From NCBI GenBank assembly GCA_903859705.1, contig CAIONQ010000028.1, forward strand, positions 1 through 55,759: DNA of 55,759 nucleotides, read 5' to 3'. This DNA is from an uncultured Chthonomonas sp. (lineage in GTDB: Bacteria; Armatimonadota; Chthonomonadetes; Chthonomonadales; Chthonomonadaceae). Under the pieces are notes generated by a model. That model was not told where the DNA came from. It ran no database searches and saw only the letters and a list, made by a program, of their open reading frames with translations. Within the stretch, counting starts at the first letter, position 1. Every line of letters begins with the position of its first letter. A program made the translations under genes and the position numbers. Of this stretch, positions 1 to 55,759 are shown in pieces.

Positions 1-126
1 ACGACCTGAAACGGCAGGAAAAACGAGCGATGGAAGTGAATTCTGCATTGAGAGCGTCCTCTTGTCTGATGATGGATTCGACACCTAACATTTAGACAAA
101 GTGCGCTCTCTTTCCTCATAACATGA

Positions 127-462
127 ATAATTCAGGCTAAGTCAGAAGGCGGCAATTGGAGGATCCACATCTGTCACAATGCATGGAAGAACTCGGCAAA
201 ATGCTCCATCGACTGTGTATTGATGCACGAAATAATTCATACTTGCAGTATAAAGCATTTTGGCAATAATAATGGCCCGGGTAAATCAAACGGAAACTTG
301 GTCGAGGACTGTCAGTGTTTTAACTGTATTCGAAAAGGTAACAAAAGCTGTGATGGCAACTGGTCGCCTTCAGATGATACGGCAAGCCGAGTTGGTATTA
401 ATGGTTGCAATCAGGTAGCCGGCTCACGCACAGCAAAGCCATGCGGAAAGTCGATCGCGTGA
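127..462 (+). pseudogene. Cysteine-rich HExxH fragment, possible orphan toxin tip (RHS/polymorphic-toxin C-terminus type)
   Basis: An open frame of 111 codons runs from just after an in-frame TGA (124-126) to a TGA at 460-462. It has no convincing start codon; the first candidates are TTG 220 and ATG 223, inside the motif. It encodes about ten cysteines and the segment CSIDCVLMHEIIHTC, which combines a zincin HExxH motif with flanking cysteines in the C...C...HE..H...C arrangement I associate with metalloprotease-like tips of RHS-type toxins. The stop overlaps the ATG of the ankyrin gene by one base (TGATG), as in coupled toxin-immunity pairs. The absence of a start and of an upstream RHS core suggests a displaced or truncated toxin end. 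The frame and cysteine pattern are seen directly; the toxin role is inference. Positions 1-126 hold two other short open frames that I cannot identify. Confidence 0.4.
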
Positions 463-1349
463 TGTCATCAAACGCCACGAGATGGAGAATCGGTTTGGGC
501 GTACAAAAGTACAACCTTCATAAGCGATGGTATTGTATAAGGTATTGCACCGTAGTCATAATGGGAGCTTTGCTATGGTTCACGCACGAAAGGTTGCGCA
601 AACACGATGCCAGTCAGGGGTTAGTTGAAGCAGTCAGATTACGCAACTACAGCGCCGTGACAGCGATGATCAATGTAGGTGCTGACGTTAATTGGGCGCC
701 AGTCGACCAGAAGGCTGTCACCTCGAATCCACTGGACTATTTCCGTCATTTGTTTAATCATCGGTCGGCTACGAGATCTCCAAGGGGACCAACGCCGCTC
801 ATGATAGCTGCAGGTTATGAAGAATACAGCCAATATAAGTCAGTGATTCTGCCAAATCTTGATATAGTTAGAGTCCTTATGGCGCACGGAGCAGACCCGA
901 ATAGCTCGGATTCACGTGGTGTTACGGCGTTCATGGTGTTGGCGTGGAAAAGCGCCTATTTTGAACGATATGTGAAACAACACCGTATGAAAAGCACGGA
1001 TGATCCACTGTCAGCCTTTGAATTGATAGTGGGGCACGGCGCAAAAACAGAAGCGAAGGATTCGCGTGGATACACAGCATTGTTCGGTGCAGAACCGAGA
1101 TATGCATTGGTACTTTTAGCCCACGGCGCCAACGTTAACGCACGAGGCGGCGGTGGAGAAACGCCGCTAACATGCGCTGCTTTTAACGGAAACATCGACT
1201 ACTGCAAATTTCTGATAGAACACGGCGCATATACCGAACTTAAGGACAATTGTGGCAAGAAGCCGGTTGACTATGCAAACGAAATGATGGAACGGGGCGA
1301 GAACTTTAGACAAGCGTACGTTTTCCTGCGGGCTCACACCAGTCCGTAA
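462..1349 (+). CDS. Membrane-anchored ankyrin-repeat protein (possible immunity protein)
   Basis: 295-residue protein if started at ATG 462, which overlaps the preceding frame's TGA; in-frame starts at 405 and 441 would add 19 or 7 residues. A basic N-terminus is followed by one hydrophobic segment near residues 28-45 (IRYCTVVIMGALLWF), then ankyrin-type repeats with recurring (V/A)xxHGAxxN/E and GxTAL/GETPL turns. Examples are VLMAHGADPNSSDSRG, LLAHGANVNARGGGGETPL and LIEHGAYTELKDNCG. Ankyrin repeats mediate protein-protein contacts, and ankyrin proteins are known among immunity proteins of polymorphic toxins. Here the overlap with the upstream Cys-rich HExxH fragment suggests that role, with neutralisation at the membrane. 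An unrelated scaffolding role is equally possible. The repeat family is clear; the function is inferred from context. Confidence 0.75.
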   Translation: MSSNATRWRIGLGVQKYNLHKRWYCIRYCTVVIMGALLWFTHERLRKHDASQGLVEAVRLRNYSAVTAMINVGADVNWAPVDQKAVTSNPLDYFRHLFNHRSATRSPRGPTPLMIAAGYEEYSQYKSVILPNLDIVRVLMAHGADPNSSDSRGVTAFMVLAWKSAYFERYVKQHRMKSTDDPLSAFELIVGHGAKTEAKDSRGYTALFGAEPRYALVLLAHGANVNARGGGGETPLTCAAFNGNIDYCKFLIEHGAYTELKDNCGKKPVDYANEMMERGENFRQAYVFLRAHTSP

Positions 1350-1382
1350 ATTACAGATGATCAAAGTTCGTGCCGACATCAT

Positions 1383-1745
1383 CAGCGGCCGAACACATTG
1401 ACTGTCTTAACCTCGCCGTTGGGTAGAGGTGTGGGGGTGCTGGAAGGTGGTGGGCCTCTCCTAACCTCTCCCCGATGGCTCGTTCCTCGCCGTGAGAGGA
1501 AGTTATGGCGGCAACGGTACCGTTTGGATGGAGGGCTGGAAGAATATGAAGAGCAATTTCTACCGCGCTACGCAGAAAAGAACTGGCGGAGCCAGGAGTC
1601 GGGGGTCAGGAGTCAGGGACAATGCGCGCCTGCCGGTAGTGTACGGCGACTTCACCGATAGCACGGGCGGGGACAAGCCACCGCCCCGGTCTGTAAGGCG
1701 ATATTTAGCGTAGATAAGTGATATTAACTCGTAACCGTTGGGCCT
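1383..1745. repeat. Non-coding repeat debris between the ankyrin gene and the nuo terminator
   Basis: No credible gene lies between 1350 and 1907. The stretch is built from short repeats: GGGCCTCTCCTAACCT occurs at about 1452 and again near 1739, and two near-identical GTCAGGAGTC-type blocks lie side by side at about 1595-1620. The 17-mer GCAATTTCTACCGCGCT at 1553-1569 is the exact reverse complement of a core found repeatedly in the tandem array at 41.2-42.0 kb. Open frames here (1398-1661, 1492-1713) have no recognisable protein features. I read this as dispersed intergenic repeat sequence. Confidence 0.55.
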
Positions 1746-1845
1746 CTCCTAACCTTAATTCAGGCTTTGAGCACAAGCGAGTTACAATTACAACAGTCTG
1801 CAAATTGGGGACTGTGTGGCCTCGCTGGCCGTTAGTCAAAAGTTG

Positions 1846-1889
1846 CCGCCAGCCGCAGGGCTCCTGCAGGCTGGCGGTTTTATTTTTGT
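1846..1889 (+). terminator. Rho-independent terminator, strong on the + strand
   Basis: A perfect 9-bp stem CCGCCAGCC (1846-1854) / GGCTGGCGG (1869-1877), with a further GCAGG/CCTGC pairing inside, is followed on the + strand by TTTTATTTTTGTT. On the minus strand the same hairpin is followed only by a short TTTT a few bases later, so it may also help end the nuo transcript. The + strand orientation implies a rightward transcript ending here, either a long ankyrin mRNA or a small RNA. Confidence 0.75.
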
Positions 1890-1907
1890 TAGTAGATTGA
1901 CTTATGG

Positions 1908-3416
1908 TTAAGGCCTTAAGTGCGGACTTGATACATCGGAGGCTGCCACCACTGGTGCCGCTTCGCGCTGGTGCGCAACACTTGTTACCTGCACTGCAGA
2001 GGCTGCAGCTTCGCCCATGGTTACAAACGGCCTGGGGTAGATGCCTATAGCAAGGATTGCGGCGGTACACAGCGATATCGCCATCACAATTGCCGGGGCA
2101 ACGGTTATCTTACGGTCGTCTTCAGGATCCAGCAGGTATATCTGCCGTACCACCATCAGGTAATAGTACAGTGCTGCCACGCTGGTTAGCGCACCTATCA
2201 GCACCAGGCATCGCTGGCCACCATCCCATGCTGCGGTAAACAGGTAGAGCTTGCCGACAAAGCCTGCCAGTGGGGGAATTCCACCCAGCGAGAACATGAC
2301 CACCACCGCGCAGAATGCCAGTGTTGGGCGGCGGCGATGCAGGCCGCGCAGTGCAGATATCTGATCCGAACCCGTGGCATCGTGTATAGCCTGCGCAACA
2401 AGGAAGGCTGCAACGTTGGTAAATGCGTACAACAGCAGATACATAAGTGCCGAGCTTATGGTTTTGCTGGTTGCTGAGCCCGCCGCAAGCGCAGTAAGTA
2501 TGTAGCCGCTTTGCGCCACTCCAGAGTAGCCCAGCATTCTCTTAAAGTTCTTCTGGGAGAGTGCAGAGAGGTTGCCGACTATCATCGAGATGGCGGAGAG
2601 TACTATCAGCAGTGTGCTAATGGTACGATCTTCGGGCACCTGTACCGAACCCAGAAAGCGCAGAAGCGCAGCAAAGCCACCGGCCTTAGATGCCGTAGAG
2701 AGGAAAGCCGTAACCAGGCTGGGGGCTCCTTCATAAACATCAGGGGCCCACAGGTGGAACGGCACCGCTGCCACCTTAAAGGCCAGCCCGGCAACTATAA
2801 AGGTGATGCCGAAGTACAGCGCGGCAGATGCCCCGGCCGCGTGAGGATGTGACATGGCGGCAGACATCTCGAAGAACTGAGTGGTGCCGAGCACACCGTA
2901 CACAATGCTCGCGCCATACAGCACCACTGCAGAGGCCACCGAACCAAGGATGAGCAGCTTGAGGGCTGCTTCTGCCGAGCGCTTTTCACGTTTGGAGAAA
3001 CCTGCCAGCGCAAACAGCGCAATGGTAGAGAGTTCCAGGCCAAGGTACATCGTAAGTAGGCCGCCAGATGCACCCATCAGCATCAAACCGACCGTACTCA
3101 GTGTAAGCAACGCGTAAAACTCGCCAGCGAAGGCCGTTCTGTGCTCTTCTGCGGTTGAGGCAATGCTAATGATTGCCAGCGCCGCAAGGAAGATTACGTT
3201 GCAGGCCTTTGAAAATGCATCCAGCCTGAGCATCCCAAGCCAGGGTGTGGCTTCCGGGCTCTGCGAGCTGATGAATAGCGCAAGGCCAGCACCTATGGCC
3301 GTTATCCACCCCAGGGCACCGCTGCGGCGTGCCGCAGGCACCGTGCCGAGCAGGGCTACTGCCAGCGCCAGGATGGTTAGTAAAGCGTAGGGCGCGAGTG
3401 GTCTGTAGTCTGTCAT
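1908..3416 (-). CDS. nuoN: NADH-quinone oxidoreductase subunit N
   Basis: Membrane antiporter-like subunit of complex I, 502 residues, about the usual length. Roughly 14 hydrophobic segments are visible. The Proton_antipo_M core includes GLAFKVAAVPFHLWAPDVYE, the family signature around the TM7 lysine and the following helix, and the loop PLAGFVGKLYLF. It is the last gene of the nuo run and its start overlaps the nuoM stop by 4 bases (ATGA), so translation is probably coupled. NuoN carries one of the proton channels of the membrane arm. The C-terminus has an Ala/Val-rich tail after the last helix. No separate promoter is apparent. Confidence 0.95.
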   Translation of the reverse strand: MTDYRPLAPYALLTILALAVALLGTVPAARRSGALGWITAIGAGLALFISSQSPEATPWLGMLRLDAFSKACNVIFLAALAIISIASTAEEHRTAFAGEFYALLTLSTVGLMLMGASGGLLTMYLGLELSTIALFALAGFSKREKRSAEAALKLLILGSVASAVVLYGASIVYGVLGTTQFFEMSAAMSHPHAAGASAALYFGITFIVAGLAFKVAAVPFHLWAPDVYEGAPSLVTAFLSTASKAGGFAALLRFLGSVQVPEDRTISTLLIVLSAISMIVGNLSALSQKNFKRMLGYSGVAQSGYILTALAAGSATSKTISSALMYLLLYAFTNVAAFLVAQAIHDATGSDQISALRGLHRRRPTLAFCAVVVMFSLGGIPPLAGFVGKLYLFTAAWDGGQRCLVLIGALTSVAALYYYLMVVRQIYLLDPEDDRKITVAPAIVMAISLCTAAILAIGIYPRPFVTMGEAAASAVQVTSVAHQREAAPVVAASDVSSPHLRP

Positions 3417-5011
3417 CGCGTCAGCCCTCGGTTTCTATCGTTATTTGTTTCGGAATTTGCCGCGTGTACCGATGGTGTTAACAGCGCTGCCAGCGGGTGG
3501 GTTGCATCGGCTACATGCTGCCTTCGCGCCTGCTCTATCACATCCGGGCGCTGCGTTGTGCGCCAGCCAATATCAATCAGGTCTACAAACGGTTTGGGGT
3601 ACAGGCCAATGCCGATCAGGCAGCAGGCAAGCACACTAATCGCCACGCGCTCGGTTGTGCGTGCATCTGGCAATTCATGATAATCTTCTGGATTGAACTG
3701 CCCGAAGAAGATCTTCTGCATCATGCGCAGTACGTATACTGCGGTTACAACTATGCCAAGGATAGCGATAAGCGCCAGCGCCGGGTAGCGCAGCCACATG
3801 CCGTAGAAGCATAGGAACTCAGCGATAAACCCGCTGGTTGCCGGCAGCCCGAAGGAGGCGAGGCCACCCACCGTCATACACACGGCCACTATCGGCATCT
3901 TTGTTGCGAAACCACCCATCTTTGCGACTATGCGCGTATGGGCTCGCTCGTAGATCAGGCCAACGCAGGCAAAGAAGAGGCCAGTCATTACTCCGTGAGA
4001 TACCATCTGCATCACGGCGCCGTTTATGCCCACCGGATTGAGCGATGCCAACCCTAGCATCACCATTCCCATGTGTGAAACGCTGGAGTAGGCGATGATG
4101 TACTTTAGGTCTGTTTGCCCCATGGCCGAAATTGCACCGTAAAGCACATTGATGGTGGCAATGCAGGCCATTACAAATGACCAGTCTTGCGCGCCCTGAG
4201 GAAGCATCTGAATTCCCAGCCGAAGCACGCCATAGGCACCAAGCTTCATCAGCACGCCAGCATGCAGCATAGAAACGGCAGTGGGTGCAGAAGCATGGCC
4301 ATCTGGCGACCATGTGTGCAGCGGAAAGATACCGGCCAGGATGCCGAAGCCAACGTACACCGCAAAGAAAGCCCAGTGTTGGAATCCGGCATCAAACTTA
4401 GTTCTTGCCAGAGCATCCATATCAAAGGTGTGTACGGTTGAGTAGCTGTACATCCCCAGTATGGCAACCAGTATGAATGCACTGCCCGCCATTAGCATCA
4501 GGGTGAGCTTCATTGCAGAGTACTCTTTTGTTCTGCCCTGAGAGCTTGTGCCCCACACGCCAATTAACAGGTACATTGGCAAAACGGCAATCTCATAAAA
4601 CAGGAACAGAAAGAAGAGATCTCTTGCTGCAAACACACCGAACACGCCGCCTACAAGTAGTAGCAGCAGCGAGAGGAACTCTTTGGTGCGATCTGGCCTT
4701 GTCCAGGATGCGAAAACACCACCCGTGATTAGCACCGCAGTAAGCAGAATAAGCACCACGCTAATTCCGTCTGCCGCCACATGGTAACGAATGCCGAGCG
4801 TAGGTACCCAGGCAAAATCCTGAACAAACTGGTAGCCGCCTTTTGCACGGTCGTAATTAAGGCATAGCAGGATGGCGGGCGGCAGGGTTATGGCCGCACC
4901 GGCCAGGGCCACCAGCCGAATGGCCAGCCCCTGCTTTTCGGGAATTAATAGCAGGATCACCGCGGCGAGCATCGGCGCGAGGATCGTGATGGTTAGAAGC
5001 CACTCATTCAT
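3413..5011 (-). CDS. nuoM: NADH-quinone oxidoreductase subunit M
   Basis: Membrane proton-channel subunit, 532 residues. The antiporter signature FPLHTWSPDGHASAPTAVSM, followed by LHAGVLMKLGAYGVLR, is typical of NuoM, and LFYEIAVLPMYLLIG contains the conserved TM5 glutamate. The C-terminal end (residues about 495-532) is hydrophilic. The gene lies between nuoL (6-base gap) and nuoN (4-base overlap), all on the minus strand, in the canonical L-M-N order. In complex I this subunit couples quinone reduction to proton pumping. No motif appears to be missing. Confidence 0.95.
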   Translation of the reverse strand: MNEWLLTITILAPMLAAVILLLIPEKQGLAIRLVALAGAAITLPPAILLCLNYDRAKGGYQFVQDFAWVPTLGIRYHVAADGISVVLILLTAVLITGGVFASWTRPDRTKEFLSLLLLLVGGVFGVFAARDLFFLFLFYEIAVLPMYLLIGVWGTSSQGRTKEYSAMKLTLMLMAGSAFILVAILGMYSYSTVHTFDMDALARTKFDAGFQHWAFFAVYVGFGILAGIFPLHTWSPDGHASAPTAVSMLHAGVLMKLGAYGVLRLGIQMLPQGAQDWSFVMACIATINVLYGAISAMGQTDLKYIIAYSSVSHMGMVMLGLASLNPVGINGAVMQMVSHGVMTGLFFACVGLIYERAHTRIVAKMGGFATKMPIVAVCMTVGGLASFGLPATSGFIAEFLCFYGMWLRYPALALIAILGIVVTAVYVLRMMQKIFFGQFNPEDYHELPDARTTERVAISVLACCLIGIGLYPKPFVDLIDIGWRTTQRPDVIEQARRQHVADATHPLAALLTPSVHAANSETNNDRNRGLTR

Positions 5012-5017
5012 GGTCGT

Positions 5018-6955
5018 TTACCGTCCTCCGCCCTGTGTAATCGCCATCGCCAGTGCGATAATCAGCAGGCAGGCCATTACAACAGTGGTATACATCTGCG
5101 CCTGGCCAGTGGCGGTTCGTCGCAATCGATCACCGCTCCATCCGCAGGCATGCCCTATGGCATCCATGGCTCCATCGATGAATTTGCGATCAAACCAGGC
5201 AATTCCGCGGCCCAGTGCCAGGGCTCCGGCAGCAGCAACGCTGCCCCAGAAGGCATCGATAAACCACAGATTAGCAAAGAGCGTGTACCCGGGGACCTTT
5301 GTAATAGGGTCCACCGCTTTCGGCGTTCTATACATGCTCCAGCCCAGCAGCGCGCCGCCAACACCACATGCAATTGCAAGTGCCACCAGCCACAGCACCA
5401 CAGGCTCTGGAGCGCCTTCCGCACCGCCATTTAAGAAGGTGGTAAAGCGCTCGCCAGAATGCAGGAACCAGCCAATTCCCAGCGAGAACAGGGCGAGGAT
5501 CGCGAGCGGGGTGGTCATTACCACCGGACCTTCGTGCGCATGTGCGGCCGTTTCCGAGCGGGATTCGCCGGAGAATGTTAGCATCCACATGCGTATGCTG
5601 TAGAACGCTGTAAGCGCGGCAACAATCAGCGCAACAATCAGGCCAACTTTTGCCATGGGGTTGGGGCTGGCGAGCGCCGCTCCCAGAATGGCATCTTTGC
5701 TCCAGAACCCACTTAGTGGTGGAATGCCAGCCAGGGCCAGCGCACCAATAAGGCAGGTTGCCGAGGTAATGCGCATCTTTTTGCCAAGGCCGCCCATGCC
5801 GCTCATATCATTAGGGTTGGCTGCGTGGTGCATGGCATGGATTACAGAGCCTGCGGTTAGGAAGAGCAGGGCCTTAAACATAGCATGCGTCACCAGGTGA
5901 AACAGCCCCGCATCCCGGCTGCCACAGCCCAGCGCAATAAACATATATCCCAGCTGGCTGATGGTGGAGTAGGCCATCACCTTCTTGATATCTGTTTGCA
6001 CCATGGCAATAGTGGCCGCTATCAGTGCGGTGATAGATCCCACCAGAATAATCACATCCTGCACAACCACACTGGCCTGAAAAATCGGCAGCAGGCGCGC
6101 AACCATGTACACTCCGGCAGCTACCATGGTTGCTGCATGGATAAGAGCTGATACCGGGGTTGGGCCTTCCATTGCATCCGGCAGCCACACATGCAGCGGA
6201 AACTGCGCAGATTTGCCGATTGCTCCACAGAACAGAAGTAGCGGCGCAACTATTAAAAAGGCCTGGGTAGAGAGCAGGGGAATGCTTAGCGCCTGTCCGC
6301 CGGCTGCGGCGGTTACCGCATGCTGAACTTCTGTGAATTGAAAGCTGCCCGCGGCGGAAACCATTAGCAGCACGCCAAGAAAGAAGCCTACATCACCAAA
6401 GCGCGTAACAATAAATGCCTTTTTTGCTGCATCCGATGCAGACTTTTTGCTCCACCAGAAGCCAATTAGCAGGTAGCTGCAGATGCCCACCAGTTCCCAG
6501 CATACATACAGCTGAAACAGGTTATCCGCAAGCACCAGGCCAAGCATTGAGCTGGTGAACAGCGAGAGGCACGCAAAATACCGGGCGTAAGCGGGCTCTG
6601 TTTTCATATACCCCGTGGAGTATATCTGCACGAGAGTGCTCACCAGGCAAACCACTGCAAGCATCATCCAGGCCATGGCGTCTATGTGAACGCTAAGCGC
6701 GATGGTAACGCCATGCGGTATGGAAAGCCAGGCGTAGTGCGCAGAGGCTGGTACCGCCCCGGCAGCCGGGAAGTGGGCTGCCGTAATACCGGCGCTTATC
6801 AGGGTTGCAATGAGGGTTATAAACGGAGCTGCAGCGCGCATGCGCCCAGTAATCGCCAGTACTGCGCAAAGCGCAGCCGCGATCATGGGAGCCAGCGGCA
6901 GAAGCCACAATGGCAGGGCACCGAGTGCATTCAATGTTGGCCCTATCCTTTCCAC
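5018..6955 (-). CDS. nuoL: NADH-quinone oxidoreductase subunit L
   Basis: Distal proton-channel subunit of the membrane arm, 645 residues. It has an N-terminal Proton_antipo_N region (STGYMKTEPAYARYFA, LFQLYVCWELVGICSYLLIG) and a Proton_antipo_M core containing AQFPLHVWLPDAMEGPTPVS and ALIHAATMVAAGVYMVAR. The C-terminal extension holds the region expected for the lateral helix and final TM segment. Length fits NuoL rather than the shorter Mrp/Hyf relatives, and its place between nuoK (37-base gap) and nuoM (6-base gap) is canonical. Confidence 0.95.
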   Translation of the reverse strand: MERIGPTLNALGALPLWLLPLAPMIAAALCAVLAITGRMRAAAPFITLIATLISAGITAAHFPAAGAVPASAHYAWLSIPHGVTIALSVHIDAMAWMMLAVVCLVSTLVQIYSTGYMKTEPAYARYFACLSLFTSSMLGLVLADNLFQLYVCWELVGICSYLLIGFWWSKKSASDAAKKAFIVTRFGDVGFFLGVLLMVSAAGSFQFTEVQHAVTAAAGGQALSIPLLSTQAFLIVAPLLLFCGAIGKSAQFPLHVWLPDAMEGPTPVSALIHAATMVAAGVYMVARLLPIFQASVVVQDVIILVGSITALIAATIAMVQTDIKKVMAYSTISQLGYMFIALGCGSRDAGLFHLVTHAMFKALLFLTAGSVIHAMHHAANPNDMSGMGGLGKKMRITSATCLIGALALAGIPPLSGFWSKDAILGAALASPNPMAKVGLIVALIVAALTAFYSIRMWMLTFSGESRSETAAHAHEGPVVMTTPLAILALFSLGIGWFLHSGERFTTFLNGGAEGAPEPVVLWLVALAIACGVGGALLGWSMYRTPKAVDPITKVPGYTLFANLWFIDAFWGSVAAAGALALGRGIAWFDRKFIDGAMDAIGHACGWSGDRLRRTATGQAQMYTTVVMACLLIIALAMAITQGGGR

Positions 6956-6992
6956 TGGGTAGGCAGTAGGTTGCAGAGCAAGCTCTGGCCCA

Positions 6993-7298
6993 TCAGCCCT
7001 TCAAACTGTCTGCGCGGTCGACCTCGATCGCGCCGAAATCTCGATAAATGTTCAGCACCACGGCCAGCCCAATAGCGGCATCGGCGGCGGCAACCGTTAG
7101 CCCAACCAGAACAAACACCTGAGGCTCTACTGCAACGGGGTGCAGAAATCGCCAGAAGGCAAGAAAGTTAAGGTTGGCGGCATTCAGCATCAGCTCTATG
7201 CCCATCAGCACCGCAATGGCGTTTCTGCGGGTGATTACGCCATAGGTGCCTACGGCAAATAGCAATGCGCTGATAGTTAGGAAGCCGGTTAGTCCCAT
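6993..7298 (-). CDS. nuoK: NADH-quinone oxidoreductase subunit K
   Basis: Small three-helix membrane subunit of complex I, 101 residues, the standard length. The second helix contains the conserved glutamate in GIELMLNAANLNFLAF, part of the proton-translocation path, and the third helix region (VGLTVAAADAAIGLAVVLNI) carries the usual alanine/glycine-rich pattern. It sits 9 bases downstream of nuoJ and 37 bases upstream of nuoL. No anomalies. Confidence 0.94.
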   Translation of the reverse strand: MGLTGFLTISALLFAVGTYGVITRRNAIAVLMGIELMLNAANLNFLAFWRFLHPVAVEPQVFVLVGLTVAAADAAIGLAVVLNIYRDFGAIEVDRADSLKG

Positions 7299-7307
7299 TT
7301 CGGTATC

Positions 7308-7871
7308 CTACTCTCCACCGGCCGTGCCGGAAGTAAGATCGGCAAGAGGCGCCGGTTCAGGAACAGGGCCACGGTCCGATTTGGCAAGTACAATTGCGCC
7401 TATAAGCGCCGCAAGCAGCAGCAGGGAAGCCACTTCAAACGGCACGGCATAGTTCTGGATTAGAGCATTGCCCAGCGCTTCGGTTTGTACGCCGGCAGGT
7501 TTAGGAGTATCCGTAGTAATGGCCCACGGGTGTTTCACCAGAATAAACGTAGAGCCAGCGGCAAACGCGGTGCAAACCAGTGCTGCAACCGGTTTGAGGC
7601 GGTTGGACTGGGATTCTGTTGGGTTCATTGCGTTGCGTGTAAGCATAAGTGCAAACAGAACCAGCACCAGAATGGCGCCTGCGTATATCAGCAGCTGGGT
7701 AACAAAGAAGAAGTGCGCTTCCAGTGCTGCATACAGCCCGGCCACGCCCAGAAAACAGGGCAACAGCCAGAAGCCGGCATGTACAATGCTGCGCGAGTTA
7801 ACCACAAACAGTGCTGGCACCAGGGTTAGCACGCCAAGGCTGATAAATACGAGGAGTGATGCGGTATCCAC
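7308..7871 (-). CDS. nuoJ: NADH-quinone oxidoreductase subunit J
   Basis: Membrane subunit with five hydrophobic segments, 187 residues. The characteristic stretch AHFFFVTQLLIYAGAILVLVL (helix 3, pi-bulge region) is present, preceded by HAGFWLLPCFLGVAGLYAAL and followed by the variable region and a final helix LLLLAALIGAIVLAKS. It follows nuoI with a 2-base gap and precedes nuoK by 9 bases. It belongs to the junction of the membrane and peripheral arms. Confidence 0.93.
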   Translation of the reverse strand: MDTASLLVFISLGVLTLVPALFVVNSRSIVHAGFWLLPCFLGVAGLYAALEAHFFFVTQLLIYAGAILVLVLFALMLTRNAMNPTESQSNRLKPVAALVCTAFAAGSTFILVKHPWAITTDTPKPAGVQTEALGNALIQNYAVPFEVASLLLLAALIGAIVLAKSDRGPVPEPAPLADLTSGTAGGE

Positions 7872-7873
7872 GA

Positions 7874-8437
7874 TCAGGCCCCCTCCTTAGGGGCATGTGC
7901 CGCCCCATGCCCGCCGCTTTCGCCCGCTGCAGCAGCCTTCGCGGCCTTCTCTGCAGCCTCGGCGGCAAGCGCGGTTGATATGGTGTTGTAGTTCTTTTCG
8001 GCTGCGGCCGCGCCGCCCTGCGCCAGGCTGGTTAGCGGGAATACGCATACGTTTCTATCGGTAGAGGCCAGTTCAAACTGTGTTGTCATCTCGATGGCTT
8101 CAAACGGGCAGGCCTCTACGCACAGGTTGCAGAACATGCAGCGGCCCAGGTCCATCTGGAAATCCTGTATGCCGCCATGTTTGCCTGCCCCCAGCTTTGT
8201 TAATGTAATAACATTGGTGGGGCACGCCTGAATACACAGCGTGCAGCCGGTGCAGTTTAATCGGCCGTTGGCTTCGTTAAATGGCAGCACAAACAGCCCC
8301 CGGTAACGGGGCGCCACATCGGCCTTTTCGTAAGGGTAGAGTACGGTGGTCTTATCTCTTCCCAGGTTGGCTCCAGTGATCTTCATGCCGCGCAGGAAGC
8401 TCATGAAACCGCTGAATAGATCTTGAATGGTGTTCAT
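7874..8437 (-). CDS. nuoI: NADH-quinone oxidoreductase subunit I (8Fe ferredoxin subunit)
   Basis: Peripheral-arm subunit, 187 residues, with two [4Fe-4S] motifs: CTGCTLCIQACPTNVI and CMFCNLCVEACPFEAIEM, both complete with the CxxCxxCxxxCP spacing (clusters N6a/N6b). The last ~40 residues are a low-complexity Ala/Glu/Lys tail (AAEAAEKAAKAAAA) ending in a Gly-His segment, longer than in many homologues. In an enzyme without NuoEFG, these clusters with N2 in NuoB would be the only chain to quinone, and NuoI or the face normally covered by NuoG is a likely entry point for ferredoxin (inference). Confidence 0.95.
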   Translation of the reverse strand: MNTIQDLFSGFMSFLRGMKITGANLGRDKTTVLYPYEKADVAPRYRGLFVLPFNEANGRLNCTGCTLCIQACPTNVITLTKLGAGKHGGIQDFQMDLGRCMFCNLCVEACPFEAIEMTTQFELASTDRNVCVFPLTSLAQGGAAAAEKNYNTISTALAAEAAEKAAKAAAAGESGGHGAAHAPKEGA

Positions 8438-8458
8438 GGTGTGATCTCCTGCAATCTG

Positions 8459-9571
8459 TTAATGGGAAACCCCGGCGATAGCTGCCGCACAGATAAGTGC
8501 CATGCTTGCAGGCACCAGAACCTTCCAGCAGAAGCTCATCATCTGATCGATACGCAGGCGGGGTAGCGTCCACCGAATCCACATCATCAGAAAGATGACG
8601 CACAGCGTTTTGAGCGTGAACCACACCGCAGCGGGCAGGCCCGCTCCCAGCCATCCGCCGAAGAACAGCGTAACAGCCAGGCCTGCAGAGAAGAAGTTGT
8701 TTGCAAACTCTGCCAGAAAGAAGAAGGCAAAGCGCATGCCGCTGTACTCTGTGTGGAAGCCGGATACAAGCTCGGATTCTGCTTCCGGCAGATCGAACGG
8801 TGCGCGGTTAACTTCGGCCAGCGTGCAGATGAGGAATATCAGAAACGCCGGGATCATAAGCAGCGGGTGCGCCGCAATGTTCCACAGCTTCTCCTGCTGG
8901 GTAACTATGCCGGTTAAAGACATGGTTCCGCTGAGCATTACCACACTCAGCATCACCAGTATCAGCGGTACATCGTATGAAAGCAGCTGCGCAATGGCGC
9001 GTACACCGCCCAGCAGAGAGTACTTATTGTTGGATCCCCAACCAGCAGCAAACACACCCAGAATGGAGGTTGTGGAGATGCTGAGCACAAACAGAGCGCC
9101 GAGAGGCAGATCGTAACCAACCCAGGCCGAGGTAAACGGCAGCACCATGAAGGTGAGCAGGGAGGGCACAAACACCAGATAAGGCGCTAATGCAAACAGC
9201 GGTTTATCGGCATCTGTGGGCACTATATCTTCTTTAAGCAGCAGTTTAACGGCATCTGCAACGGTTTGCAGCAGGCCTTTCCAGCCTACATGCATCGGCC
9301 CTACGCGGGCCTGCATCCAGCCAGCAAACTTGCGCTCCAGCCATATGAAGCCCAGGCACTGCAGCGCCACAAAGTTGGCCACCATGGCCGCATTTGCCAG
9401 TGCATTTAGCAGTGGGTAGCGCGCTACAAAGCTGGTGAGCGGTTTTAACAGCTGCCACGGCAGGTGCGGAATGGCGCTTGCTATGGCGATAATCGCTACT
9501 GTGATGCTGATGCCCAGGCCAACTTCTGCGGCGCGTATGGGGCGGCGAGAGCGGAGTATTCCGGAAGTCAT
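8459..9571 (-). CDS. nuoH: NADH-quinone oxidoreductase subunit H
   Basis: Membrane subunit that forms the quinone-binding heel of complex I, 370 residues, about eight hydrophobic helices. The family loop EVNRAPFDLPEAESELVSGF, followed by HTEYSGMRFAFFFLAEF, is intact, as are FIWLERKFAGWMQARVGP and LLQTVADAVKLLLKED, which carry the E channel and quinone-site residues. Its ATG overlaps the nuoD stop by 4 bases. In genomes lacking nuoE/F/G, H usually follows D directly, as here, because nuoE/F/G would normally sit between them. Confidence 0.95.
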   Translation of the reverse strand: MTSGILRSRRPIRAAEVGLGISITVAIIAIASAIPHLPWQLLKPLTSFVARYPLLNALANAAMVANFVALQCLGFIWLERKFAGWMQARVGPMHVGWKGLLQTVADAVKLLLKEDIVPTDADKPLFALAPYLVFVPSLLTFMVLPFTSAWVGYDLPLGALFVLSISTTSILGVFAAGWGSNNKYSLLGGVRAIAQLLSYDVPLILVMLSVVMLSGTMSLTGIVTQQEKLWNIAAHPLLMIPAFLIFLICTLAEVNRAPFDLPEAESELVSGFHTEYSGMRFAFFFLAEFANNFFSAGLAVTLFFGGWLGAGLPAAVWFTLKTLCVIFLMMWIRWTLPRLRIDQMMSFCWKVLVPASMALICAAAIAGVSH

Positions 9572-10683
9572 CTATCCACCTCCCCGAGTACGGTATCCAG
9601 GCTGCCAAGTATGGCAATTACATCGGCAATCTTAACGCCTGGCAGCATTGCTGGCAGCATGCCGAGGTGTACAAACGATGGTGTGCGGCCATGCACTCGC
9701 GCCGGGTTGGGAGTGCCATCGCTCACCATGTAGAACGAGAGCTCTCCGCGTGGAGATTCCGTTCTGGAGAAGGCCTGGCCAATCGGCGGCTTGAAGATCT
9801 TGGGCATTTTGCACATGATTTCGCCTGCGGGCATGTCCTTAAGGCACTGCCGAATAATGCGTGCGCTCTGCCTCATCTCCTCTATGCGTACCAGGTACCG
9901 GGCCATGCAATCGCCGGTGTGGTAAACGGGCACATCAAACTCTAAGCGGTCGTAAACCTCGTAGGGGGCTGTTTTGCGCACATCGTAATTGAGGCCAGAT
10001 CCACGAGCTACCGGGCCAGAGGCGCCATAGGCAGCAGCCATCTCCGGGCTAACTACGCCAACACCCTCCAGGCGGCCACGGAAGATGCGGTTGCCGGTTA
10101 GCAGCCTATCGTTTTCTTCCAGGGCTTTCAGCAGATCATCCAGGAAGCAGTTGAGGCCGTTTTCGAAGCCATCTGGCAGATCCTGGGGGATACCTCCCGG
10201 GCGTACATAGTTGTAGGTAAGCCGTGCCCCGGTCATGCACTCCATCAGGTCCAGGCATTTTTCGCGCTCTCTAAACGCGTACAAAAACACCGTGGTTGCG
10301 CCGATATCTGTGGCATACGTTGCCAGAAACACCAGGTGGCTGGCTATTCGGTTCAGCTCGCACAGCAGTACACGAATGTACTGTGCGCGCTCCGGGGCCT
10401 GCAGGCCACCCAGGCGCTCTATTGCCTGGCATATTGCAAGGTTGCCGTTGAGAGAGGCGCAATAGTCCATTCTGTCTGTAAACGGAATGGTCTGTTTGTA
10501 AGAGCGCTTCTCAAACATCTTTTCGAGCCCACGGTGAAGGTAACCAATTACTGGCCGACAGGATACGATGATCTCGCCATCCAGCTCTACCAGCAGCCGC
10601 AGCACACCATGGGTAGATGGGTGCTGTGGGCCAAGGTTTACCTCAACCGTGTGCCTTTGTTCTGTTGTTGCTGTATTGACCAT
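9568..10683 (-). CDS. nuoD: NADH-quinone oxidoreductase subunit D (49 kDa type)
   Basis: Peripheral-arm quinone-reducing subunit, 371 residues, slightly shorter than average but complete. Visible signatures are the quinone-site histidine loop LGPQHPSTHGVLRLL, the segment GYLHRGLEKMFEKRSYKQT, TDRMDYCASLNGNL with the tyrosine of the quinone site, and the C-terminal DVIAILGSLDTVLGEVDR ending in the invariant arginine. It is separate from NuoC (54-base gap), not fused. The stop overlaps nuoH. Confidence 0.95.
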   Translation of the reverse strand: MVNTATTEQRHTVEVNLGPQHPSTHGVLRLLVELDGEIIVSCRPVIGYLHRGLEKMFEKRSYKQTIPFTDRMDYCASLNGNLAICQAIERLGGLQAPERAQYIRVLLCELNRIASHLVFLATYATDIGATTVFLYAFREREKCLDLMECMTGARLTYNYVRPGGIPQDLPDGFENGLNCFLDDLLKALEENDRLLTGNRIFRGRLEGVGVVSPEMAAAYGASGPVARGSGLNYDVRKTAPYEVYDRLEFDVPVYHTGDCMARYLVRIEEMRQSARIIRQCLKDMPAGEIMCKMPKIFKPPIGQAFSRTESPRGELSFYMVSDGTPNPARVHGRTPSFVHLGMLPAMLPGVKIADVIAILGSLDTVLGEVDR

Positions 10684-10737
10684 AAGTCAAATTCCGTTGC
10701 TATCTCTGTAAATCGGCATCTGTGCCGAGAGGTGGGC

Positions 10738-11223
10738 TCAGTTGGTTTCTTGTGGGCCGTGCAGTGGGTTTCCACTAAACACGGGCACGTAGTCTTTTCG
10801 GAAAGGGAAGCCTTCCCAATCTTCTGGAAGAAGAATGCGCATCAGCTCCGGGTTATCTACATCCGGGTGCCCCTCAAAGCGGATGCCGAGCATATCGTAA
10901 CATTCCCGCTCAAACCAGTTGAGGCCCGGCCAAATTGCCTGTACGCTCGGTACAACCGCCTCATCGCGCGGAACAGTAACGTTTATCGTTAGCGTTGTGC
11001 CGATAGTCATAGACTCCAGGCGGTACCACAGAATTATTTCTTTGCCTGTATCCCGTGCGGTTATATCGCCAGCATAATCTAGCTGCGTGCGTGGGTTGGA
11101 GTGAAGCTCGGTGCAAACTGAGAGCAGGTTGTCGGCGGTTACCACGATGTGGGTGCTGAAGGGTTGGTCTTCTGCACTAATCAGCCTGTCTCCCAGTATT
11201 TCGGTAAGTATCTCTGCATTCAT
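10738..11223 (-). CDS. nuoC: NADH-quinone oxidoreductase subunit C (30 kDa type)
   Basis: Peripheral-arm structural subunit, 161 residues. The conserved block [19 protein letters not shown], then EGHPD...[17 protein letters not shown], is the Complex1_30kDa signature. The N-terminal half is variable, as usual. It starts 2 bases after the nuoB stop. A 54-base spacer before nuoD is the largest gap within the A-D part of the run and holds no obvious hairpin. Confidence 0.93.
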
Positions 11224-11225
11224 CG

Positions 11226-11798
11226 CTATTCACCCCCGATTACGATGGGTGTTCTGGGCGGCAGGGGCTGCCCACGGCGGGTAAGCGCATGCTCTGAGGT
11301 AATCAGATCCTGAAGTTTGATGATGCCGTTTATCAGGTTCTCCGGCCGTGGCGGGCAGCCGTATACATACACATCCACGGGGATAAACTGATCGGCACCC
11401 TTCACCACCGTTATGCTGTCTCTATAGGGGCCGCCGGCAGATGCGCAGCCACCCATGGCTATTACATATTTCGGTTCTGGCATCTGATCGTAAAGCGTTT
11501 TGATAAATGGGGCCATCTTTACAGATATCCAGCCCGCAACAATCATCACATCGGCCTGGCGCGGTGTGGCTCGGAAGAATATTCCAAACCTATCCAGGTC
11601 GTTTCGAGCCGCTGCTGCGGCCATCATTTCGATTGCACAGCATGAGAGGCCGAAGGTGAGCGACCACATGGAGTTACGGCGCGCCCACTGGGCCAGCCTA
11701 TCGGCAGGGGCCAGAAGCACGGATCCGCCCGGAACGGGTACTTTCCAGGTATCTATTTCACTCTGTGTAAGTGGTTTATCCAAGACTGTTACTCCCAT
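11226..11798 (-). CDS. nuoB: NADH-quinone oxidoreductase subunit B (PSST type)
   Basis: Subunit holding cluster N2, 190 residues from the ATG at 11798 ([12 protein letters not shown]). The frame stays open upstream to 11909, but that part only mirrors nuoA. The N2 ligands are present: adjacent cysteines in [11 protein letters not shown], one in GGCASAGG and one in VYGCPPRPE. The start lies 10 bases inside the nuoA end, so the two are coupled. N2 passes electrons to quinone at the NuoB/NuoD interface. Confidence 0.94.
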
Positions 11799-12178
11799 TC
11801 CAGCGCACCACGGCGCCAGGCATATACAAGCCCTGCTCCGAGAAGCACAACGAACAGAATCATTTCGCCCACTGCATACATGCCTACCCTGCGGTAAGCA
11901 AGGGCCCATGGGTATAGGAATGCCGCCTCAACATCAAACACCACAAACAGCAGTGCAAACAGATAGTAGTGCGGGTTAAACTGCTGCCAGGCGTTGCCTG
12001 TGGGTGCAACGCCACACTCATAGGTGGAGTTCTTTGCTTTTGATGGAGCATGAGGCTGAATCAGGCGGGAGAACAGGAGCGTGGCTCCTACGAAGCCGAT
12101 ACCCACCAGCGTAAACACGATTATTGGCAGGTATTCAGAACTGGAAGGGGCGGTGACAGGCACGGCGGCTTCCCTCAC
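11789..12178 (-). CDS. nuoA: NADH-quinone oxidoreductase subunit A
   Basis: Three-helix membrane subunit, 129 residues. The loop [20 protein letters not shown] contains the conserved YECG cysteine, and [26 protein letters not shown] is the family core helix with its acidic pair. It is the first nuo gene in transcription order, 38 bases after the dihydroorotate-dehydrogenase-like gene, suggesting that gene is the real head of the operon. The end overlaps nuoB. Confidence 0.94.
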
Positions 12179-12216
12179 TTTCTGTTTCCGGCTGGGCCGG
12201 GCAGCGCCAGGCGCTG

Positions 12217-13236
12217 TTACGGTTGATCTTGTTCTTGTCGGGCGCTGTTTCGGTACGCAAGCAGCGCCCTTGCATAGCTTGCGCGTTCAAAGGCTTCGGG
12301 AGAAACGGCGTACCGCTCGCTCATAAAGCCACACATCTTCTGAATAGAATCGTACTCGTGCACATCCATCCAGTTTTGTATCTCGTTCAGGATCTCACTG
12401 ATACGCTGAACCCCGTTGGTCAGCAGCTCTGCGGCCATCATGGCCACCTTCGCTCCAGACATCACAGCTTTGATAACATCCCGGTAAGTGTGCACCCCGC
12501 CAGAAACAGCGAAATCCACCGGAACGCGCCCATACATAAGAGATACCCAACGAAGTGGCAGTGTGAGATCCTCTGATCGGCTGAAATAGACCTTCGGTTT
12601 TATCTCCAAACCCTCAATATCCAGATCTGGCTGATAAAATCGGTTAAAAAGCACCAGTCCGCTGGCTCCGCTCTTGTACATACTGTTTGCCATATATGGC
12701 AGGGAGCTAAAGAAGGGGCTAAGCTTTACAGAAACCGGAATGGTAACCCGTTGTGCCACATCATTTAGAGCATCCAGATACATCCATTCTGTGGAGAGGC
12801 CAGAAAGCTCTATATCGGTTGGCACGTAGTACAGGTTAAGCTCTATGGCGCTGGCCCCCGCGTGCTCCATATGGATGGCATAGGCCAGCCAATCGCCAGT
12901 AGAAACCCCATTCAAACTGCCGATTATGGGGATGCTGGTTGCCTCGCGAGCATTGCGAATCAGCTCCAGATACTGTTCTGGGTCGGCATGAAACTCGCTA
13001 TCCTGCGGGAATAGGTCGAAAATTTCACTGGTAGCACCACCCCTCAGGTTGAGATAGGTATCCAGCGCTCCAAGACCATGCAACAGCTGTTCTTCAAACA
13101 GGGAGAAAAGTACAACGGCCGCCGCGCCTGCATCTTCCAGCCTGCGTATGCCATCCAGAGTGCTGGAAAGCGGCGAGGCGGAAGCGACTACGGGGTTCTT
13201 TAGATCCAGGCCCAGATAAGTTGTTCTCAGATCCAT
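12217..13236 (-). CDS. Dihydroorotate dehydrogenase-like flavoprotein
   Basis: 339-residue (beta/alpha)8 FMN protein of the PyrD superfamily, started at ATG 13236 (MDLRTTYLGLDLKNPVVAS); an upstream in-frame start at 13299 would run into the promoter region. The N-terminal strand LGLDLKNPVVASASPL and the C-terminal phosphate loop DFAVSGGVHTYRDVIKAVMSGA fit the fold. The usual catalytic loop with Asn-(Ser/Cys)-Pro is replaced by ELNLYYVPTDIELSG, so orotate chemistry is doubtful. I know this subfamily as a relative of true PyrD often found next to 2-oxoacid:ferredoxin oxidoreductases. Its place between korAB and nuoA suggests a redox role linked to ferredoxin or quinone. Confident on the fold, unsure of the substrate. 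Confidence 0.8.
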   Translation of the reverse strand: MDLRTTYLGLDLKNPVVASASPLSSTLDGIRRLEDAGAAAVVLFSLFEEQLLHGLGALDTYLNLRGGATSEIFDLFPQDSEFHADPEQYLELIRNAREATSIPIIGSLNGVSTGDWLAYAIHMEHAGASAIELNLYYVPTDIELSGLSTEWMYLDALNDVAQRVTIPVSVKLSPFFSSLPYMANSMYKSGASGLVLFNRFYQPDLDIEGLEIKPKVYFSRSEDLTLPLRWVSLMYGRVPVDFAVSGGVHTYRDVIKAVMSGAKVAMMAAELLTNGVQRISEILNEIQNWMDVHEYDSIQKMCGFMSERYAVSPEAFERASYARALLAYRNSARQEQDQP

Positions 13237-13267
13237 CGCGCGGCCCCCACACGGTTCTCGCTGCCCG

Positions 13268-13296
13268 TTATTACGCAGCGCGTTTGCAAGAAGCAA
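13268..13296 (-). promoter_or_regulatory. Sigma-70-type promoter candidate for the DHOD-like/nuo operon
   Basis: On the minus strand TTGCTT (13296-13291), a 17-base spacer and TAATAA (13273-13268) form a good -35/-10 pair. It lies directly downstream of the korB terminator and about 30 bases upstream of the ATG at 13236. This placement makes the nuo run an independent transcription unit. Confidence 0.5.
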
Positions 13297-13312
13297 CATT
13301 TACGCACACCCT

Positions 13313-13353
13313 AAAAAGCAGACCGCGCCGAACTTTCAGCTCGGCGCGGTCTG
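13313..13353 (-). terminator. Rho-independent terminator after korAB
   Basis: On the minus strand, a perfect 13-bp stem CAGACCGCGCCGA/TCGGCGCGGTCTG with a 9-base loop is followed by CTTTTT (13318-13313). It lies six bases past the korB stop and separates korAB from the DHOD-like/nuo unit. The + strand lacks a T tract, so the direction is clear. Confidence 0.88.
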
Positions 13354-13358
13354 GCATC

Positions 13359-14252
13359 TTACAGGTACTTTTTAAACAGGCCCTCCACAGTGGCAGGTGG
13401 CTCAGCAGCCAGCCTCTCGTGGAGCACCCATCCTTCATCTTGCATACTTGGTTTTCCAAGATGCTTGTAGATAACGCCTATCGGGTATCCCGTTGGGTGG
13501 GTTGCCAGGCTAAAGGCCGCCCCCTTGTTGGTGGGATCGTGATCCTCTGGCACATCAAACGTTTTCTCTTTGTAGAACTCGTCTGTCTGGTCCTGGTTCA
13601 TCGTTGGGCACGGCGAGAAGGTATCGATCAGCGCGAAGCCCTTGTGCTGCAGCGCCTGGGTCAATATCTCCGTTAGCTGATTGGGCCTGTAGGAGAAGCC
13701 GCGTGCAACAAAGGACATATCGGCGGCTATTGCCAGCGCCAGTGGGTCCAGATGATCTTCCACCATGCCGTATGGCGTGGTGCGCCACCGCTTGGGATCG
13801 ATCTTCGGGTTCTTGGATATCAGCGGTAGCATGGATGTTGGGGATACCTGACCCTTGGTTAGACCGTAGGTGTTATTGTTCATAATCAGGTAAGTCATAT
13901 CCAGGTTGCGGCGCGCTGCATGCGGCAGGTGGCCACCACCAATGGAGTATCCATCGCCATCTCCGCCAACCACAATCACTTTAAGATCGGGGCGGGATGC
14001 TTTGATGCCGGTTGCAATGGGCAGTGCTCGGCCGTGTACTCCGTGGAATCCGTAAGAAGATACGAAGCCAGGAAGGCGCGATGAGCATCCGATGCCGGAA
14101 ACAACCACGGTTTTATCGGGATCGAGCTGGCAGTTTGCCATCGCTTTGTAGAGCGCGCTAAGCACGCCATAGTCGCCGCAGCCCGGGCACCATATCGGCT
14201 TCAGGTCGCTCTTATAGCTCTTAACTGTAAATGTAACAGGTGCTGTTGTCAT
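13359..14252 (-). CDS. korB: 2-oxoacid:ferredoxin oxidoreductase subunit beta
   Basis: Thiamine-diphosphate and [4Fe-4S] subunit, 297 residues. Cluster ligands are C22 and C25 in WCPGCGDYG, C56 in GIGCSSRLPG and a later cysteine in FSPCPTMNQ. The TPP/Mg motif is VGGDGDGYSIGGGHLPH with NNNTYGLTKGQ. The enzyme oxidatively decarboxylates a 2-oxoacid with CoA and reduces ferredoxin. The two-subunit organisation (about 600 + 300 residues) fits the 2-oxoglutarate/branched class better than single-chain pyruvate:ferredoxin oxidoreductase. The start is 20 bases after korA. Substrate is not decidable by eye, though 2-oxoglutarate is the commonest. Confidence 0.9.
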   Translation of the reverse strand: MTTAPVTFTVKSYKSDLKPIWCPGCGDYGVLSALYKAMANCQLDPDKTVVVSGIGCSSRLPGFVSSYGFHGVHGRALPIATGIKASRPDLKVIVVGGDGDGYSIGGGHLPHAARRNLDMTYLIMNNNTYGLTKGQVSPTSMLPLISKNPKIDPKRWRTTPYGMVEDHLDPLALAIAADMSFVARGFSYRPNQLTEILTQALQHKGFALIDTFSPCPTMNQDQTDEFYKEKTFDVPEDHDPTNKGAAFSLATHPTGYPIGVIYKHLGKPSMQDEGWVLHERLAAEPPATVEGLFKKYL

Positions 14253-14272
14253 CTATGTCTCCGTCGCCTTTC

Positions 14273-16075
14273 TTAGTTCTGAGAGGCGAGCGCTCTAATC
14301 TGATCGAAGAGTTCGCGTGCTACGAACGGTACACCCTCATCCTTGTGGTATGCGTGCAGCTTGATATCTACGTTTGCACGCAGCAGGCCCGCCAGCTGGC
14401 CCGTGTAGTTGAGCTCTGGCACCAGGATGGTTTTGCAGGAAGCCACAAATGCTTCAATCTGGGCGAGTGGCAGCGGGCTAAGCAGGCGAAGATGCAGGTG
14501 TGCGGTGCTTATGCCTTCCGCTTCTGCTCTCTCTGCTGCTTCTCGCAGAACGCCTTCGGTAGATCCGAATGCGATGATGCCAACATCGGCCAGGCCTTCA
14601 CCCTTGTGCGGATACACATGTGCGAAATCGGCTGCCTGATCCTTCTGAAGTGTTTCCAGCTTGCGGAAGCGCTTGTTCTTCATCTTCTTAGCAAGCTGTG
14701 GGGTGTATCCCGGGTTGCCAATTTCATCGTGCTCAATACCGGTTGCGGTGTAAGCTCCGCCGGTAGTGCCGGGGATTGCCATCGCAGAAATACCGGTTGC
14801 GGTATCCAGGTATCGGCGGAAATTTGGGCCAAGGTCTTCGGCTGCCGGTTTAATGCGCTCTACCGTTTTCACTGCGCTGAAATCTGGTGTAGGCAGCGTG
14901 TTCTTTCTGGTTGCCAGCGCCTGATCGGAGAGCAGGATAACCGGGCACTGGTAAGTCTCTGCCAGGTTCAGCGCATCAATTGCAGCCCAGAAACAGTCTT
15001 CTACACTGCTGGCCGCAAATACGATGTGTGGAGATTCGTTGTGCACGCCATAAACCGCAAGGTTAAGATCTCCCTGGCTGGTTTTGGTTGGCATGCCGGT
15101 GCTGGCACCGCCGCGCTGAACATCGCAGATAACCAGCGGAATTTCTGCCTGGCCCGCAAAGTTGATCAGCTCTACCATAAGGCTCAGGCCCGGGCCAGAG
15201 GTGGAGGTCATTACCTTCTTGCCGGCGTAGCTTGCTCCGCAGAGCATGGCAAGCGCGGCAATTTCATCTTCTGCCTGAATAAGGTCGCCACCGAAGCGTG
15301 GTAGCTCTTTGGCCAGAAACTCCATAATCTCCGTTGCGGGAGTAATAGGGTAACCACCGAAGAAGCCGAGGCCACCAGCCAGTGCACCCATGGCCACCAT
15401 CTGGTTTCCACTTACCGTTATAACCGGTGTGGTGCGCTCCTGTGGTTTGATGTGGGGAGTTCGGTGTGTGCCTATCTCCTGCTTAACCCTGTTGGCGCCG
15501 GAGTGCAGAGCTCGAATATTCATTCGAACGATGCCTTCGCCCTTGCGGCCGAAGAGATCTGTAATGTACTGCTCGGCGGGGGTAAGTGGCGCATCAATCA
15601 GAGTAAGTAGCGCACCCAGGCCAACGATGTTTTTTGGGGCTGGCAGGCGGGCAACTTGTTCGCCTTCCATCTCGGCCTTCAGAGCGTCTTTTTCTGCTTT
15701 GGCCATGCTGGTAATCGGCATGCCCAGATCCCACCGGCCGGGGGCCGGGGTGGGAGTGAAGACATCGGAGTCGTAGAGAACGATTCCGTCTTCGGCCAGG
15801 TTGCCACCCATCAGATGGTATCCGTCTTCCGTGAGGGCTACCAGGATGTTGGCAGCATCTCCCTCAGAATAAACGGCACCTGCACGGGCACGTACCTGGA
15901 ACATAACCGTACCGCCTTTGATTTCGGCGGGGAATGTTTGAAATGTACAGATCTCAAGCCCGAGCATCGTAAGCATACGTGCTGCGAGTTCACCCAGGCT
16001 AATCGTTCCTTCGCCCGATTCTCCAACAAGCCTTATGGTGACGTCTGTCGTCAACTCAGTTGTTCGAACAGCCAT
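14273..16075 (-). CDS. korA: 2-oxoacid:ferredoxin oxidoreductase subunit alpha (gamma-alpha fusion)
   Basis: 600 residues in two parts. Residues 1-~190 are the gamma (CoA-binding) domain with GESGEGTISLGELAARML and FPAEIKGGTVMFQVRARAG. Residues ~215-600 are the alpha pyrimidine-binding domain with GGYPITPATEIMEFLAKEL, then EDEIAALAMLCGASYAGKK and TSTSGPGLSLMVE, which contain the conserved substrate-binding Thr/Glu residues. This gamma-alpha fusion is the common bacterial KorA layout. A ribosome site GGAAGGG lies 7-8 bases before ATG 16075. It heads the korAB unit; the upstream region has a TATAAT box and a perfect dyad. Confidence 0.92.
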   Translation of the reverse strand: MAVRTTELTTDVTIRLVGESGEGTISLGELAARMLTMLGLEICTFQTFPAEIKGGTVMFQVRARAGAVYSEGDAANILVALTEDGYHLMGGNLAEDGIVLYDSDVFTPTPAPGRWDLGMPITSMAKAEKDALKAEMEGEQVARLPAPKNIVGLGALLTLIDAPLTPAEQYITDLFGRKGEGIVRMNIRALHSGANRVKQEIGTHRTPHIKPQERTTPVITVSGNQMVAMGALAGGLGFFGGYPITPATEIMEFLAKELPRFGGDLIQAEDEIAALAMLCGASYAGKKVMTSTSGPGLSLMVELINFAGQAEIPLVICDVQRGGASTGMPTKTSQGDLNLAVYGVHNESPHIVFAASSVEDCFWAAIDALNLAETYQCPVILLSDQALATRKNTLPTPDFSAVKTVERIKPAAEDLGPNFRRYLDTATGISAMAIPGTTGGAYTATGIEHDEIGNPGYTPQLAKKMKNKRFRKLETLQKDQAADFAHVYPHKGEGLADVGIIAFGSTEGVLREAAERAEAEGISTAHLHLRLLSPLPLAQIEAFVASCKTILVPELNYTGQLAGLLRANVDIKLHAYHKDEGVPFVARELFDQIRALASQN

Positions 16076-16125
16076 TGCTCAACCCTTCCGGTAAATCCCG
16101 GCCATGGAACCGAAATTATTCCAAT

Positions 16126-16140
16126 TTACAGTCACTGTAA
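16126..16140. promoter_or_regulatory. Perfect dyad TTACAGT-C-ACTGTAA upstream of korA (operator candidate)
   Basis: A 7-bp inverted repeat with a one-base centre lies 51-65 bases before the korA start. A TATAAT hexamer on the minus strand (16184-16179) would place transcription start near 16171, so the dyad would fall in the early leader, where a repressor could block. The associated -35 (TGATAG at 17-base spacing) is poor. I cannot assign a regulator family. Confidence 0.4.
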
Positions 16141-16298
16141 TAACATTCGGCATTAGCTCGGGGGCTAAAGTTAGGCAGATTATATCGTTCCCCGTCTGCG
16201 GCTATCATCCGCAGAATGGGGGATTGTATTTTCAGTGGTGCGAGTTACATTCATCTATGATGCGGATTCAGTGTTTTGAACACGCGTATGATTGCACA

Positions 16299-17588
16299 CT
16301 ACCTCTGGCCCGCTGCGTGCGGGGCGGCCACAGACAGTTTCTCTGCCTCAGCCAGTGCAGATCGAACATCGGAAGCGTTGGCCTCCGCAATTCCATCTGC
16401 AATTCGTGTAAAAAGCTTCTTTAATGCAGCAGTTGGTGCCGGATTAGCTCGTTTCATGCGGTATACGCGAAGCGGTATGCTCAGATCTTCTGGCTTCCAT
16501 CCGGCCTTCTGTGATATGGCCGATGCGGCCTGCACCGTTTGAAGATCTCGAGTTCCAAACTGCGATGTGGGTTCAATGCCGGTGCCTTCACCCCAATCGT
16601 TCCACGTGGCTATCTGCACCAGGTCTGCGCCGCTCTTAAGCGCCTGCTGCAGGGTTCTGTGCAGCAGCTCGCCCTTCTCATCTGCCATTTTGGGAAAAGA
16701 GGCTCCGGCATTGCCCTCGGCATACACATCGTCGAAGCGGGTAAATGCCGTAGCAATAAACCGCTCGCCTGGTGCGCTATGTTGTTTGTAAAATCTATCA
16801 ACGCTGGCAGGGCCAAGGCTCGGCAACGGCCAATCGAACGCGCCATCTGCGGCAGAGCGCCTGTTGTGCTCGCTGTAGTAGGCCACCGTTTCGCCTGCCA
16901 GAGTCTCTTTCCACTCGGCATCGGTAAGGCCTGTTTGGCCAAACGATAGCAGCAGTGGCTTATCCCCAACCCGCAGGCAAACGGCACCGGCAAACAGCGC
17001 CTGCTTCAGCCACTCCAGGTCCTCTTTTGCGGCTGAAATTCGACTTGCCACATCCAGCTTGCCTGCCTTTACGCGCTGTGGAATCGTTTGATCCTCGTAG
17101 CAAACGCCAACCTTCAGGTGGTACTTTGCGGCAGCGGGCAGCAGCTTCTGAAAGGCTGCACGTATCACTCCAAAATCGTTGAGATCCGATTTGCCATACC
17201 AGTCTGCAATCAGGCCACTGAGCCCGGCGATTTTCATCAGCTGCAGGTGGTACTCCTGCACTACAGGATCGGCAGAATCGTACGGGCCAATCTCTGGATA
17301 GTAGTGCGAGGCAATGCATAGGTGGCCGTTTTTTGCCACCCTATCGGGGTTAAATGGGCCGCTGTCGCCAGCGTTCATTGTCCAGTGCCAGCCCCAGTTC
17401 TCGCTGTAAGGCTTTGCCACAAACCACGGCATGTAGTGCACCACAATGGGTGGCGTAGGCTTCTGCGCACTTGCTGGTAAGTTAGTGGCCAGCAGGAATG
17501 CAGCGGCAATTGCCACACAGGTTTTTAGCCGGGTGGCAGCGGTGCCGGCCCGGCGAATGCTGGAATATGGCTGAAATAATCTTACCAT
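16299..17588 (-). CDS. Secreted GH71/GH99-like glycoside hydrolase domain protein
   Basis: 429 residues with an N-terminal signal peptide (hydrophobic VAIAAAFLLATNLPASAQ, cleavage near residue 41). The mature protein starts with IVVHYMPWFVAKPYSENWGW, continues with HYYPEIGPYDS and LIADWYGK, and ends the barrel with ATWNDWGEGTGIEPTSQFG. This is the pattern of GH99-like or GH71-like proteins, related to endo-alpha-mannanases and WbsX-type domains. It probably cleaves an alpha-linked polysaccharide outside the cytoplasm; exact specificity cannot be read. A C-terminal helical region of about 60 residues follows. It lies 35 bases after the M48 protease gene and may be co-transcribed with it. Confidence 0.8.
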   Translation of the reverse strand: MVRLFQPYSSIRRAGTAATRLKTCVAIAAAFLLATNLPASAQKPTPPIVVHYMPWFVAKPYSENWGWHWTMNAGDSGPFNPDRVAKNGHLCIASHYYPEIGPYDSADPVVQEYHLQLMKIAGLSGLIADWYGKSDLNDFGVIRAAFQKLLPAAAKYHLKVGVCYEDQTIPQRVKAGKLDVASRISAAKEDLEWLKQALFAGAVCLRVGDKPLLLSFGQTGLTDAEWKETLAGETVAYYSEHNRRSAADGAFDWPLPSLGPASVDRFYKQHSAPGERFIATAFTRFDDVYAEGNAGASFPKMADEKGELLHRTLQQALKSGADLVQIATWNDWGEGTGIEPTSQFGTRDLQTVQAASAISQKAGWKPEDLSIPLRVYRMKRANPAPTAALKKLFTRIADGIAEANASDVRSALAEAEKLSVAAPHAAGQR

Positions 17589-17623
17589 ATTGATCAGGAT
17601 TTATACCTTATCCCAATGCAAGG

Positions 17624-20314
17624 CTACCGTTTAATACGTTTAAGTCCCCGTTTATGGTACCACGAGTTAATTACTACCATAAAAACGGCGCACAAAATTG
17701 CTACAGCGTAGGGTGTGTTTCTTTGCGCATTGCCGGTTAGGCCGCCGAGCAGTGCACAAACTATTAGCCCATATATGTAAGAGGCAAAAAGTGCCTGCTT
17801 AAGTGCAGCTGTTGCTGGCGTTGTAGGTGCAGACAACCACTTTTCCGGGGGTAATTTGCAGGGGAAGGGTGTTGAAGGCACAATTTCAAAATCGAATTGG
17901 GTCGGCGCCGGGCGGTTGGCTGCGGCATGCTTATTTGCAAGAAGCTGGCGGAATGCATCTACCGATTGCGCTGCATGCAGCGCACCTGAGACGGGCAACA
18001 GATACAAAGTGAAAGTACCGCTTACATTTGTGGCCGGATCCGTGCAGGTAACTGCCGTTCCCCGGTTCGCGTAATCTCCGTTGGCAGCATATTCAACTGC
18101 CGTTACCATGTTCCATGGCAGGTTGAAATCCTCTAAGTCACCGGCCCAGAAGATGCCGTCTTCTGTTACGCTTACCTCGCCAATATCCGCGTAGGGCAGC
18201 GTTAAATAGCTCATCTGCGAGTTTGCGCCGGGAACAATACCGCAGAAATGTGTTTCGGTTGCAGTTTTGCCTTCTTCGGCCAGGCTCCGGGATAATCGCG
18301 AGCGTAAGGTTATCATCCGAGATGCCGGAGCCCGATCACTGATGATTCGAATTAGATCCAGTGCGAGGATAACCGCCCCAGCCATCACCGCTACCATTAG
18401 CAATCCGGAAAGGGATGCATAGGCAACAATTAGCCCTGCAATAACAATCGGGCATACCACTGCTAATCCGTATAGCCCCTGTATATCGTTTGAGTAGAAT
18501 TTACGGAACGTAGCAGTAAGTGCTGGGCGCCGAATCTTGCCAACCACAGCGGATTGTTCCGTTATTGGGTTTTCAATGGCAGCTGAGCCAACGAACCCTA
18601 ACCTGCGAAACCGGGATTCGAAATCCGGATGAGTCATTAGCCAACCTGTGCTGCGCCTCCAGGTTGTTGGACTATGCGATGCTTTTCTATACACTTCCAA
18701 CCCGGAGGCCAGGCCGGCGGCTTCGCCAGCCAGCGCTGCGGCAACAGCATCTGTTTTGTACTCTATCAGGCGAGAGATTTTTGCGCCAAGCGGATACACG
18801 AGCACCGGAATAAGGGGCAGACCCGCGAGAAAAACTGATTTCCCGGCATTCCAAACAACCCACGGGTTAAACATTAATATCAGCGGATACAACGCAAGCA
18901 ACGCCAGCCGCTTGCAGGCATAGATGACTAAGTGCTTTTGCTTGATATGTGCTACTTCATGCGCCAGCACACCGCGCAATTCTCGTTGATTTAGCAAAGC
19001 GGGCATGCCATCTGTTATCAGTATTCGCTTGCCATACAACGCCTGTGCCAAACCCGGGCCTGGCCCATAACCAAAAAAACTCAGGCAAGTTACGCCACTT
19101 AAACCGGCCGCCTTTGCCAACTCGGACACCGTTTCGGCAATCTGGGTTCCGGGTTCAAGCATGTTCGCTTCCACGCCAGATAAGTGATGCCTGAAGCGCG
19201 CGATACCATTAAAAAGCAGAGCGAATAAAAACAGGTATAGAAAGCCAGCTCTATCGTTATTGGATGTGAGCGATACAAACGACATGCCGAGAAATACGCC
19301 TGGTACACAGAACAGGGCTGCGTCTATTGTTGCCAGAATAGCCCCTTGCCCTGGCGGCGTTTGTGTGTTGTATATTCGGTCGATCAGTGGCATGGATATC
19401 GCGCTGGCGGCATATTGCGTGGCACACCAGGCGGCTGTTGAGATAGCTGCCAGCAACAGGCAGGAGTTTGCCAGGGAGTGCGTGATATTCAAGAATCTAA
19501 GCGAAGCTGGCGGGAAGCGCCATAGCAGAATTGCCATCCAGGAATATCCAACAAACTTCCCAAGAAGCCTGTTGTAAAGCACCATCTCAAATACAGTTCC
19601 GGGCGATTGCTGCTCGTTAAGCTCAAAGTTATTAAGATACCGGCGCATTCGACGATAGGAAAGGAGAAGAACCGCTACGGGATATAGCCCAAGCAGTAGC
19701 AGGCTGCTGCCTAAATATAGTGGCGAGTAACCGGCCTGCCAATGGATATTGGTGAGATCTACATGCAGCTCATGCAGAGATGTGCTCCAGTAGTATCGCG
19801 TTTCTTTATACGCGGGCTCATCCTGAACAAATGCGGCCGGCAGGGTTGTGGTGGGCGTACCTGCTGGCACAAATACACTTAACGAGAAAACGTCGATCTC
19901 GTTTTTCTGCATCCATGGCACCAGTTTTAGTACGGCAAATGTGCTGGTTTTGGGTGAGTTATCAGAGCCTTTGCCAGGGCGGTACTGTGCCCATATCCGC
20001 CAGTGTCCATCGGATAATGTTTCCGTTTGATATCCCTGGAGGGTGTCTCCAATGGCTTTCTCGGCGGCGGCACGCAGCGCATCGGGATCTGCAGGTTTGT
20101 GAGATAGCTCCAGCTGGAAGTCAGCATTATGCTGATCACGCATGGTAATAAATACGTCGGCAGCACTGTCGCTGGAGTTTTCTTCCTCTTGTGCAATACA
20201 AAAACGACATGGTAATACTGCAAGTATCACCAATGTGGCCACCAGAGCAATAGTCTTAACGAATTTTGTGGTGGTGCTCTTATGCAGCGCATTCTTTAGG
20301 CGGAAGAGTTGCAT
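17624..20314 (-). CDS. Large membrane-bound M48-family zinc metalloprotease
   Basis: 896 residues. An N-terminal signal/anchor (KTIALVATLVILAVLPCRFC) leads an exported region of about 170 residues. Several membrane helices follow (SLLLLGLYPVAVLLLSY and others). A protease domain at about 400-580 carries the zinc motif HEVAH in RGVLAHEVAHIKQKH and the third ligand glutamate in LIEYKTDAVAAAL. After two further helices comes a hydrophilic region resembling a PH-like domain (YADIGEVSVTEDGIFWAGDL), and the chain ends with two C-terminal helices. The core resembles HtpX/Ste24-type M48 proteases, but the protein is much longer than the usual 280-430 residues. Likely role: membrane protein quality control or processing of an exported substrate. 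TACAAT lies only 6 bases before the ATG and no ribosome site is visible, so the mRNA may be leaderless. Confidence 0.82.
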   Translation of the reverse strand: MQLFRLKNALHKSTTTKFVKTIALVATLVILAVLPCRFCIAQEEENSSDSAADVFITMRDQHNADFQLELSHKPADPDALRAAAEKAIGDTLQGYQTETLSDGHWRIWAQYRPGKGSDNSPKTSTFAVLKLVPWMQKNEIDVFSLSVFVPAGTPTTTLPAAFVQDEPAYKETRYYWSTSLHELHVDLTNIHWQAGYSPLYLGSSLLLLGLYPVAVLLLSYRRMRRYLNNFELNEQQSPGTVFEMVLYNRLLGKFVGYSWMAILLWRFPPASLRFLNITHSLANSCLLLAAISTAAWCATQYAASAISMPLIDRIYNTQTPPGQGAILATIDAALFCVPGVFLGMSFVSLTSNNDRAGFLYLFLFALLFNGIARFRHHLSGVEANMLEPGTQIAETVSELAKAAGLSGVTCLSFFGYGPGPGLAQALYGKRILITDGMPALLNQRELRGVLAHEVAHIKQKHLVIYACKRLALLALYPLILMFNPWVVWNAGKSVFLAGLPLIPVLVYPLGAKISRLIEYKTDAVAAALAGEAAGLASGLEVYRKASHSPTTWRRSTGWLMTHPDFESRFRRLGFVGSAAIENPITEQSAVVGKIRRPALTATFRKFYSNDIQGLYGLAVVCPIVIAGLIVAYASLSGLLMVAVMAGAVILALDLIRIISDRAPASRMITLRSRLSRSLAEEGKTATETHFCGIVPGANSQMSYLTLPYADIGEVSVTEDGIFWAGDLEDFNLPWNMVTAVEYAANGDYANRGTAVTCTDPATNVSGTFTLYLLPVSGALHAAQSVDAFRQLLANKHAAANRPAPTQFDFEIVPSTPFPCKLPPEKWLSAPTTPATAALKQALFASYIYGLIVCALLGGLTGNAQRNTPYAVAILCAVFMVVINSWYHKRGLKRIKR

Positions 20315-20521
20315 GTATCATTGTACAGCAATTGTTTGCATGTTTAGCATAGGAAGGCACATAAGTAGGTACGAATCTTATATCAGCAATACAAAGATTC
20401 ATAACCTGTTGTTATAACGTTAGTTTGCGCAGGAGTAACCTTACAAGCACGTTAATCTTAGAGGCACTATATCCAGGTTAGGAAAACACCACTTCCCACC
20501 TCACATTTCAGGAGTTATGCA

Positions 20522-23500
20522 ATGCCAGAGTTGACATCGGCGGATACCGAATGCGGATGCGATCCCGCCAGTGGATGTTGTGCGCCCCAGTTTGATGCGG
20601 TTTCCCGGCGTGCGTTTATTAAGTTGGCCGGCGTTGGCGCAGCAGGAGTACTGGCCTCGCCCGCATGGGGAGATTGGGTAAAGCAGCAGGGCAGCACAGC
20701 AGAACTATCTGCATGGAAGGCAGATCTATTTAAGCCCGCAACCGCACGCAAATACACCTCGGCAGCGCATGGCGATGTTAAGTTTCCGCTAGGTGGCATC
20801 GGCACCGGTAACTTCGAGCTTGGCTCCGATGGGCAATTTACAACCTGGCAACTGTTTAATACCCTGCGCGATGGCTATGTGCCGTTCTGCTTCGCAGCCC
20901 GCGTTGGCACAGTAGCCAAAATGCTACAAACCAGTGGCGGCCCCAACTGGCCACGCGTTGCCGGAATTGAGATGACGGGCGAGTACCCATTTGCCACACT
21001 CAACTATCAGGATCCAGAAATACCCGTTTCCATAGAGCTCACGGCATTCTCTCCATTTGCACCGCTGGATTCTCAGTTCTCTGCCATCCCGGCCGCAATC
21101 TTTACCTTTAAGCTGCACAACCCCACAGCAACGGATCAAACCGTAAGCCTTGCCGGATTTATGCAAAATGCCATTGGCTACGATGCAATTGGCGTGCCTA
21201 TCAGCTTCAACTCGGTAGGTTTTAACGAGGTTAAGCAGCATACCGATGTTTCTCATCCCAACTTTGGCGGCAACTACAACCGTGCATACAAAGTGAAGGG
21301 CGCTTCGGTGCTTTCTATGCACTCGGTGCCGGGCAAACCCGCAAAGCTGGATCGTAAAACGGCGCTGTTTACCAACGTAGATGTGCGTGCGCTAACCACA
21401 CGCCCGGATAATAAGCCGGATAACCTCAAGGTTGCCAGTTTTGATGCCGTTGGGGCAGACAAATCTACCCCGGCAACAGAGAAAATTGTGTGGCTTGAAG
21501 AGGCGGCAGCAAATATTCCTGCCGATGCCCTGCAATCTGCCCGCGATGCCGTGCACGCCGGTGCCACCCTTATCTTCTCGGGCGTAGCACAGCCATTGCT
21601 TGCTGCCTATGCCGCCGCCACCCAAGGCAAGCCGCTTACCGAAACCGCCATTCGGCCAGATGTTGTGTTTGATGATTTCGAAAACGGCTATGGCAAGTGG
21701 AAAGTTACGGGCAAAGCATTCGGAACAGAGCCCGCTCATGGCACGCTGGCAGGCCAGCAAACGGTAACCGGGTTTATTGGCCACGGCCTTGTTAACTCCT
21801 TCCTGGATGGTGACGATACCACCGGCCGCATGGTTAGCGAACCGTTCACCATCGATCGCAACTTTATCCGCTTCCTGGTGGGTGGTGGGCGCCAGCCCAA
21901 CACCGCTATTCGGCTGATAGTGGATGGCAAAACCGTACGCACGGCATCTGGCAAGGAAGAAGAAAAGCTGCTGCCAGAAACCTGGAATGTGGCAGAGCTT
22001 ATTGGCAAATCCGCCCACCTTGAGATTGTGGATGATTCCACTGGCGGCTGGGGACACATCAATGTAGATCACATTGTGTTCTCCGATGATCCTGGCCACC
22101 ATCTGCTGTTTGCACTTTTGGAAGAGCTGCTGCCCGCCCGCCTAACCCTGCCGAAGGCTGCCGGGGCCAGCTACCAGTTGGATGCACACAAAGAGGGGGC
22201 GAAAGCCGGAACTATCCAGCGCACGGGGCACACTACCCTCGGCCACAAGGTTGGCGCCGGGCAGGTGATTGTTGTGCAGGGGCCAATTATCGATCACAAC
22301 CAGGCAGAGCTCATCGGTGCGCGCCACGCGGCCTATGAAACCGTATGTAACCTGACGGGCGCTAAGTACGAAGCACCCAACGCGGTGCCTTCCACCGCAC
22401 CCGGGCATGGTGCACTGGCTCTTATGACCAACGGTCCTGATTCCACCATCCACAGCGCATTTACCGATTGGGAAGAGGCCTGGAAAGAGTTCCGAACGGC
22501 GGGCAGGTTCCAGCCGGTGCCCGCAAATGGGCACAGTTCTGCACCAACAAAGGCCGGCTCCACGGTAAATGGTGCGATTGCCACAACGGTTCAGCTTGCG
22601 CCAGGCGCAACGCGTGAGGTTGTTTTCTGCCTGGCATGGCGCTACCCCAACAAGTACAACGGCGGCGGTACCTCCATGGGCTGCCACTACGCCACCGTTT
22701 GGCCCGAGGTGGATGCGGTAGTTAAAACCGTTGCGCAGGATTACCCCAAACTGCGTGCCCGAACAGAGCGCTTTAGAAAAGCGATGTACGATAGCACCCT
22801 GCCCTACTGGCTGTTGGATTGCGTAACATCACAAATCAGTACCATCCGTCACTCTGGTGTTGTGTTCCGCATTGCCAATGGAGACGTGTTCGGGTGGGAG
22901 GGCTCTAACGGATGCTGTCAGCCAACCTGTACGCATGTATGGGGCTACGAACAGACCCTTGCACATGTGTTTCCGGACCTGGAACAGCTGATGCGCGAGA
23001 TCGATTACAAGCATCAGCAGCGCCCGGATGGAGGCATCGATAACCGCACTGATGTGCCTTCGCCCCCACGCCCAACCGGTGAACAGCCGTTCTCAGATGG
23101 CCATGCCAGCTGCGTTCTGAAGGCCTATCGAGAGGCGCTCAATGCACCTGATGATACGTTCCTGAAAGCCTACTGGCCCGGGGTGAAACGCGCAGTGGAG
23201 TATCTGATTGGGCGCGATGCGGCCACTTCAAACGGAACTCCGGATGGTACGCTTAGCGACGATCAGTGGAACACATATGACAATGCCATTCATGGAGTAA
23301 ACACCTTTATCGGCAGTTACTACCTGGCCGCACTGCGAGCCGGCGAAGAGATGGCCAAGAAGGTGGGAGATGCGGCAGCCGCAGATCACTTCCACAGTGT
23401 GTTTGAAAAGGGGCAGAAGAAGCTGGTTGAACTTTGCTGGAATGGAGAGTACTTCGAGCAGAACCTGCCAGATTATATGAAGCGCGCGGGTGAGTATGGT

Positions 23501-24292
23501 CCGGGCTGCCTGAGTGATCAGCTAATTGGGCAGTGGTGGGCACATCAACTGGGGCTCGGGTACGTTCTGCCAAAAGAGATGGTGGTAAAGGCACTAAAAT
23601 CTGTATTCAAGTACAACTGGCTTCCAGATTTCTCTAACTTCCAGCACAACTGGCGCAAGTTCGCTGGCGGCAACGATAAGGGGCTACTCATCTGCTCGTG
23701 GCCCCGCGGTGGCAGGCCTGCAAACACCATTCCTTATGTAGATGAGGTGTGGACCGGCGTAGAGTATCAGGTTGCCGCCCATATGCTTTACGAGGGGCTA
23801 ATGGAAGAAGGGCTGGCGGTTGTGAAGGCGGCGCGAGACAGATACGATGGCGTACCTCGAGACCCCATGCCGCGCAATCCCTGGAATGAGATTGAATGTG
23901 GCGGCCACTATGCACGTGCAATGTCATCGTGGTCGGTACTAACGGCGCTCTCCGGCTTCCGCTACGATGGAACCACCGCAACGCTGCTTTTAACGCCACG
24001 CATCCAGAAGGATGCATTTAAGTCTCTATTTACTGGCCCGGAGGGCTGGGGTAGCGTAAACCAGGTTCGCAAGCCGCAATCTCAGCGGAACGAACTGCAT
24101 GTGGTGGAAGGGCAGTTGAAGCTCGGCACCCTGCATCTGGAGGCTGCGCACAGCGTTAAAAAGGCAACGGTAACCATCGGCACGCGCCGGCTGGCTGCAA
24201 CCGTTAGCCACGAGGGCAGCAATGCAGTGGTTACACTGCCTGCTGGTACAGTGGTAAAACAGGGCGAAAAGCTGGCGGTAACCCTCGCCTGA
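20522..24292 (+). CDS. Tat-exported GH116-family glycosidase with an inserted beta-sandwich domain
   Basis: 1256 residues. A twin-arginine signal (SRRAFIKLAGVGAAGVLA, near residue 29) follows a Cys-rich leader. The N-terminal beta domain starts with FPLGGIGTGNFELGSDGQF, typical of GH116 (GBA2-type beta-glucosidases). The catalytic (alpha/alpha)6 domain contains FGWEGSNGCCQPTCTHVWGY and DDQWNTYDNAIHGVNTFIGS, the regions expected to hold the nucleophile glutamate and acid/base aspartate. Between them, residues about 379-518 form an extra module (VFDDFENGYGKWKVTGKAFG ... GHINVDHIVFSD) like the beta-sandwich modules attached to GH32 enzymes. An AGGAG ribosome site lies 6 bases before the ATG. Probably releases beta-linked glucose or xylose outside the cytoplasm. 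Confidence 0.88.
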   Translation: MPELTSADTECGCDPASGCCAPQFDAVSRRAFIKLAGVGAAGVLASPAWGDWVKQQGSTAELSAWKADLFKPATARKYTSAAHGDVKFPLGGIGTGNFELGSDGQFTTWQLFNTLRDGYVPFCFAARVGTVAKMLQTSGGPNWPRVAGIEMTGEYPFATLNYQDPEIPVSIELTAFSPFAPLDSQFSAIPAAIFTFKLHNPTATDQTVSLAGFMQNAIGYDAIGVPISFNSVGFNEVKQHTDVSHPNFGGNYNRAYKVKGASVLSMHSVPGKPAKLDRKTALFTNVDVRALTTRPDNKPDNLKVASFDAVGADKSTPATEKIVWLEEAAANIPADALQSARDAVHAGATLIFSGVAQPLLAAYAAATQGKPLTETAIRPDVVFDDFENGYGKWKVTGKAFGTEPAHGTLAGQQTVTGFIGHGLVNSFLDGDDTTGRMVSEPFTIDRNFIRFLVGGGRQPNTAIRLIVDGKTVRTASGKEEEKLLPETWNVAELIGKSAHLEIVDDSTGGWGHINVDHIVFSDDPGHHLLFALLEELLPARLTLPKAAGASYQLDAHKEGAKAGTIQRTGHTTLGHKVGAGQVIVVQGPIIDHNQAELIGARHAAYETVCNLTGAKYEAPNAVPSTAPGHGALALMTNGPDSTIHSAFTDWEEAWKEFRTAGRFQPVPANGHSSAPTKAGSTVNGAIATTVQLAPGATREVVFCLAWRYPNKYNGGGTSMGCHYATVWPEVDAVVKTVAQDYPKLRARTERFRKAMYDSTLPYWLLDCVTSQISTIRHSGVVFRIANGDVFGWEGSNGCCQPTCTHVWGYEQTLAHVFPDLEQLMREIDYKHQQRPDGGIDNRTDVPSPPRPTGEQPFSDGHASCVLKAYREALNAPDDTFLKAYWPGVKRAVEYLIGRDAATSNGTPDGTLSDDQWNTYDNAIHGVNTFIGSYYLAALRAGEEMAKKVGDAAAADHFHSVFEKGQKKLVELCWNGEYFEQNLPDYMKRAGEYGPGCLSDQLIGQWWAHQLGLGYVLPKEMVVKALKSVFKYNWLPDFSNFQHNWRKFAGGNDKGLLICSWPRGGRPANTIPYVDEVWTGVEYQVAAHMLYEGLMEEGLAVVKAARDRYDGVPRDPMPRNPWNEIECGGHYARAMSSWSVLTALSGFRYDGTTATLLLTPRIQKDAFKSLFTGPEGWGSVNQVRKPQSQRNELHVVEGQLKLGTLHLEAAHSVKKATVTIGTRRLAATVSHEGSNAVVTLPAGTVVKQGEKLAVTLA

Positions 24293-24300
24293 TGGAATCG

Positions 24301-24344
24301 GCCCCTGCCCCAATGGAATGGTGGGGCAGGGGCTTGCAGATTTT
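24301..24344 (+). terminator. Hairpin terminator after the GH116 gene
   Basis: A perfect 12-bp GC-rich stem GCCCCTGCCCCA (24301-24312) / TGGGGCAGGGGC (24322-24333) with a 9-base loop lies about 10 bases past the stop. It is followed by TTGCAGATTTT, a weak U tract for such a strong hairpin. Confidence 0.65.
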
Positions 24345-24392
24345 CGGATAAGCGGTACAACAATAAAGCATAAAGCGATAACACTCGTGCCC

Positions 24393-25193
24393 CTACTTGT
24401 ATTCCTGGGCGAGATCTTTGAGGTCATCACAGCCGCCAGCGGCATCGCGGTATGTGTCCGTCCACATCTTGCTGGTGCAGGTTGCAGGCAATTTTAACCA
24501 TTTTACATGGCTGTCTGCAAAGCACCAGTTTAGGCCGGATCTATGAGATTGAAACTCGCCAAGATTGGGTTGATCTGAGATCCGCGATTGAATGAACCAG
24601 TTGCCAATATCTGGGTAATTCGCTCGCGATTCAATCACCATAATGAGGGAGCTTGGGCTACTAATTTCAGCAAGCCGACGCGGTCTTATCGACTGTTCTC
24701 CATACCAACAAGCCGGTACAGCTTCGTGGAAGAAATTTCCATTAAACGCATAGGAGTTGGGTAATCGCTGCGGCGCGGCATAAAGGTAGTTTGATTCATC
24801 GCCCGGGGCATGGTTGTATCCACCTGCTTTCCACAGGTATACATTTGATGGACATGAGAGCACCTGCGCTGTAATACCGTATGGCGGTAGTACCCGCTTC
24901 CAATTTACCGTGCTGCCCTGGAGTGCGTCCTGCGGCAGAGTTGAACCGGACGCGGCTGTGCAGCCAGTATCCTGGTGAAGGTCGTCAGCGAAACGGTTCA
25001 TCGGAAAGGTTTCGTCGTAGTCAGAAGTGTATTGGATGAGGGCAAGAGCTATCTGCTTTTCGTTGGAAAGACACGCCGAAGCGCGCCCGGATTCACGTGC
25101 GCTGTATATTACTGGCAGCAACAGCCCAGCAAGAATCGAAATTAAGGCTATCACAACCAATAGCTCAATGAGCGTGAACGCAAATCGTTTCAA
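24393..25193 (-). CDS. Prepilin-type N-methylation protein (DUF1559-like)
   Basis: 266 residues. The N-terminus [18 protein letters not shown] is a type IV prepilin/pseudopilin leader with cleavage before F6 and the conserved +5 glutamate. The extracellular part is cysteine-containing ([20 protein letters not shown]) and ends with [20 protein letters not shown], the H-x9-(D/N)G-like tail of the DUF1559/H-X9-DG families of Planctomycetes, Armatimonadota and Lentisphaerae. It is assembled at or exported through a type IV pilus/type II secretion apparatus, none of whose machinery genes is in the window. It is the last gene of the run starting at 28454, 59 bases after the DUF2079 gene. Confidence 0.85.
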
Positions 25194-25252
25194 TCTGTGC
25201 CTCCTTCTTCCTCAAAACAGAAATAGGATTGCTATTTGGCGAGCCGTGCGGT

Positions 25253-26908
25253 TCACATTTCTGGAAATTGAGCGGCGAGCCAAAGATCGTAAGCATCCTT
25301 TACTGCTGTAATCTGCGGTTGACCTATGTACCTGGCTAGCATGGCAGTACCAGAGGCAATATCAGCGTATCTACGAAGTATAAGAACGTGCCTGCCAACA
25401 GAAACGATGCCAAATGAGCCGTCAGTTAAAACATCTGCGACGTATTGCCGGTAACTTGGAGTTGCCGCGGATGCGTCACGGCAGAGGGCAATATATTTGA
25501 CGCGGGAACCTGCAGGGGCTGTCGCCTTTAAATGTGGCTGATCACAGCAAAAATCGCCGGATTCAACCTGAAGCTGTGCGGCGACTCCTGGGCCGTACCA
25601 GGACTTACAGAACGGATTTGGAAAAGCATAAACATAAGGTCTGCGTGACAGAAACGCGAGGATGCTGGCATCTGCAGCCACAGCGCTGTCTGCGGGAATA
25701 GTTGCCAGTAGTCGCCGCGTTTCTGCAGCCGCTGAATCGGATTGGTTCCTGAAACGCTCGCCCGCAAAAACTGGATACGGGCTCCATGCTGTTGAAAGCA
25801 GCGTGCATGCCCCTATTGATGTGCAAAGCACGATCGTCGCATTAAACCTGGCAAATTGCTTCAAGCGCAGCGCACCTATGAGTGTTCCGTGCACTACAAA
25901 GGGCGTCAAGAAAGCCGTGTGGTGACCCGGAAGCATCCTCAGCTGCGCGCGGCTGCCCAGGGCGTTTACGAGGAGTGCTGGTATGGCTCCGATGAGCACA
26001 TCCGGTGCAATAAGTGAGCAAAACATTCCGGGTGCCAATAACTGGAAAATGAACTTCTGCATGCCGGGTGCGCTCAGTGCTTTTGCAACAATAGCTGGAT
26101 GTTTGAGCAGATGAGAAATGACATGTGCTGGCGAATTACCGTACTGTTTGTAAAGTGCTATGTACCCGGTTGTTGCCCCATGACTGAAGTGACTCATAAC
26201 CGTAAATGCGGTGAGAGTTCCAAGCAACCCGACACCAATGGCGGCGATCCCAAATGTTTTGTCGACTGTAAGTGCGTACACCCCAAAGAAGCAGCATGTC
26301 AAACTCACGGGCTCCTTACAACAACACGCAACAATTAAAGACGCTACCATCGGCGAGAGTCGCCTGCGTTCGAGATTAAGAAATGCGAACAACAGAGCGG
26401 TGGTTGCGATTGCATCTGGGTGGAACTCGTTGAGTGCAAGGTGTTGCACAGGTGGATATAACAGGTAGCAGCATGCCGCGAACAGACTGATGGTTGGATG
26501 CACATTCCGAAAGCGCATAAATGCGTACACAGGGTATGCGCCAAACATCAAAACGGTACACTGCACACAAATTAGCGTTCTTGGGTCAGCCCACAGTCTG
26601 TATAACGGCGCCACAAGATAAATGATCAAACTGAAATGGTCGGCCAGAATGTGCATGCCCCGTACCGTCACAAATGGCTGCTGACCGTGGCTGATTAACC
26701 ACGCAGCCTGGTCGAATACTGCGAGATCAAATCCCATTCCTGCCCTTTGATACGCGCCGGCTGAGACGTGAGACGAATACGAGGCAGTGGCACATATCAG
26801 AAATAGTAGACACGCCATGCAGATATTGTCATCGCTTATAGCTCTACTTTCCGACTCACTTGTTGACGGTCCTGAAGAATATTTTATTACTTTCTGATAA
26901 TTGGTCAA
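25253..26908 (-). CDS. DUF2079 polytopic membrane protein
   Basis: 551 residues, about 10-12 hydrophobic helices. The segments MGFDLAVFDQAAWLISHGQQ, HILADHFSLIIYLVAPLYRL and LALNEFHPDAIATTALLFAF match the DUF2079 pattern (GIFDQ..., HFSP..LL..LY, FHPEA...L). These are conserved integral membrane proteins of unknown function with a fold reminiscent of membrane glycosyltransferases. Its start overlaps the stop of the C39-like gene by 4 bases, so translation is coupled. Sugar or lipid transfer to an exported protein is possible but unproven. Confidence 0.8.
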   Translation of the reverse strand: MTNYQKVIKYSSGPSTSESESRAISDDNICMACLLFLICATASYSSHVSAGAYQRAGMGFDLAVFDQAAWLISHGQQPFVTVRGMHILADHFSLIIYLVAPLYRLWADPRTLICVQCTVLMFGAYPVYAFMRFRNVHPTISLFAACCYLLYPPVQHLALNEFHPDAIATTALLFAFLNLERRRLSPMVASLIVACCCKEPVSLTCCFFGVYALTVDKTFGIAAIGVGLLGTLTAFTVMSHFSHGATTGYIALYKQYGNSPAHVISHLLKHPAIVAKALSAPGMQKFIFQLLAPGMFCSLIAPDVLIGAIPALLVNALGSRAQLRMLPGHHTAFLTPFVVHGTLIGALRLKQFARFNATIVLCTSIGACTLLSTAWSPYPVFAGERFRNQSDSAAAETRRLLATIPADSAVAADASILAFLSRRPYVYAFPNPFCKSWYGPGVAAQLQVESGDFCCDQPHLKATAPAGSRVKYIALCRDASAATPSYRQYVADVLTDGSFGIVSVGRHVLILRRYADIASGTAMLARYIGQPQITAVKDAYDLWLAAQFPEM

Positions 26909-27381
26909 TCCTTAGTACCCCGAACAATCAGTGTTCTTCCGTCCCACTCGTCGAAAAGTTTCTTGTACGGCATTACGACGATTTGAACCTCGCCTGGCTG
27001 AACGGGCGTTGCAATGCGCGCCCCGTCATTGCAGAACTGCAATATCACAACAAAGTGACTCTCATTTAACCTGACGATAAGAGGGCACCTTTGCTCGCGT
27101 AGCTCAGCATCCTTTAACACCACACCAACGAGACTCACGTCATGAAATCCAGCAACACGCCTGATGTCGTCAAATGATGCGACTTTTCCATTGGCTCCAA
27201 ATTCCCTACTTATGCTGGTAAACTGGTTCTGCTTTCTCAACTGCAGGAGCAAATAGCTCAAGCTAGTTGGACCGCAAAACCCCGCAGAAGCCCGGCAGCC
27301 TGTTAACATCGCGTTGGCTAATAAAATAAGAGCGCAGAAAATCGTAGCTGAGGTTATCTCGAGTTGTTTCGATGGTGCCAC
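26905..27381 (-). CDS. C39-peptidase-like lipoprotein
   Basis: 158 residues if begun at GTG 27381; a GTG at 27414 would add 11 residues and overlap the upstream gene further. A hydrophobic segment ends in a lipobox (LLANAMLTGC), then the papain-like core FCGPTSLSYLLLQL with the catalytic cysteine, NESHFVVILQF with the histidine, CNDGARIATP near the expected aspartate, and a C-terminal KKLFDEWDGRTLIV typical of C39 domains. C39 peptidases normally remove double-glycine leaders and are fused to ABC exporters; this one is free-standing and likely lipid-anchored outside the cytoplasmic membrane. It could be an inactive or repurposed relative. Overlaps both neighbours. Confidence 0.7.
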   Translation of the reverse strand: MAPSKQLEITSATIFCALILLANAMLTGCRASAGFCGPTSLSYLLLQLRKQNQFTSISREFGANGKVASFDDIRRVAGFHDVSLVGVVLKDAELREQRCPLIVRLNESHFVVILQFCNDGARIATPVQPGEVQIVVMPYKKLFDEWDGRTLIVRGTKD

Positions 27382-28454
27382 ATTATTAATCCAATACCTA
27401 ACGCGAAGATGCACACGGCGAAGATGTAGGGTAGCCGGTTTTTCGACGAAACAGCGCCCGAAACTGACACGCTACCGTCTTCGGGAACCAGTTCATGGTT
27501 AATGCCAACGTGATATCGTTTACCGTTGTCTTTATTCGACACAACGGCTCCCGTCGGCATGCTTGTTTCAAATCTGCTGTCTGGTACGTCGTTGACTGAA
27601 CATTTGTCAACGGTAAGCTTAGCTGATTGTTGTAAATAGCGTTCACCGTCTCTCAACTCGTAGCCGGTATATTTTCCTCCAAGCGCGATCCAAACACCAC
27701 CGACGTTCTTAATGTTTTCGCATTCGTATGAAATCGCAGAGACTTGGTTGCTACCTGGCTGGCGAAACTCAAGTAAAGTGTTGAGACCAATGAAACCATA
27801 CTTTGGAGCGATACGCGCATGCACCGTGAGCCCTGGCTTAGTTTCAGCACGTACGACTATCAACAGTCCAGCTTTTGCATCGTGCTCAATAGTTTCCACC
27901 GTACATGTTCCTGAACGGAAAATACTCGACAACAACTTACCGCTCACAAATGTCCCAAAATCCAATGGCGACTCGGTTCTGAAATCAGATACTGTTGCCA
28001 CGGAGTCGTACATATTCCGCCCGAGTTGGTCAATTGCGCCAGGCTCAAAATGGTGTGCACGCGTTCCGTCGTAAATCGTTAGTGTAGAGCCATTACCAGT
28101 CGAAATACGCTCTCCTGGAGCAGGTTTGACATTTGCTTGTTCAGCTGTCGACTGAATTTGGTAGTGATAGACTTTTCCGCCTTTATATGCGTATTCACCT
28201 TTGATTTCAGTCCTTCTGCGCTCTGCAGGTACGTCGTGAGCGTCAGCGAAAGAATCGTCGAGTTGGGATATACGATGGTATGCCATGGCGGTCGAGCGTA
28301 GTGCCGCCTCACGTTCTGAAACGCCTTTAACGACCTCAGAAATTGTTGGCAATGTGCCGTATTTGTTGCTCTGGGCTGAACACTGCACGGCGTAAGTGAG
28401 CAACAGCAATTGTACGAGTATGCTATACCAACCGACAAACCTCAGTGACCTCAT
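27354..28454 (-). CDS. Secreted protein of unknown function with C-terminal membrane anchor
   Basis: 366 residues. A signal peptide (YSILVQLLLLTYAVQCSAQ) is followed by PTISEVVKGVSEREAALRST and a long beta-rich region with alternating polar strands (GTRAHHFEPGAIDQ, LLIVVRAETKPGLTVHARI). The C-terminus is a single hydrophobic segment, PYIFAVCIFALGIGLIMWHH, followed by basic residues. The start of the mature part and the strand pattern recall LolA-like secreted proteins of planctomycete type, but the match is weak. It is the first intact gene of the unit continuing into the C39-like lipoprotein, DUF2079 protein and prepilin. Confidence 0.65.
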   Translation of the reverse strand: MRSLRFVGWYSILVQLLLLTYAVQCSAQSNKYGTLPTISEVVKGVSEREAALRSTAMAYHRISQLDDSFADAHDVPAERRRTEIKGEYAYKGGKVYHYQIQSTAEQANVKPAPGERISTGNGSTLTIYDGTRAHHFEPGAIDQLGRNMYDSVATVSDFRTESPLDFGTFVSGKLLSSIFRSGTCTVETIEHDAKAGLLIVVRAETKPGLTVHARIAPKYGFIGLNTLLEFRQPGSNQVSAISYECENIKNVGGVWIALGGKYTGYELRDGERYLQQSAKLTVDKCSVNDVPDSRFETSMPTGAVVSNKDNGKRYHVGINHELVPEDGSVSVSGAVSSKNRLPYIFAVCIFALGIGLIMWHHRNNSR

Positions 28455-28542
28455 CTATGTCTCCTCGATAACAATGCGCCACGTACCGCGTGTTTTGGCG
28501 GAATATATTCAGATCATGTGCGTTTGGAGCTGCTATAGCCAA

Positions 28543-28770
28543 TTATTGGCGCGGCTTAAGATGCGTAACTGCAGAACCTATCAGGATGTATAGGATTGTC
28601 GCGATGCATATCACAAATAACCACCTTCCCGGTAATTCCCTTGAAACCGTTGAGAAGTGTTCGTCTATCGCCTCCTTGCCATTTGAAAGAACGATTTTCC
28701 GAATTCTGGCCCTTTGGTCGTAAATAACGGAGCCCGGTTTAAAATTGGTTGAGAATAGAGAGTCAGGAAC
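28543..28770 (-). pseudogene. 3' remnant of a redoxin-like gene with a C-terminal membrane helix
   Basis: An open frame without a start encodes VPDSLFSTNFKPGSVIYDQ, then ARIRKIVLSNGKEAIDEHF and a membrane segment WLFVICIATILYILIGSAV ending in THLKPRQ-stop (28545-28543). The first part resembles the last strands of TlpA/peroxiredoxin-like domains (a cis-Pro-type VP, then G/R-x-IRKIV). The frame is cut at its 5' side exactly where the IS3 OrfA sequence ends, so the rest of the gene was lost when the element inserted or was deleted. Confidence 0.45.
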
Positions 28771-29064
28771 TGTTCCAGAGCCGCAATGCGAGCGGAGTCA
28801 CCAGTACCAACTGGCTCCTTAGCGGGAGCTTCAAAGGCGGCAGCGCCGTTCTCGAAGAACTGCTTCTGCCACCTGTAGAAAACAGTCGGCTGAAGATCAT
28901 ACTCGGTGCATAAATCAGATATCGGGACAGAATCAAGCAGATGACGGCGTAAAATGGCTACTTTTTCAGTGCCCGTAAAGTGTCTGCGATTGCGTTTCAT
29001 TAGGTAACCTTCCCATACGAAGTGTACCTAACGGTGGAAGGCCAAATGTGTGTTTCCGACTGAA
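28771..29064 (-). mobile_element. IS3-family remnant (5' part of OrfA)
   Basis: From ATG 29000 the minus strand encodes KRNRRHFTGTEKVAILRRHL, then DLCTEYDLQPTVFYRWQKQF and DSARIAALEQ. This is the helix-turn-helix N-terminus of an IS3-group OrfA. At about 28770 the similarity stops and the frame runs into the redoxin remnant. OrfB and the right end are missing. The left end lies somewhere in 29001-29065, upstream of OrfA; TTCAGTCGGAAACACACATT there may be part of it. Only about 290 bases remain, so the element is dead. Confidence 0.7.
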
Positions 29065-29328
29065 GCAGCACAAGTTTAGTATTTGTAAACGCAACTTGGG
29101 CAGAAAACACAGGCCAGCAGCAATTGTAAACTCGACTGCTATAACCAGAACCGCAAAAAACTTCGTCAGGTTAACTGGTACCAAAAGTGACACCAGCAAC
29201 GATGCTTGCAACTGAGAGATGCTTAATGCTTTCGCCGACGCAGCTATCGCGAAGATTGCTATTACTGTGTACCGCGCGATTGTTGGCAATTGCAGCTTAT
29301 ACTTGTAGGATATAACATGGCCCTGCAT
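29065..29328 (-). pseudogene. Truncated MauE/DoxX-like membrane protein
   Basis: ATG 29328 opens MQGHVISYKYKLQLPT followed by two hydrophobic helices, ARYTVIAIFAIAASAKALS and LTKFFAVLVIAVEFTIAAG, a pattern like MauE/DoxX redox-associated membrane proteins (four helices when complete). After LCFLPKLRLQILNLCC the frame enters IS3 sequence and terminates inside the element. The last helices are therefore lost. MauE-like proteins often pair with thioredoxin-like partners, consistent with the redoxin remnant on the other side of the IS piece. Family call is tentative. Confidence 0.5.
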
Positions 29329-29774
29329 CCAGACAGCACCCCGATCTTTTCGAAATTGCGGAGGGATACATATGCTCAGTTGAACAGTAATCCCAATATT
29401 ATGTACGTTTATTATTTCATTTTTCTTGAAGCGCACCGTGCGGTAATGTGGTTCCGTAAAACTGAATCACCCGCAAGTGCCATTAAGCGTCACGCTCAAT
29501 GTAATTGGAACGTGAAAAGTACTTCGCAACACATTCTACGTTTTTTCTCGTTCGTGTGTCAATACCAATTTCAACGTAATTTGCAGGAACGGCATGTTCA
29601 TAAGCGCCTACAAGTTAAAAGGCGCGTCGATTAGCGCTGCGGCCGTCCGAACGAAATGGAGACACCTGTGCCCAGGCGTCCGCCTTAAATAATTAATAAT
29701 AGTCCGTAATTACCAAATAATTCTTCGCAAAATGATCTAACTACGCGGTGCATGGCCTGTGCGACTGGTGCGAA
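29329..29774. other. Gene-free, A/T-richer spacer
   Basis: About 450 bases between the truncated MauE-like gene and the MOSC gene. Short open frames exist but none has a recognisable protein. Base composition is visibly more A/T-rich than the neighbouring operons (for example TTAAATAATTAATAATAG near 29685). I see no hairpin terminator or clear promoter. Confidence 0.5.
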
Positions 29775-30251
29775 CTACCCTAGTTCTTGCTGAACGGGCT
29801 GCACAGTAACCGTGTCTCCCACCTGTATTGTTCCCTCTGTTACCACGATTGCGAGTATTCCAAGGCGACCTACGGTTTCAGACTCTTGGTGGCCCTGGTA
29901 CCTCTCAAATTTGGAGCACCCGGTTCGCAGTTTCACTACCTCAACCTGCGCCTGGTTGCCTATGGTAAGCAGGCTACCTGGGGGCAGTGCTTCCAGGTCT
30001 ATCCCGGCAATCACCAGCTGTTCGCCCAGCGCTCCCGGTTTTGTATTGTAGCCCTCGGCATTCAGATTTTCCACAATGTGTGCACTCATAATGTTGAGCT
30101 GCCTGCTGCCGGTGCTGCCCTTTATATCGCCCTTTATGCCGTGCTTCAGCACAAGTTCGGCCGCACTCACTGGCATGCGCGTGTAGGCATCTGCCGCAGT
30201 TGGTGCGCTGGCGGGTTTGTATACAATTGAAATGAGCTTTGCTTCTGCCAT
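29775..30251 (-). CDS. MOSC-domain protein
   Basis: 158 residues, a single MOSC domain. Conserved points are GIKGDIKGSTGSRQLNIMSA (glycine-rich, charged turn), GALGEQLVIAGIDLEALPPG and VVKLRTGCSKFERYQ with the invariant cysteine that in MOSC proteins carries persulfide or binds the molybdenum cofactor. Likely a sulfur carrier or molybdopterin-related enzyme (YiiM-like), in the cytoplasm. It follows cbiO by 17 bases and appears to be the last gene of the operon that begins at 35802. Confidence 0.85.
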   Translation of the reverse strand: MAEAKLISIVYKPASAPTAADAYTRMPVSAAELVLKHGIKGDIKGSTGSRQLNIMSAHIVENLNAEGYNTKPGALGEQLVIAGIDLEALPPGSLLTIGNQAQVEVVKLRTGCSKFERYQGHQESETVGRLGILAIVVTEGTIQVGDTVTVQPVQQELG

Positions 30252-30268
30252 TTTGTGCTCCTGTTATA

Positions 30269-31090
30269 TCAATGGCTATCGGAGTGATGGTGCTCCTGCT
30301 TGCGGCCATGCCTATGTGCATGAAAAACCCCATCGTGCCGGTGCAGGTCCGGGTGGATCAGGTTTACGCTCTGCAACAGGTCCATGTCGGCCAACACCTC
30401 ATCGCATGCAGTATCGGCGGCGATGGTGTGGTTCTCGGAGAAAACGATGGCGCGGCTGGCAATGGTGGAAACGATGTTTAGATCGTGCGTTGCCGTGATT
30501 ACCGTTTTGCCAGCCTCACGAAGGCGCACCAACAGTTCTACCAGCCAGTACTGCGATCTTGGGTCCAACCCTCCTGTAGGTTCATCAAACAACAGTACGG
30601 ATGGATTAACGGTTAAGGTGCACGCAATGGCAACACGTTTCTTTTCTCCGCCGGAGAGGTGGAAGGGGGCGCGGGCCAGCAGGTGCTCTATCTCCATCAG
30701 CGCACTTACATCCGTAATGCGCTGCTCTGTTTCCGAGGGTGTTAGGCCGAGTTGGAGAGGGCCGAAAGCGAGCTCATCTCGCACAGTTGGCGAGAACAAC
30801 TGTGCCTCTGAGTTTTGAAATACAAAGCCCACCTGCCTTCGAAACGCGTGGGATGCGCTTTCATCTCGAAGCGATGCCTCTGTTAGGGGCTTGCCAAATG
30901 CGTTTACGACGCCGGATGTGGCAAAAACAAGCCCATCGAGCATGCGAATCAGAGTTGATTTTCCGCTGCCATTGGCACCGAGAATAGCAATGCTCTCTCC
31001 AGGGTGTATTGAAAGGCCTACGCCATTCAGCGCCACAGAGCCTCCCGGGTAGGTAAAGCCCACATCCTCGAGATTAAAAATGGATGTCAT
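30269..31090 (-). CDS. cbiO: Energy-coupling ATPase for cobalt/nickel uptake (CbiO/NikO type)
   Basis: 273 residues from ATG 31090 (MTSIFNLEDVGFTYPGG), which overlaps the stop of the upstream transporter gene by 4 bases. It has Walker A GANGSGKST, Q-loop region VFQNSEAQLFSPTVRDELAFG (typical of ECF ATPases), signature LSGGEKKRVAI, Walker B VLLFDEPTGGLDP and the switch histidine in ATHDLN. The tail is histidine-rich (FHAHRHGRKQEHHHSDSH), which suggests metal sensing or binding. With the CbiM-N-Q protein it should form a complete group I ECF importer for Ni2+ or Co2+. Confidence 0.9.
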   Translation of the reverse strand: MTSIFNLEDVGFTYPGGSVALNGVGLSIHPGESIAILGANGSGKSTLIRMLDGLVFATSGVVNAFGKPLTEASLRDESASHAFRRQVGFVFQNSEAQLFSPTVRDELAFGPLQLGLTPSETEQRITDVSALMEIEHLLARAPFHLSGGEKKRVAIACTLTVNPSVLLFDEPTGGLDPRSQYWLVELLVRLREAGKTVITATHDLNIVSTIASRAIVFSENHTIAADTACDEVLADMDLLQSVNLIHPDLHRHDGVFHAHRHGRKQEHHHSDSH

Positions 31091-33075
31091 AACGGTAGTC
31101 CTGTATGGTGATCCAGCCACACAACCACGGCTGCAATCATCATGCATGCCAGCAGAGCTGCGGTATCGCGCTTGCTCCAGCTGGAAGGGTGAAGTGGCGG
31201 AAAGGAGCCCCGGAAACCGCGGGAGATCATGGCTCCGTGCACCTCATCAGAGAGTGCCAGAGTTTTGCTGAAGAGGCTGCCTGCGCCCGCTCCTACGGAT
31301 CGGCGACCCGACACGTTCGTGCTGTAGCCAACGCGGCGGCTTGTGCGCGCCTCAAACATTTCAGAGGACGTTGAAAGCAGTACCAGGGTGTATCTGTGCG
31401 TCATCGCCAGCATCATGGTAAACACTTCTGGCAGGCCAAGCCTGCGCAGTGCATCCAGGATGTCTGCCGCGCGGGTGCTTACCGCAAGCAGACCACCCAG
31501 AGATACCACTGTGCCCGTGCGCACTATCAACAGTGAGGCAAGCGCCAGGCCAGGCGCCGAAATTGCCAGATGGGGCTGTTTTAGCAGTACAAGCAGTTCC
31601 CTGCCGGGTGTTACCGAGCTGAATGCCGCCGGGAAAACGATACCGCCAACAAACACCGGCACGGCCAGCCATATGCGCAGAAAGAATGCACCCATCTTAA
31701 CTCCAGAGAGTGCCGCCGTTACCGCCGTAAGCGCGCATACCAGCAGTAGGGGAGTAAGGTGCCTGCAAACGGTTACCGGTGCTATCAGCAGCAGGGTAGC
31801 GATAACGCGCGCCCGTGGGTCAAACCGTTGCAGCAGGCCTGAATTACCCGCCCCTATTCCGGATTGCAGGGCCCGGTTTGTTCTGCCGGTAAGATCTGCC
31901 ACGGTGCGTTCCAGATATCGGTTGCCAGATTTCTGGGCGGTGCCGATCGCCGTTACCGGTTCTTCGCGCATCCAGGCGGGCAGCGTGGTATTTTCGGACG
32001 GAGGACGGTGACGGATACTCGGCGATGTATCGGATGGCTGCCCTGGCACGTCCTCTTTGCGGCGTTTCGATACGGCATAGCCAAAAGCAAACAGGGTGCC
32101 AATAATTGCCACGGCCCCTATCAGCCCGGCAATAATGTATGCTTTGCCGCCTCGTTCTGAGCCGTAATCGGCATAGCCCGGCAGCCCTTTGTAGGCATGC
32201 TCTTCTGAGGCAGCCAGCCCCACAGGCACATAGGCCATGCCTGCACCTTCACGCGCTGCAATGCGCGCGCGCACTCCCTGGGCATCCCATTCGCCCCAGG
32301 CCTCGCCGCGGGCAAGCAGCCCCACAGGGGTGAGCGCAAGCAGAACGCCAAGGCCAAGCCATATGCGTTCCCGATGCGGCGTGCGCTGCAATTGTGTGGA
32401 AGTGGAAACCCCGTAGAGCGGCACATTGGCACGCAGCAGGTACGCCACCGCGGCAGCAGTAACGGCGGCCTCTGCCGGGCCAGCCACTATCAGGTGCACG
32501 GCAAGCATGGCAGGCAGAGTAACGTTTAAACCGAAGGGGAAGTAGAGGGCGTGGCCGTTGGCCTCGTGGAAAAGTGCCGGTTGGATGCCAAGCAGTATGG
32601 CAACCAGGCCAGATGCAGCAACAATACCTGCATATGCACCCACACCTGCACATAGAGCACGCAGTCGCTCATCTCTACCGGTGATGCGGAACAGTGCCAG
32701 GTACACCGCACAGCCAACAAATGGCAGCGCAAAGGCCATTGTAAAGCAGTTGGCGCCAAGTGCCAGGATTCCACCATCGCCAAAGAAGATGGCCTGAATT
32801 GTGAGTGCAGCAGTTATGCCAATAACGGCGGCCCAGGGGCCAAGCATTACGGCCAGCAGGGTACCGGCTACCGGGTGTGCGGTGGTGCCGCCCAGTGCGG
32901 GGATGTTGAACATCATCACCGTAAAGCAAAAAGCAGCGCCAAGTGCAAGCAATGGGACTTCGCGCGTGCTTAGCTTTTTGCGCATTGCCCGTGCAGAACC
33001 TACCCAAACCGGAGCCATGGCGGCGGCCATAACGGCGGATGTGGATGGGCTGAGCATAGAATCGGGAATATGCAT
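31087..33075 (-). CDS. Fused CbiM-CbiN-like-CbiQ transporter for cobalt/nickel
   Basis: 662 residues carrying three normally separate subunits. Residues 1-~220 are CbiM/NikM, beginning MHIPDSMLSPSTSAV; the N-terminal Met-His that coordinates the metal is kept, but the usual Gly of MHIPDG is Ser. Residues ~225-350 form an N-like part: one helix, a periplasmic stretch (SEEHAYKGLPGYADYGSER) and a second helix ending in SKRRKED. After a Pro-rich linker, residues ~400-640 are CbiQ (EcfT), with FDPRARVIATLLLIAP and EVHGAMISRGFRGSF, the coupling-helix Arg-Gly motif that contacts the ATPase. No cobalamin or NiCo riboswitch fits in the 46-base gap before it. Confidence 0.85.
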   Translation of the reverse strand: MHIPDSMLSPSTSAVMAAAMAPVWVGSARAMRKKLSTREVPLLALGAAFCFTVMMFNIPALGGTTAHPVAGTLLAVMLGPWAAVIGITAALTIQAIFFGDGGILALGANCFTMAFALPFVGCAVYLALFRITGRDERLRALCAGVGAYAGIVAASGLVAILLGIQPALFHEANGHALYFPFGLNVTLPAMLAVHLIVAGPAEAAVTAAAVAYLLRANVPLYGVSTSTQLQRTPHRERIWLGLGVLLALTPVGLLARGEAWGEWDAQGVRARIAAREGAGMAYVPVGLAASEEHAYKGLPGYADYGSERGGKAYIIAGLIGAVAIIGTLFAFGYAVSKRRKEDVPGQPSDTSPSIRHRPPSENTTLPAWMREEPVTAIGTAQKSGNRYLERTVADLTGRTNRALQSGIGAGNSGLLQRFDPRARVIATLLLIAPVTVCRHLTPLLLVCALTAVTAALSGVKMGAFFLRIWLAVPVFVGGIVFPAAFSSVTPGRELLVLLKQPHLAISAPGLALASLLIVRTGTVVSLGGLLAVSTRAADILDALRRLGLPEVFTMMLAMTHRYTLVLLSTSSEMFEARTSRRVGYSTNVSGRRSVGAGAGSLFSKTLALSDEVHGAMISRGFRGSFPPLHPSSWSKRDTAALLACMMIAAVVVWLDHHTGLPL

Positions 33076-33121
33076 GGGTTAAGGGATTGCCTCGCTGCTA
33101 CAAAAGCGTTACTGCTGGCTG

Positions 33122-34891
33122 TTATGCGGGCAGTATACCCTCCGGCCGAATCTCAATCCAACCACGCAGGCTGTTGATGAACCAGATGCGGGATGCGGCG
33201 GCAAGGTGGCCTGGCGTGAGAATTGCCTCGGAAATATCGCCTTTTGCCAGCAGCTCAGATCGCAATACGCCTGGCAACAGCCCGCAGCGCAGGGTAGGCG
33301 TGCGTTTCTGCCCGCCGAGTTCCAGCACAAGGTTTCCGCGTGTAAACTCCGTGAGTTCGCCGTTTTCGTTCCACAGCAGCACCTCCCAGCAATCCGGGTA
33401 ATCGGCTGCCGCGGATTCGTAAACAGCCCTGCGCGTGGTTTTATGAAACAGAAAACGATCGGCAGAGTTTACGGAGTGTTTGGCAAGCCGAAAGCGCGGG
33501 TTTGCAGGATGATCCACGAGTGCCGAAGCTTCAACAATCGCTTCCCCGGCACGGTTCAATCTAAGGCGGGCCCGTTTGCATCCCTCTGCATGCAGGGTGG
33601 CTACGGCACCAATTGTTAGCTCAACGCTTTCACTATCGAAACGGAAACCGAGGGCAGCAGCGCTCACCGCTATGCGATCCAGGTGTGCTTCCAGGTGGGC
33701 AACATGCCCATTTTCTATTCGAAATGTTTCTATCAGCTCAAAGTCTGGCGCAAGGTCGGCAACAACGGCTGCCTTGGCCAGGGCTTCCTGGTATTCGGCC
33801 TCTGCCCCGGAATCGTAGGTAATGCCGCCGCCCACCCGGTAGCACGCATTGCCTTCCCCGTCAATCGTCATGGTGCGTATGGCCACATTAAACACCGCCT
33901 CGCCACCCGGCTTCACCACGCCAATGGCTCCACAATATGGCCCGCGCGGGCCCTGTTCCAGAGCGTTTAGTAACCTCATGGAGGCGATTTTGGGGGCGCC
34001 CGTAACGGACCCACAGGGAAACAGCGCCCGGAACACATCGGTTAGCCCTGCCTCTGGCCGAAGTTCTGCAGAGATGCTCGAAGTCATCTGCCACACGGTG
34101 GGGTAGGGCTCGATATCAAACAAAGTGTCGACCTGTACTGTTCCAAACTGGGCCACACGCCCCAGATCGTTGCGAAGCAGGTCCACGATCATTATATTTT
34201 CGGCGCGGTCTTTTTCGGATGCGAGCAACTCGTTTTTAAGTGCTGTATCTTCTAACGCAAAACGCCCGCGCGTTCGGGTGCCCTTCATCGGGCGTGTGGT
34301 TATTGTTCTCTCGCCAGTGTCTGCATTTTTCTGGATAGAAAAGAATAGCTCTGGAGATAGCGAGAGAACTGAGATCTCATCTGTTTTAATCAGCGCTGCG
34401 TACCCGCAGGCACTTTGCGCAACCAGCCGATTGTAGATGGCCTCTGGAGGACAACTGGTATGGGAATTGAGAGCGAAGGTGAAGTTTGCCTGGTACACAT
34501 CGCCGCGCTCTATGGCATCCCGAATACTGGTAATAGCGTTATCATACCGATCTCGTTGAATAGCCGGGCACCACTCCATGGCTTGCAAGTCCGATGTGTG
34601 ATCGGAATATGTGGGTAAGCAGGGCGCACCGTAGATGCCGAACCAAACAAGGGGCGCATCTGGCGTAGCAGCGGGCATGGCGCTATCAAAGGCCGGTGCC
34701 GCTTCGTAGGTAATCCACCCCGCGCACCACTTGCCATCTGCGGCAGCGGCTTCTATTTGCTTTAGGGCTGGGATAACCTCTTCAACAGTTGTTGCAACGA
34801 TGATCTGTTCGGGATATGTGAAGGTCAATTCTGCCGGAAGCAGATGAGGTACCCCATTAAAGTTAATGCGCACACTAAATGCATCCCTCAT
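33122..34891 (-). CDS. Aminodeoxychorismate synthase component I fused to aminodeoxychorismate lyase (PabB-PabC)
   Basis: 589 residues. Residues ~1-350 are a chorismate-utilising domain with RGDVYQANFTFAL, TRPMKGTRTRGR (the PIKGT-type lysine region), LLRNDLGRVAQFGTVQV and FPCGSVTGAPKIASMRLL. Residues ~365-589 are a PLP class IV aminotransferase-fold lyase (FELIETFRIENGHVAHLEAH, FLFHKTTRRAVYE with the Schiff-base lysine, ELTEFTRGNLVLEL). Together they make p-aminobenzoate from chorismate plus ammonia or glutamine for folate synthesis; no PabA amidotransferase is in the window. The fusion is known in several phyla. It overlaps the PD40 gene stop by 4 bases. Confidence 0.92.
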   Translation of the reverse strand: MRDAFSVRINFNGVPHLLPAELTFTYPEQIIVATTVEEVIPALKQIEAAAADGKWCAGWITYEAAPAFDSAMPAATPDAPLVWFGIYGAPCLPTYSDHTSDLQAMEWCPAIQRDRYDNAITSIRDAIERGDVYQANFTFALNSHTSCPPEAIYNRLVAQSACGYAALIKTDEISVLSLSPELFFSIQKNADTGERTITTRPMKGTRTRGRFALEDTALKNELLASEKDRAENIMIVDLLRNDLGRVAQFGTVQVDTLFDIEPYPTVWQMTSSISAELRPEAGLTDVFRALFPCGSVTGAPKIASMRLLNALEQGPRGPYCGAIGVVKPGGEAVFNVAIRTMTIDGEGNACYRVGGGITYDSGAEAEYQEALAKAAVVADLAPDFELIETFRIENGHVAHLEAHLDRIAVSAAALGFRFDSESVELTIGAVATLHAEGCKRARLRLNRAGEAIVEASALVDHPANPRFRLAKHSVNSADRFLFHKTTRRAVYESAAADYPDCWEVLLWNENGELTEFTRGNLVLELGGQKRTPTLRCGLLPGVLRSELLAKGDISEAILTPGHLAAASRIWFINSLRGWIEIRPEGILPA

Positions 34892-35802
34892 TTCAGGGTG
34901 GTGCGGTACAGCCGATACTTGCTGCCGTCCTTACGGTGGAAATAGATGGTCTTCTCATCCGGGGTGAGAGCGGCAGCCTCTACAAAGCCATCGCATGCTT
35001 CCACCTTCATAGGAGTTTCAAACGGCGCATTCACAGAAGACCGGTGTGCAACGAATATGCCGATACGTGGGGGCAACCCGGCACTCAGGCGCGTGAAGTA
35101 GAGGGTTTTCTGATCGCGTGAAATGCATGCAGCATATTGTAGCTTGCCGGTGTTTACGCTTGCCATGATCTTGCTACTATCTGTGCGGCGCTTAAAGCTG
35201 CCATCCGGCTGCTTCTCTGCAATTGTCAGCGTTGCATGTGCCGGCTGCCCGTTATGAAATATGCTATCCACAAAGTAGAGTGTTTTACCATCCGGGGTAA
35301 TATCCACATCGAAGTTTACATGGCCAGGTATCTTTTCAGAAACTCCCGGCACCGCTGCCACGCCTGTTACGGTGCCATTCTTCATGCGGCCACGGTAGAT
35401 AGTGCATTGATCTTTATCGTAACTTCTAACACTCACAAAATAAAACCAGCCGGCATCATCCATGGTGGCAACGCCATCCAGTACCGGTGAGTTCACTCCC
35501 GGTACAGGTCCCCTGTACATAAAGGCACCATCTGGCTGGCGATCTGCAGACAGTATCTCAGTATTCACACCGGTGGCGTTGCTGTTGTTGAAGTAAAGGG
35601 TTTTGCCATCCCGCGAGATAAACGGCTCCATAATATCTTCGGTGTAACCGTTCACGGTAACCAGTTCTGCCTTGCCAAAGCCCTTAAACACAGGCTCTGG
35701 CTGCGTGGCAGCGTGCTTGTTAATAATAAAGAACACGGAAAGCAAACACAGTGCTGTTCCGCACAGTACGGCGTTGCGGCGGTTACCGGAGGGAGTATTC
35801 AT
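34888..35802 (-). CDS. Secreted PD40/TolB-like beta-propeller protein
   Basis: 304 residues from ATG 35802; the open frame extends upstream to 35892 but would overlap the divergent GNAT gene. An N-terminal hydrophobic segment (AVLCGTALCLLSVFFII) acts as signal or anchor. Repeats of the type FISRDGKTLYFNNS, DITPDGKTLYFVDS, CISRDQKTLYFTRL and ALTPDEKTIYFHRK are PD40 (TolB-like) blades. Role unknown; such propellers bind proteins or glycans. It heads the five-gene minus-strand unit (PD40-pabBC-cbiMNQ-cbiO-MOSC). No ribosome site is seen before this ATG, so the start or a leaderless mRNA remains open. Confidence 0.75.
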   Translation of the reverse strand: MNTPSGNRRNAVLCGTALCLLSVFFIINKHAATQPEPVFKGFGKAELVTVNGYTEDIMEPFISRDGKTLYFNNSNATGVNTEILSADRQPDGAFMYRGPVPGVNSPVLDGVATMDDAGWFYFVSVRSYDKDQCTIYRGRMKNGTVTGVAAVPGVSEKIPGHVNFDVDITPDGKTLYFVDSIFHNGQPAHATLTIAEKQPDGSFKRRTDSSKIMASVNTGKLQYAACISRDQKTLYFTRLSAGLPPRIGIFVAHRSSVNAPFETPMKVEACDGFVEAAALTPDEKTIYFHRKDGSKYRLYRTTLK

Positions 35803-36294
35803 ATGTGTGATCCGGGCTTTCACTGGGATGGCTTTCTGATGGCCGAAGGCGACACCAGCCTGGTGGATGGCGATCTGGTGTTGAACCTGCATGTAACCGA
35901 ATACGAGGACACCGAAGCCGGCCCGCTGCCAGTGTATAGATTTATTATGCAGAACCGGGGCACCGGTTTACAAATGGGCTTCATAAATCTTCGGATTCGT
36001 GAGGATTGGAACCTGGTACTGTATCGGGGACATATAGGGTTTGCGGTAGAGGAAGCGTATCGTGGCCAGAGGTACGCCTCTCGGGCAACGCGGTTGTTGC
36101 TGCCACTTGCGCGCGGGCATGGCCTGCGGGAAGTATGGCTAACCTGTAACCCCGAAAATTCGGCTTCAGCAAAGAGCTGTGAACTGGCCGGCGGGAGTTA
36201 TGTGGAAACTGTAACCGTGCCGGAGGATACCGAAGCGTACCGGGCAGGAGCAAGAATCAAAAAGCGGTTTGTAATTAACCTGTTACCCGGCTAA
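35803..36294 (+). CDS. GNAT-family N-acetyltransferase
   Basis: 163 residues from ATG 35803, preceded by a strong ribosome site GGAGGGAG about 6 bases upstream, located inside the divergent PD40 gene. The N-terminal part has strands ending in MGFINLRI; the acetyl-CoA site is HIGFAVEEAYRGQRYASRAT (V-x-x-x-x-R-G-x-x-x-A loop), followed by REVWLTCNPENSASAKSCEL, the beta5/alpha4 region where the Asn and Ser are typical of RimJ-like GNATs. Substrate is unknown. It is convergent with the DsbA-like gene, with 124 bases of spacer between. Confidence 0.85.
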   Translation: MCDPGFHWDGFLMAEGDTSLVDGDLVLNLHVTEYEDTEAGPLPVYRFIMQNRGTGLQMGFINLRIREDWNLVLYRGHIGFAVEEAYRGQRYASRATRLLLPLARGHGLREVWLTCNPENSASAKSCELAGGSYVETVTVPEDTEAYRAGARIKKRFVINLLPG

Positions 36295-36418
36295 AGGCGA
36301 AGGCTGCAGAAATGATAGCCCTGGCTCACGAACCTCCACAGACTACATTGCATCGGCTTACTTAGTCCGAACTTATCGTCTGGTTAATGATGTTTGTATA
36401 GCCAGCGCGCACAGATGG

Positions 36419-37069
36419 TTACTTTATCAGTTCTGAGATCTGAGCGGCATTGTAAACTTCCAAAACCTTCTGGTCTGGTGTGCAAAGATATAGGGAAGGC
36501 GTTCCCTCTATCGGCAATTTAGAAGCCTGTACTTTATCACTAACAATCCTGGCCTCTAATTGTTTGTCAAGGTCTGTGGGCGTAGAATCGGAAGGACGCC
36601 GAACTCCATAAGTTTTGGCGATGGCATCCAAATCTGACTGTTGCACCTTGGCCCCGAGTGCATACAAGGCCCTGTGTACCTGTTCGAAACGGCCGCAACT
36701 ACGGGCGCTTTCGGCAAGCATGGCAGCGGGAAACGCCATTTCGTGGCCCGGTAACGGATACTGTCGGAACTGAAACCGCAGTTTACTTCGATTTCTTGAA
36801 AGCACATCATCTATCTGGGGAAACAGGCGCGCACACGGCGGACACTGGTAATCTCCGAATTCAACAAGAACATACGGTGCGCTCTTATCGCCAAGAACGC
36901 CTGTTGCTTCTCCAATAATATCGCTCGCCGATACTGTGGAGATTGGCTTAACATTGCCTGCAGGAGGTTGGTTTGATCGCCACTTAAAGTAGGTTATGTT
37001 AACTACTATTGCTAACAAGATAAATCCATCCCGTAGTTTTACAGCGCTATTTCCCGTCATAACGGCCAT
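36419..37069 (-). CDS. DsbA-like thiol:disulfide oxidoreductase, membrane-anchored
   Basis: 216 residues. An N-terminal hydrophobic stretch (LRDGFILLAIVVNITYF) is a signal anchor. The thioredoxin fold starts at PYVLVEFGDYQCPPCARLFP with a CPPC active site, and the cis-proline loop is IEGTPSLYLCTPDQ. A helical insertion lies between, as in DsbA/DsbG or Na+/H+ antiporter-associated thioredoxins. It probably forms or repairs disulfides in exported proteins. The start shares one base with the prepilin-like gene stop (TAATG), so the two are coupled and the cysteine-containing prepilin is a plausible substrate (inference). Confidence 0.85.
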   Translation of the reverse strand: MAVMTGNSAVKLRDGFILLAIVVNITYFKWRSNQPPAGNVKPISTVSASDIIGEATGVLGDKSAPYVLVEFGDYQCPPCARLFPQIDDVLSRNRSKLRFQFRQYPLPGHEMAFPAAMLAESARSCGRFEQVHRALYALGAKVQQSDLDAIAKTYGVRRPSDSTPTDLDKQLEARIVSDKVQASKLPIEGTPSLYLCTPDQKVLEVYNAAQISELIK

Positions 37070-37707
37070 TAATCTCCTTGCGCTTCCAGGATGGTGAAAC
37101 GCTCATGCCACGTGCTACTCTTGACATGGAAATCGGCAAAGAGCAGGTTCAGTGCCTTGCCATCAGGGTCGTCACCAAGGTGGCATGGGGAATAGTCCGT
37201 CATAATTACATTCTGTGCTGGCAGCTTATAGTCTTCAAGAGACCAGACTTTAATTGCATGCCGGCCATCATACCAGTAGCTTGAGCTGCAGTTTTCAAAG
37301 AAAGTTGGCTTTAATGGTGGTGTTGGGTTTGGGAATTTATCCAGCGGGCAGCGCCAGATTTGCGCTGTGGCTCCATATGATGCCAATGGAAATCGAATGT
37401 CATACGGTATCGAGGCAACCAGTTGAAGAGCAGGATCTTTGTGACTCGTGGAGTCACCGGTTGTCATTTTGTCCATCGAGTCCGGTGCATACGGTATATG
37501 GTCATCCCAATCCTGAGCATAACCTTGAACACCCAAACCAAGCTGATGAAGATTGGATGCACAAACGCTGCTATGCCCTTTCCTACGCGCCGTTCCAAAC
37601 AATGGAAACAGCAGGGTGGCCAAGGCAGCGATAATCGCAATAACTACTAAAAGCTCGATCAAAGTGAATCCGTGGGCAACATAATTCACGCGTAATCGTG
37701 AGCTCAT
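37069..37707 (-). CDS. Prepilin-type N-methylation protein (DUF1559-like)
   Basis: 212 residues. The leader [20 protein letters not shown] is a canonical type IV prepilin signal with cleavage at G/F and Glu at +5. The mature part has SVCASNLHQLGLGVQGYAQD, several cysteines (WRCPLDKF, FENCSSSYWYDG) and a C-terminal ALNLLFADFHVKSSTWHERF tail of the same type as the prepilin at 24393-25193. It lies 2 bases after the 37710-38225 gene and overlaps the DsbA-like gene by one base. The two prepilins share architecture but not obvious close identity. Confidence 0.85.
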   Translation of the reverse strand: MSSRLRVNYVAHGFTLIELLVVIAIIAALATLLFPLFGTARRKGHSSVCASNLHQLGLGVQGYAQDWDDHIPYAPDSMDKMTTGDSTSHKDPALQLVASIPYDIRFPLASYGATAQIWRCPLDKFPNPTPPLKPTFFENCSSSYWYDGRHAIKVWSLEDYKLPAQNVIMTDYSPCHLGDDPDGKALNLLFADFHVKSSTWHERFTILEAQGD

Positions 37708-37709
37708 TG

Positions 37710-38225
37710 TTAATCCTTTTGCCTTGCCAACAGAGTTTGAGCACCCTGTTGCAGGGAGCTATCCTGACTATCGAGACACTTTGTAGCCAGCTCCCGCCAC
37801 GTTGGATCATGAAAATGAGCAAGCGCTCCGATGCTCATTAGTCTCAACTGCGGATTTTCGCTGGTAGCGCCGCTCCTGGCAATATTAATGGCTTCCGTTC
37901 GATACTTCGTTTTGCTCAGCAGTGCCACATTGCTCATCCCGATGGTCTTTTGATACTTGTTACTGCTTGCACACATCTTGCGGGTCAGCTGCCAATCCGC
38001 ATCCGAAAACGTATCCGATGCAGCGTGACGGGTGGCCGCTTTAGCATCTTCCCACTCCCATGCAGGCATCTCTAACTCTGCTGCTTGAGAGATCGTGGCT
38101 TTGCTGTATGGCGGATGAAGGTGCCGATATACTCCGACCCCGATCAATACCGCGATAATACAAGCAATGCATGGCAGCAGCCACTTTTGTGTTGCGCCGC
38201 GGCGGCGCAGTTGAAAATCAGTCAT
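37710..38225 (-). CDS. Membrane-anchored small protein, possibly HEAT-like
   Basis: 171 residues. A basic N-terminus (QLRRRGATQKW) precedes one hydrophobic helix LLPCIACIIAVLIGVGVYRH. The outer part is all-helical with short repeats such as NPQLRLMSIGALAHFHDPTW and LDSQDSSLQQGAQTLLARQ, which look like HEAT-type repeats. Function unknown. It is the first gene of a compact three-gene unit with the prepilin and the DsbA-like protein. Confidence 0.6.
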   Translation of the reverse strand: MTDFQLRRRGATQKWLLPCIACIIAVLIGVGVYRHLHPPYSKATISQAAELEMPAWEWEDAKAATRHAASDTFSDADWQLTRKMCASSNKYQKTIGMSNVALLSKTKYRTEAINIARSGATSENPQLRLMSIGALAHFHDPTWRELATKCLDSQDSSLQQGAQTLLARQKD

Positions 38226-38314
38226 ATAGCCTCAATAATTCTGTAACAGGCGGTGCGCATCTAAGCAAGGGGCACCATAAAGCATCTGGAGCAGGCAACG
38301 GTTACGATGCATAT

Positions 38315-38345
38315 AGTTTACGTCGTTAGCGCTTTGCAATGTCAA
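38315..38345 (-). promoter_or_regulatory. Promoter candidate for the HEAT-prepilin-DsbA unit
   Basis: The minus strand has a perfect TTGACA (38345-38340) and, after 19 bases, TAAACT (38320-38315), a 4/6 match to the -10 consensus. The spacing is slightly long. It would give a leader of about 80 bases before ATG 38225. The rest of 38226-38510 holds no gene I can support. Confidence 0.35.
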
Positions 38346-38510
38346 CTATCGATCACACATTTTTTGCTGCTTGCTGCGTGTAATTTCGTGGATATGGCGG
38401 CCTTCAAACAATTGCCTGGGATTATGCCTTGGTTCGATACTTCAGTTGCCTTTTGCCCCGGCTGCATCCTCGATGCAAGAACGAGAGCCGGCAAATACCT
38501 GGCCGCACTA

Positions 38511-38551
38511 AAGAAAAAATGGGCCGTTGATCCTGAGATCAACGGCCCATT
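38511..38551 (-). terminator. Rho-independent terminator after the M1 aminopeptidase gene
   Basis: A perfect 15-bp stem AATGGGCCGTTGATC (38518-38532) / GATCAACGGCCCATT (38537-38551) with a 4-base loop is followed on the minus strand by TTTTTTCTT. It lies 20 bases past the stop at 38571. Confidence 0.88.
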
Positions 38552-38570
38552 TAATGGTGTTCTGGAACGG

Positions 38571-41072
38571 CTATTTCGCCAGCTTCTCGGTGGCAGCTAT
38601 CTGCACATCCAGCGCTGCGGCAAAGCCTTCGGGCGCATCGGCAGGCGGGCTCTTCTTGAGCGCCTTTAATGCTTCCAGGCCGGAGGGATCTTTGCGGGCG
38701 ACAAGTGCTGCCGCAGACCGAAGAACGATGGTTGTCCAATCGTCCTTTAGCCCCTTCAACAGGGCTTCTTTGCTCTTTGCGTCGCTCGGGTCTATACGGC
38801 CAAGCGCATCAATCGCAATGGTTCGGATAGTTTCCGTACCGCCCGGCGCGGCCGCCTTTACAATTAGATCCACTGCCTCCGGTGCCTTCTGTGCGGTAAG
38901 GATAGCGAAGGCTGCCTGCCGTACCGTTTCTCGGGGAGAGGCTATGGTTGCCGCTTTCAGCACATAGGGCTTTGCCGCTGCAGCATCCCAGCTGTTGAGG
39001 GTGTTGATTGCCGAAACGACCACAGCAAGGGCTTGCTGATCGGTTACCAGTTTTTGCAATCTTGCGGTTTCTTCCGGCGTTTTCTGCAGTTGAGCAAGCG
39101 CCTCGACGGCGGCATTGCGGCGGCCGAAATCCGGATGGCCCAGCTCCTCTACCCAGAATGCACGCAGATCTTCATGCTTGAATGCAGCAAGTGCATGCGT
39201 ATCTCGGAATACCGGGAACTGGCCACGATCGGCTTTCAGCACCTTAACTGCTATCTCGAATGCCTCGGCTGAAGGCGTTCCGGAAAGCATTCTGCCGAAT
39301 GCTTCGGAGCGATCGATTGGGCTGGGGGCGTACTGCACGATTGCTGGCAGCTGCTCGGTGCTCCAGTGCAGGTCTGGCACTTCGCGCAGAAAGTCATGAT
39401 CTGGGTCCAGCAGCACGGCATCCGGGCGCTCGGCGCTGGGTATCGAAAATGTCTCTTCCGTTTTGCTGAGGTTCACCGGCACGCGCACCAGTTTACCGTT
39501 AGCAATCAGGCCAACCTTTGCCGGCCAGGAGTATACCGGGGTGCCATCCTTCGTATCCTGGGTTTGCTTTACTGTGAGCTTTACGCTATGTGCTGCATCG
39601 TCGTAGGTCCAGGTAGGATCCAGAACAGGGTGGCCCGGTGCCCACACCCATTGCTGAAACACGGGTTCCAGGTTGTAACCAGAATAATCGGTGAGGGCGC
39701 GGCACAGGTCGGCGCTCACCACATTGGTGTGGCCGTAGGTTTTGAGATAGTGGCCAATGCCGCCGAAGAATAGCTTATCTCCGAGCAGCCTGCGAATGGT
39801 GTGCAGAATAGAGGCACCCTTCGGGTAGGTGTGGCCATCAAACATAGCGTCTGGATATGGGTACATATTGGTGGCAGTTGGGCGCTTGTAGCGTTTGCTT
39901 TCGCCAATGTATCCATTCATATCGCCATTAATTTCGTAGGCGTAGCCAACATTGCCGCGGCTATGCTCCATATACATGGCCTCGAAGTAGGTTGCAAAGC
40001 CTTCGTTAAGCCAAAGGTTGCCCCAGTCCCGGCAGGTAACCAGGTCGCCGAACCACTGATGAGCCAGTTCATGGGCATTGAGGCTTGCCATGTTGCGGAA
40101 GCCTTCGCGCGGGTCGGTAAGGGCGCCATCCGGGAGGGTAGTGGCAGAAACGTTCTCCATGCCGCCACCAAAATCGAACATGGCATTCTCGGCATATTTC
40201 GGCCAGGCATATTTTACTCCCAGCAGATCTGAGAAGTAGGAGAGCATGTCCGGGGTATCGGAGAATGAAGAATCGATGAGGCCCGCGCGCCCTTTTGGCA
40301 CAACATACATCACAGGAATGCCGCGCCACTGCACCGTTTTGGTATCAAAAGGACCGCCTACCAGTGAGATAAGGTAGGTGGCATGCGGAAGCGTCATCTT
40401 CCAATCAAAGGTTCTGCTTTTTTTATCGGCGCTCAAGGTGTTTGCCATCAGCGTTCCATTGCCAATTACCGTCCAATCGGCTGGTACGGTAACGCGGGTT
40501 TCGCTGGTGGCCAGGTTGTTGGGATAATCCCAGGTGGGAACCCACTCCCGGTTTAGTTCGGATTCGCCCTGTGTCCAGAAGCCAACGCGCAGCTTAGAGC
40601 CGCCGTTGGGCTTAATCCAGTGAAAGCCGCTATCCGCCATTATGCCGTTGTGAAACGTTTTATCGCCGGCAGCATATCTGGTTACTACGCTTACAGGCTT
40701 GCCGGCTGGCAATGCCGTGGGGGACGTGATGGAGAGAATTTGTCCATCCCGCTTGAAGGTGGCAGATGCCCCGTTTACGGTGCAGCTGTTGATTTTAAGG
40801 TTGGGACCACAATGGAGCGTGATTACCGTGGTGCCGTCTTTGAACGGAACCATGGTGTTTTCCACCGTGCCGGTAAACATCTTGTTCTTGTAGTCCACCT
40901 TCAGATCGATCAGTACGTTCTTAAGGTTGAATGCCCTATCTGGCGCAAACTGCTTGTGCGCAGAAGGCGGCAGAAATGGGTTTTGAGCGGTGGCAGGTAT
41001 GGCAAGAAGTGTTGCTGCAGCACCGGCAAACGCCAGGGCGCGTGCGCAGCGGATAAGAGAACGATGATTCAA
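38571..41072 (-). CDS. Secreted M1-family zinc aminopeptidase
   Basis: 833 residues with a signal peptide (RALAFAGAAATLLAIPATAQ). An N-terminal beta domain (~40-240) is followed by the catalytic domain with the exopeptidase motif GGMENVSA (GAMEN variant) and the zinc motif HELAHQWFG with the third ligand in NEGFATYFE about 19 residues on. The C-terminal third is helical, with HEAT-like repeats (FGRRNAAVEALAQLQKTPEE, ETIRTIAIDALGRIDPSDAK). It removes N-terminal residues from peptides outside the cytoplasm. It is transcribed alone and has its own terminator. Confidence 0.92.
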   Translation of the reverse strand: MNHRSLIRCARALAFAGAAATLLAIPATAQNPFLPPSAHKQFAPDRAFNLKNVLIDLKVDYKNKMFTGTVENTMVPFKDGTTVITLHCGPNLKINSCTVNGASATFKRDGQILSITSPTALPAGKPVSVVTRYAAGDKTFHNGIMADSGFHWIKPNGGSKLRVGFWTQGESELNREWVPTWDYPNNLATSETRVTVPADWTVIGNGTLMANTLSADKKSRTFDWKMTLPHATYLISLVGGPFDTKTVQWRGIPVMYVVPKGRAGLIDSSFSDTPDMLSYFSDLLGVKYAWPKYAENAMFDFGGGMENVSATTLPDGALTDPREGFRNMASLNAHELAHQWFGDLVTCRDWGNLWLNEGFATYFEAMYMEHSRGNVGYAYEINGDMNGYIGESKRYKRPTATNMYPYPDAMFDGHTYPKGASILHTIRRLLGDKLFFGGIGHYLKTYGHTNVVSADLCRALTDYSGYNLEPVFQQWVWAPGHPVLDPTWTYDDAAHSVKLTVKQTQDTKDGTPVYSWPAKVGLIANGKLVRVPVNLSKTEETFSIPSAERPDAVLLDPDHDFLREVPDLHWSTEQLPAIVQYAPSPIDRSEAFGRMLSGTPSAEAFEIAVKVLKADRGQFPVFRDTHALAAFKHEDLRAFWVEELGHPDFGRRNAAVEALAQLQKTPEETARLQKLVTDQQALAVVVSAINTLNSWDAAAAKPYVLKAATIASPRETVRQAAFAILTAQKAPEAVDLIVKAAAPGGTETIRTIAIDALGRIDPSDAKSKEALLKGLKDDWTTIVLRSAAALVARKDPSGLEALKALKKSPPADAPEGFAAALDVQIAATEKLAK

Positions 41073-41213
41073 ATGCAGTCCCTCACAGAAAGATTCCAGA
41101 ATATGGAAATGATTACCAATTCATGATGGCCTATTTTTGCCCGGATTACTGTCACTGCCATCGTCCGGCTGCATAAACAGGGGCGCTGTAGGTAGGGAGG
41201 TAGGGAGTTAGGG

Positions 41214-41997
41214 AAGCAAGCGAAGCGCGGTAGAAATTGCCTTTCGTAAGAATCATGTTATCCGCAGCGCGGTAGAAATTACCTTTCCGTAATCATCGTC
41301 TTCTGCTCAGCACAGCCTTCCATCGGTCGTTAGTCTCGGATCAGAAATGCATGAGTCGCGCTAAGGAAATCCAAAGAACGCGAAGGAAATGCATCGAAGA
41401 GGGAACTGGTATCTCTGAAGATTGCCTTCAGTTAAGTACAGCTGTCCGACATACAAAACCACATGATAGCTTCGCGGCCTTCGCGTGATAAGCAAGCGCA
41501 GCGCGGTAGAAATTGCCTTTCGTAAAGATCCGCTTCTGCTCAGCACAGCCTTCCATCGGTCGTTAGTCTCGGATCAGAAATGCATGAGTCGCGCTAAGCA
41601 AGCGAAGCGCGGTAGAAGTTGCCTTTCGCAAAAATCATGTTATTAGGCGAAGGAAATGCATCGAAGAGGGAACTGGTATCTCTGAAGATTGCCTTCAGTT
41701 AAGTACAACTGTCCGACATACAAAACCACATGATAGCTTCGCGGCCTTCGCGTGATAAGCAAGCGAAGCGCGGTAGAAATTGCCTTTTCGTAATCATCAT
41801 CTTCTGCTCAGCACAGCCTTCCATCGTCGTTAGTCTCGGATCAGAAGTGCATGAGTCGCGCTAAGCAAGCGAAGCGCGGTAGAAGTTGCCTTTCGTAAAA
41901 ATCATGTTATTAGGCGAAGGAAATGCATCGAAGAGGGAACTGGTATCTCTGAAGTTTGCCTTCAGTTAAGCACAGCTGTCCGACATACAAAACCACC
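41214..41997. repeat. Tandem array, about three copies of a ~267-bp non-coding unit
   Basis: CTGTCCGACATACAAAACCAC recurs starting at 41442, 41709 and 41976 (267 and 267 bases apart), and CTTCTGCTCAGCACAGCCTTCC at 41300, 41533 and 41801 (233 and 268). The unit is therefore about 267 bp, with a ~34-bp deletion in the first copy. A shorter sub-repeat, AGCGCGGTAGAARTTGC, occurs six times, about twice per unit (41224, 41266 variant, 41500, 41606, 41767, 41873). GTAGGGAG-type repeats precede the array (41190-41213). No open frame runs through it. The remaining non-coding parts of 41073-42165 are unremarkable. Confidence 0.85.
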
Positions 41998-42165
41998 TGT
42001 ACCTCCAATATTCGAGAGCTTTCCAATGCCTGGTTGATGTACGCTCAACACTACGACGAGAGATGGGTTACCACTGGAAAAAGTTACAATCGCTAACGCG
42101 TTCACTACAAATATCATTTCGTTTGACAAACATGCCTATCCCAATCGGGGTGTTTATACCAGTGC

Positions 42166-43041
42166 TTACCTGTGCTGGGACATGGATACTGGCGGTGGTT
42201 CACTATTACAGGTATTTGCTTCCGGCGAAGTCGCCCGTAACAGCTCATCACCACGATCTGAAGATATTGGGTGCAGTAAATCTTCGGTTTTGCTGGTTGT
42301 TGCGGACGATGCCCGAAGTAGTTCCTCAGGATGGTCTTCGCTGAGGGCACGTTTCCGTAACGTTTCGGCAGCCGCAGCGAGGGCTTCTACAACCGTTTCA
42401 TGTTCCCCCTGGCTGGCCATATCCTTGCCTGCAGTTTCGAGTACGCGAGCCACTATCAGAGTTTCGGCCGGGGGAGTAATAACCGGAATGCAATGCGCTA
42501 CGGCACAAAAGTAGTGCTCGTTGCGAATGCGTTTGTGGTTAGCATCGATACCTCGAGTTCTGTGCGAAACTGGCAACATACTTTTCACGAAGATTGCACT
42601 TATGTATCGAGATACATCGCTAATAGTGCGATTACAAATAGTATCGGGATTATTCACCAGTGTTTCTACTGCAACGGAGGCCACACGCTTATTGGGATGT
42701 ACCGATAGTTTCACAAGTTCATCCACGGAGGCCGAAGCGAACACGGTACGCAGCTTGCTTTTACGATAAACAAATCCACGCCAGCACCCATATAGCAGCC
42801 CGTATGAATAACAAAGTAAAATTACAAAACGGCCAGCATACAGGCGCGCTTCTGGGCGCCAGAAGCACAGCAGGCCTATTAATACTGCGACGAAGAGAAC
42901 TACTGCCGAGATTTCAAGAACATGCATGAACCGCAGATAGCGGTCACTGCTCTGAATTAGTGCGCCAACCAGGGCGCTGGAGGGCTTGCCAGGCGTTGCT
43001 TTTTCATCTCGCGGTTTCTTGTTATCCGGATACTCACTCAT
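42166..43041 (-). CDS. Hypothetical membrane protein with cytoplasmic helical domain
   Basis: 291 residues. A hydrophilic Lys/Pro-rich start (YPDNKKPRDEKATPGKPSS) is followed by two membrane helices (ISAVVLFVAVLIGLLCFW and FVILLCYSYGLLYGCWRGF). The soluble part includes HPNKRVASVAVETLVNNPDT, resembling a HEAT motif. The C-terminus contains an imperfect internal repeat: HPEELLRASS and GDELLRATS about 26 residues apart. I do not recognise the family. It follows the lipoprotein gene at 43162 by 120 bases. Confidence 0.55.
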   Translation of the reverse strand: MSEYPDNKKPRDEKATPGKPSSALVGALIQSSDRYLRFMHVLEISAVVLFVAVLIGLLCFWRPEARLYAGRFVILLCYSYGLLYGCWRGFVYRKSKLRTVFASASVDELVKLSVHPNKRVASVAVETLVNNPDTICNRTISDVSRYISAIFVKSMLPVSHRTRGIDANHKRIRNEHYFCAVAHCIPVITPPAETLIVARVLETAGKDMASQGEHETVVEALAAAAETLRKRALSEDHPEELLRASSATTSKTEDLLHPISSDRGDELLRATSPEANTCNSEPPPVSMSQHR

Positions 43042-43161
43042 TCTGCACTCCTACCGATGCCTGCGGCGTGAGGCAACCGTACACAACGGACACCTGTAAC
43101 TATCGATCTCGCAACCTTTGACTTCCGCAATAATCGTTGTGAACCTTCGGTTAAGCTGCGC

Positions 43162-43581
43162 CTACTTACCGGAAGCAGGTATGGCGGAATTTTGAGGCAA
43201 TTGGTGCCCGGCTGTAGAGAGGTCCGCCAGTCCCTTGTTACCATATTTCCTGGCCTTGCCATAGTGTGATTTGGCAAGGAGCGCATACTGTTTCCGAGCA
43301 TCGTCGTAGCGCCTGAGTTTAACGAGGAGTTCGGCATAGTCTATCTGAACCGGGTAAAAGTCTGGCTCACGCTTGATTAACGCCTCATAGGCCCTGGCTG
43401 CTTCATTGAGTTTGCCTGCCTCCTCAAGGTCCTTAACCGCTTCCCATTCGCCACCGCCTGTATGTGGAACGGATGTATTGGCACCTCTACGGCACCCAAT
43501 ACCTATAACTGGTATACAAACAGCAGCCACCACAGCTATCGGCTGCAAATACCTTTGCAAGAAATGTTTTGAATAAGCCAT
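43162..43581 (-). CDS. Small TPR-like lipoprotein
   Basis: 139 residues from ATG 43581; an open frame continues upstream to 43758 but without protein-like features. The signal peptide ends in a lipobox (VVAAVCIPVIGIGC), so the protein is probably lipid-modified. The mature part has helical pairs of TPR type: LEEAGKLNEAARAYEALIKR, DYAELLVKLRRYDDARKQYA and KSHYGKARKYGNKGLADL. Likely a scaffold or assembly factor in the envelope; partner unknown. Confidence 0.7.
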   Translation of the reverse strand: MAYSKHFLQRYLQPIAVVAAVCIPVIGIGCRRGANTSVPHTGGGEWEAVKDLEEAGKLNEAARAYEALIKREPDFYPVQIDYAELLVKLRRYDDARKQYALLAKSHYGKARKYGNKGLADLSTAGHQLPQNSAIPASGK

Positions 43582-44075
43582 TTTGGTACTTCTTGGATCT
43601 GCCACCCCCGAATATTTTGTGATGGACTTCCACATAATACAATGCTTGTGAATACCTGTTTCCCAGGTAGATTTTACCCGGTGATGGCCAGCGTTAAGAG
43701 CCGGCATTACGAGCGTGCGTACGTGCATGGTAGATATCGCCGTAAGATGGCATTGCAAGGTTAGAACAACACTAATTGGTGCCTAAATGGGTGCTTACAG
43801 CCAACTTGGCCAGATTAATTCACACGCAAGGTCGCGAAGAATGCGCACCACCTTCACGTAGTGTGCAGTTGAGCTGGGAGTGCGAAGGTTATGACCCGGG
43901 CGATGGTGCTTTGCACCGGTGGCGTGCAACTCCAGACTGCAAATTGCCAGCGTTATCTTGGCAGATCGCCACTGCCCTCCATCGGCTCCTCCGGCGTCGG
44001 GTACACTATTGCATTGATTTGTGCCCGGGCGATGCCGCATGTTTGCGGCCCTGGCCGTACAGGAAAAAGGGAACG
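43582..44075. other. Divergent intergenic region
   Basis: About 490 bases between the leftward lipoprotein gene and the rightward SDR gene, expected to hold promoters for both. A frame open from 43776 into the SDR gene encodes no recognisable protein before 44076, so I treat it as untranslated. I see no clear -35/-10 pair. Confidence 0.5.
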
Positions 44076-45491
44076 TTGATTTCAGATAATGAGCCTGTGG
44101 CCACTGTTGGCCCCACACCTGAGGAAATTGAGCGGTGCACAGATGTGCTGCAGCAGATTGCCGCACGCCCGCATGCTGTGCGGGGTAATGAGCGGTTTAA
44201 GTGCCTGGTTGCGAAGGTTTATAAGGAGACCCGCAGGTTAGATCAGCGGGAAGAAGCCTGGCGTAAGATGAAGGAAGACAGGGCAGTGATGGCCCGCACG
44301 GGCATGGTACAGATCCAGCGCGATGCGCTTTCTGCGGCCGCTCTTCCTCCGCCAGAGACTACCGATGACCGTGTGCTCAATACGCCAGAATCCTGCTATA
44401 TCTGTAAGAAGGAGTACACGCAGGTCCATTTCTTCTATCATCTGCTGTGCCCGGAGTGTGCCGAGTATAACTATCGCATGCGGGATCTCCACGCTGATCT
44501 TACTGGCCGGGTTGTGCTTATTACCGGCGGCCGTGTTAAGATTGGATTTCAGACGGTGCTGCGGATACTGCGCGATGGAGCCAGGGTTATTGTAACCACG
44601 CGCTTCCCGCGTTCTGCTGCACGCAGGTTCTCTGAGGAGGCCGATTCTGCCGATTGGATGGATCGCCTACAGGTATATGGGCTGGATCTGCGCAACGTTC
44701 CGGCAGTGGAGGCGTTTGCCCGCCATATGCTGGATACCGAGGCCTATATCGATACCGTTATTCACAATGCAGCGCAAACCATTCGCAGGCCTCATGGCTT
44801 TTACAATGAAATGGTTGAGTTCGAGCTTTCGAAATCTGCAAGGCCCGCCATTGGAGCCGGCCAGGAAGTTGTGAAGCAAGACGCGCCAGATACCTTGATG
44901 GTTTACGATAGCACGGAGCTTGTTTCGGGAGCGCTGCCAACTATCGTGGATGTTCTGCCTGCCGATAGGCTGGAAGATAACGAAGAACTGGCCGACTCAC
45001 GGGATGTGAATAGCTGGCTGTTACGCCTGGATGAGGTTCCTGCAGCAGAGATGCTGGAAGTGCAGTTGGTGAACTCTGTTGCGCCGTTCCTGCTCAACAG
45101 CAGGCTGAAACCACTGATGATGCGCGCACCGTTTGCCCGCAAGTTTATCGTTAATGTATCGGCCATGGAAGGGCAGTTCCGCCGTAATAAAACGGTGTTC
45201 CATCCGCATACCAACATGGCTAAGGCTGCGCTCAATATGATGACCCGCACATCGGGCGCGGATTATGCCAAAGATGGCATCTACATGAACAGTGTGGATA
45301 CCGGATGGGTAACGGATGAAAACCCAACACCCAAGCGCAGTCGTATACAGGATGAGCGCGGATTTTTCCCGCCGTTGGATATTATCGACGGCATGGCTCG
45401 CATCTACCATCCCGTTGCGGCCGGTATTAATGAAGAAGAGGAACCGTATTTCGGGGTGTTCCTCAAAGATTACAAACCGTGTGCCTGGTAA
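44076..45491 (+). CDS. SDR-like oxidoreductase with N-terminal zinc-ribbon
   Basis: 471 residues from TTG 44076, preceded by AGGAAAAAGGG; a longer frame begins at 43776 but lacks protein character. Residues 1-100 are helical and charged. A CxxC...CxxC motif follows: C107/C110 (SCYICKKEY) and C125/C128 (LLCPEC). A Rossmann domain starts at GRVVLITGGRVKIG (144-157), in which the middle glycine of TGxxxGxG is Lys. IDTVIHNAAQT stands for the NNAG motif and NVSAMEGQ holds the catalytic serine, but the YxxxK tyrosine position reads Thr (HTNMAKAAL). About 60 extra residues precede the serine. It is probably an NAD(P)-binding SDR relative with non-classical or lost catalysis. First gene of a unit with the two lipoproteins downstream. 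Confidence 0.75.
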   Translation: MISDNEPVATVGPTPEEIERCTDVLQQIAARPHAVRGNERFKCLVAKVYKETRRLDQREEAWRKMKEDRAVMARTGMVQIQRDALSAAALPPPETTDDRVLNTPESCYICKKEYTQVHFFYHLLCPECAEYNYRMRDLHADLTGRVVLITGGRVKIGFQTVLRILRDGARVIVTTRFPRSAARRFSEEADSADWMDRLQVYGLDLRNVPAVEAFARHMLDTEAYIDTVIHNAAQTIRRPHGFYNEMVEFELSKSARPAIGAGQEVVKQDAPDTLMVYDSTELVSGALPTIVDVLPADRLEDNEELADSRDVNSWLLRLDEVPAAEMLEVQLVNSVAPFLLNSRLKPLMMRAPFARKFIVNVSAMEGQFRRNKTVFHPHTNMAKAALNMMTRTSGADYAKDGIYMNSVDTGWVTDENPTPKRSRIQDERGFFPPLDIIDGMARIYHPVAAGINEEEEPYFGVFLKDYKPCAW

Positions 45492-45546
45492 GCAGTTTGG
45501 CCATGGTAACCACACATCTCTAAGAAGCAGGCATATCGGTAACTCA

Positions 45547-46695
45547 ATGAGCGTAAACAGAAGGCACTTCATCTCCCGGCTTTCTCTCCTGGCAGTATTG
45601 TCGCTTGCGGCTGGCTGCCATCGGGGAACAGATGACATTGTTGCTCCGGCACCCGGAGCAGATGCACTCACCACCACACGGACTGTGATGCTTGCAGACG
45701 TTCCTCATGGTGTCTGGATTAAAACCCAGCAACAGGGCACACGGTGCGCCTGGGAATCGTGGTCTCCAGATGGCAAGCAGGTTCTGTTTGAGGTTATTAC
45801 GAAAGATGTTTTGCCCGGATCAAAAGTGGATGGCAACCCGGAGGCAACCGGTAAGTCATTTGTGTACAACTCTGATTCTGGTATCTTTACACCCCTGAAT
45901 GATAGCGTGCACGGCCCATTTGCGTGGCTGCCTAACGGGAAGCAGTTTGTTGCACGGTCTTCAGGAATGCTGGGTGTGAGAACGATAGCCTGGTTCAAAG
46001 TAACGGGTGGGGATGCCGTGCGCTCTGTGCAGTTGCCTCGAAACCTGTTTGGTGTTACCTCTATCGTAACTCTCCGTAACGGGGCAGACGTTGCTTTTGC
46101 GGCACAATCCGCACATGAAGAGAGTGTCTACTACGGTATCTACCGCACTGCTGCAACCGAGGTAAGTGCGGTTGCAGAACACTCAAGCACACCGGCATTT
46201 GGCCTGGTCCGCAGGCCAGTTAAGGCCGGCGATCAGCTAAACTGGCTTACGCTGGAAACCAATGGGCTCGCGGTTACACTTAACGTATTTGAGGCTATCG
46301 CGGATGATCCGCATGCCACGTCAAGACGTGTGGTGTTGGATCCTGATATTGTTAAGAAGGCGGCAGACGAAGACTTTACAATTGCTGCCGCAAGCCTTGC
46401 GAATGATACAAACAAGGCTGCGGTGGTGGTTAGGGCTTCGAAGTACCAAGATGGCAAGGAGTCCGGGGCCGGCACTGCCACCTGTTATATGGTGAATGCC
46501 GAAGAGGGAAGCGCCAGTGTTGCTTACACCGCTCCACGGCTCAACGCATTGATCATTCCCAGGTGGACTGATAATGGGAAACACCTCAACGTGGTAGATT
46601 ACTCCGTAGATCCTCCAAAAATGGAGGCTGTGGATGGCACTGCCCCCGCCGCTATTGGCGCCAGCGGGGAAGCAACCCACAAGGTGCAGCACTAA
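45547..46695 (+). CDS. Lipoprotein with TolB-like propeller repeats (first of a tandem pair)
   Basis: 382 residues from ATG 45547. The leader SVNRRHFISRLSLLAVLSLAA carries a twin arginine (RRHF) and ends in a lipobox LSLAAGC. The body has WESWSPDGKQVLFEV, FAWLPNGKQFVARS and IPRWTDNGKHLNVVDYS, typical WD40/PD40-like blades. It is a paralogue of the next gene, with the same order of landmarks (SP-HGPFAWLP versus SP-HSPLAWLP). Binding role in the envelope is likely; ligand unknown. It lies 55 bases after the SDR gene. Confidence 0.7.
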   Translation: MSVNRRHFISRLSLLAVLSLAAGCHRGTDDIVAPAPGADALTTTRTVMLADVPHGVWIKTQQQGTRCAWESWSPDGKQVLFEVITKDVLPGSKVDGNPEATGKSFVYNSDSGIFTPLNDSVHGPFAWLPNGKQFVARSSGMLGVRTIAWFKVTGGDAVRSVQLPRNLFGVTSIVTLRNGADVAFAAQSAHEESVYYGIYRTAATEVSAVAEHSSTPAFGLVRRPVKAGDQLNWLTLETNGLAVTLNVFEAIADDPHATSRRVVLDPDIVKKAADEDFTIAAASLANDTNKAAVVVRASKYQDGKESGAGTATCYMVNAEEGSASVAYTAPRLNALIIPRWTDNGKHLNVVDYSVDPPKMEAVDGTAPAAIGASGEATHKVQH

Positions 46696-46725
46696 GTTCT
46701 ATTTACAGAAGCGGGCCAGCTCATA

Positions 46726-47841
46726 ATGATTTACTGCCAGCGAACAATCAACATTGCACTCTTTCTGGGAGCATTCTCTGGCCTGTTTGGGCTACAGGGT
46801 TGCACGCAACATGGCCATGGCACCCTGAGCAAGCCGATGCCTACTATAGTTGCGCCAGATCCAGATAATGGCAGCTGGGCAAAGCTCGATGTGCCTTCTG
46901 GCAGCATCGGCGCCTCCGCCTGGTCACCAGATCACAAGTATCTGGCTGCCGAGATTATGGTGGCTCCGCCGGCCGGAGCTTCGCAGGATGATTCCGAACA
47001 GTTCGTTGTGATAGAAGATATGGCAACCCACAAAGTGTGCCGATTGCCGGATACTGTGCACAGCCCGCTTGCATGGCTGCCGAGCGGACGTATGCTTGTT
47101 GCTGGCAACACAACCGGCGATAATGAAACGCCCGGGATCGCCTGGATTGGCCTTGATGGTGTGATTACGCGCAGCGTTACGCTGCCAGATGATATCAGCA
47201 ATGTGCTGTGCATAACCCCGCTGGATGCCGATCAGGAAGTAGCATTTATCGCTCAGAGGGAAACGAAGAACGGCGTTACATCTGCGGTTTACACAACCAG
47301 CGGAACTGAGATAGAGACCTTCGCCGAATCGGATGATGTGGACCTGGATGGGCTGTACTGTTTAAACTCCGCAACCGGCTCAAAACTTTTCTGGACCCGC
47401 TGGACGGCAGAGGCCGATAAAGTATCCATTGAGCTCTACAGTATAAGCGTTAATAATCCAGACAAAGCTCCACGCCTGCTCAGTTCATCAACCATCGCCA
47501 TGGCAGCTGGCAACAAGGATGCCGATGCCGACGCAGAGGTAACATCCGTAACCTTTTCTCCGGATGGAGGCATGGTGGCAATTACCTGCGGAATACTGGT
47601 GCAGGGTGCAAGTGCGGATGCACCGCCAGCTTACAAGCAGGGAAACTACCTGATAGATGTGCACACCGGGGTGTGCAAAACCGTTTTGCCCGTGATTGCG
47701 CTGGATGACGATCTGTTCAATGTGTGGGCTGCTACTGGCCAGAAATTCGCTTCAACAGAGATGATCGCCGGGAATCTGCAGTTGGATTTGTGGACCCGCG
47801 ATGGTGCCGGGCCCACAAGAGTGCCTTATCCTGCACAGTAG
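46726..47841 (+). CDS. Lipoprotein with TolB-like propeller repeats (second of a tandem pair)
   Basis: 371 residues. The signal ends in a lipobox (FSGLFGLQGC). Repeats include ASAWSPDHKYLAAEI, SPLAWLPSGRMLVAG and SVTFSPDGGMVAITCG. The overall plan parallels the preceding gene: lipobox, propeller, a segment reporting a propeller loop (PGIAWIGLDGVITRSVTLPD versus VRTIAWFKVTGGDAVRSVQL). The pair probably arose by duplication. It is 30 bases downstream of its paralogue and converges with the GH38 gene (16-base gap, no terminator visible). Confidence 0.7.
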   Translation: MIYCQRTINIALFLGAFSGLFGLQGCTQHGHGTLSKPMPTIVAPDPDNGSWAKLDVPSGSIGASAWSPDHKYLAAEIMVAPPAGASQDDSEQFVVIEDMATHKVCRLPDTVHSPLAWLPSGRMLVAGNTTGDNETPGIAWIGLDGVITRSVTLPDDISNVLCITPLDADQEVAFIAQRETKNGVTSAVYTTSGTEIETFAESDDVDLDGLYCLNSATGSKLFWTRWTAEADKVSIELYSISVNNPDKAPRLLSSSTIAMAAGNKDADADAEVTSVTFSPDGGMVAITCGILVQGASADAPPAYKQGNYLIDVHTGVCKTVLPVIALDDDLFNVWAATGQKFASTEMIAGNLQLDLWTRDGAGPTRVPYPAQ

Positions 47842-47857
47842 GTGATCTACCAGGGCT

Positions 47858-50440
47858 TTAAGAAGCAGAGCCGCTGTTCAGGCCGGCCGTTTTAAATGCA
47901 AATGTTTTTATCTCGAATGGCCCAATCTTAAACCTGGTTGGGCCGCCACCTGCAATTTCCACCTCTGCCGTTTTGTTTTCTAATAAGTCGGTTTCCCAGG
48001 CCTCTTGCACTGCAAATGCCAGCCTCAGCTCCACATCCTCGGTTTGCCATCCAAACGATTCATACAAACGCACAATCAGTGAGTCACCGCTGCTTTTCAT
48101 TGCTGAAACTACCACGTTGGATGCGGATATAGAGCAGAACGACAGCCTTGCCGGCAATTTGCCAGGATGGGTGCTCTGTTTGGTGGCTATTAGTGGCTGG
48201 TTAAACTCAAGCCCTCTTCGCACAAGGTTTGCATCGCGCCAATCTCCAATGTGGGGGTACAGTGCGTAGTCGAATGTGTGCTGCACACCAATTTCGTATC
48301 CATCCGTTGTTTTCGTGCTGCGGTTAAAGCCGCCAACTTCGCCATATCCTTCTTTCAGGGCAGTGCATTTCAGTAGGGAGAGCAGGATGACATTATCGTG
48401 CACGCTGCATCCCGGCAGGCCTCTATTTAGCACTGCCAGCCCACGTGCAGCATCACCGTAATCTGCCCAGTTCTGAACGGCAAACTCTCCTTCGGGCCGC
48501 TCGATGGCTCCGAAGGGAATTTCGTGTGTAATCTGGCCATTGTGCAGAGCGGTGGGTAGCGCCATTCTGTATCTAACCCGCTCATCCTCATTAATGAGCC
48601 GAGTTTGAATATCGATGCGAGGAAGACCAGAGTACACTCGAATTCTGGTTGAGTACCAGCCCTTGCCAAAGGCAAAATTCACATTGTAATCGATGCGAGC
48701 CCGGCCGTTGGTAATGCGCCCATCTCCACCGTAATGATGTGAGAAAGCGGCTCGGCTGTCGCCCTCTGCAGGTAGCCTGTGTTCCCGGTTCATTGGGTGC
48801 AGGGCATCGCCTTTGCAGTGTCCATTGTATTCCCAGAAGTTGCCGTTATCCAACTCGCGAACAATGGTTCCACCATACTGCCGTTCCATCGGGATAAACT
48901 CAAAATCGGTGGCTTTATCGTACAGACTTTTAATCGCACCGTTCCATGCATCAATTTCTATGGCAAGAAACTCGTTCTCAATGGCATCAGTATGGTTGTT
49001 CAGCATCAGGAAATCTGGCTGGTTGGATGTTAGCGAACTCTGTGGCCGTGCAAGTTGAGCGTCTGCCCTCCCAATGGAGTACACCTCGTAACCTAATGCG
49101 GGAACATGCGATGCAATAAAAAGCACCTTTGCTCGCTTTATTCCGCCGGTTCCATAGCGCTCGCAACTCAGTAAGTCAAATAGAACCAGAGATCCTGCTG
49201 AGTCCCGCACATCCAGCTCGTGAATGTCTGTTTCTACAAACGCAACATCGGCCTCCACGGCATCGTCTCTATCCCAGGATAGTGGGTTGAATACTATTAT
49301 GGGAGTTCTTTCGGCGCACTCTTCGGTGGAGACGAGGTTTGCAATTTCGGCAAGGGATTCAGCTCTTAAGGCAGATGCCTGCTGGTGCGCGCCAACATAA
49401 CGATCGATTACATTTCGATACACCTTGTCGACATGGCTGCCGCAGATAATATCGTGAAACTGGTTAAAAAGAACCGGCTCCCAGATGCGGGAAATCGCAT
49501 CCTCATGAGAGGCATTTCCCGCCACAGAGTGTGCGAGCGTGCCGAGCATTTCTGCTTGCCCCAGCACGGTTTCCATCTTTCGGTTCCACTGCTTCACTGC
49601 GATGCGTGCACTATAACAGCCCTGAAATACGGGGTTACGATCCCCTTCGCAAACCGGGAATACCACATCCTGGCAGGTATTTAAGGCATCGAAGTACTCT
49701 TGTGGTGTGGAGATGCGAAACTCGAAATCATCGTAAGTGCGGTTGTACTCTTCGAATAATGCAGCAACATGGGGCTCTGCGGGAGTGAGATCGGCACCGC
49801 TTACCGCCAGAATATGTGGCGTTTGGGCGTGCTTCTTCAGCTGATCGAGACGGGTGTGAACAAACTTGTGGAACTCGGGAAGGGTTTTTGGTGCCCCGTA
49901 AAGCACCGCGTAGGAGGCACGCATCCAGTGGCAGAATAGCTCTGTGCCGTCTATTCCCTTCCACCAGTATTCGGTTGGGCTATCGGTATCTCCCAGGCGC
50001 TGAAACAGGTTGCGATCAAAGCCGCATTTTGCCATAAGCTGCGGTATTTGAGGGTGCTGCCCAAATGTATCCAACAGCCAGCCCGTCTTTATGTCTACTC
50101 CGAGTTCTGTTTTGCACCACCGTTTGCCCGCCTGCACCTGCCGAATAAACGATTCTCCAGAAGGTATGTTCACATCTGGCATGGCCAGCATGCCGCAGGT
50201 AACTTCCAGCTGCCCGGTGGTTATGCGCTGTTCAAACTCGTTTCGTAATTCGGGATAGGCTTTTAAAAACGGCTCAATATAGCAGGTTTGATCAATTGCG
50301 AATTTGAAGCCCGGGTTTTGGCGCATGGCCGATAGTGCACCCGCAAGGATAGAGTACCCCAGCTCAAATGTTTCGTCTCGGGTAAGAAACACTTCCGCAT
50401 CGTAATGAGTGTGGCTTACGTAGTGCACTATGAACTTCAT
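47858..50440 (-). CDS. GH38-family alpha-mannosidase
   Basis: 860 residues, no signal peptide, so probably cytoplasmic. The zinc motif is SHTHYDAEVF (H12, D14); the nucleophile region is GWLLDTFGQHPQIPQLM; NQFHDIICGSHVDKVYRN contains the further active-site His/Asp. The three-helix middle domain and the long C-terminal beta domain are of normal length. It cleaves alpha-mannosides, with most bacterial homologues processing alpha-1,2, 1,3 or 1,6 linkages. A strong ribosome site GGGAGATAGG precedes ATG 50440. It is divergent from the GH172 gene, hinting at shared glycan substrate. Confidence 0.9.
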   Translation of the reverse strand: MKFIVHYVSHTHYDAEVFLTRDETFELGYSILAGALSAMRQNPGFKFAIDQTCYIEPFLKAYPELRNEFEQRITTGQLEVTCGMLAMPDVNIPSGESFIRQVQAGKRWCKTELGVDIKTGWLLDTFGQHPQIPQLMAKCGFDRNLFQRLGDTDSPTEYWWKGIDGTELFCHWMRASYAVLYGAPKTLPEFHKFVHTRLDQLKKHAQTPHILAVSGADLTPAEPHVAALFEEYNRTYDDFEFRISTPQEYFDALNTCQDVVFPVCEGDRNPVFQGCYSARIAVKQWNRKMETVLGQAEMLGTLAHSVAGNASHEDAISRIWEPVLFNQFHDIICGSHVDKVYRNVIDRYVGAHQQASALRAESLAEIANLVSTEECAERTPIIVFNPLSWDRDDAVEADVAFVETDIHELDVRDSAGSLVLFDLLSCERYGTGGIKRAKVLFIASHVPALGYEVYSIGRADAQLARPQSSLTSNQPDFLMLNNHTDAIENEFLAIEIDAWNGAIKSLYDKATDFEFIPMERQYGGTIVRELDNGNFWEYNGHCKGDALHPMNREHRLPAEGDSRAAFSHHYGGDGRITNGRARIDYNVNFAFGKGWYSTRIRVYSGLPRIDIQTRLINEDERVRYRMALPTALHNGQITHEIPFGAIERPEGEFAVQNWADYGDAARGLAVLNRGLPGCSVHDNVILLSLLKCTALKEGYGEVGGFNRSTKTTDGYEIGVQHTFDYALYPHIGDWRDANLVRRGLEFNQPLIATKQSTHPGKLPARLSFCSISASNVVVSAMKSSGDSLIVRLYESFGWQTEDVELRLAFAVQEAWETDLLENKTAEVEIAGGGPTRFKIGPFEIKTFAFKTAGLNSGSAS

Positions 50441-50727
50441 AAAAACCTATCTCCCTGCTGCGCGTTTACGCCGGGCCACGGGCCTGAAGTTCGAGCCACA
50501 TCGCCCCTTGCAAACACTACTCATATTGAGTTTGTATTGCCATACGCGTATCTTAGTACACCGCAGGAGATAAGTCAAGAATAGTGATATCTGCAATTCA
50601 ACCGCCTCATGCTGATGCTAAGATTTTGTTGAACACAAGGAACCTTGCCATAAGAAGTCGAAAAGACGGTGCAGCCGAACACGGCATAAAGAGTGTGGCG
50701 TAGTTAGCGCCAGAGAGAGCATAAACT

Positions 50728-51804
50728 ATGGATTGTAAAAAATGGATTGCGGGAGCCGTAACAGTAGCGGCCCTCGGATGGCTGGCGGCTGGTACTGCCT
50801 CCGCACAGGTTCCTGAGGATCTTGCCAACAAGAAAGATTTCAAGGCTTTCCGCAGCTCAAGTATTGATCCCAACGGGCACAACGGAGATATGCGCCGCGT
50901 GCTGCCGGGTGAAACCTGCACAGTGGCAGATGTACACGGTTCTGGCCGAATAACCCACTGTTGGTTTACTATTGCCGCACCATCCCCGGAGCATCTGCGC
51001 GAACTGATCCTGCGGATCTACTGGGACGATTCTAAAACACCGGCGGTAGAGTGCCCGGTGGGTGATTTCTTTGGGCTGGGCCATGGGCAGTATGTAGAGT
51101 ATGCCAGCGCCGCGGTGAGCGTTGGGGCACATAAGGGCCTTAACTGCTACTGGCCAATGCCCTTCAAAAAGCATGCGCTGGTAACCGTTACCAACGAAGG
51201 TGCCTCGCAGGTAGATGCCCTGTACTTTAACTGGGATTACCGCCTGGATACCAAGCCTCAGAAAGATGTTCGTTACTTCCACAGCCAGTACCGCACCTTC
51301 TTCCCGGCACCGGTTGGCGAAGATCTGACCATTACAGAGGTTAAGGGCAGTGGCCACTTTGTTGGCACCGTTGTTTCCGTTCTGGCAAACTCGGATGGCT
51401 GGTGGGGAGAGGGCAACGATAGATTCTTTGTGGATGGCGAAACGAAGCCCGATATTGTTGGCACCGGCACAGAAGACTACTTCTGTGGCGGCTGGGACTT
51501 TGGGCGCGCCTTCTGGACCCCCTTCTTTGGTTGCCCATTCTATGATAACGATGCCAAGGGTGGCGAAAAGCGCGGCATACAGAACACCTGTTACCGATGG
51601 CACATTCAGGACCCGGTTCCGTTCACCAAATCTCTCCTGTTCACTCTGGAGCATGGCCGTGGCGGCTGGGACCGAGACCGCAAGCCGTTCACAAACCACT
51701 ACACCACTGTGGGCCTGTACTATGTAGATCATCCGGAGCATGATGGCCCGGCGCTTCCCGCGCTTAAGGATCGCATCCCGGTGCTTATCCCGCTCAAGAA
51801 GTAG
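50728..51804 (+). CDS. Secreted GH172-family (DUF2961) glycoside hydrolase
   Basis: 358 residues with a signal peptide (VTVAALGWLAAGTASAQ). DUF2961/GH172 landmarks: KDFKAFRSSSIDPNGHNGDM, ITHCWFTIAAPSPEHLRELI, YWDDSKTPAVECPVGDFFG, IVGTGTEDYFCGGWDFG with the acidic active-site pair (E, D), and a C-terminal jelly-roll half. Members include alpha-D-arabinofuranosidases and difructose-anhydride-forming enzymes, usually as trimers. It removes or transfers furanosyl residues in the periplasm. It is followed by its own terminator. Confidence 0.9.
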   Translation: MDCKKWIAGAVTVAALGWLAAGTASAQVPEDLANKKDFKAFRSSSIDPNGHNGDMRRVLPGETCTVADVHGSGRITHCWFTIAAPSPEHLRELILRIYWDDSKTPAVECPVGDFFGLGHGQYVEYASAAVSVGAHKGLNCYWPMPFKKHALVTVTNEGASQVDALYFNWDYRLDTKPQKDVRYFHSQYRTFFPAPVGEDLTITEVKGSGHFVGTVVSVLANSDGWWGEGNDRFFVDGETKPDIVGTGTEDYFCGGWDFGRAFWTPFFGCPFYDNDAKGGEKRGIQNTCYRWHIQDPVPFTKSLLFTLEHGRGGWDRDRKPFTNHYTTVGLYYVDHPEHDGPALPALKDRIPVLIPLKK

Positions 51805-51832
51805 TGTTGTAAACACAACCTCTCATCGAAAT

Positions 51833-51866
51833 CGGGCGATGTCGTGCTGGCATCGCCCGGTTTTGT
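51833..51866 (+). terminator. Rho-independent terminator after the GH172 gene
   Basis: A perfect 9-bp stem CGGGCGATG (51833-51841) / CATCGCCCG (51851-51859) with a 9-base loop is followed by GTTTTGTT on the + strand, about 28 bases past the stop. Confidence 0.8.
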
Positions 51867-51907
51867 TGCAGGCGAGCCAATTAGTGCAAGATTATGGGAG
51901 TTGAGCA

Positions 51908-52915
51908 GTGTATATCAGTGTATTGATGGATGTGGAGGATCTGGTAGATCCCGAGGCAGATGACCTGGCGGGGATCTGTGCAGACATCCTGTGGGAAGAG
52001 GGCCTACCTGCCACGTTCTGCGTGGTGGGGGAGAAGGCACGCCTGTTAAAAGCCCGCGGTAGAGCGGGTGTAATTGCGAAAATGGCCCGGCACGATATCG
52101 GCTACCATACTAACTTCCACTCGGTGCATCCCACGATTTCAGAGTATCTGGCTCCGCTGAGCTTTGAAGAGGGCGTTCAAGAGGCCTTACGGCAAGAGCA
52201 GGATGGCATACGGGCGATCGAAGAGGTGTTTGGTATGGCTCCCTCCTGCTTTGGTGGCCCGGGCAATACCTGGGGGCCAGCAGTTTGTGAGGCGCTTCGC
52301 CAATGCAGCGTGCCATCATTTGTGTATGCACATACTGAAGCTCCCGGCGGCGGACCGCACCGGTTCTGCGGCCTCCATGCATTTCCGAATGGGCGCGGTC
52401 TAAGCGATGGGCTGTATCAAGATAGTTTGGCGGCAGCAGAGCAGCTTGATGAGCTTAAAGCAGGAATTGCAGCAGATGCCGCCAAGGGGCTATTCTGGCA
52501 GCAGGCGTTTATAGGGCACCCAACGCGCATTCTGCATGAGCACTTCTGGGATGATCCCAACTTTGTGCGTGGTGCCAATCCGCCGAGATCCGAGTGGAAA
52601 GTGGCAGCTCGTAAAAGCGATGCAGACCTTGAAACGGCATTGATCAACTTCCGCAAAGCGGCTCGCGCCATCCATGAATTGCCCGGTGTTGAAATAAAAA
52701 CCATTCGTGAGATGAACTCCATCCTGAATGCACAGGCCTTTGCGCCTGCACCACCAGAGGCCATGGCTAAATTGTGGCCAACGATAGAAGCCAGGCTACT
52801 GGCAATGGCTGGCTGGCCCATTGTTCCTGAAGATATCGACCTATCGGGAATCTGCGCTCAAACGCATCAACTGCTCTCCTCCACTTGTGTGCTTCAGAAA
52901 GGAAGTGTTGCCTGA
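51908..52915 (+). CDS. Polysaccharide deacetylase-like (NodB-fold) protein
   Basis: 335 residues from GTG 51908, preceded by GGGAG. The NodB-like barrel is indicated by SVLMDVEDLVDPEADDL (the catalytic/metal aspartate in a DVED form), LPATFCVVGEKARLL, then the metal-binding histidines in IGYHTNFHSVHP. PSCFGGPGNTWGP replaces the usual RxPxG motif. The last 60 residues are helical. No signal peptide, so substrate access is unclear. The metal triad looks kept, but the deacetylase reaction is not certain. The stop shares one base with the following gene (TGATG). Confidence 0.7.
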   Translation: MYISVLMDVEDLVDPEADDLAGICADILWEEGLPATFCVVGEKARLLKARGRAGVIAKMARHDIGYHTNFHSVHPTISEYLAPLSFEEGVQEALRQEQDGIRAIEEVFGMAPSCFGGPGNTWGPAVCEALRQCSVPSFVYAHTEAPGGGPHRFCGLHAFPNGRGLSDGLYQDSLAAAEQLDELKAGIAADAAKGLFWQQAFIGHPTRILHEHFWDDPNFVRGANPPRSEWKVAARKSDADLETALINFRKAARAIHELPGVEIKTIREMNSILNAQAFAPAPPEAMAKLWPTIEARLLAMAGWPIVPEDIDLSGICAQTHQLLSSTCVLQKGSVA

Positions 52916-54108
52916 TGCTAAATCCAGTAATCCGCTTACGAAACGCGCTTCAAGCCGGAAGCCTTGTGCTTGCTATTGCTGGCATTGGCCACCCCATTGC
53001 AGCGCTTGCACAAACCACAAGCACTGTGCCGTTTCGGCAGGTGGGCCAGCACATTTACCTCGGTGCTAAGATCAACGGATCCCTGGTTACCATGGTTCTT
53101 GATTCTGGTGCAGGTGTTAACGTTCTTACGCCGGCTGCTGCAGACAAGCTTGGTATAAAGGGGAAGGTAAGCGGCGTTTCTGCGGTAGGAGCCGGTGGTG
53201 CACCCATTCAGGTGAAAGCGGCCATGTTGGACACAATCGAAACCGGCAGTGTGAAACTCACATCTCAGCCTGCCTTTATTCTGGCACTGCCCAATGCGCT
53301 GAAGTGCGATGGATTGCTGGGCACACCTTTCTTCCAAAAGTGGGTAGTTGGCATAGATTATGCGGCCCACCAGATAACGCTGACAGCGCCGGCCGATTTC
53401 ACGGCACCAACAGACCCGGATACAAAGCTTTTGCCTTTGGATGCCCGCGAACAAACGGTGCATGTGCGCGGTAAGGTAGATGGCATTGATGCCCTGTTGC
53501 GCGTTGATACCGGTGCCAGCGATGCGCTTACCCTGTTTGCGCCATTTGTTGCTAAGAACCATATGCGTGAGGCTTATGATCGGCGGCTGCGAATGGTAAC
53601 CGGTCGCGGGGTGGGCGGAATGATTTATGGAGATCTCGTTCGCCTCAAGTCGGTGGATCTTGGTGATTTTCACTTCGAGGGGGTTGTGTCCTCGCTCTCA
53701 ATTCAAAAACAAGGTGCATTTGCATCTGCAACGCTGGCAGGCAACCTGGGTGCGGAACTGCTGCAACGGTTTACCGTAACGTTTGATGAGCCACATAACC
53801 GTATGTTCCTGAAGAAGAACTCCAACTTCGGCCTGCCATTTATTGGGAATAGAACCGGCCTTGGGGTGGATTTTGATGGTGGGAAGTTAACTGTGCAATC
53901 CGTGATTGAGGGCAGCCCGGCAGTGGCGGCTGGCATTCAGGTTGGCGATGTGATACTCAAGGTTGAAAACCTAAGCGTTAGCAACACTACTCTGGCAGAT
54001 ATTCGAGATCTGTTTAGATCTCAGGCCGGGCGTGTTGTGCATGTATCCATCCAAACGCCAGCGGGGCAAACGCGGGAAGTTCTGTTAACCCTGAAAGAGC
54101 AACTTTAA
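52915..54108 (+). CDS. Secreted retropepsin-like aspartyl protease with C-terminal PDZ domain
   Basis: 397 residues from ATG 52915, overlapping the upstream stop. A signal peptide ([20 protein letters not shown]) is followed by two aspartic protease halves: [20 protein letters not shown] (DSGA) and [18 protein letters not shown] (DTGA). This suggests a single-chain pepsin-like pair of gag-asp-type domains. Residues ~310-397 form a PDZ domain ([20 protein letters not shown]). Likely a periplasmic protease or protease-like binder. It is the middle gene of a unit ending in glpK. Confidence 0.82.
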
Positions 54109-54122
54109 CTCCGGAGACATCG

Positions 54123-55610
54123 ATGCCTTCCGAAAAGCGCTTCATTCTGGCCCTTGACCAGGGCACAACCAGCTCGAGAGCCATACTGTTTAACTCTGCG
54201 GGAGAACCCGTTGCGGTAGAGAAGCAGGAGTACACACAGCACTATCCCGAGCCGGGCAGGGTGGAGCACGATCCGGAAGACATCTGGTTTACACAGATTT
54301 CTGCAGCCCGCCGTGTGGTGAGAACTGCCGGAATATCACCAGACTGCATTGCTGCCATTGGGATTACAAATCAGAGAGAGACCACCGTACTGTGGGATAG
54401 GGCCACAGGTGTGCCCGTTGGCAGAGCCATTGTGTGGCAGGATAGGCGCACTGCCCCCCAGTGTGAGGCACTGCGGCAGAAAGGGCATGCGGATGCTATC
54501 CGGACTGTAACGGGGCTGCCCATAGATCCGTACTTTTCGGCGACCAAGCTTGCCTGGATGCTGGATCAGGATACGGAACTCCGTGAGCGGGCCGAGCGCG
54601 GGGAGCTGGCATTTGGCACCGTGGATAGCTTTCTGCTATATCGCCTTACCGGGGGGAAGGTGCACGCCACCGACCCTTCTAACGCATCCAGAACGCTGCT
54701 GTATTCACTGGCTGCCGGGGCCTGGGATGCAGATATGCTGGCTCTATTCGGCATTCCGCGCAATATTTTGCCTGCTTTGCAGCCCTCCAGCTCATTGTTT
54801 GGCACTGTAACTGCAGATCTGCTTGGTGCGGAGATACCCATTGCTGGCATCGCGGGTGATCAGCAGGCAGCCGCCTTTGGGCAGGCGCTGCTTAAGCCGG
54901 GGATGGTGAAATGTACCTTTGGCACGGGATCATTCTTGCTATTGAACACCGGTACAGAAATCCGTGCCTCAAGCCACGGACTGCTATCTACCGTAGGATG
55001 GGATCTTGGGCGCGGCCTGAGTTATGCGCTGGAAGGATCTGTATTTGTATCTGGCGCAGCGGTGCAATGGCTGCGGGATGAGCTTCAGATTATCCGATCC
55101 TCCGATGAGATTGAGGCCCTGGCCGCTTCTGTTCCAGATTCGGCGGGCGTAACTTTTGTGCCAGCATTTGCAGGGCTCGGCGCACCATACTGGGATCCGG
55201 ATGCCAGGGGCGCCATTCTTGGGCTTACTCGCGGCAGTGGCCGCGCCCACATCGCCAGGGCTGCCCTGGAGGCCGTCTGCTTTCAAACCCGGGAAGTGCT
55301 GGATGCTATGGAGGCCGATTCTGGGGAGAAGATTACCGAACTCCGTGTGGATGGTGGCATGACGGTGAACGCACTGCTAATGCAAATGCAGGCCGATATT
55401 CTGGGAGTGCCTGTTGTGCGGCCGAAGTGTATTGAAACCACCGCCCTTGGCGCAGCCTTCCTGGCTGGCCTGTGCTGCGGGTTATGGGCCAGCACCGATG
55501 ACGTGGAGGCGGCATGGCAGGAGGATGTGCGGTTTTTGCCACAAACGACGGCCGCCGATCGGGAAGCCAGACTGAATGCCTGGAAGCGAGCTGTTCGCAG
55601 AGTAATGTAA
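54123..55610 (+). CDS. glpK: Glycerol kinase
   Basis: 495 residues, the standard length. FGGY-kinase signatures: [18 protein letters not shown] (phosphate 1), [53 protein letters not shown] and [15 protein letters not shown], with [20 protein letters not shown] near the ATP site. It phosphorylates glycerol to sn-glycerol 3-phosphate using ATP in the cytoplasm. It follows the aspartyl protease gene by 14 bases without a promoter, which is unusual because glpF or glpD usually accompany glpK; none is in view. A separate promoter might lie inside the upstream gene. Confidence 0.96.
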
Positions 55611-55679
55611 CCGCTACTGTAACTACTCAGACGGGTTAAGTCCGGGAATCTTTTGATTCTGGCATCCGTATCTTCTTGT

Positions 55680-55759
55680 ATGCTCACTCGCGATGAATTC
55701 GACAGATATTGCGCTTCAAATCCTGATGCTATCTATGCTTTGCTTGTTAAGCAGCATGA
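55680..55759 (+). CDS. 5' end of a gene cut by the window, possibly IS66-type transposase
   Basis: ATG 55680 opens 26 codons reading MLTRDEFDRYCASNPDAIYA, then LLVKQH, still open at the window end. The start and the (D/E)-rich helix followed by NPDAIYAL resemble N-termini of IS66-family transposases (LTREE...GPEAVxxL). No terminal repeat can be judged. Low confidence. Confidence 0.3.
   Translation, partial: MLTRDEFDRYCASNPDAIYALLVKQH

Follow-up and report, generated by a model that had tools for sequence, protein, structure and literature searches.

An ankyrin-repeat gene beside the remnant of a putative zincin-type RHS toxin tip at an IS1380-family insertion sequence in Armatimonadota

At the left end of a contig from an uncultured Chthonomonas species, a cysteine-rich reading frame runs directly into an ankyrin-repeat gene. 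Is this frame a piece of a toxin, and does the ankyrin gene encode its immunity protein? The window analyzed here is the whole contig of 55,759 nucleotides (C28 of the 6.2-Mb draft genome G000), whose base 1 is the contig edge. On the forward strand, 111 codons are open at 127-459 and end with a TGA stop codon at 460-462, and the ATG codon of the ankyrin gene at 462 uses the A of this stop codon (TGATG). Direct reading bears out this overlap, as claimed in the original prediction, together with the predicted cysteine-rich layout: the frame encodes HEIIH at 226-240 and has 10 Cys residues. It lacks an ATG codon, and its sole start-like codon is a TTG at 220.

The missing start codon and an in-frame stop codon at 124-126 might mean that the frame is an untranslated chance sequence and that the ankyrin gene stands alone. 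When the bases of the fragment were shuffled 5000 times, the frame was open in three of the shuffles, and an HExxH motif with at least nine Cys residues occurred in none. Homologues were found elsewhere in the same genome (C36; E = 2.5e-9) and in related genomes (G026:C53, E = 6.8e-9; G030:C939, E = 7.0e-8), with weaker matches in others. This significant homology to RHS tips, with an invariant Cys and HExxH, refutes the chance frame, while the stop codon and the missing start codon are explained by an insertion sequence (IS), as described below. Thus, a chance origin is scarcely credible, although the frame may well be untranslated today.

RHS context and distribution of the tip family

The relatives of the frame share one order: YD/RHS repeats or an RHS core, a DPxG boundary, and then a Cys-rich domain of approximately 140-200 residues with HE..H.CG..H. 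RHS tips after a DPxG boundary were found at G026:C53 (in an RHS frame of 872 aa), G030:C939, G036:C592, G036:C188, G097:C336, and G001:C351, as well as at C36 and C68 of the same genome. A variable C-terminal domain following an RHS core and a DPxG boundary, which marks an RHS tip, is thus present in the relatives; in the window copy, which is preceded by the IS and the contig edge, the core is out of view. The idea that the frame belongs to an RHS-type metalloprotease tip has survived, since its homologues, far from being absent from toxins, are RHS C-terminal tips; the protease activity is presumptive. Might the zincin domain serve as a peptidase for processing or releasing the RHS protein and not as its toxic part? 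PVC-metallopeptidases do release other polymorphic toxins (PMC3482391). However, the domain stands at the very C-terminus, no tip follows it, and its place is in the variable region past the core boundary. A release function is therefore quite improbable.

How far does the family extend? The window remnant matched the family profile with E = 1.3e-23 over model positions 97-174 of 178. A search with an eight-member profile found the family in 16 of 291 Armatimonadota genomes. It was found in none of 398 genomes of another phylum (that of G291, a contig titled Granulosicoccaceae), a weak negative because this search lacked a positive control. Across 84,980 GTDB species, a pattern scan gave 16 matches, of which 12 were rejected as chance frames; the other four, on three genomes, look like real RHS-type tips. 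Two of these genomes are titled Armatimonadota and the third is SYMT01, the same as G036. Plasmids yielded no match to the family, nor did viral contigs searched with narrow peptide patterns. The tip family is apparently confined to Armatimonadota. In the open papers searched, no mention was found of the older name of this phylum together with Rhs and toxin, and the toxin tips of Armatimonadota appear to be undescribed.

Two side observations concern individual genomes. The SYMT01 metagenome-assembled genome is titled Actinomycetota; its contig equals that of G036, which was placed in Armatimonadota by a genome search, and the public title looks wrong. Genome G001 has two near-identical tip N-termini (G001:C469 and G001:C351), and the C469 copy diverges and ends early, as a decayed tip.

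The insertion sequence and the lost half of the domain

The original prediction found neither a start codon nor an upstream RHS core and proposed a displaced cassette. The absence is real, but an IS1380-family insertion explains it better than displacement does. Window 1-136 (forward strand) is an end of such an element, with the terminal inverted repeat ...TGAATAATTCAGG. Contigs C14 and C61 end in copies of window 1-139 (100% and 99% identity), and the IS boundary at 136 was set by comparing the copies. The window IS end is 76% identical to the end of an element on C121, which extends from 1 to 1665. The C121 element was assigned to the IS1380 family because it has 12-bp inverted repeats and, between them, a transposase matching PF13701 (DDE_Tnp_1_4, E = 6.9e-144); the window displays one end only. 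The tetranucleotide CTAA at 137-140, which adjoins the IS end, is presumed to be the 4-bp target site, fitting the YTAR pattern. CTAG, TTAG, TTAG, and CTAA adjoin the other IS ends, and YTAR was found beside every end seen. A second copy of CTAA on the far side of the window IS was not found, that side being outside the assembly.

Since window 1-136 is a transposon end, nothing RHS-like lies upstream. The in-frame TGA at 124-126 is borne by the IS, and both this stop codon and the missing start codon are explained by the insertion. The residues read from 127-136 are likewise derived from the IS, and in the alignment with relatives the homology to RHS tips restarts at the IS junction (AKS...). 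Residual toxin homology was sought in window 1-136, and only IS sequence was found. The distance from DPxG to HExxH is approximately 120 residues in relatives, while approximately 30 residues are kept in the window. The sequence is best explained by an IS that cuts the toxin domain, with the N-terminal ~90 residues of the window copy gone. What remains at 137-462 (forward strand) would be a Cys-rich zincin-type RHS toxin tip reduced to its C-terminal half, broken at its 5′ side by the IS and without a start codon of its own. Because the N-terminal ~90 residues of the domain are missing, toxin activity of the window copy is very unlikely. When the lost half was sought in G000 with the family profile, the significant matches were the C36 copy and the window only.

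Several breaks in the assembly are due to IS1380-family copies (C14, C61, C177, and window 1-140), all of which adjoin YTAR. Beyond the inverted repeat, the end of C177 matched the left end of the C121 IS no better than a shuffled control; C61 and C177 were therefore not paired as one IS copy.

At the C36 locus (6718-8932), a partial core and a displaced RHS tip precede an intact TM-ankyrin gene, and the tip has an in-frame stop codon in the C-terminal part, where the relatives read on. The ankyrin genes of the window and C36 are both intact. That the toxin is lost and the probable immunity gene kept is in line with the biology of such loci; the window offers a concrete case, in which a transposon insertion removes the toxin and the likely immunity gene is left intact. 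Orphan rhs-CT/rhsI modules are start-less toxin fragments with intact immunity genes (Koskiniemi et al. 2014, PMC3967940). The C36 copy, with a partial RHS core before the tip, suits this description well. The window copy differs in that an IS junction within the toxin domain forms its 5′ end and half of the domain is missing.

Motif and predicted fold of the tip domain

The zinc-site motif of the window copy, read directly at 226-258 (forward strand), is HEIIHTCSIKH, corresponding to HExxHxCxxxH with the third His at the metzincin-type spacing. All of 19 family members examined share the Cys at position 7. Gly occupies position 8 in 15 of them, and position 11 holds His in 13 and Asp in three (His or Asp in 16 of the 19). 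The family has the metzincin motif HExxHxxGxxH/D, with Ser in place of Gly in the window copy. A Met-turn is also part of the definition of metzincins. No conserved Met after the motif was found in three family alignments; since no Met-turn is recognizable, filing the family as a metzincin was rejected. Each intact tip region has 11-22 Cys residues.

Is the domain covered by a known family? No convincing Pfam or NCBIfam match, including Tox-MPTase1-5, was found for any member, and none of the toxin-peptidase models of Pfam and NCBIfam matched any of eight members at E ≤ 1. In the HMM comparison that had been proposed for the 111-residue frame, no Tox-MPTase model appeared among the Pfam matches at E ≤ 10. 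The lack of a Pfam or NCBIfam model match upholds the earlier expectation that the tip may be little described. The weak Pfam matches of the members are mostly to Matrixin/Reprolysin (E ≥ 0.01), and the best PDB sequence matches are the reprolysins ADAM8 and acutolysin, again weak (E of about 0.06-0.09). SprT-like (E = 0.013) and DUF4022 matches of the window fragment were discarded, being below the cut-offs and not common to the relatives.

A predicted structure of an intact relative (pLDDT 59, pTM 0.60) has a beta sheet, the HExxH helix, and a C-terminal helix in this order, as in the zincin fold. A Foldseek search with this model gave no significant match. In a second structure comparison, almost all of the PDB neighbours listed were zinc metallopeptidases or further enzymes of the HExxH type (AsaP1, GfMEP, YbeY, Wss1, and Pra1), the best one having a Z score of 7.5, within the range that the tool calls common. 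The model agrees with a zincin-type fold for the tip domain but does not prove it, and the domain would presumably bind zinc and act as a protease.

Tox-MPTase1-5 resemble the tip family in being small HExxH metallopeptidase domains at the C-terminus of RHS proteins (Zhang et al. 2012, PMC3482391). Tox-MPTase is said to be distantly related to Wss1 (PMC3482391), one of the structural neighbours of the tip-family model. In contrast to Tox-MPTase1-5, the tip family is Cys-rich, has the third ligand at the metzincin spacing, and lacks a model match. Moreover, no immunity partner of Tox-MPTase1-5 is given in the table of PMC3482391, whereas the tip family has a recurring ankyrin partner. Thus, the family appears to be an undescribed addition to the RHS polymorphic toxins, with a metzincin-like motif and an ankyrin partner, and would provide a protease tip for which there is no curated model.

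The ankyrin gene, other partner genes, and a possible mechanism

The ankyrin-repeat gene at 462-1349 (forward strand; alternative in-frame start codon ATG at 441) is intact and encodes 295 aa, with an Ank_2 match of E = 6.6e-24. Its product is probably a membrane-anchored immunity protein. The N-terminal hydrophobic segment CIRYCTVVIMGALLWFT (residues 25-41, at 534-584 on the forward strand) is a predicted membrane anchor, judged by hydropathy and charge count; its mean hydropathy is a weak 1.65, and the net charge is +3 before and 0 after the segment. Six related TM-ankyrins have a comparable segment. The charge is more positive before the segment than after it in six of the seven TM-ankyrins compared and is equal in G001:C351, which suggests that the ankyrin repeats lie outside the cytoplasm. 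Structure prediction for the ankyrin alone gave no usable model (pLDDT 38).

Does the ankyrin gene belong to the tip? A TM-ankyrin gene is the next gene after the tip in the window and at C36, G030:C939, and G001:C351, and is the second gene at G001:C263. On the assumption that 2% of genes encode ankyrins, an ankyrin as the next gene in at least four of seven cases has p of about 5e-6. At four loci with divergent tips, the ankyrin gene starts within approximately 100 nt of the tip stop codon. The tip may nonetheless be an RHS toxin remnant beside a TM-ankyrin of this lineage that came to lie in RHS cassette regions by chance: G000 has approximately 19 ankyrin matches, close relatives of the same build occur without an upstream tip in G010 and at G001:C234 and G001:C521, and other tips of the family have unrelated partners, either lipoproteins or TM proteins. 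Against this, the proximity of tip and ankyrin at four loci with divergent tips is far above chance, and the position directly 3′ of the tip is the usual place of RHS immunity genes. A bystander ankyrin is hence unlikely. The original prediction of an ankyrin partner holds in that ankyrin genes recur beside tips at other loci; its immunity function is probable, judging from gene order. Ankyrin repeats encoded beside a polymorphic-toxin tip, the hallmark of Imm-ank, are present in the window. Imm-ank is likewise encoded directly after RHS toxin tips (PMC3482391); it is listed there with the nuclease Tox-AHH, whereas the window has a protease-type tip and an ankyrin with an N-terminal membrane anchor.

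After the other family tips, the next gene usually encodes a lipoprotein-like, signal-peptide, or multi-TM protein. The C68 tip, a third and more distant Cys-rich HEIIH tip of G000, is open and is followed by a gene that has a signal-peptide-like N-terminus and is not an ankyrin gene. A hydrophobic N-terminus or export signal was found in the next gene of 14 of 18 Cys-zincin tips and of 7 of 17 control tips, i.e., other, unrelated RHS tips from the same genomes (p = 0.03). The controls weaken the notion that Cys-zincin tips are set apart by a partner that is exported or anchored, and partner export is only modest evidence for an envelope target because the control tips share exported next genes.

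How would the toxin leave the cell? The routes given for RHS toxins in PMC3482391 include Sec-dependent export. Signal peptides start the long RHS frames in G000 and G026, and the T6SS sheath gene VipA was not found in G000, which points to Sec-dependent export of the RHS proteins. Where it would act is a separate matter. Many RHS tips are cytoplasmic enzymes, and the charges flanking the membrane segment of the ankyrin show a modest bias, so the toxin might act in the cytoplasm of the target cell with the anchored repeats facing the cytoplasm. However, the 11-22 Cys residues per intact tip region suggest disulfide bonds and an oxidizing compartment, the long RHS proteins start with signal peptides, and several family partner genes have lipoprotein-type signals; a cytoplasmic site of action seems rather doubtful.

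I consider it fairly probable that the locus is an RHS-type toxin/immunity pair whose toxin was destroyed by an IS1380-family transposon, the toxin being an envelope protease blocked by an outward-facing ankyrin. In intact relatives, a Sec-exported RHS protein would carry a C-terminal Cys-rich HExxHxCGxx[H/D] zinc-metalloprotease domain and reach neighbouring cells on contact. The protease tip may form disulfide bonds as it folds outside the cytoplasm, and its substrates may be proteins of the envelope or the peptides of peptidoglycan. The ankyrin protein, anchored in the inner membrane and with its repeats turned outwards, may bind and block the protease on its way through the envelope of the producer or on arrival from kin. 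The window would then retain the half of the domain with the catalytic helix, together with the complete ankyrin gene. The site of action, as well as binding or inhibition by the ankyrin protein, is deduced here from the gene neighbourhoods and predicted features. To the wider reading, that the phylum has its own undescribed, disulfide-rich protease toxins with a metzincin motif, exported by Sec as RHS proteins and neutralized by outward-facing anchored ankyrins, with the window toxin killed by an IS, I would give about an even chance.

A solved precedent for such a pair comes from Bdellovibrio, where the periplasmic ankyrin Bd3460 is exported and blocks the peptidase Bd3459 encoded beside it (PMC4686830). 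The same arrangement is predicted for the window pair, with an exported ankyrin encoded beside the envelope-acting peptidase that it would block. Bd3459 is a DD-endopeptidase, neither a zincin nor an RHS tip (PMC4686830), and Bd3460 has a signal peptide, while the window ankyrin has a predicted anchor. The parallel ties an ankyrin outside the cytoplasm to a protease toxin in a way that can be tested.

Tips of this kind also occur in arrays. At the loci L069, L070, and L079, a tip, a partner gene, and then another partial RHS core that bears a different tip are repeated in tandem. The whole genome of G000 has approximately 39 RHS-core matches, mostly in open frames of just 200-350 residues, and thus holds a large stock of displaced tip cassettes.
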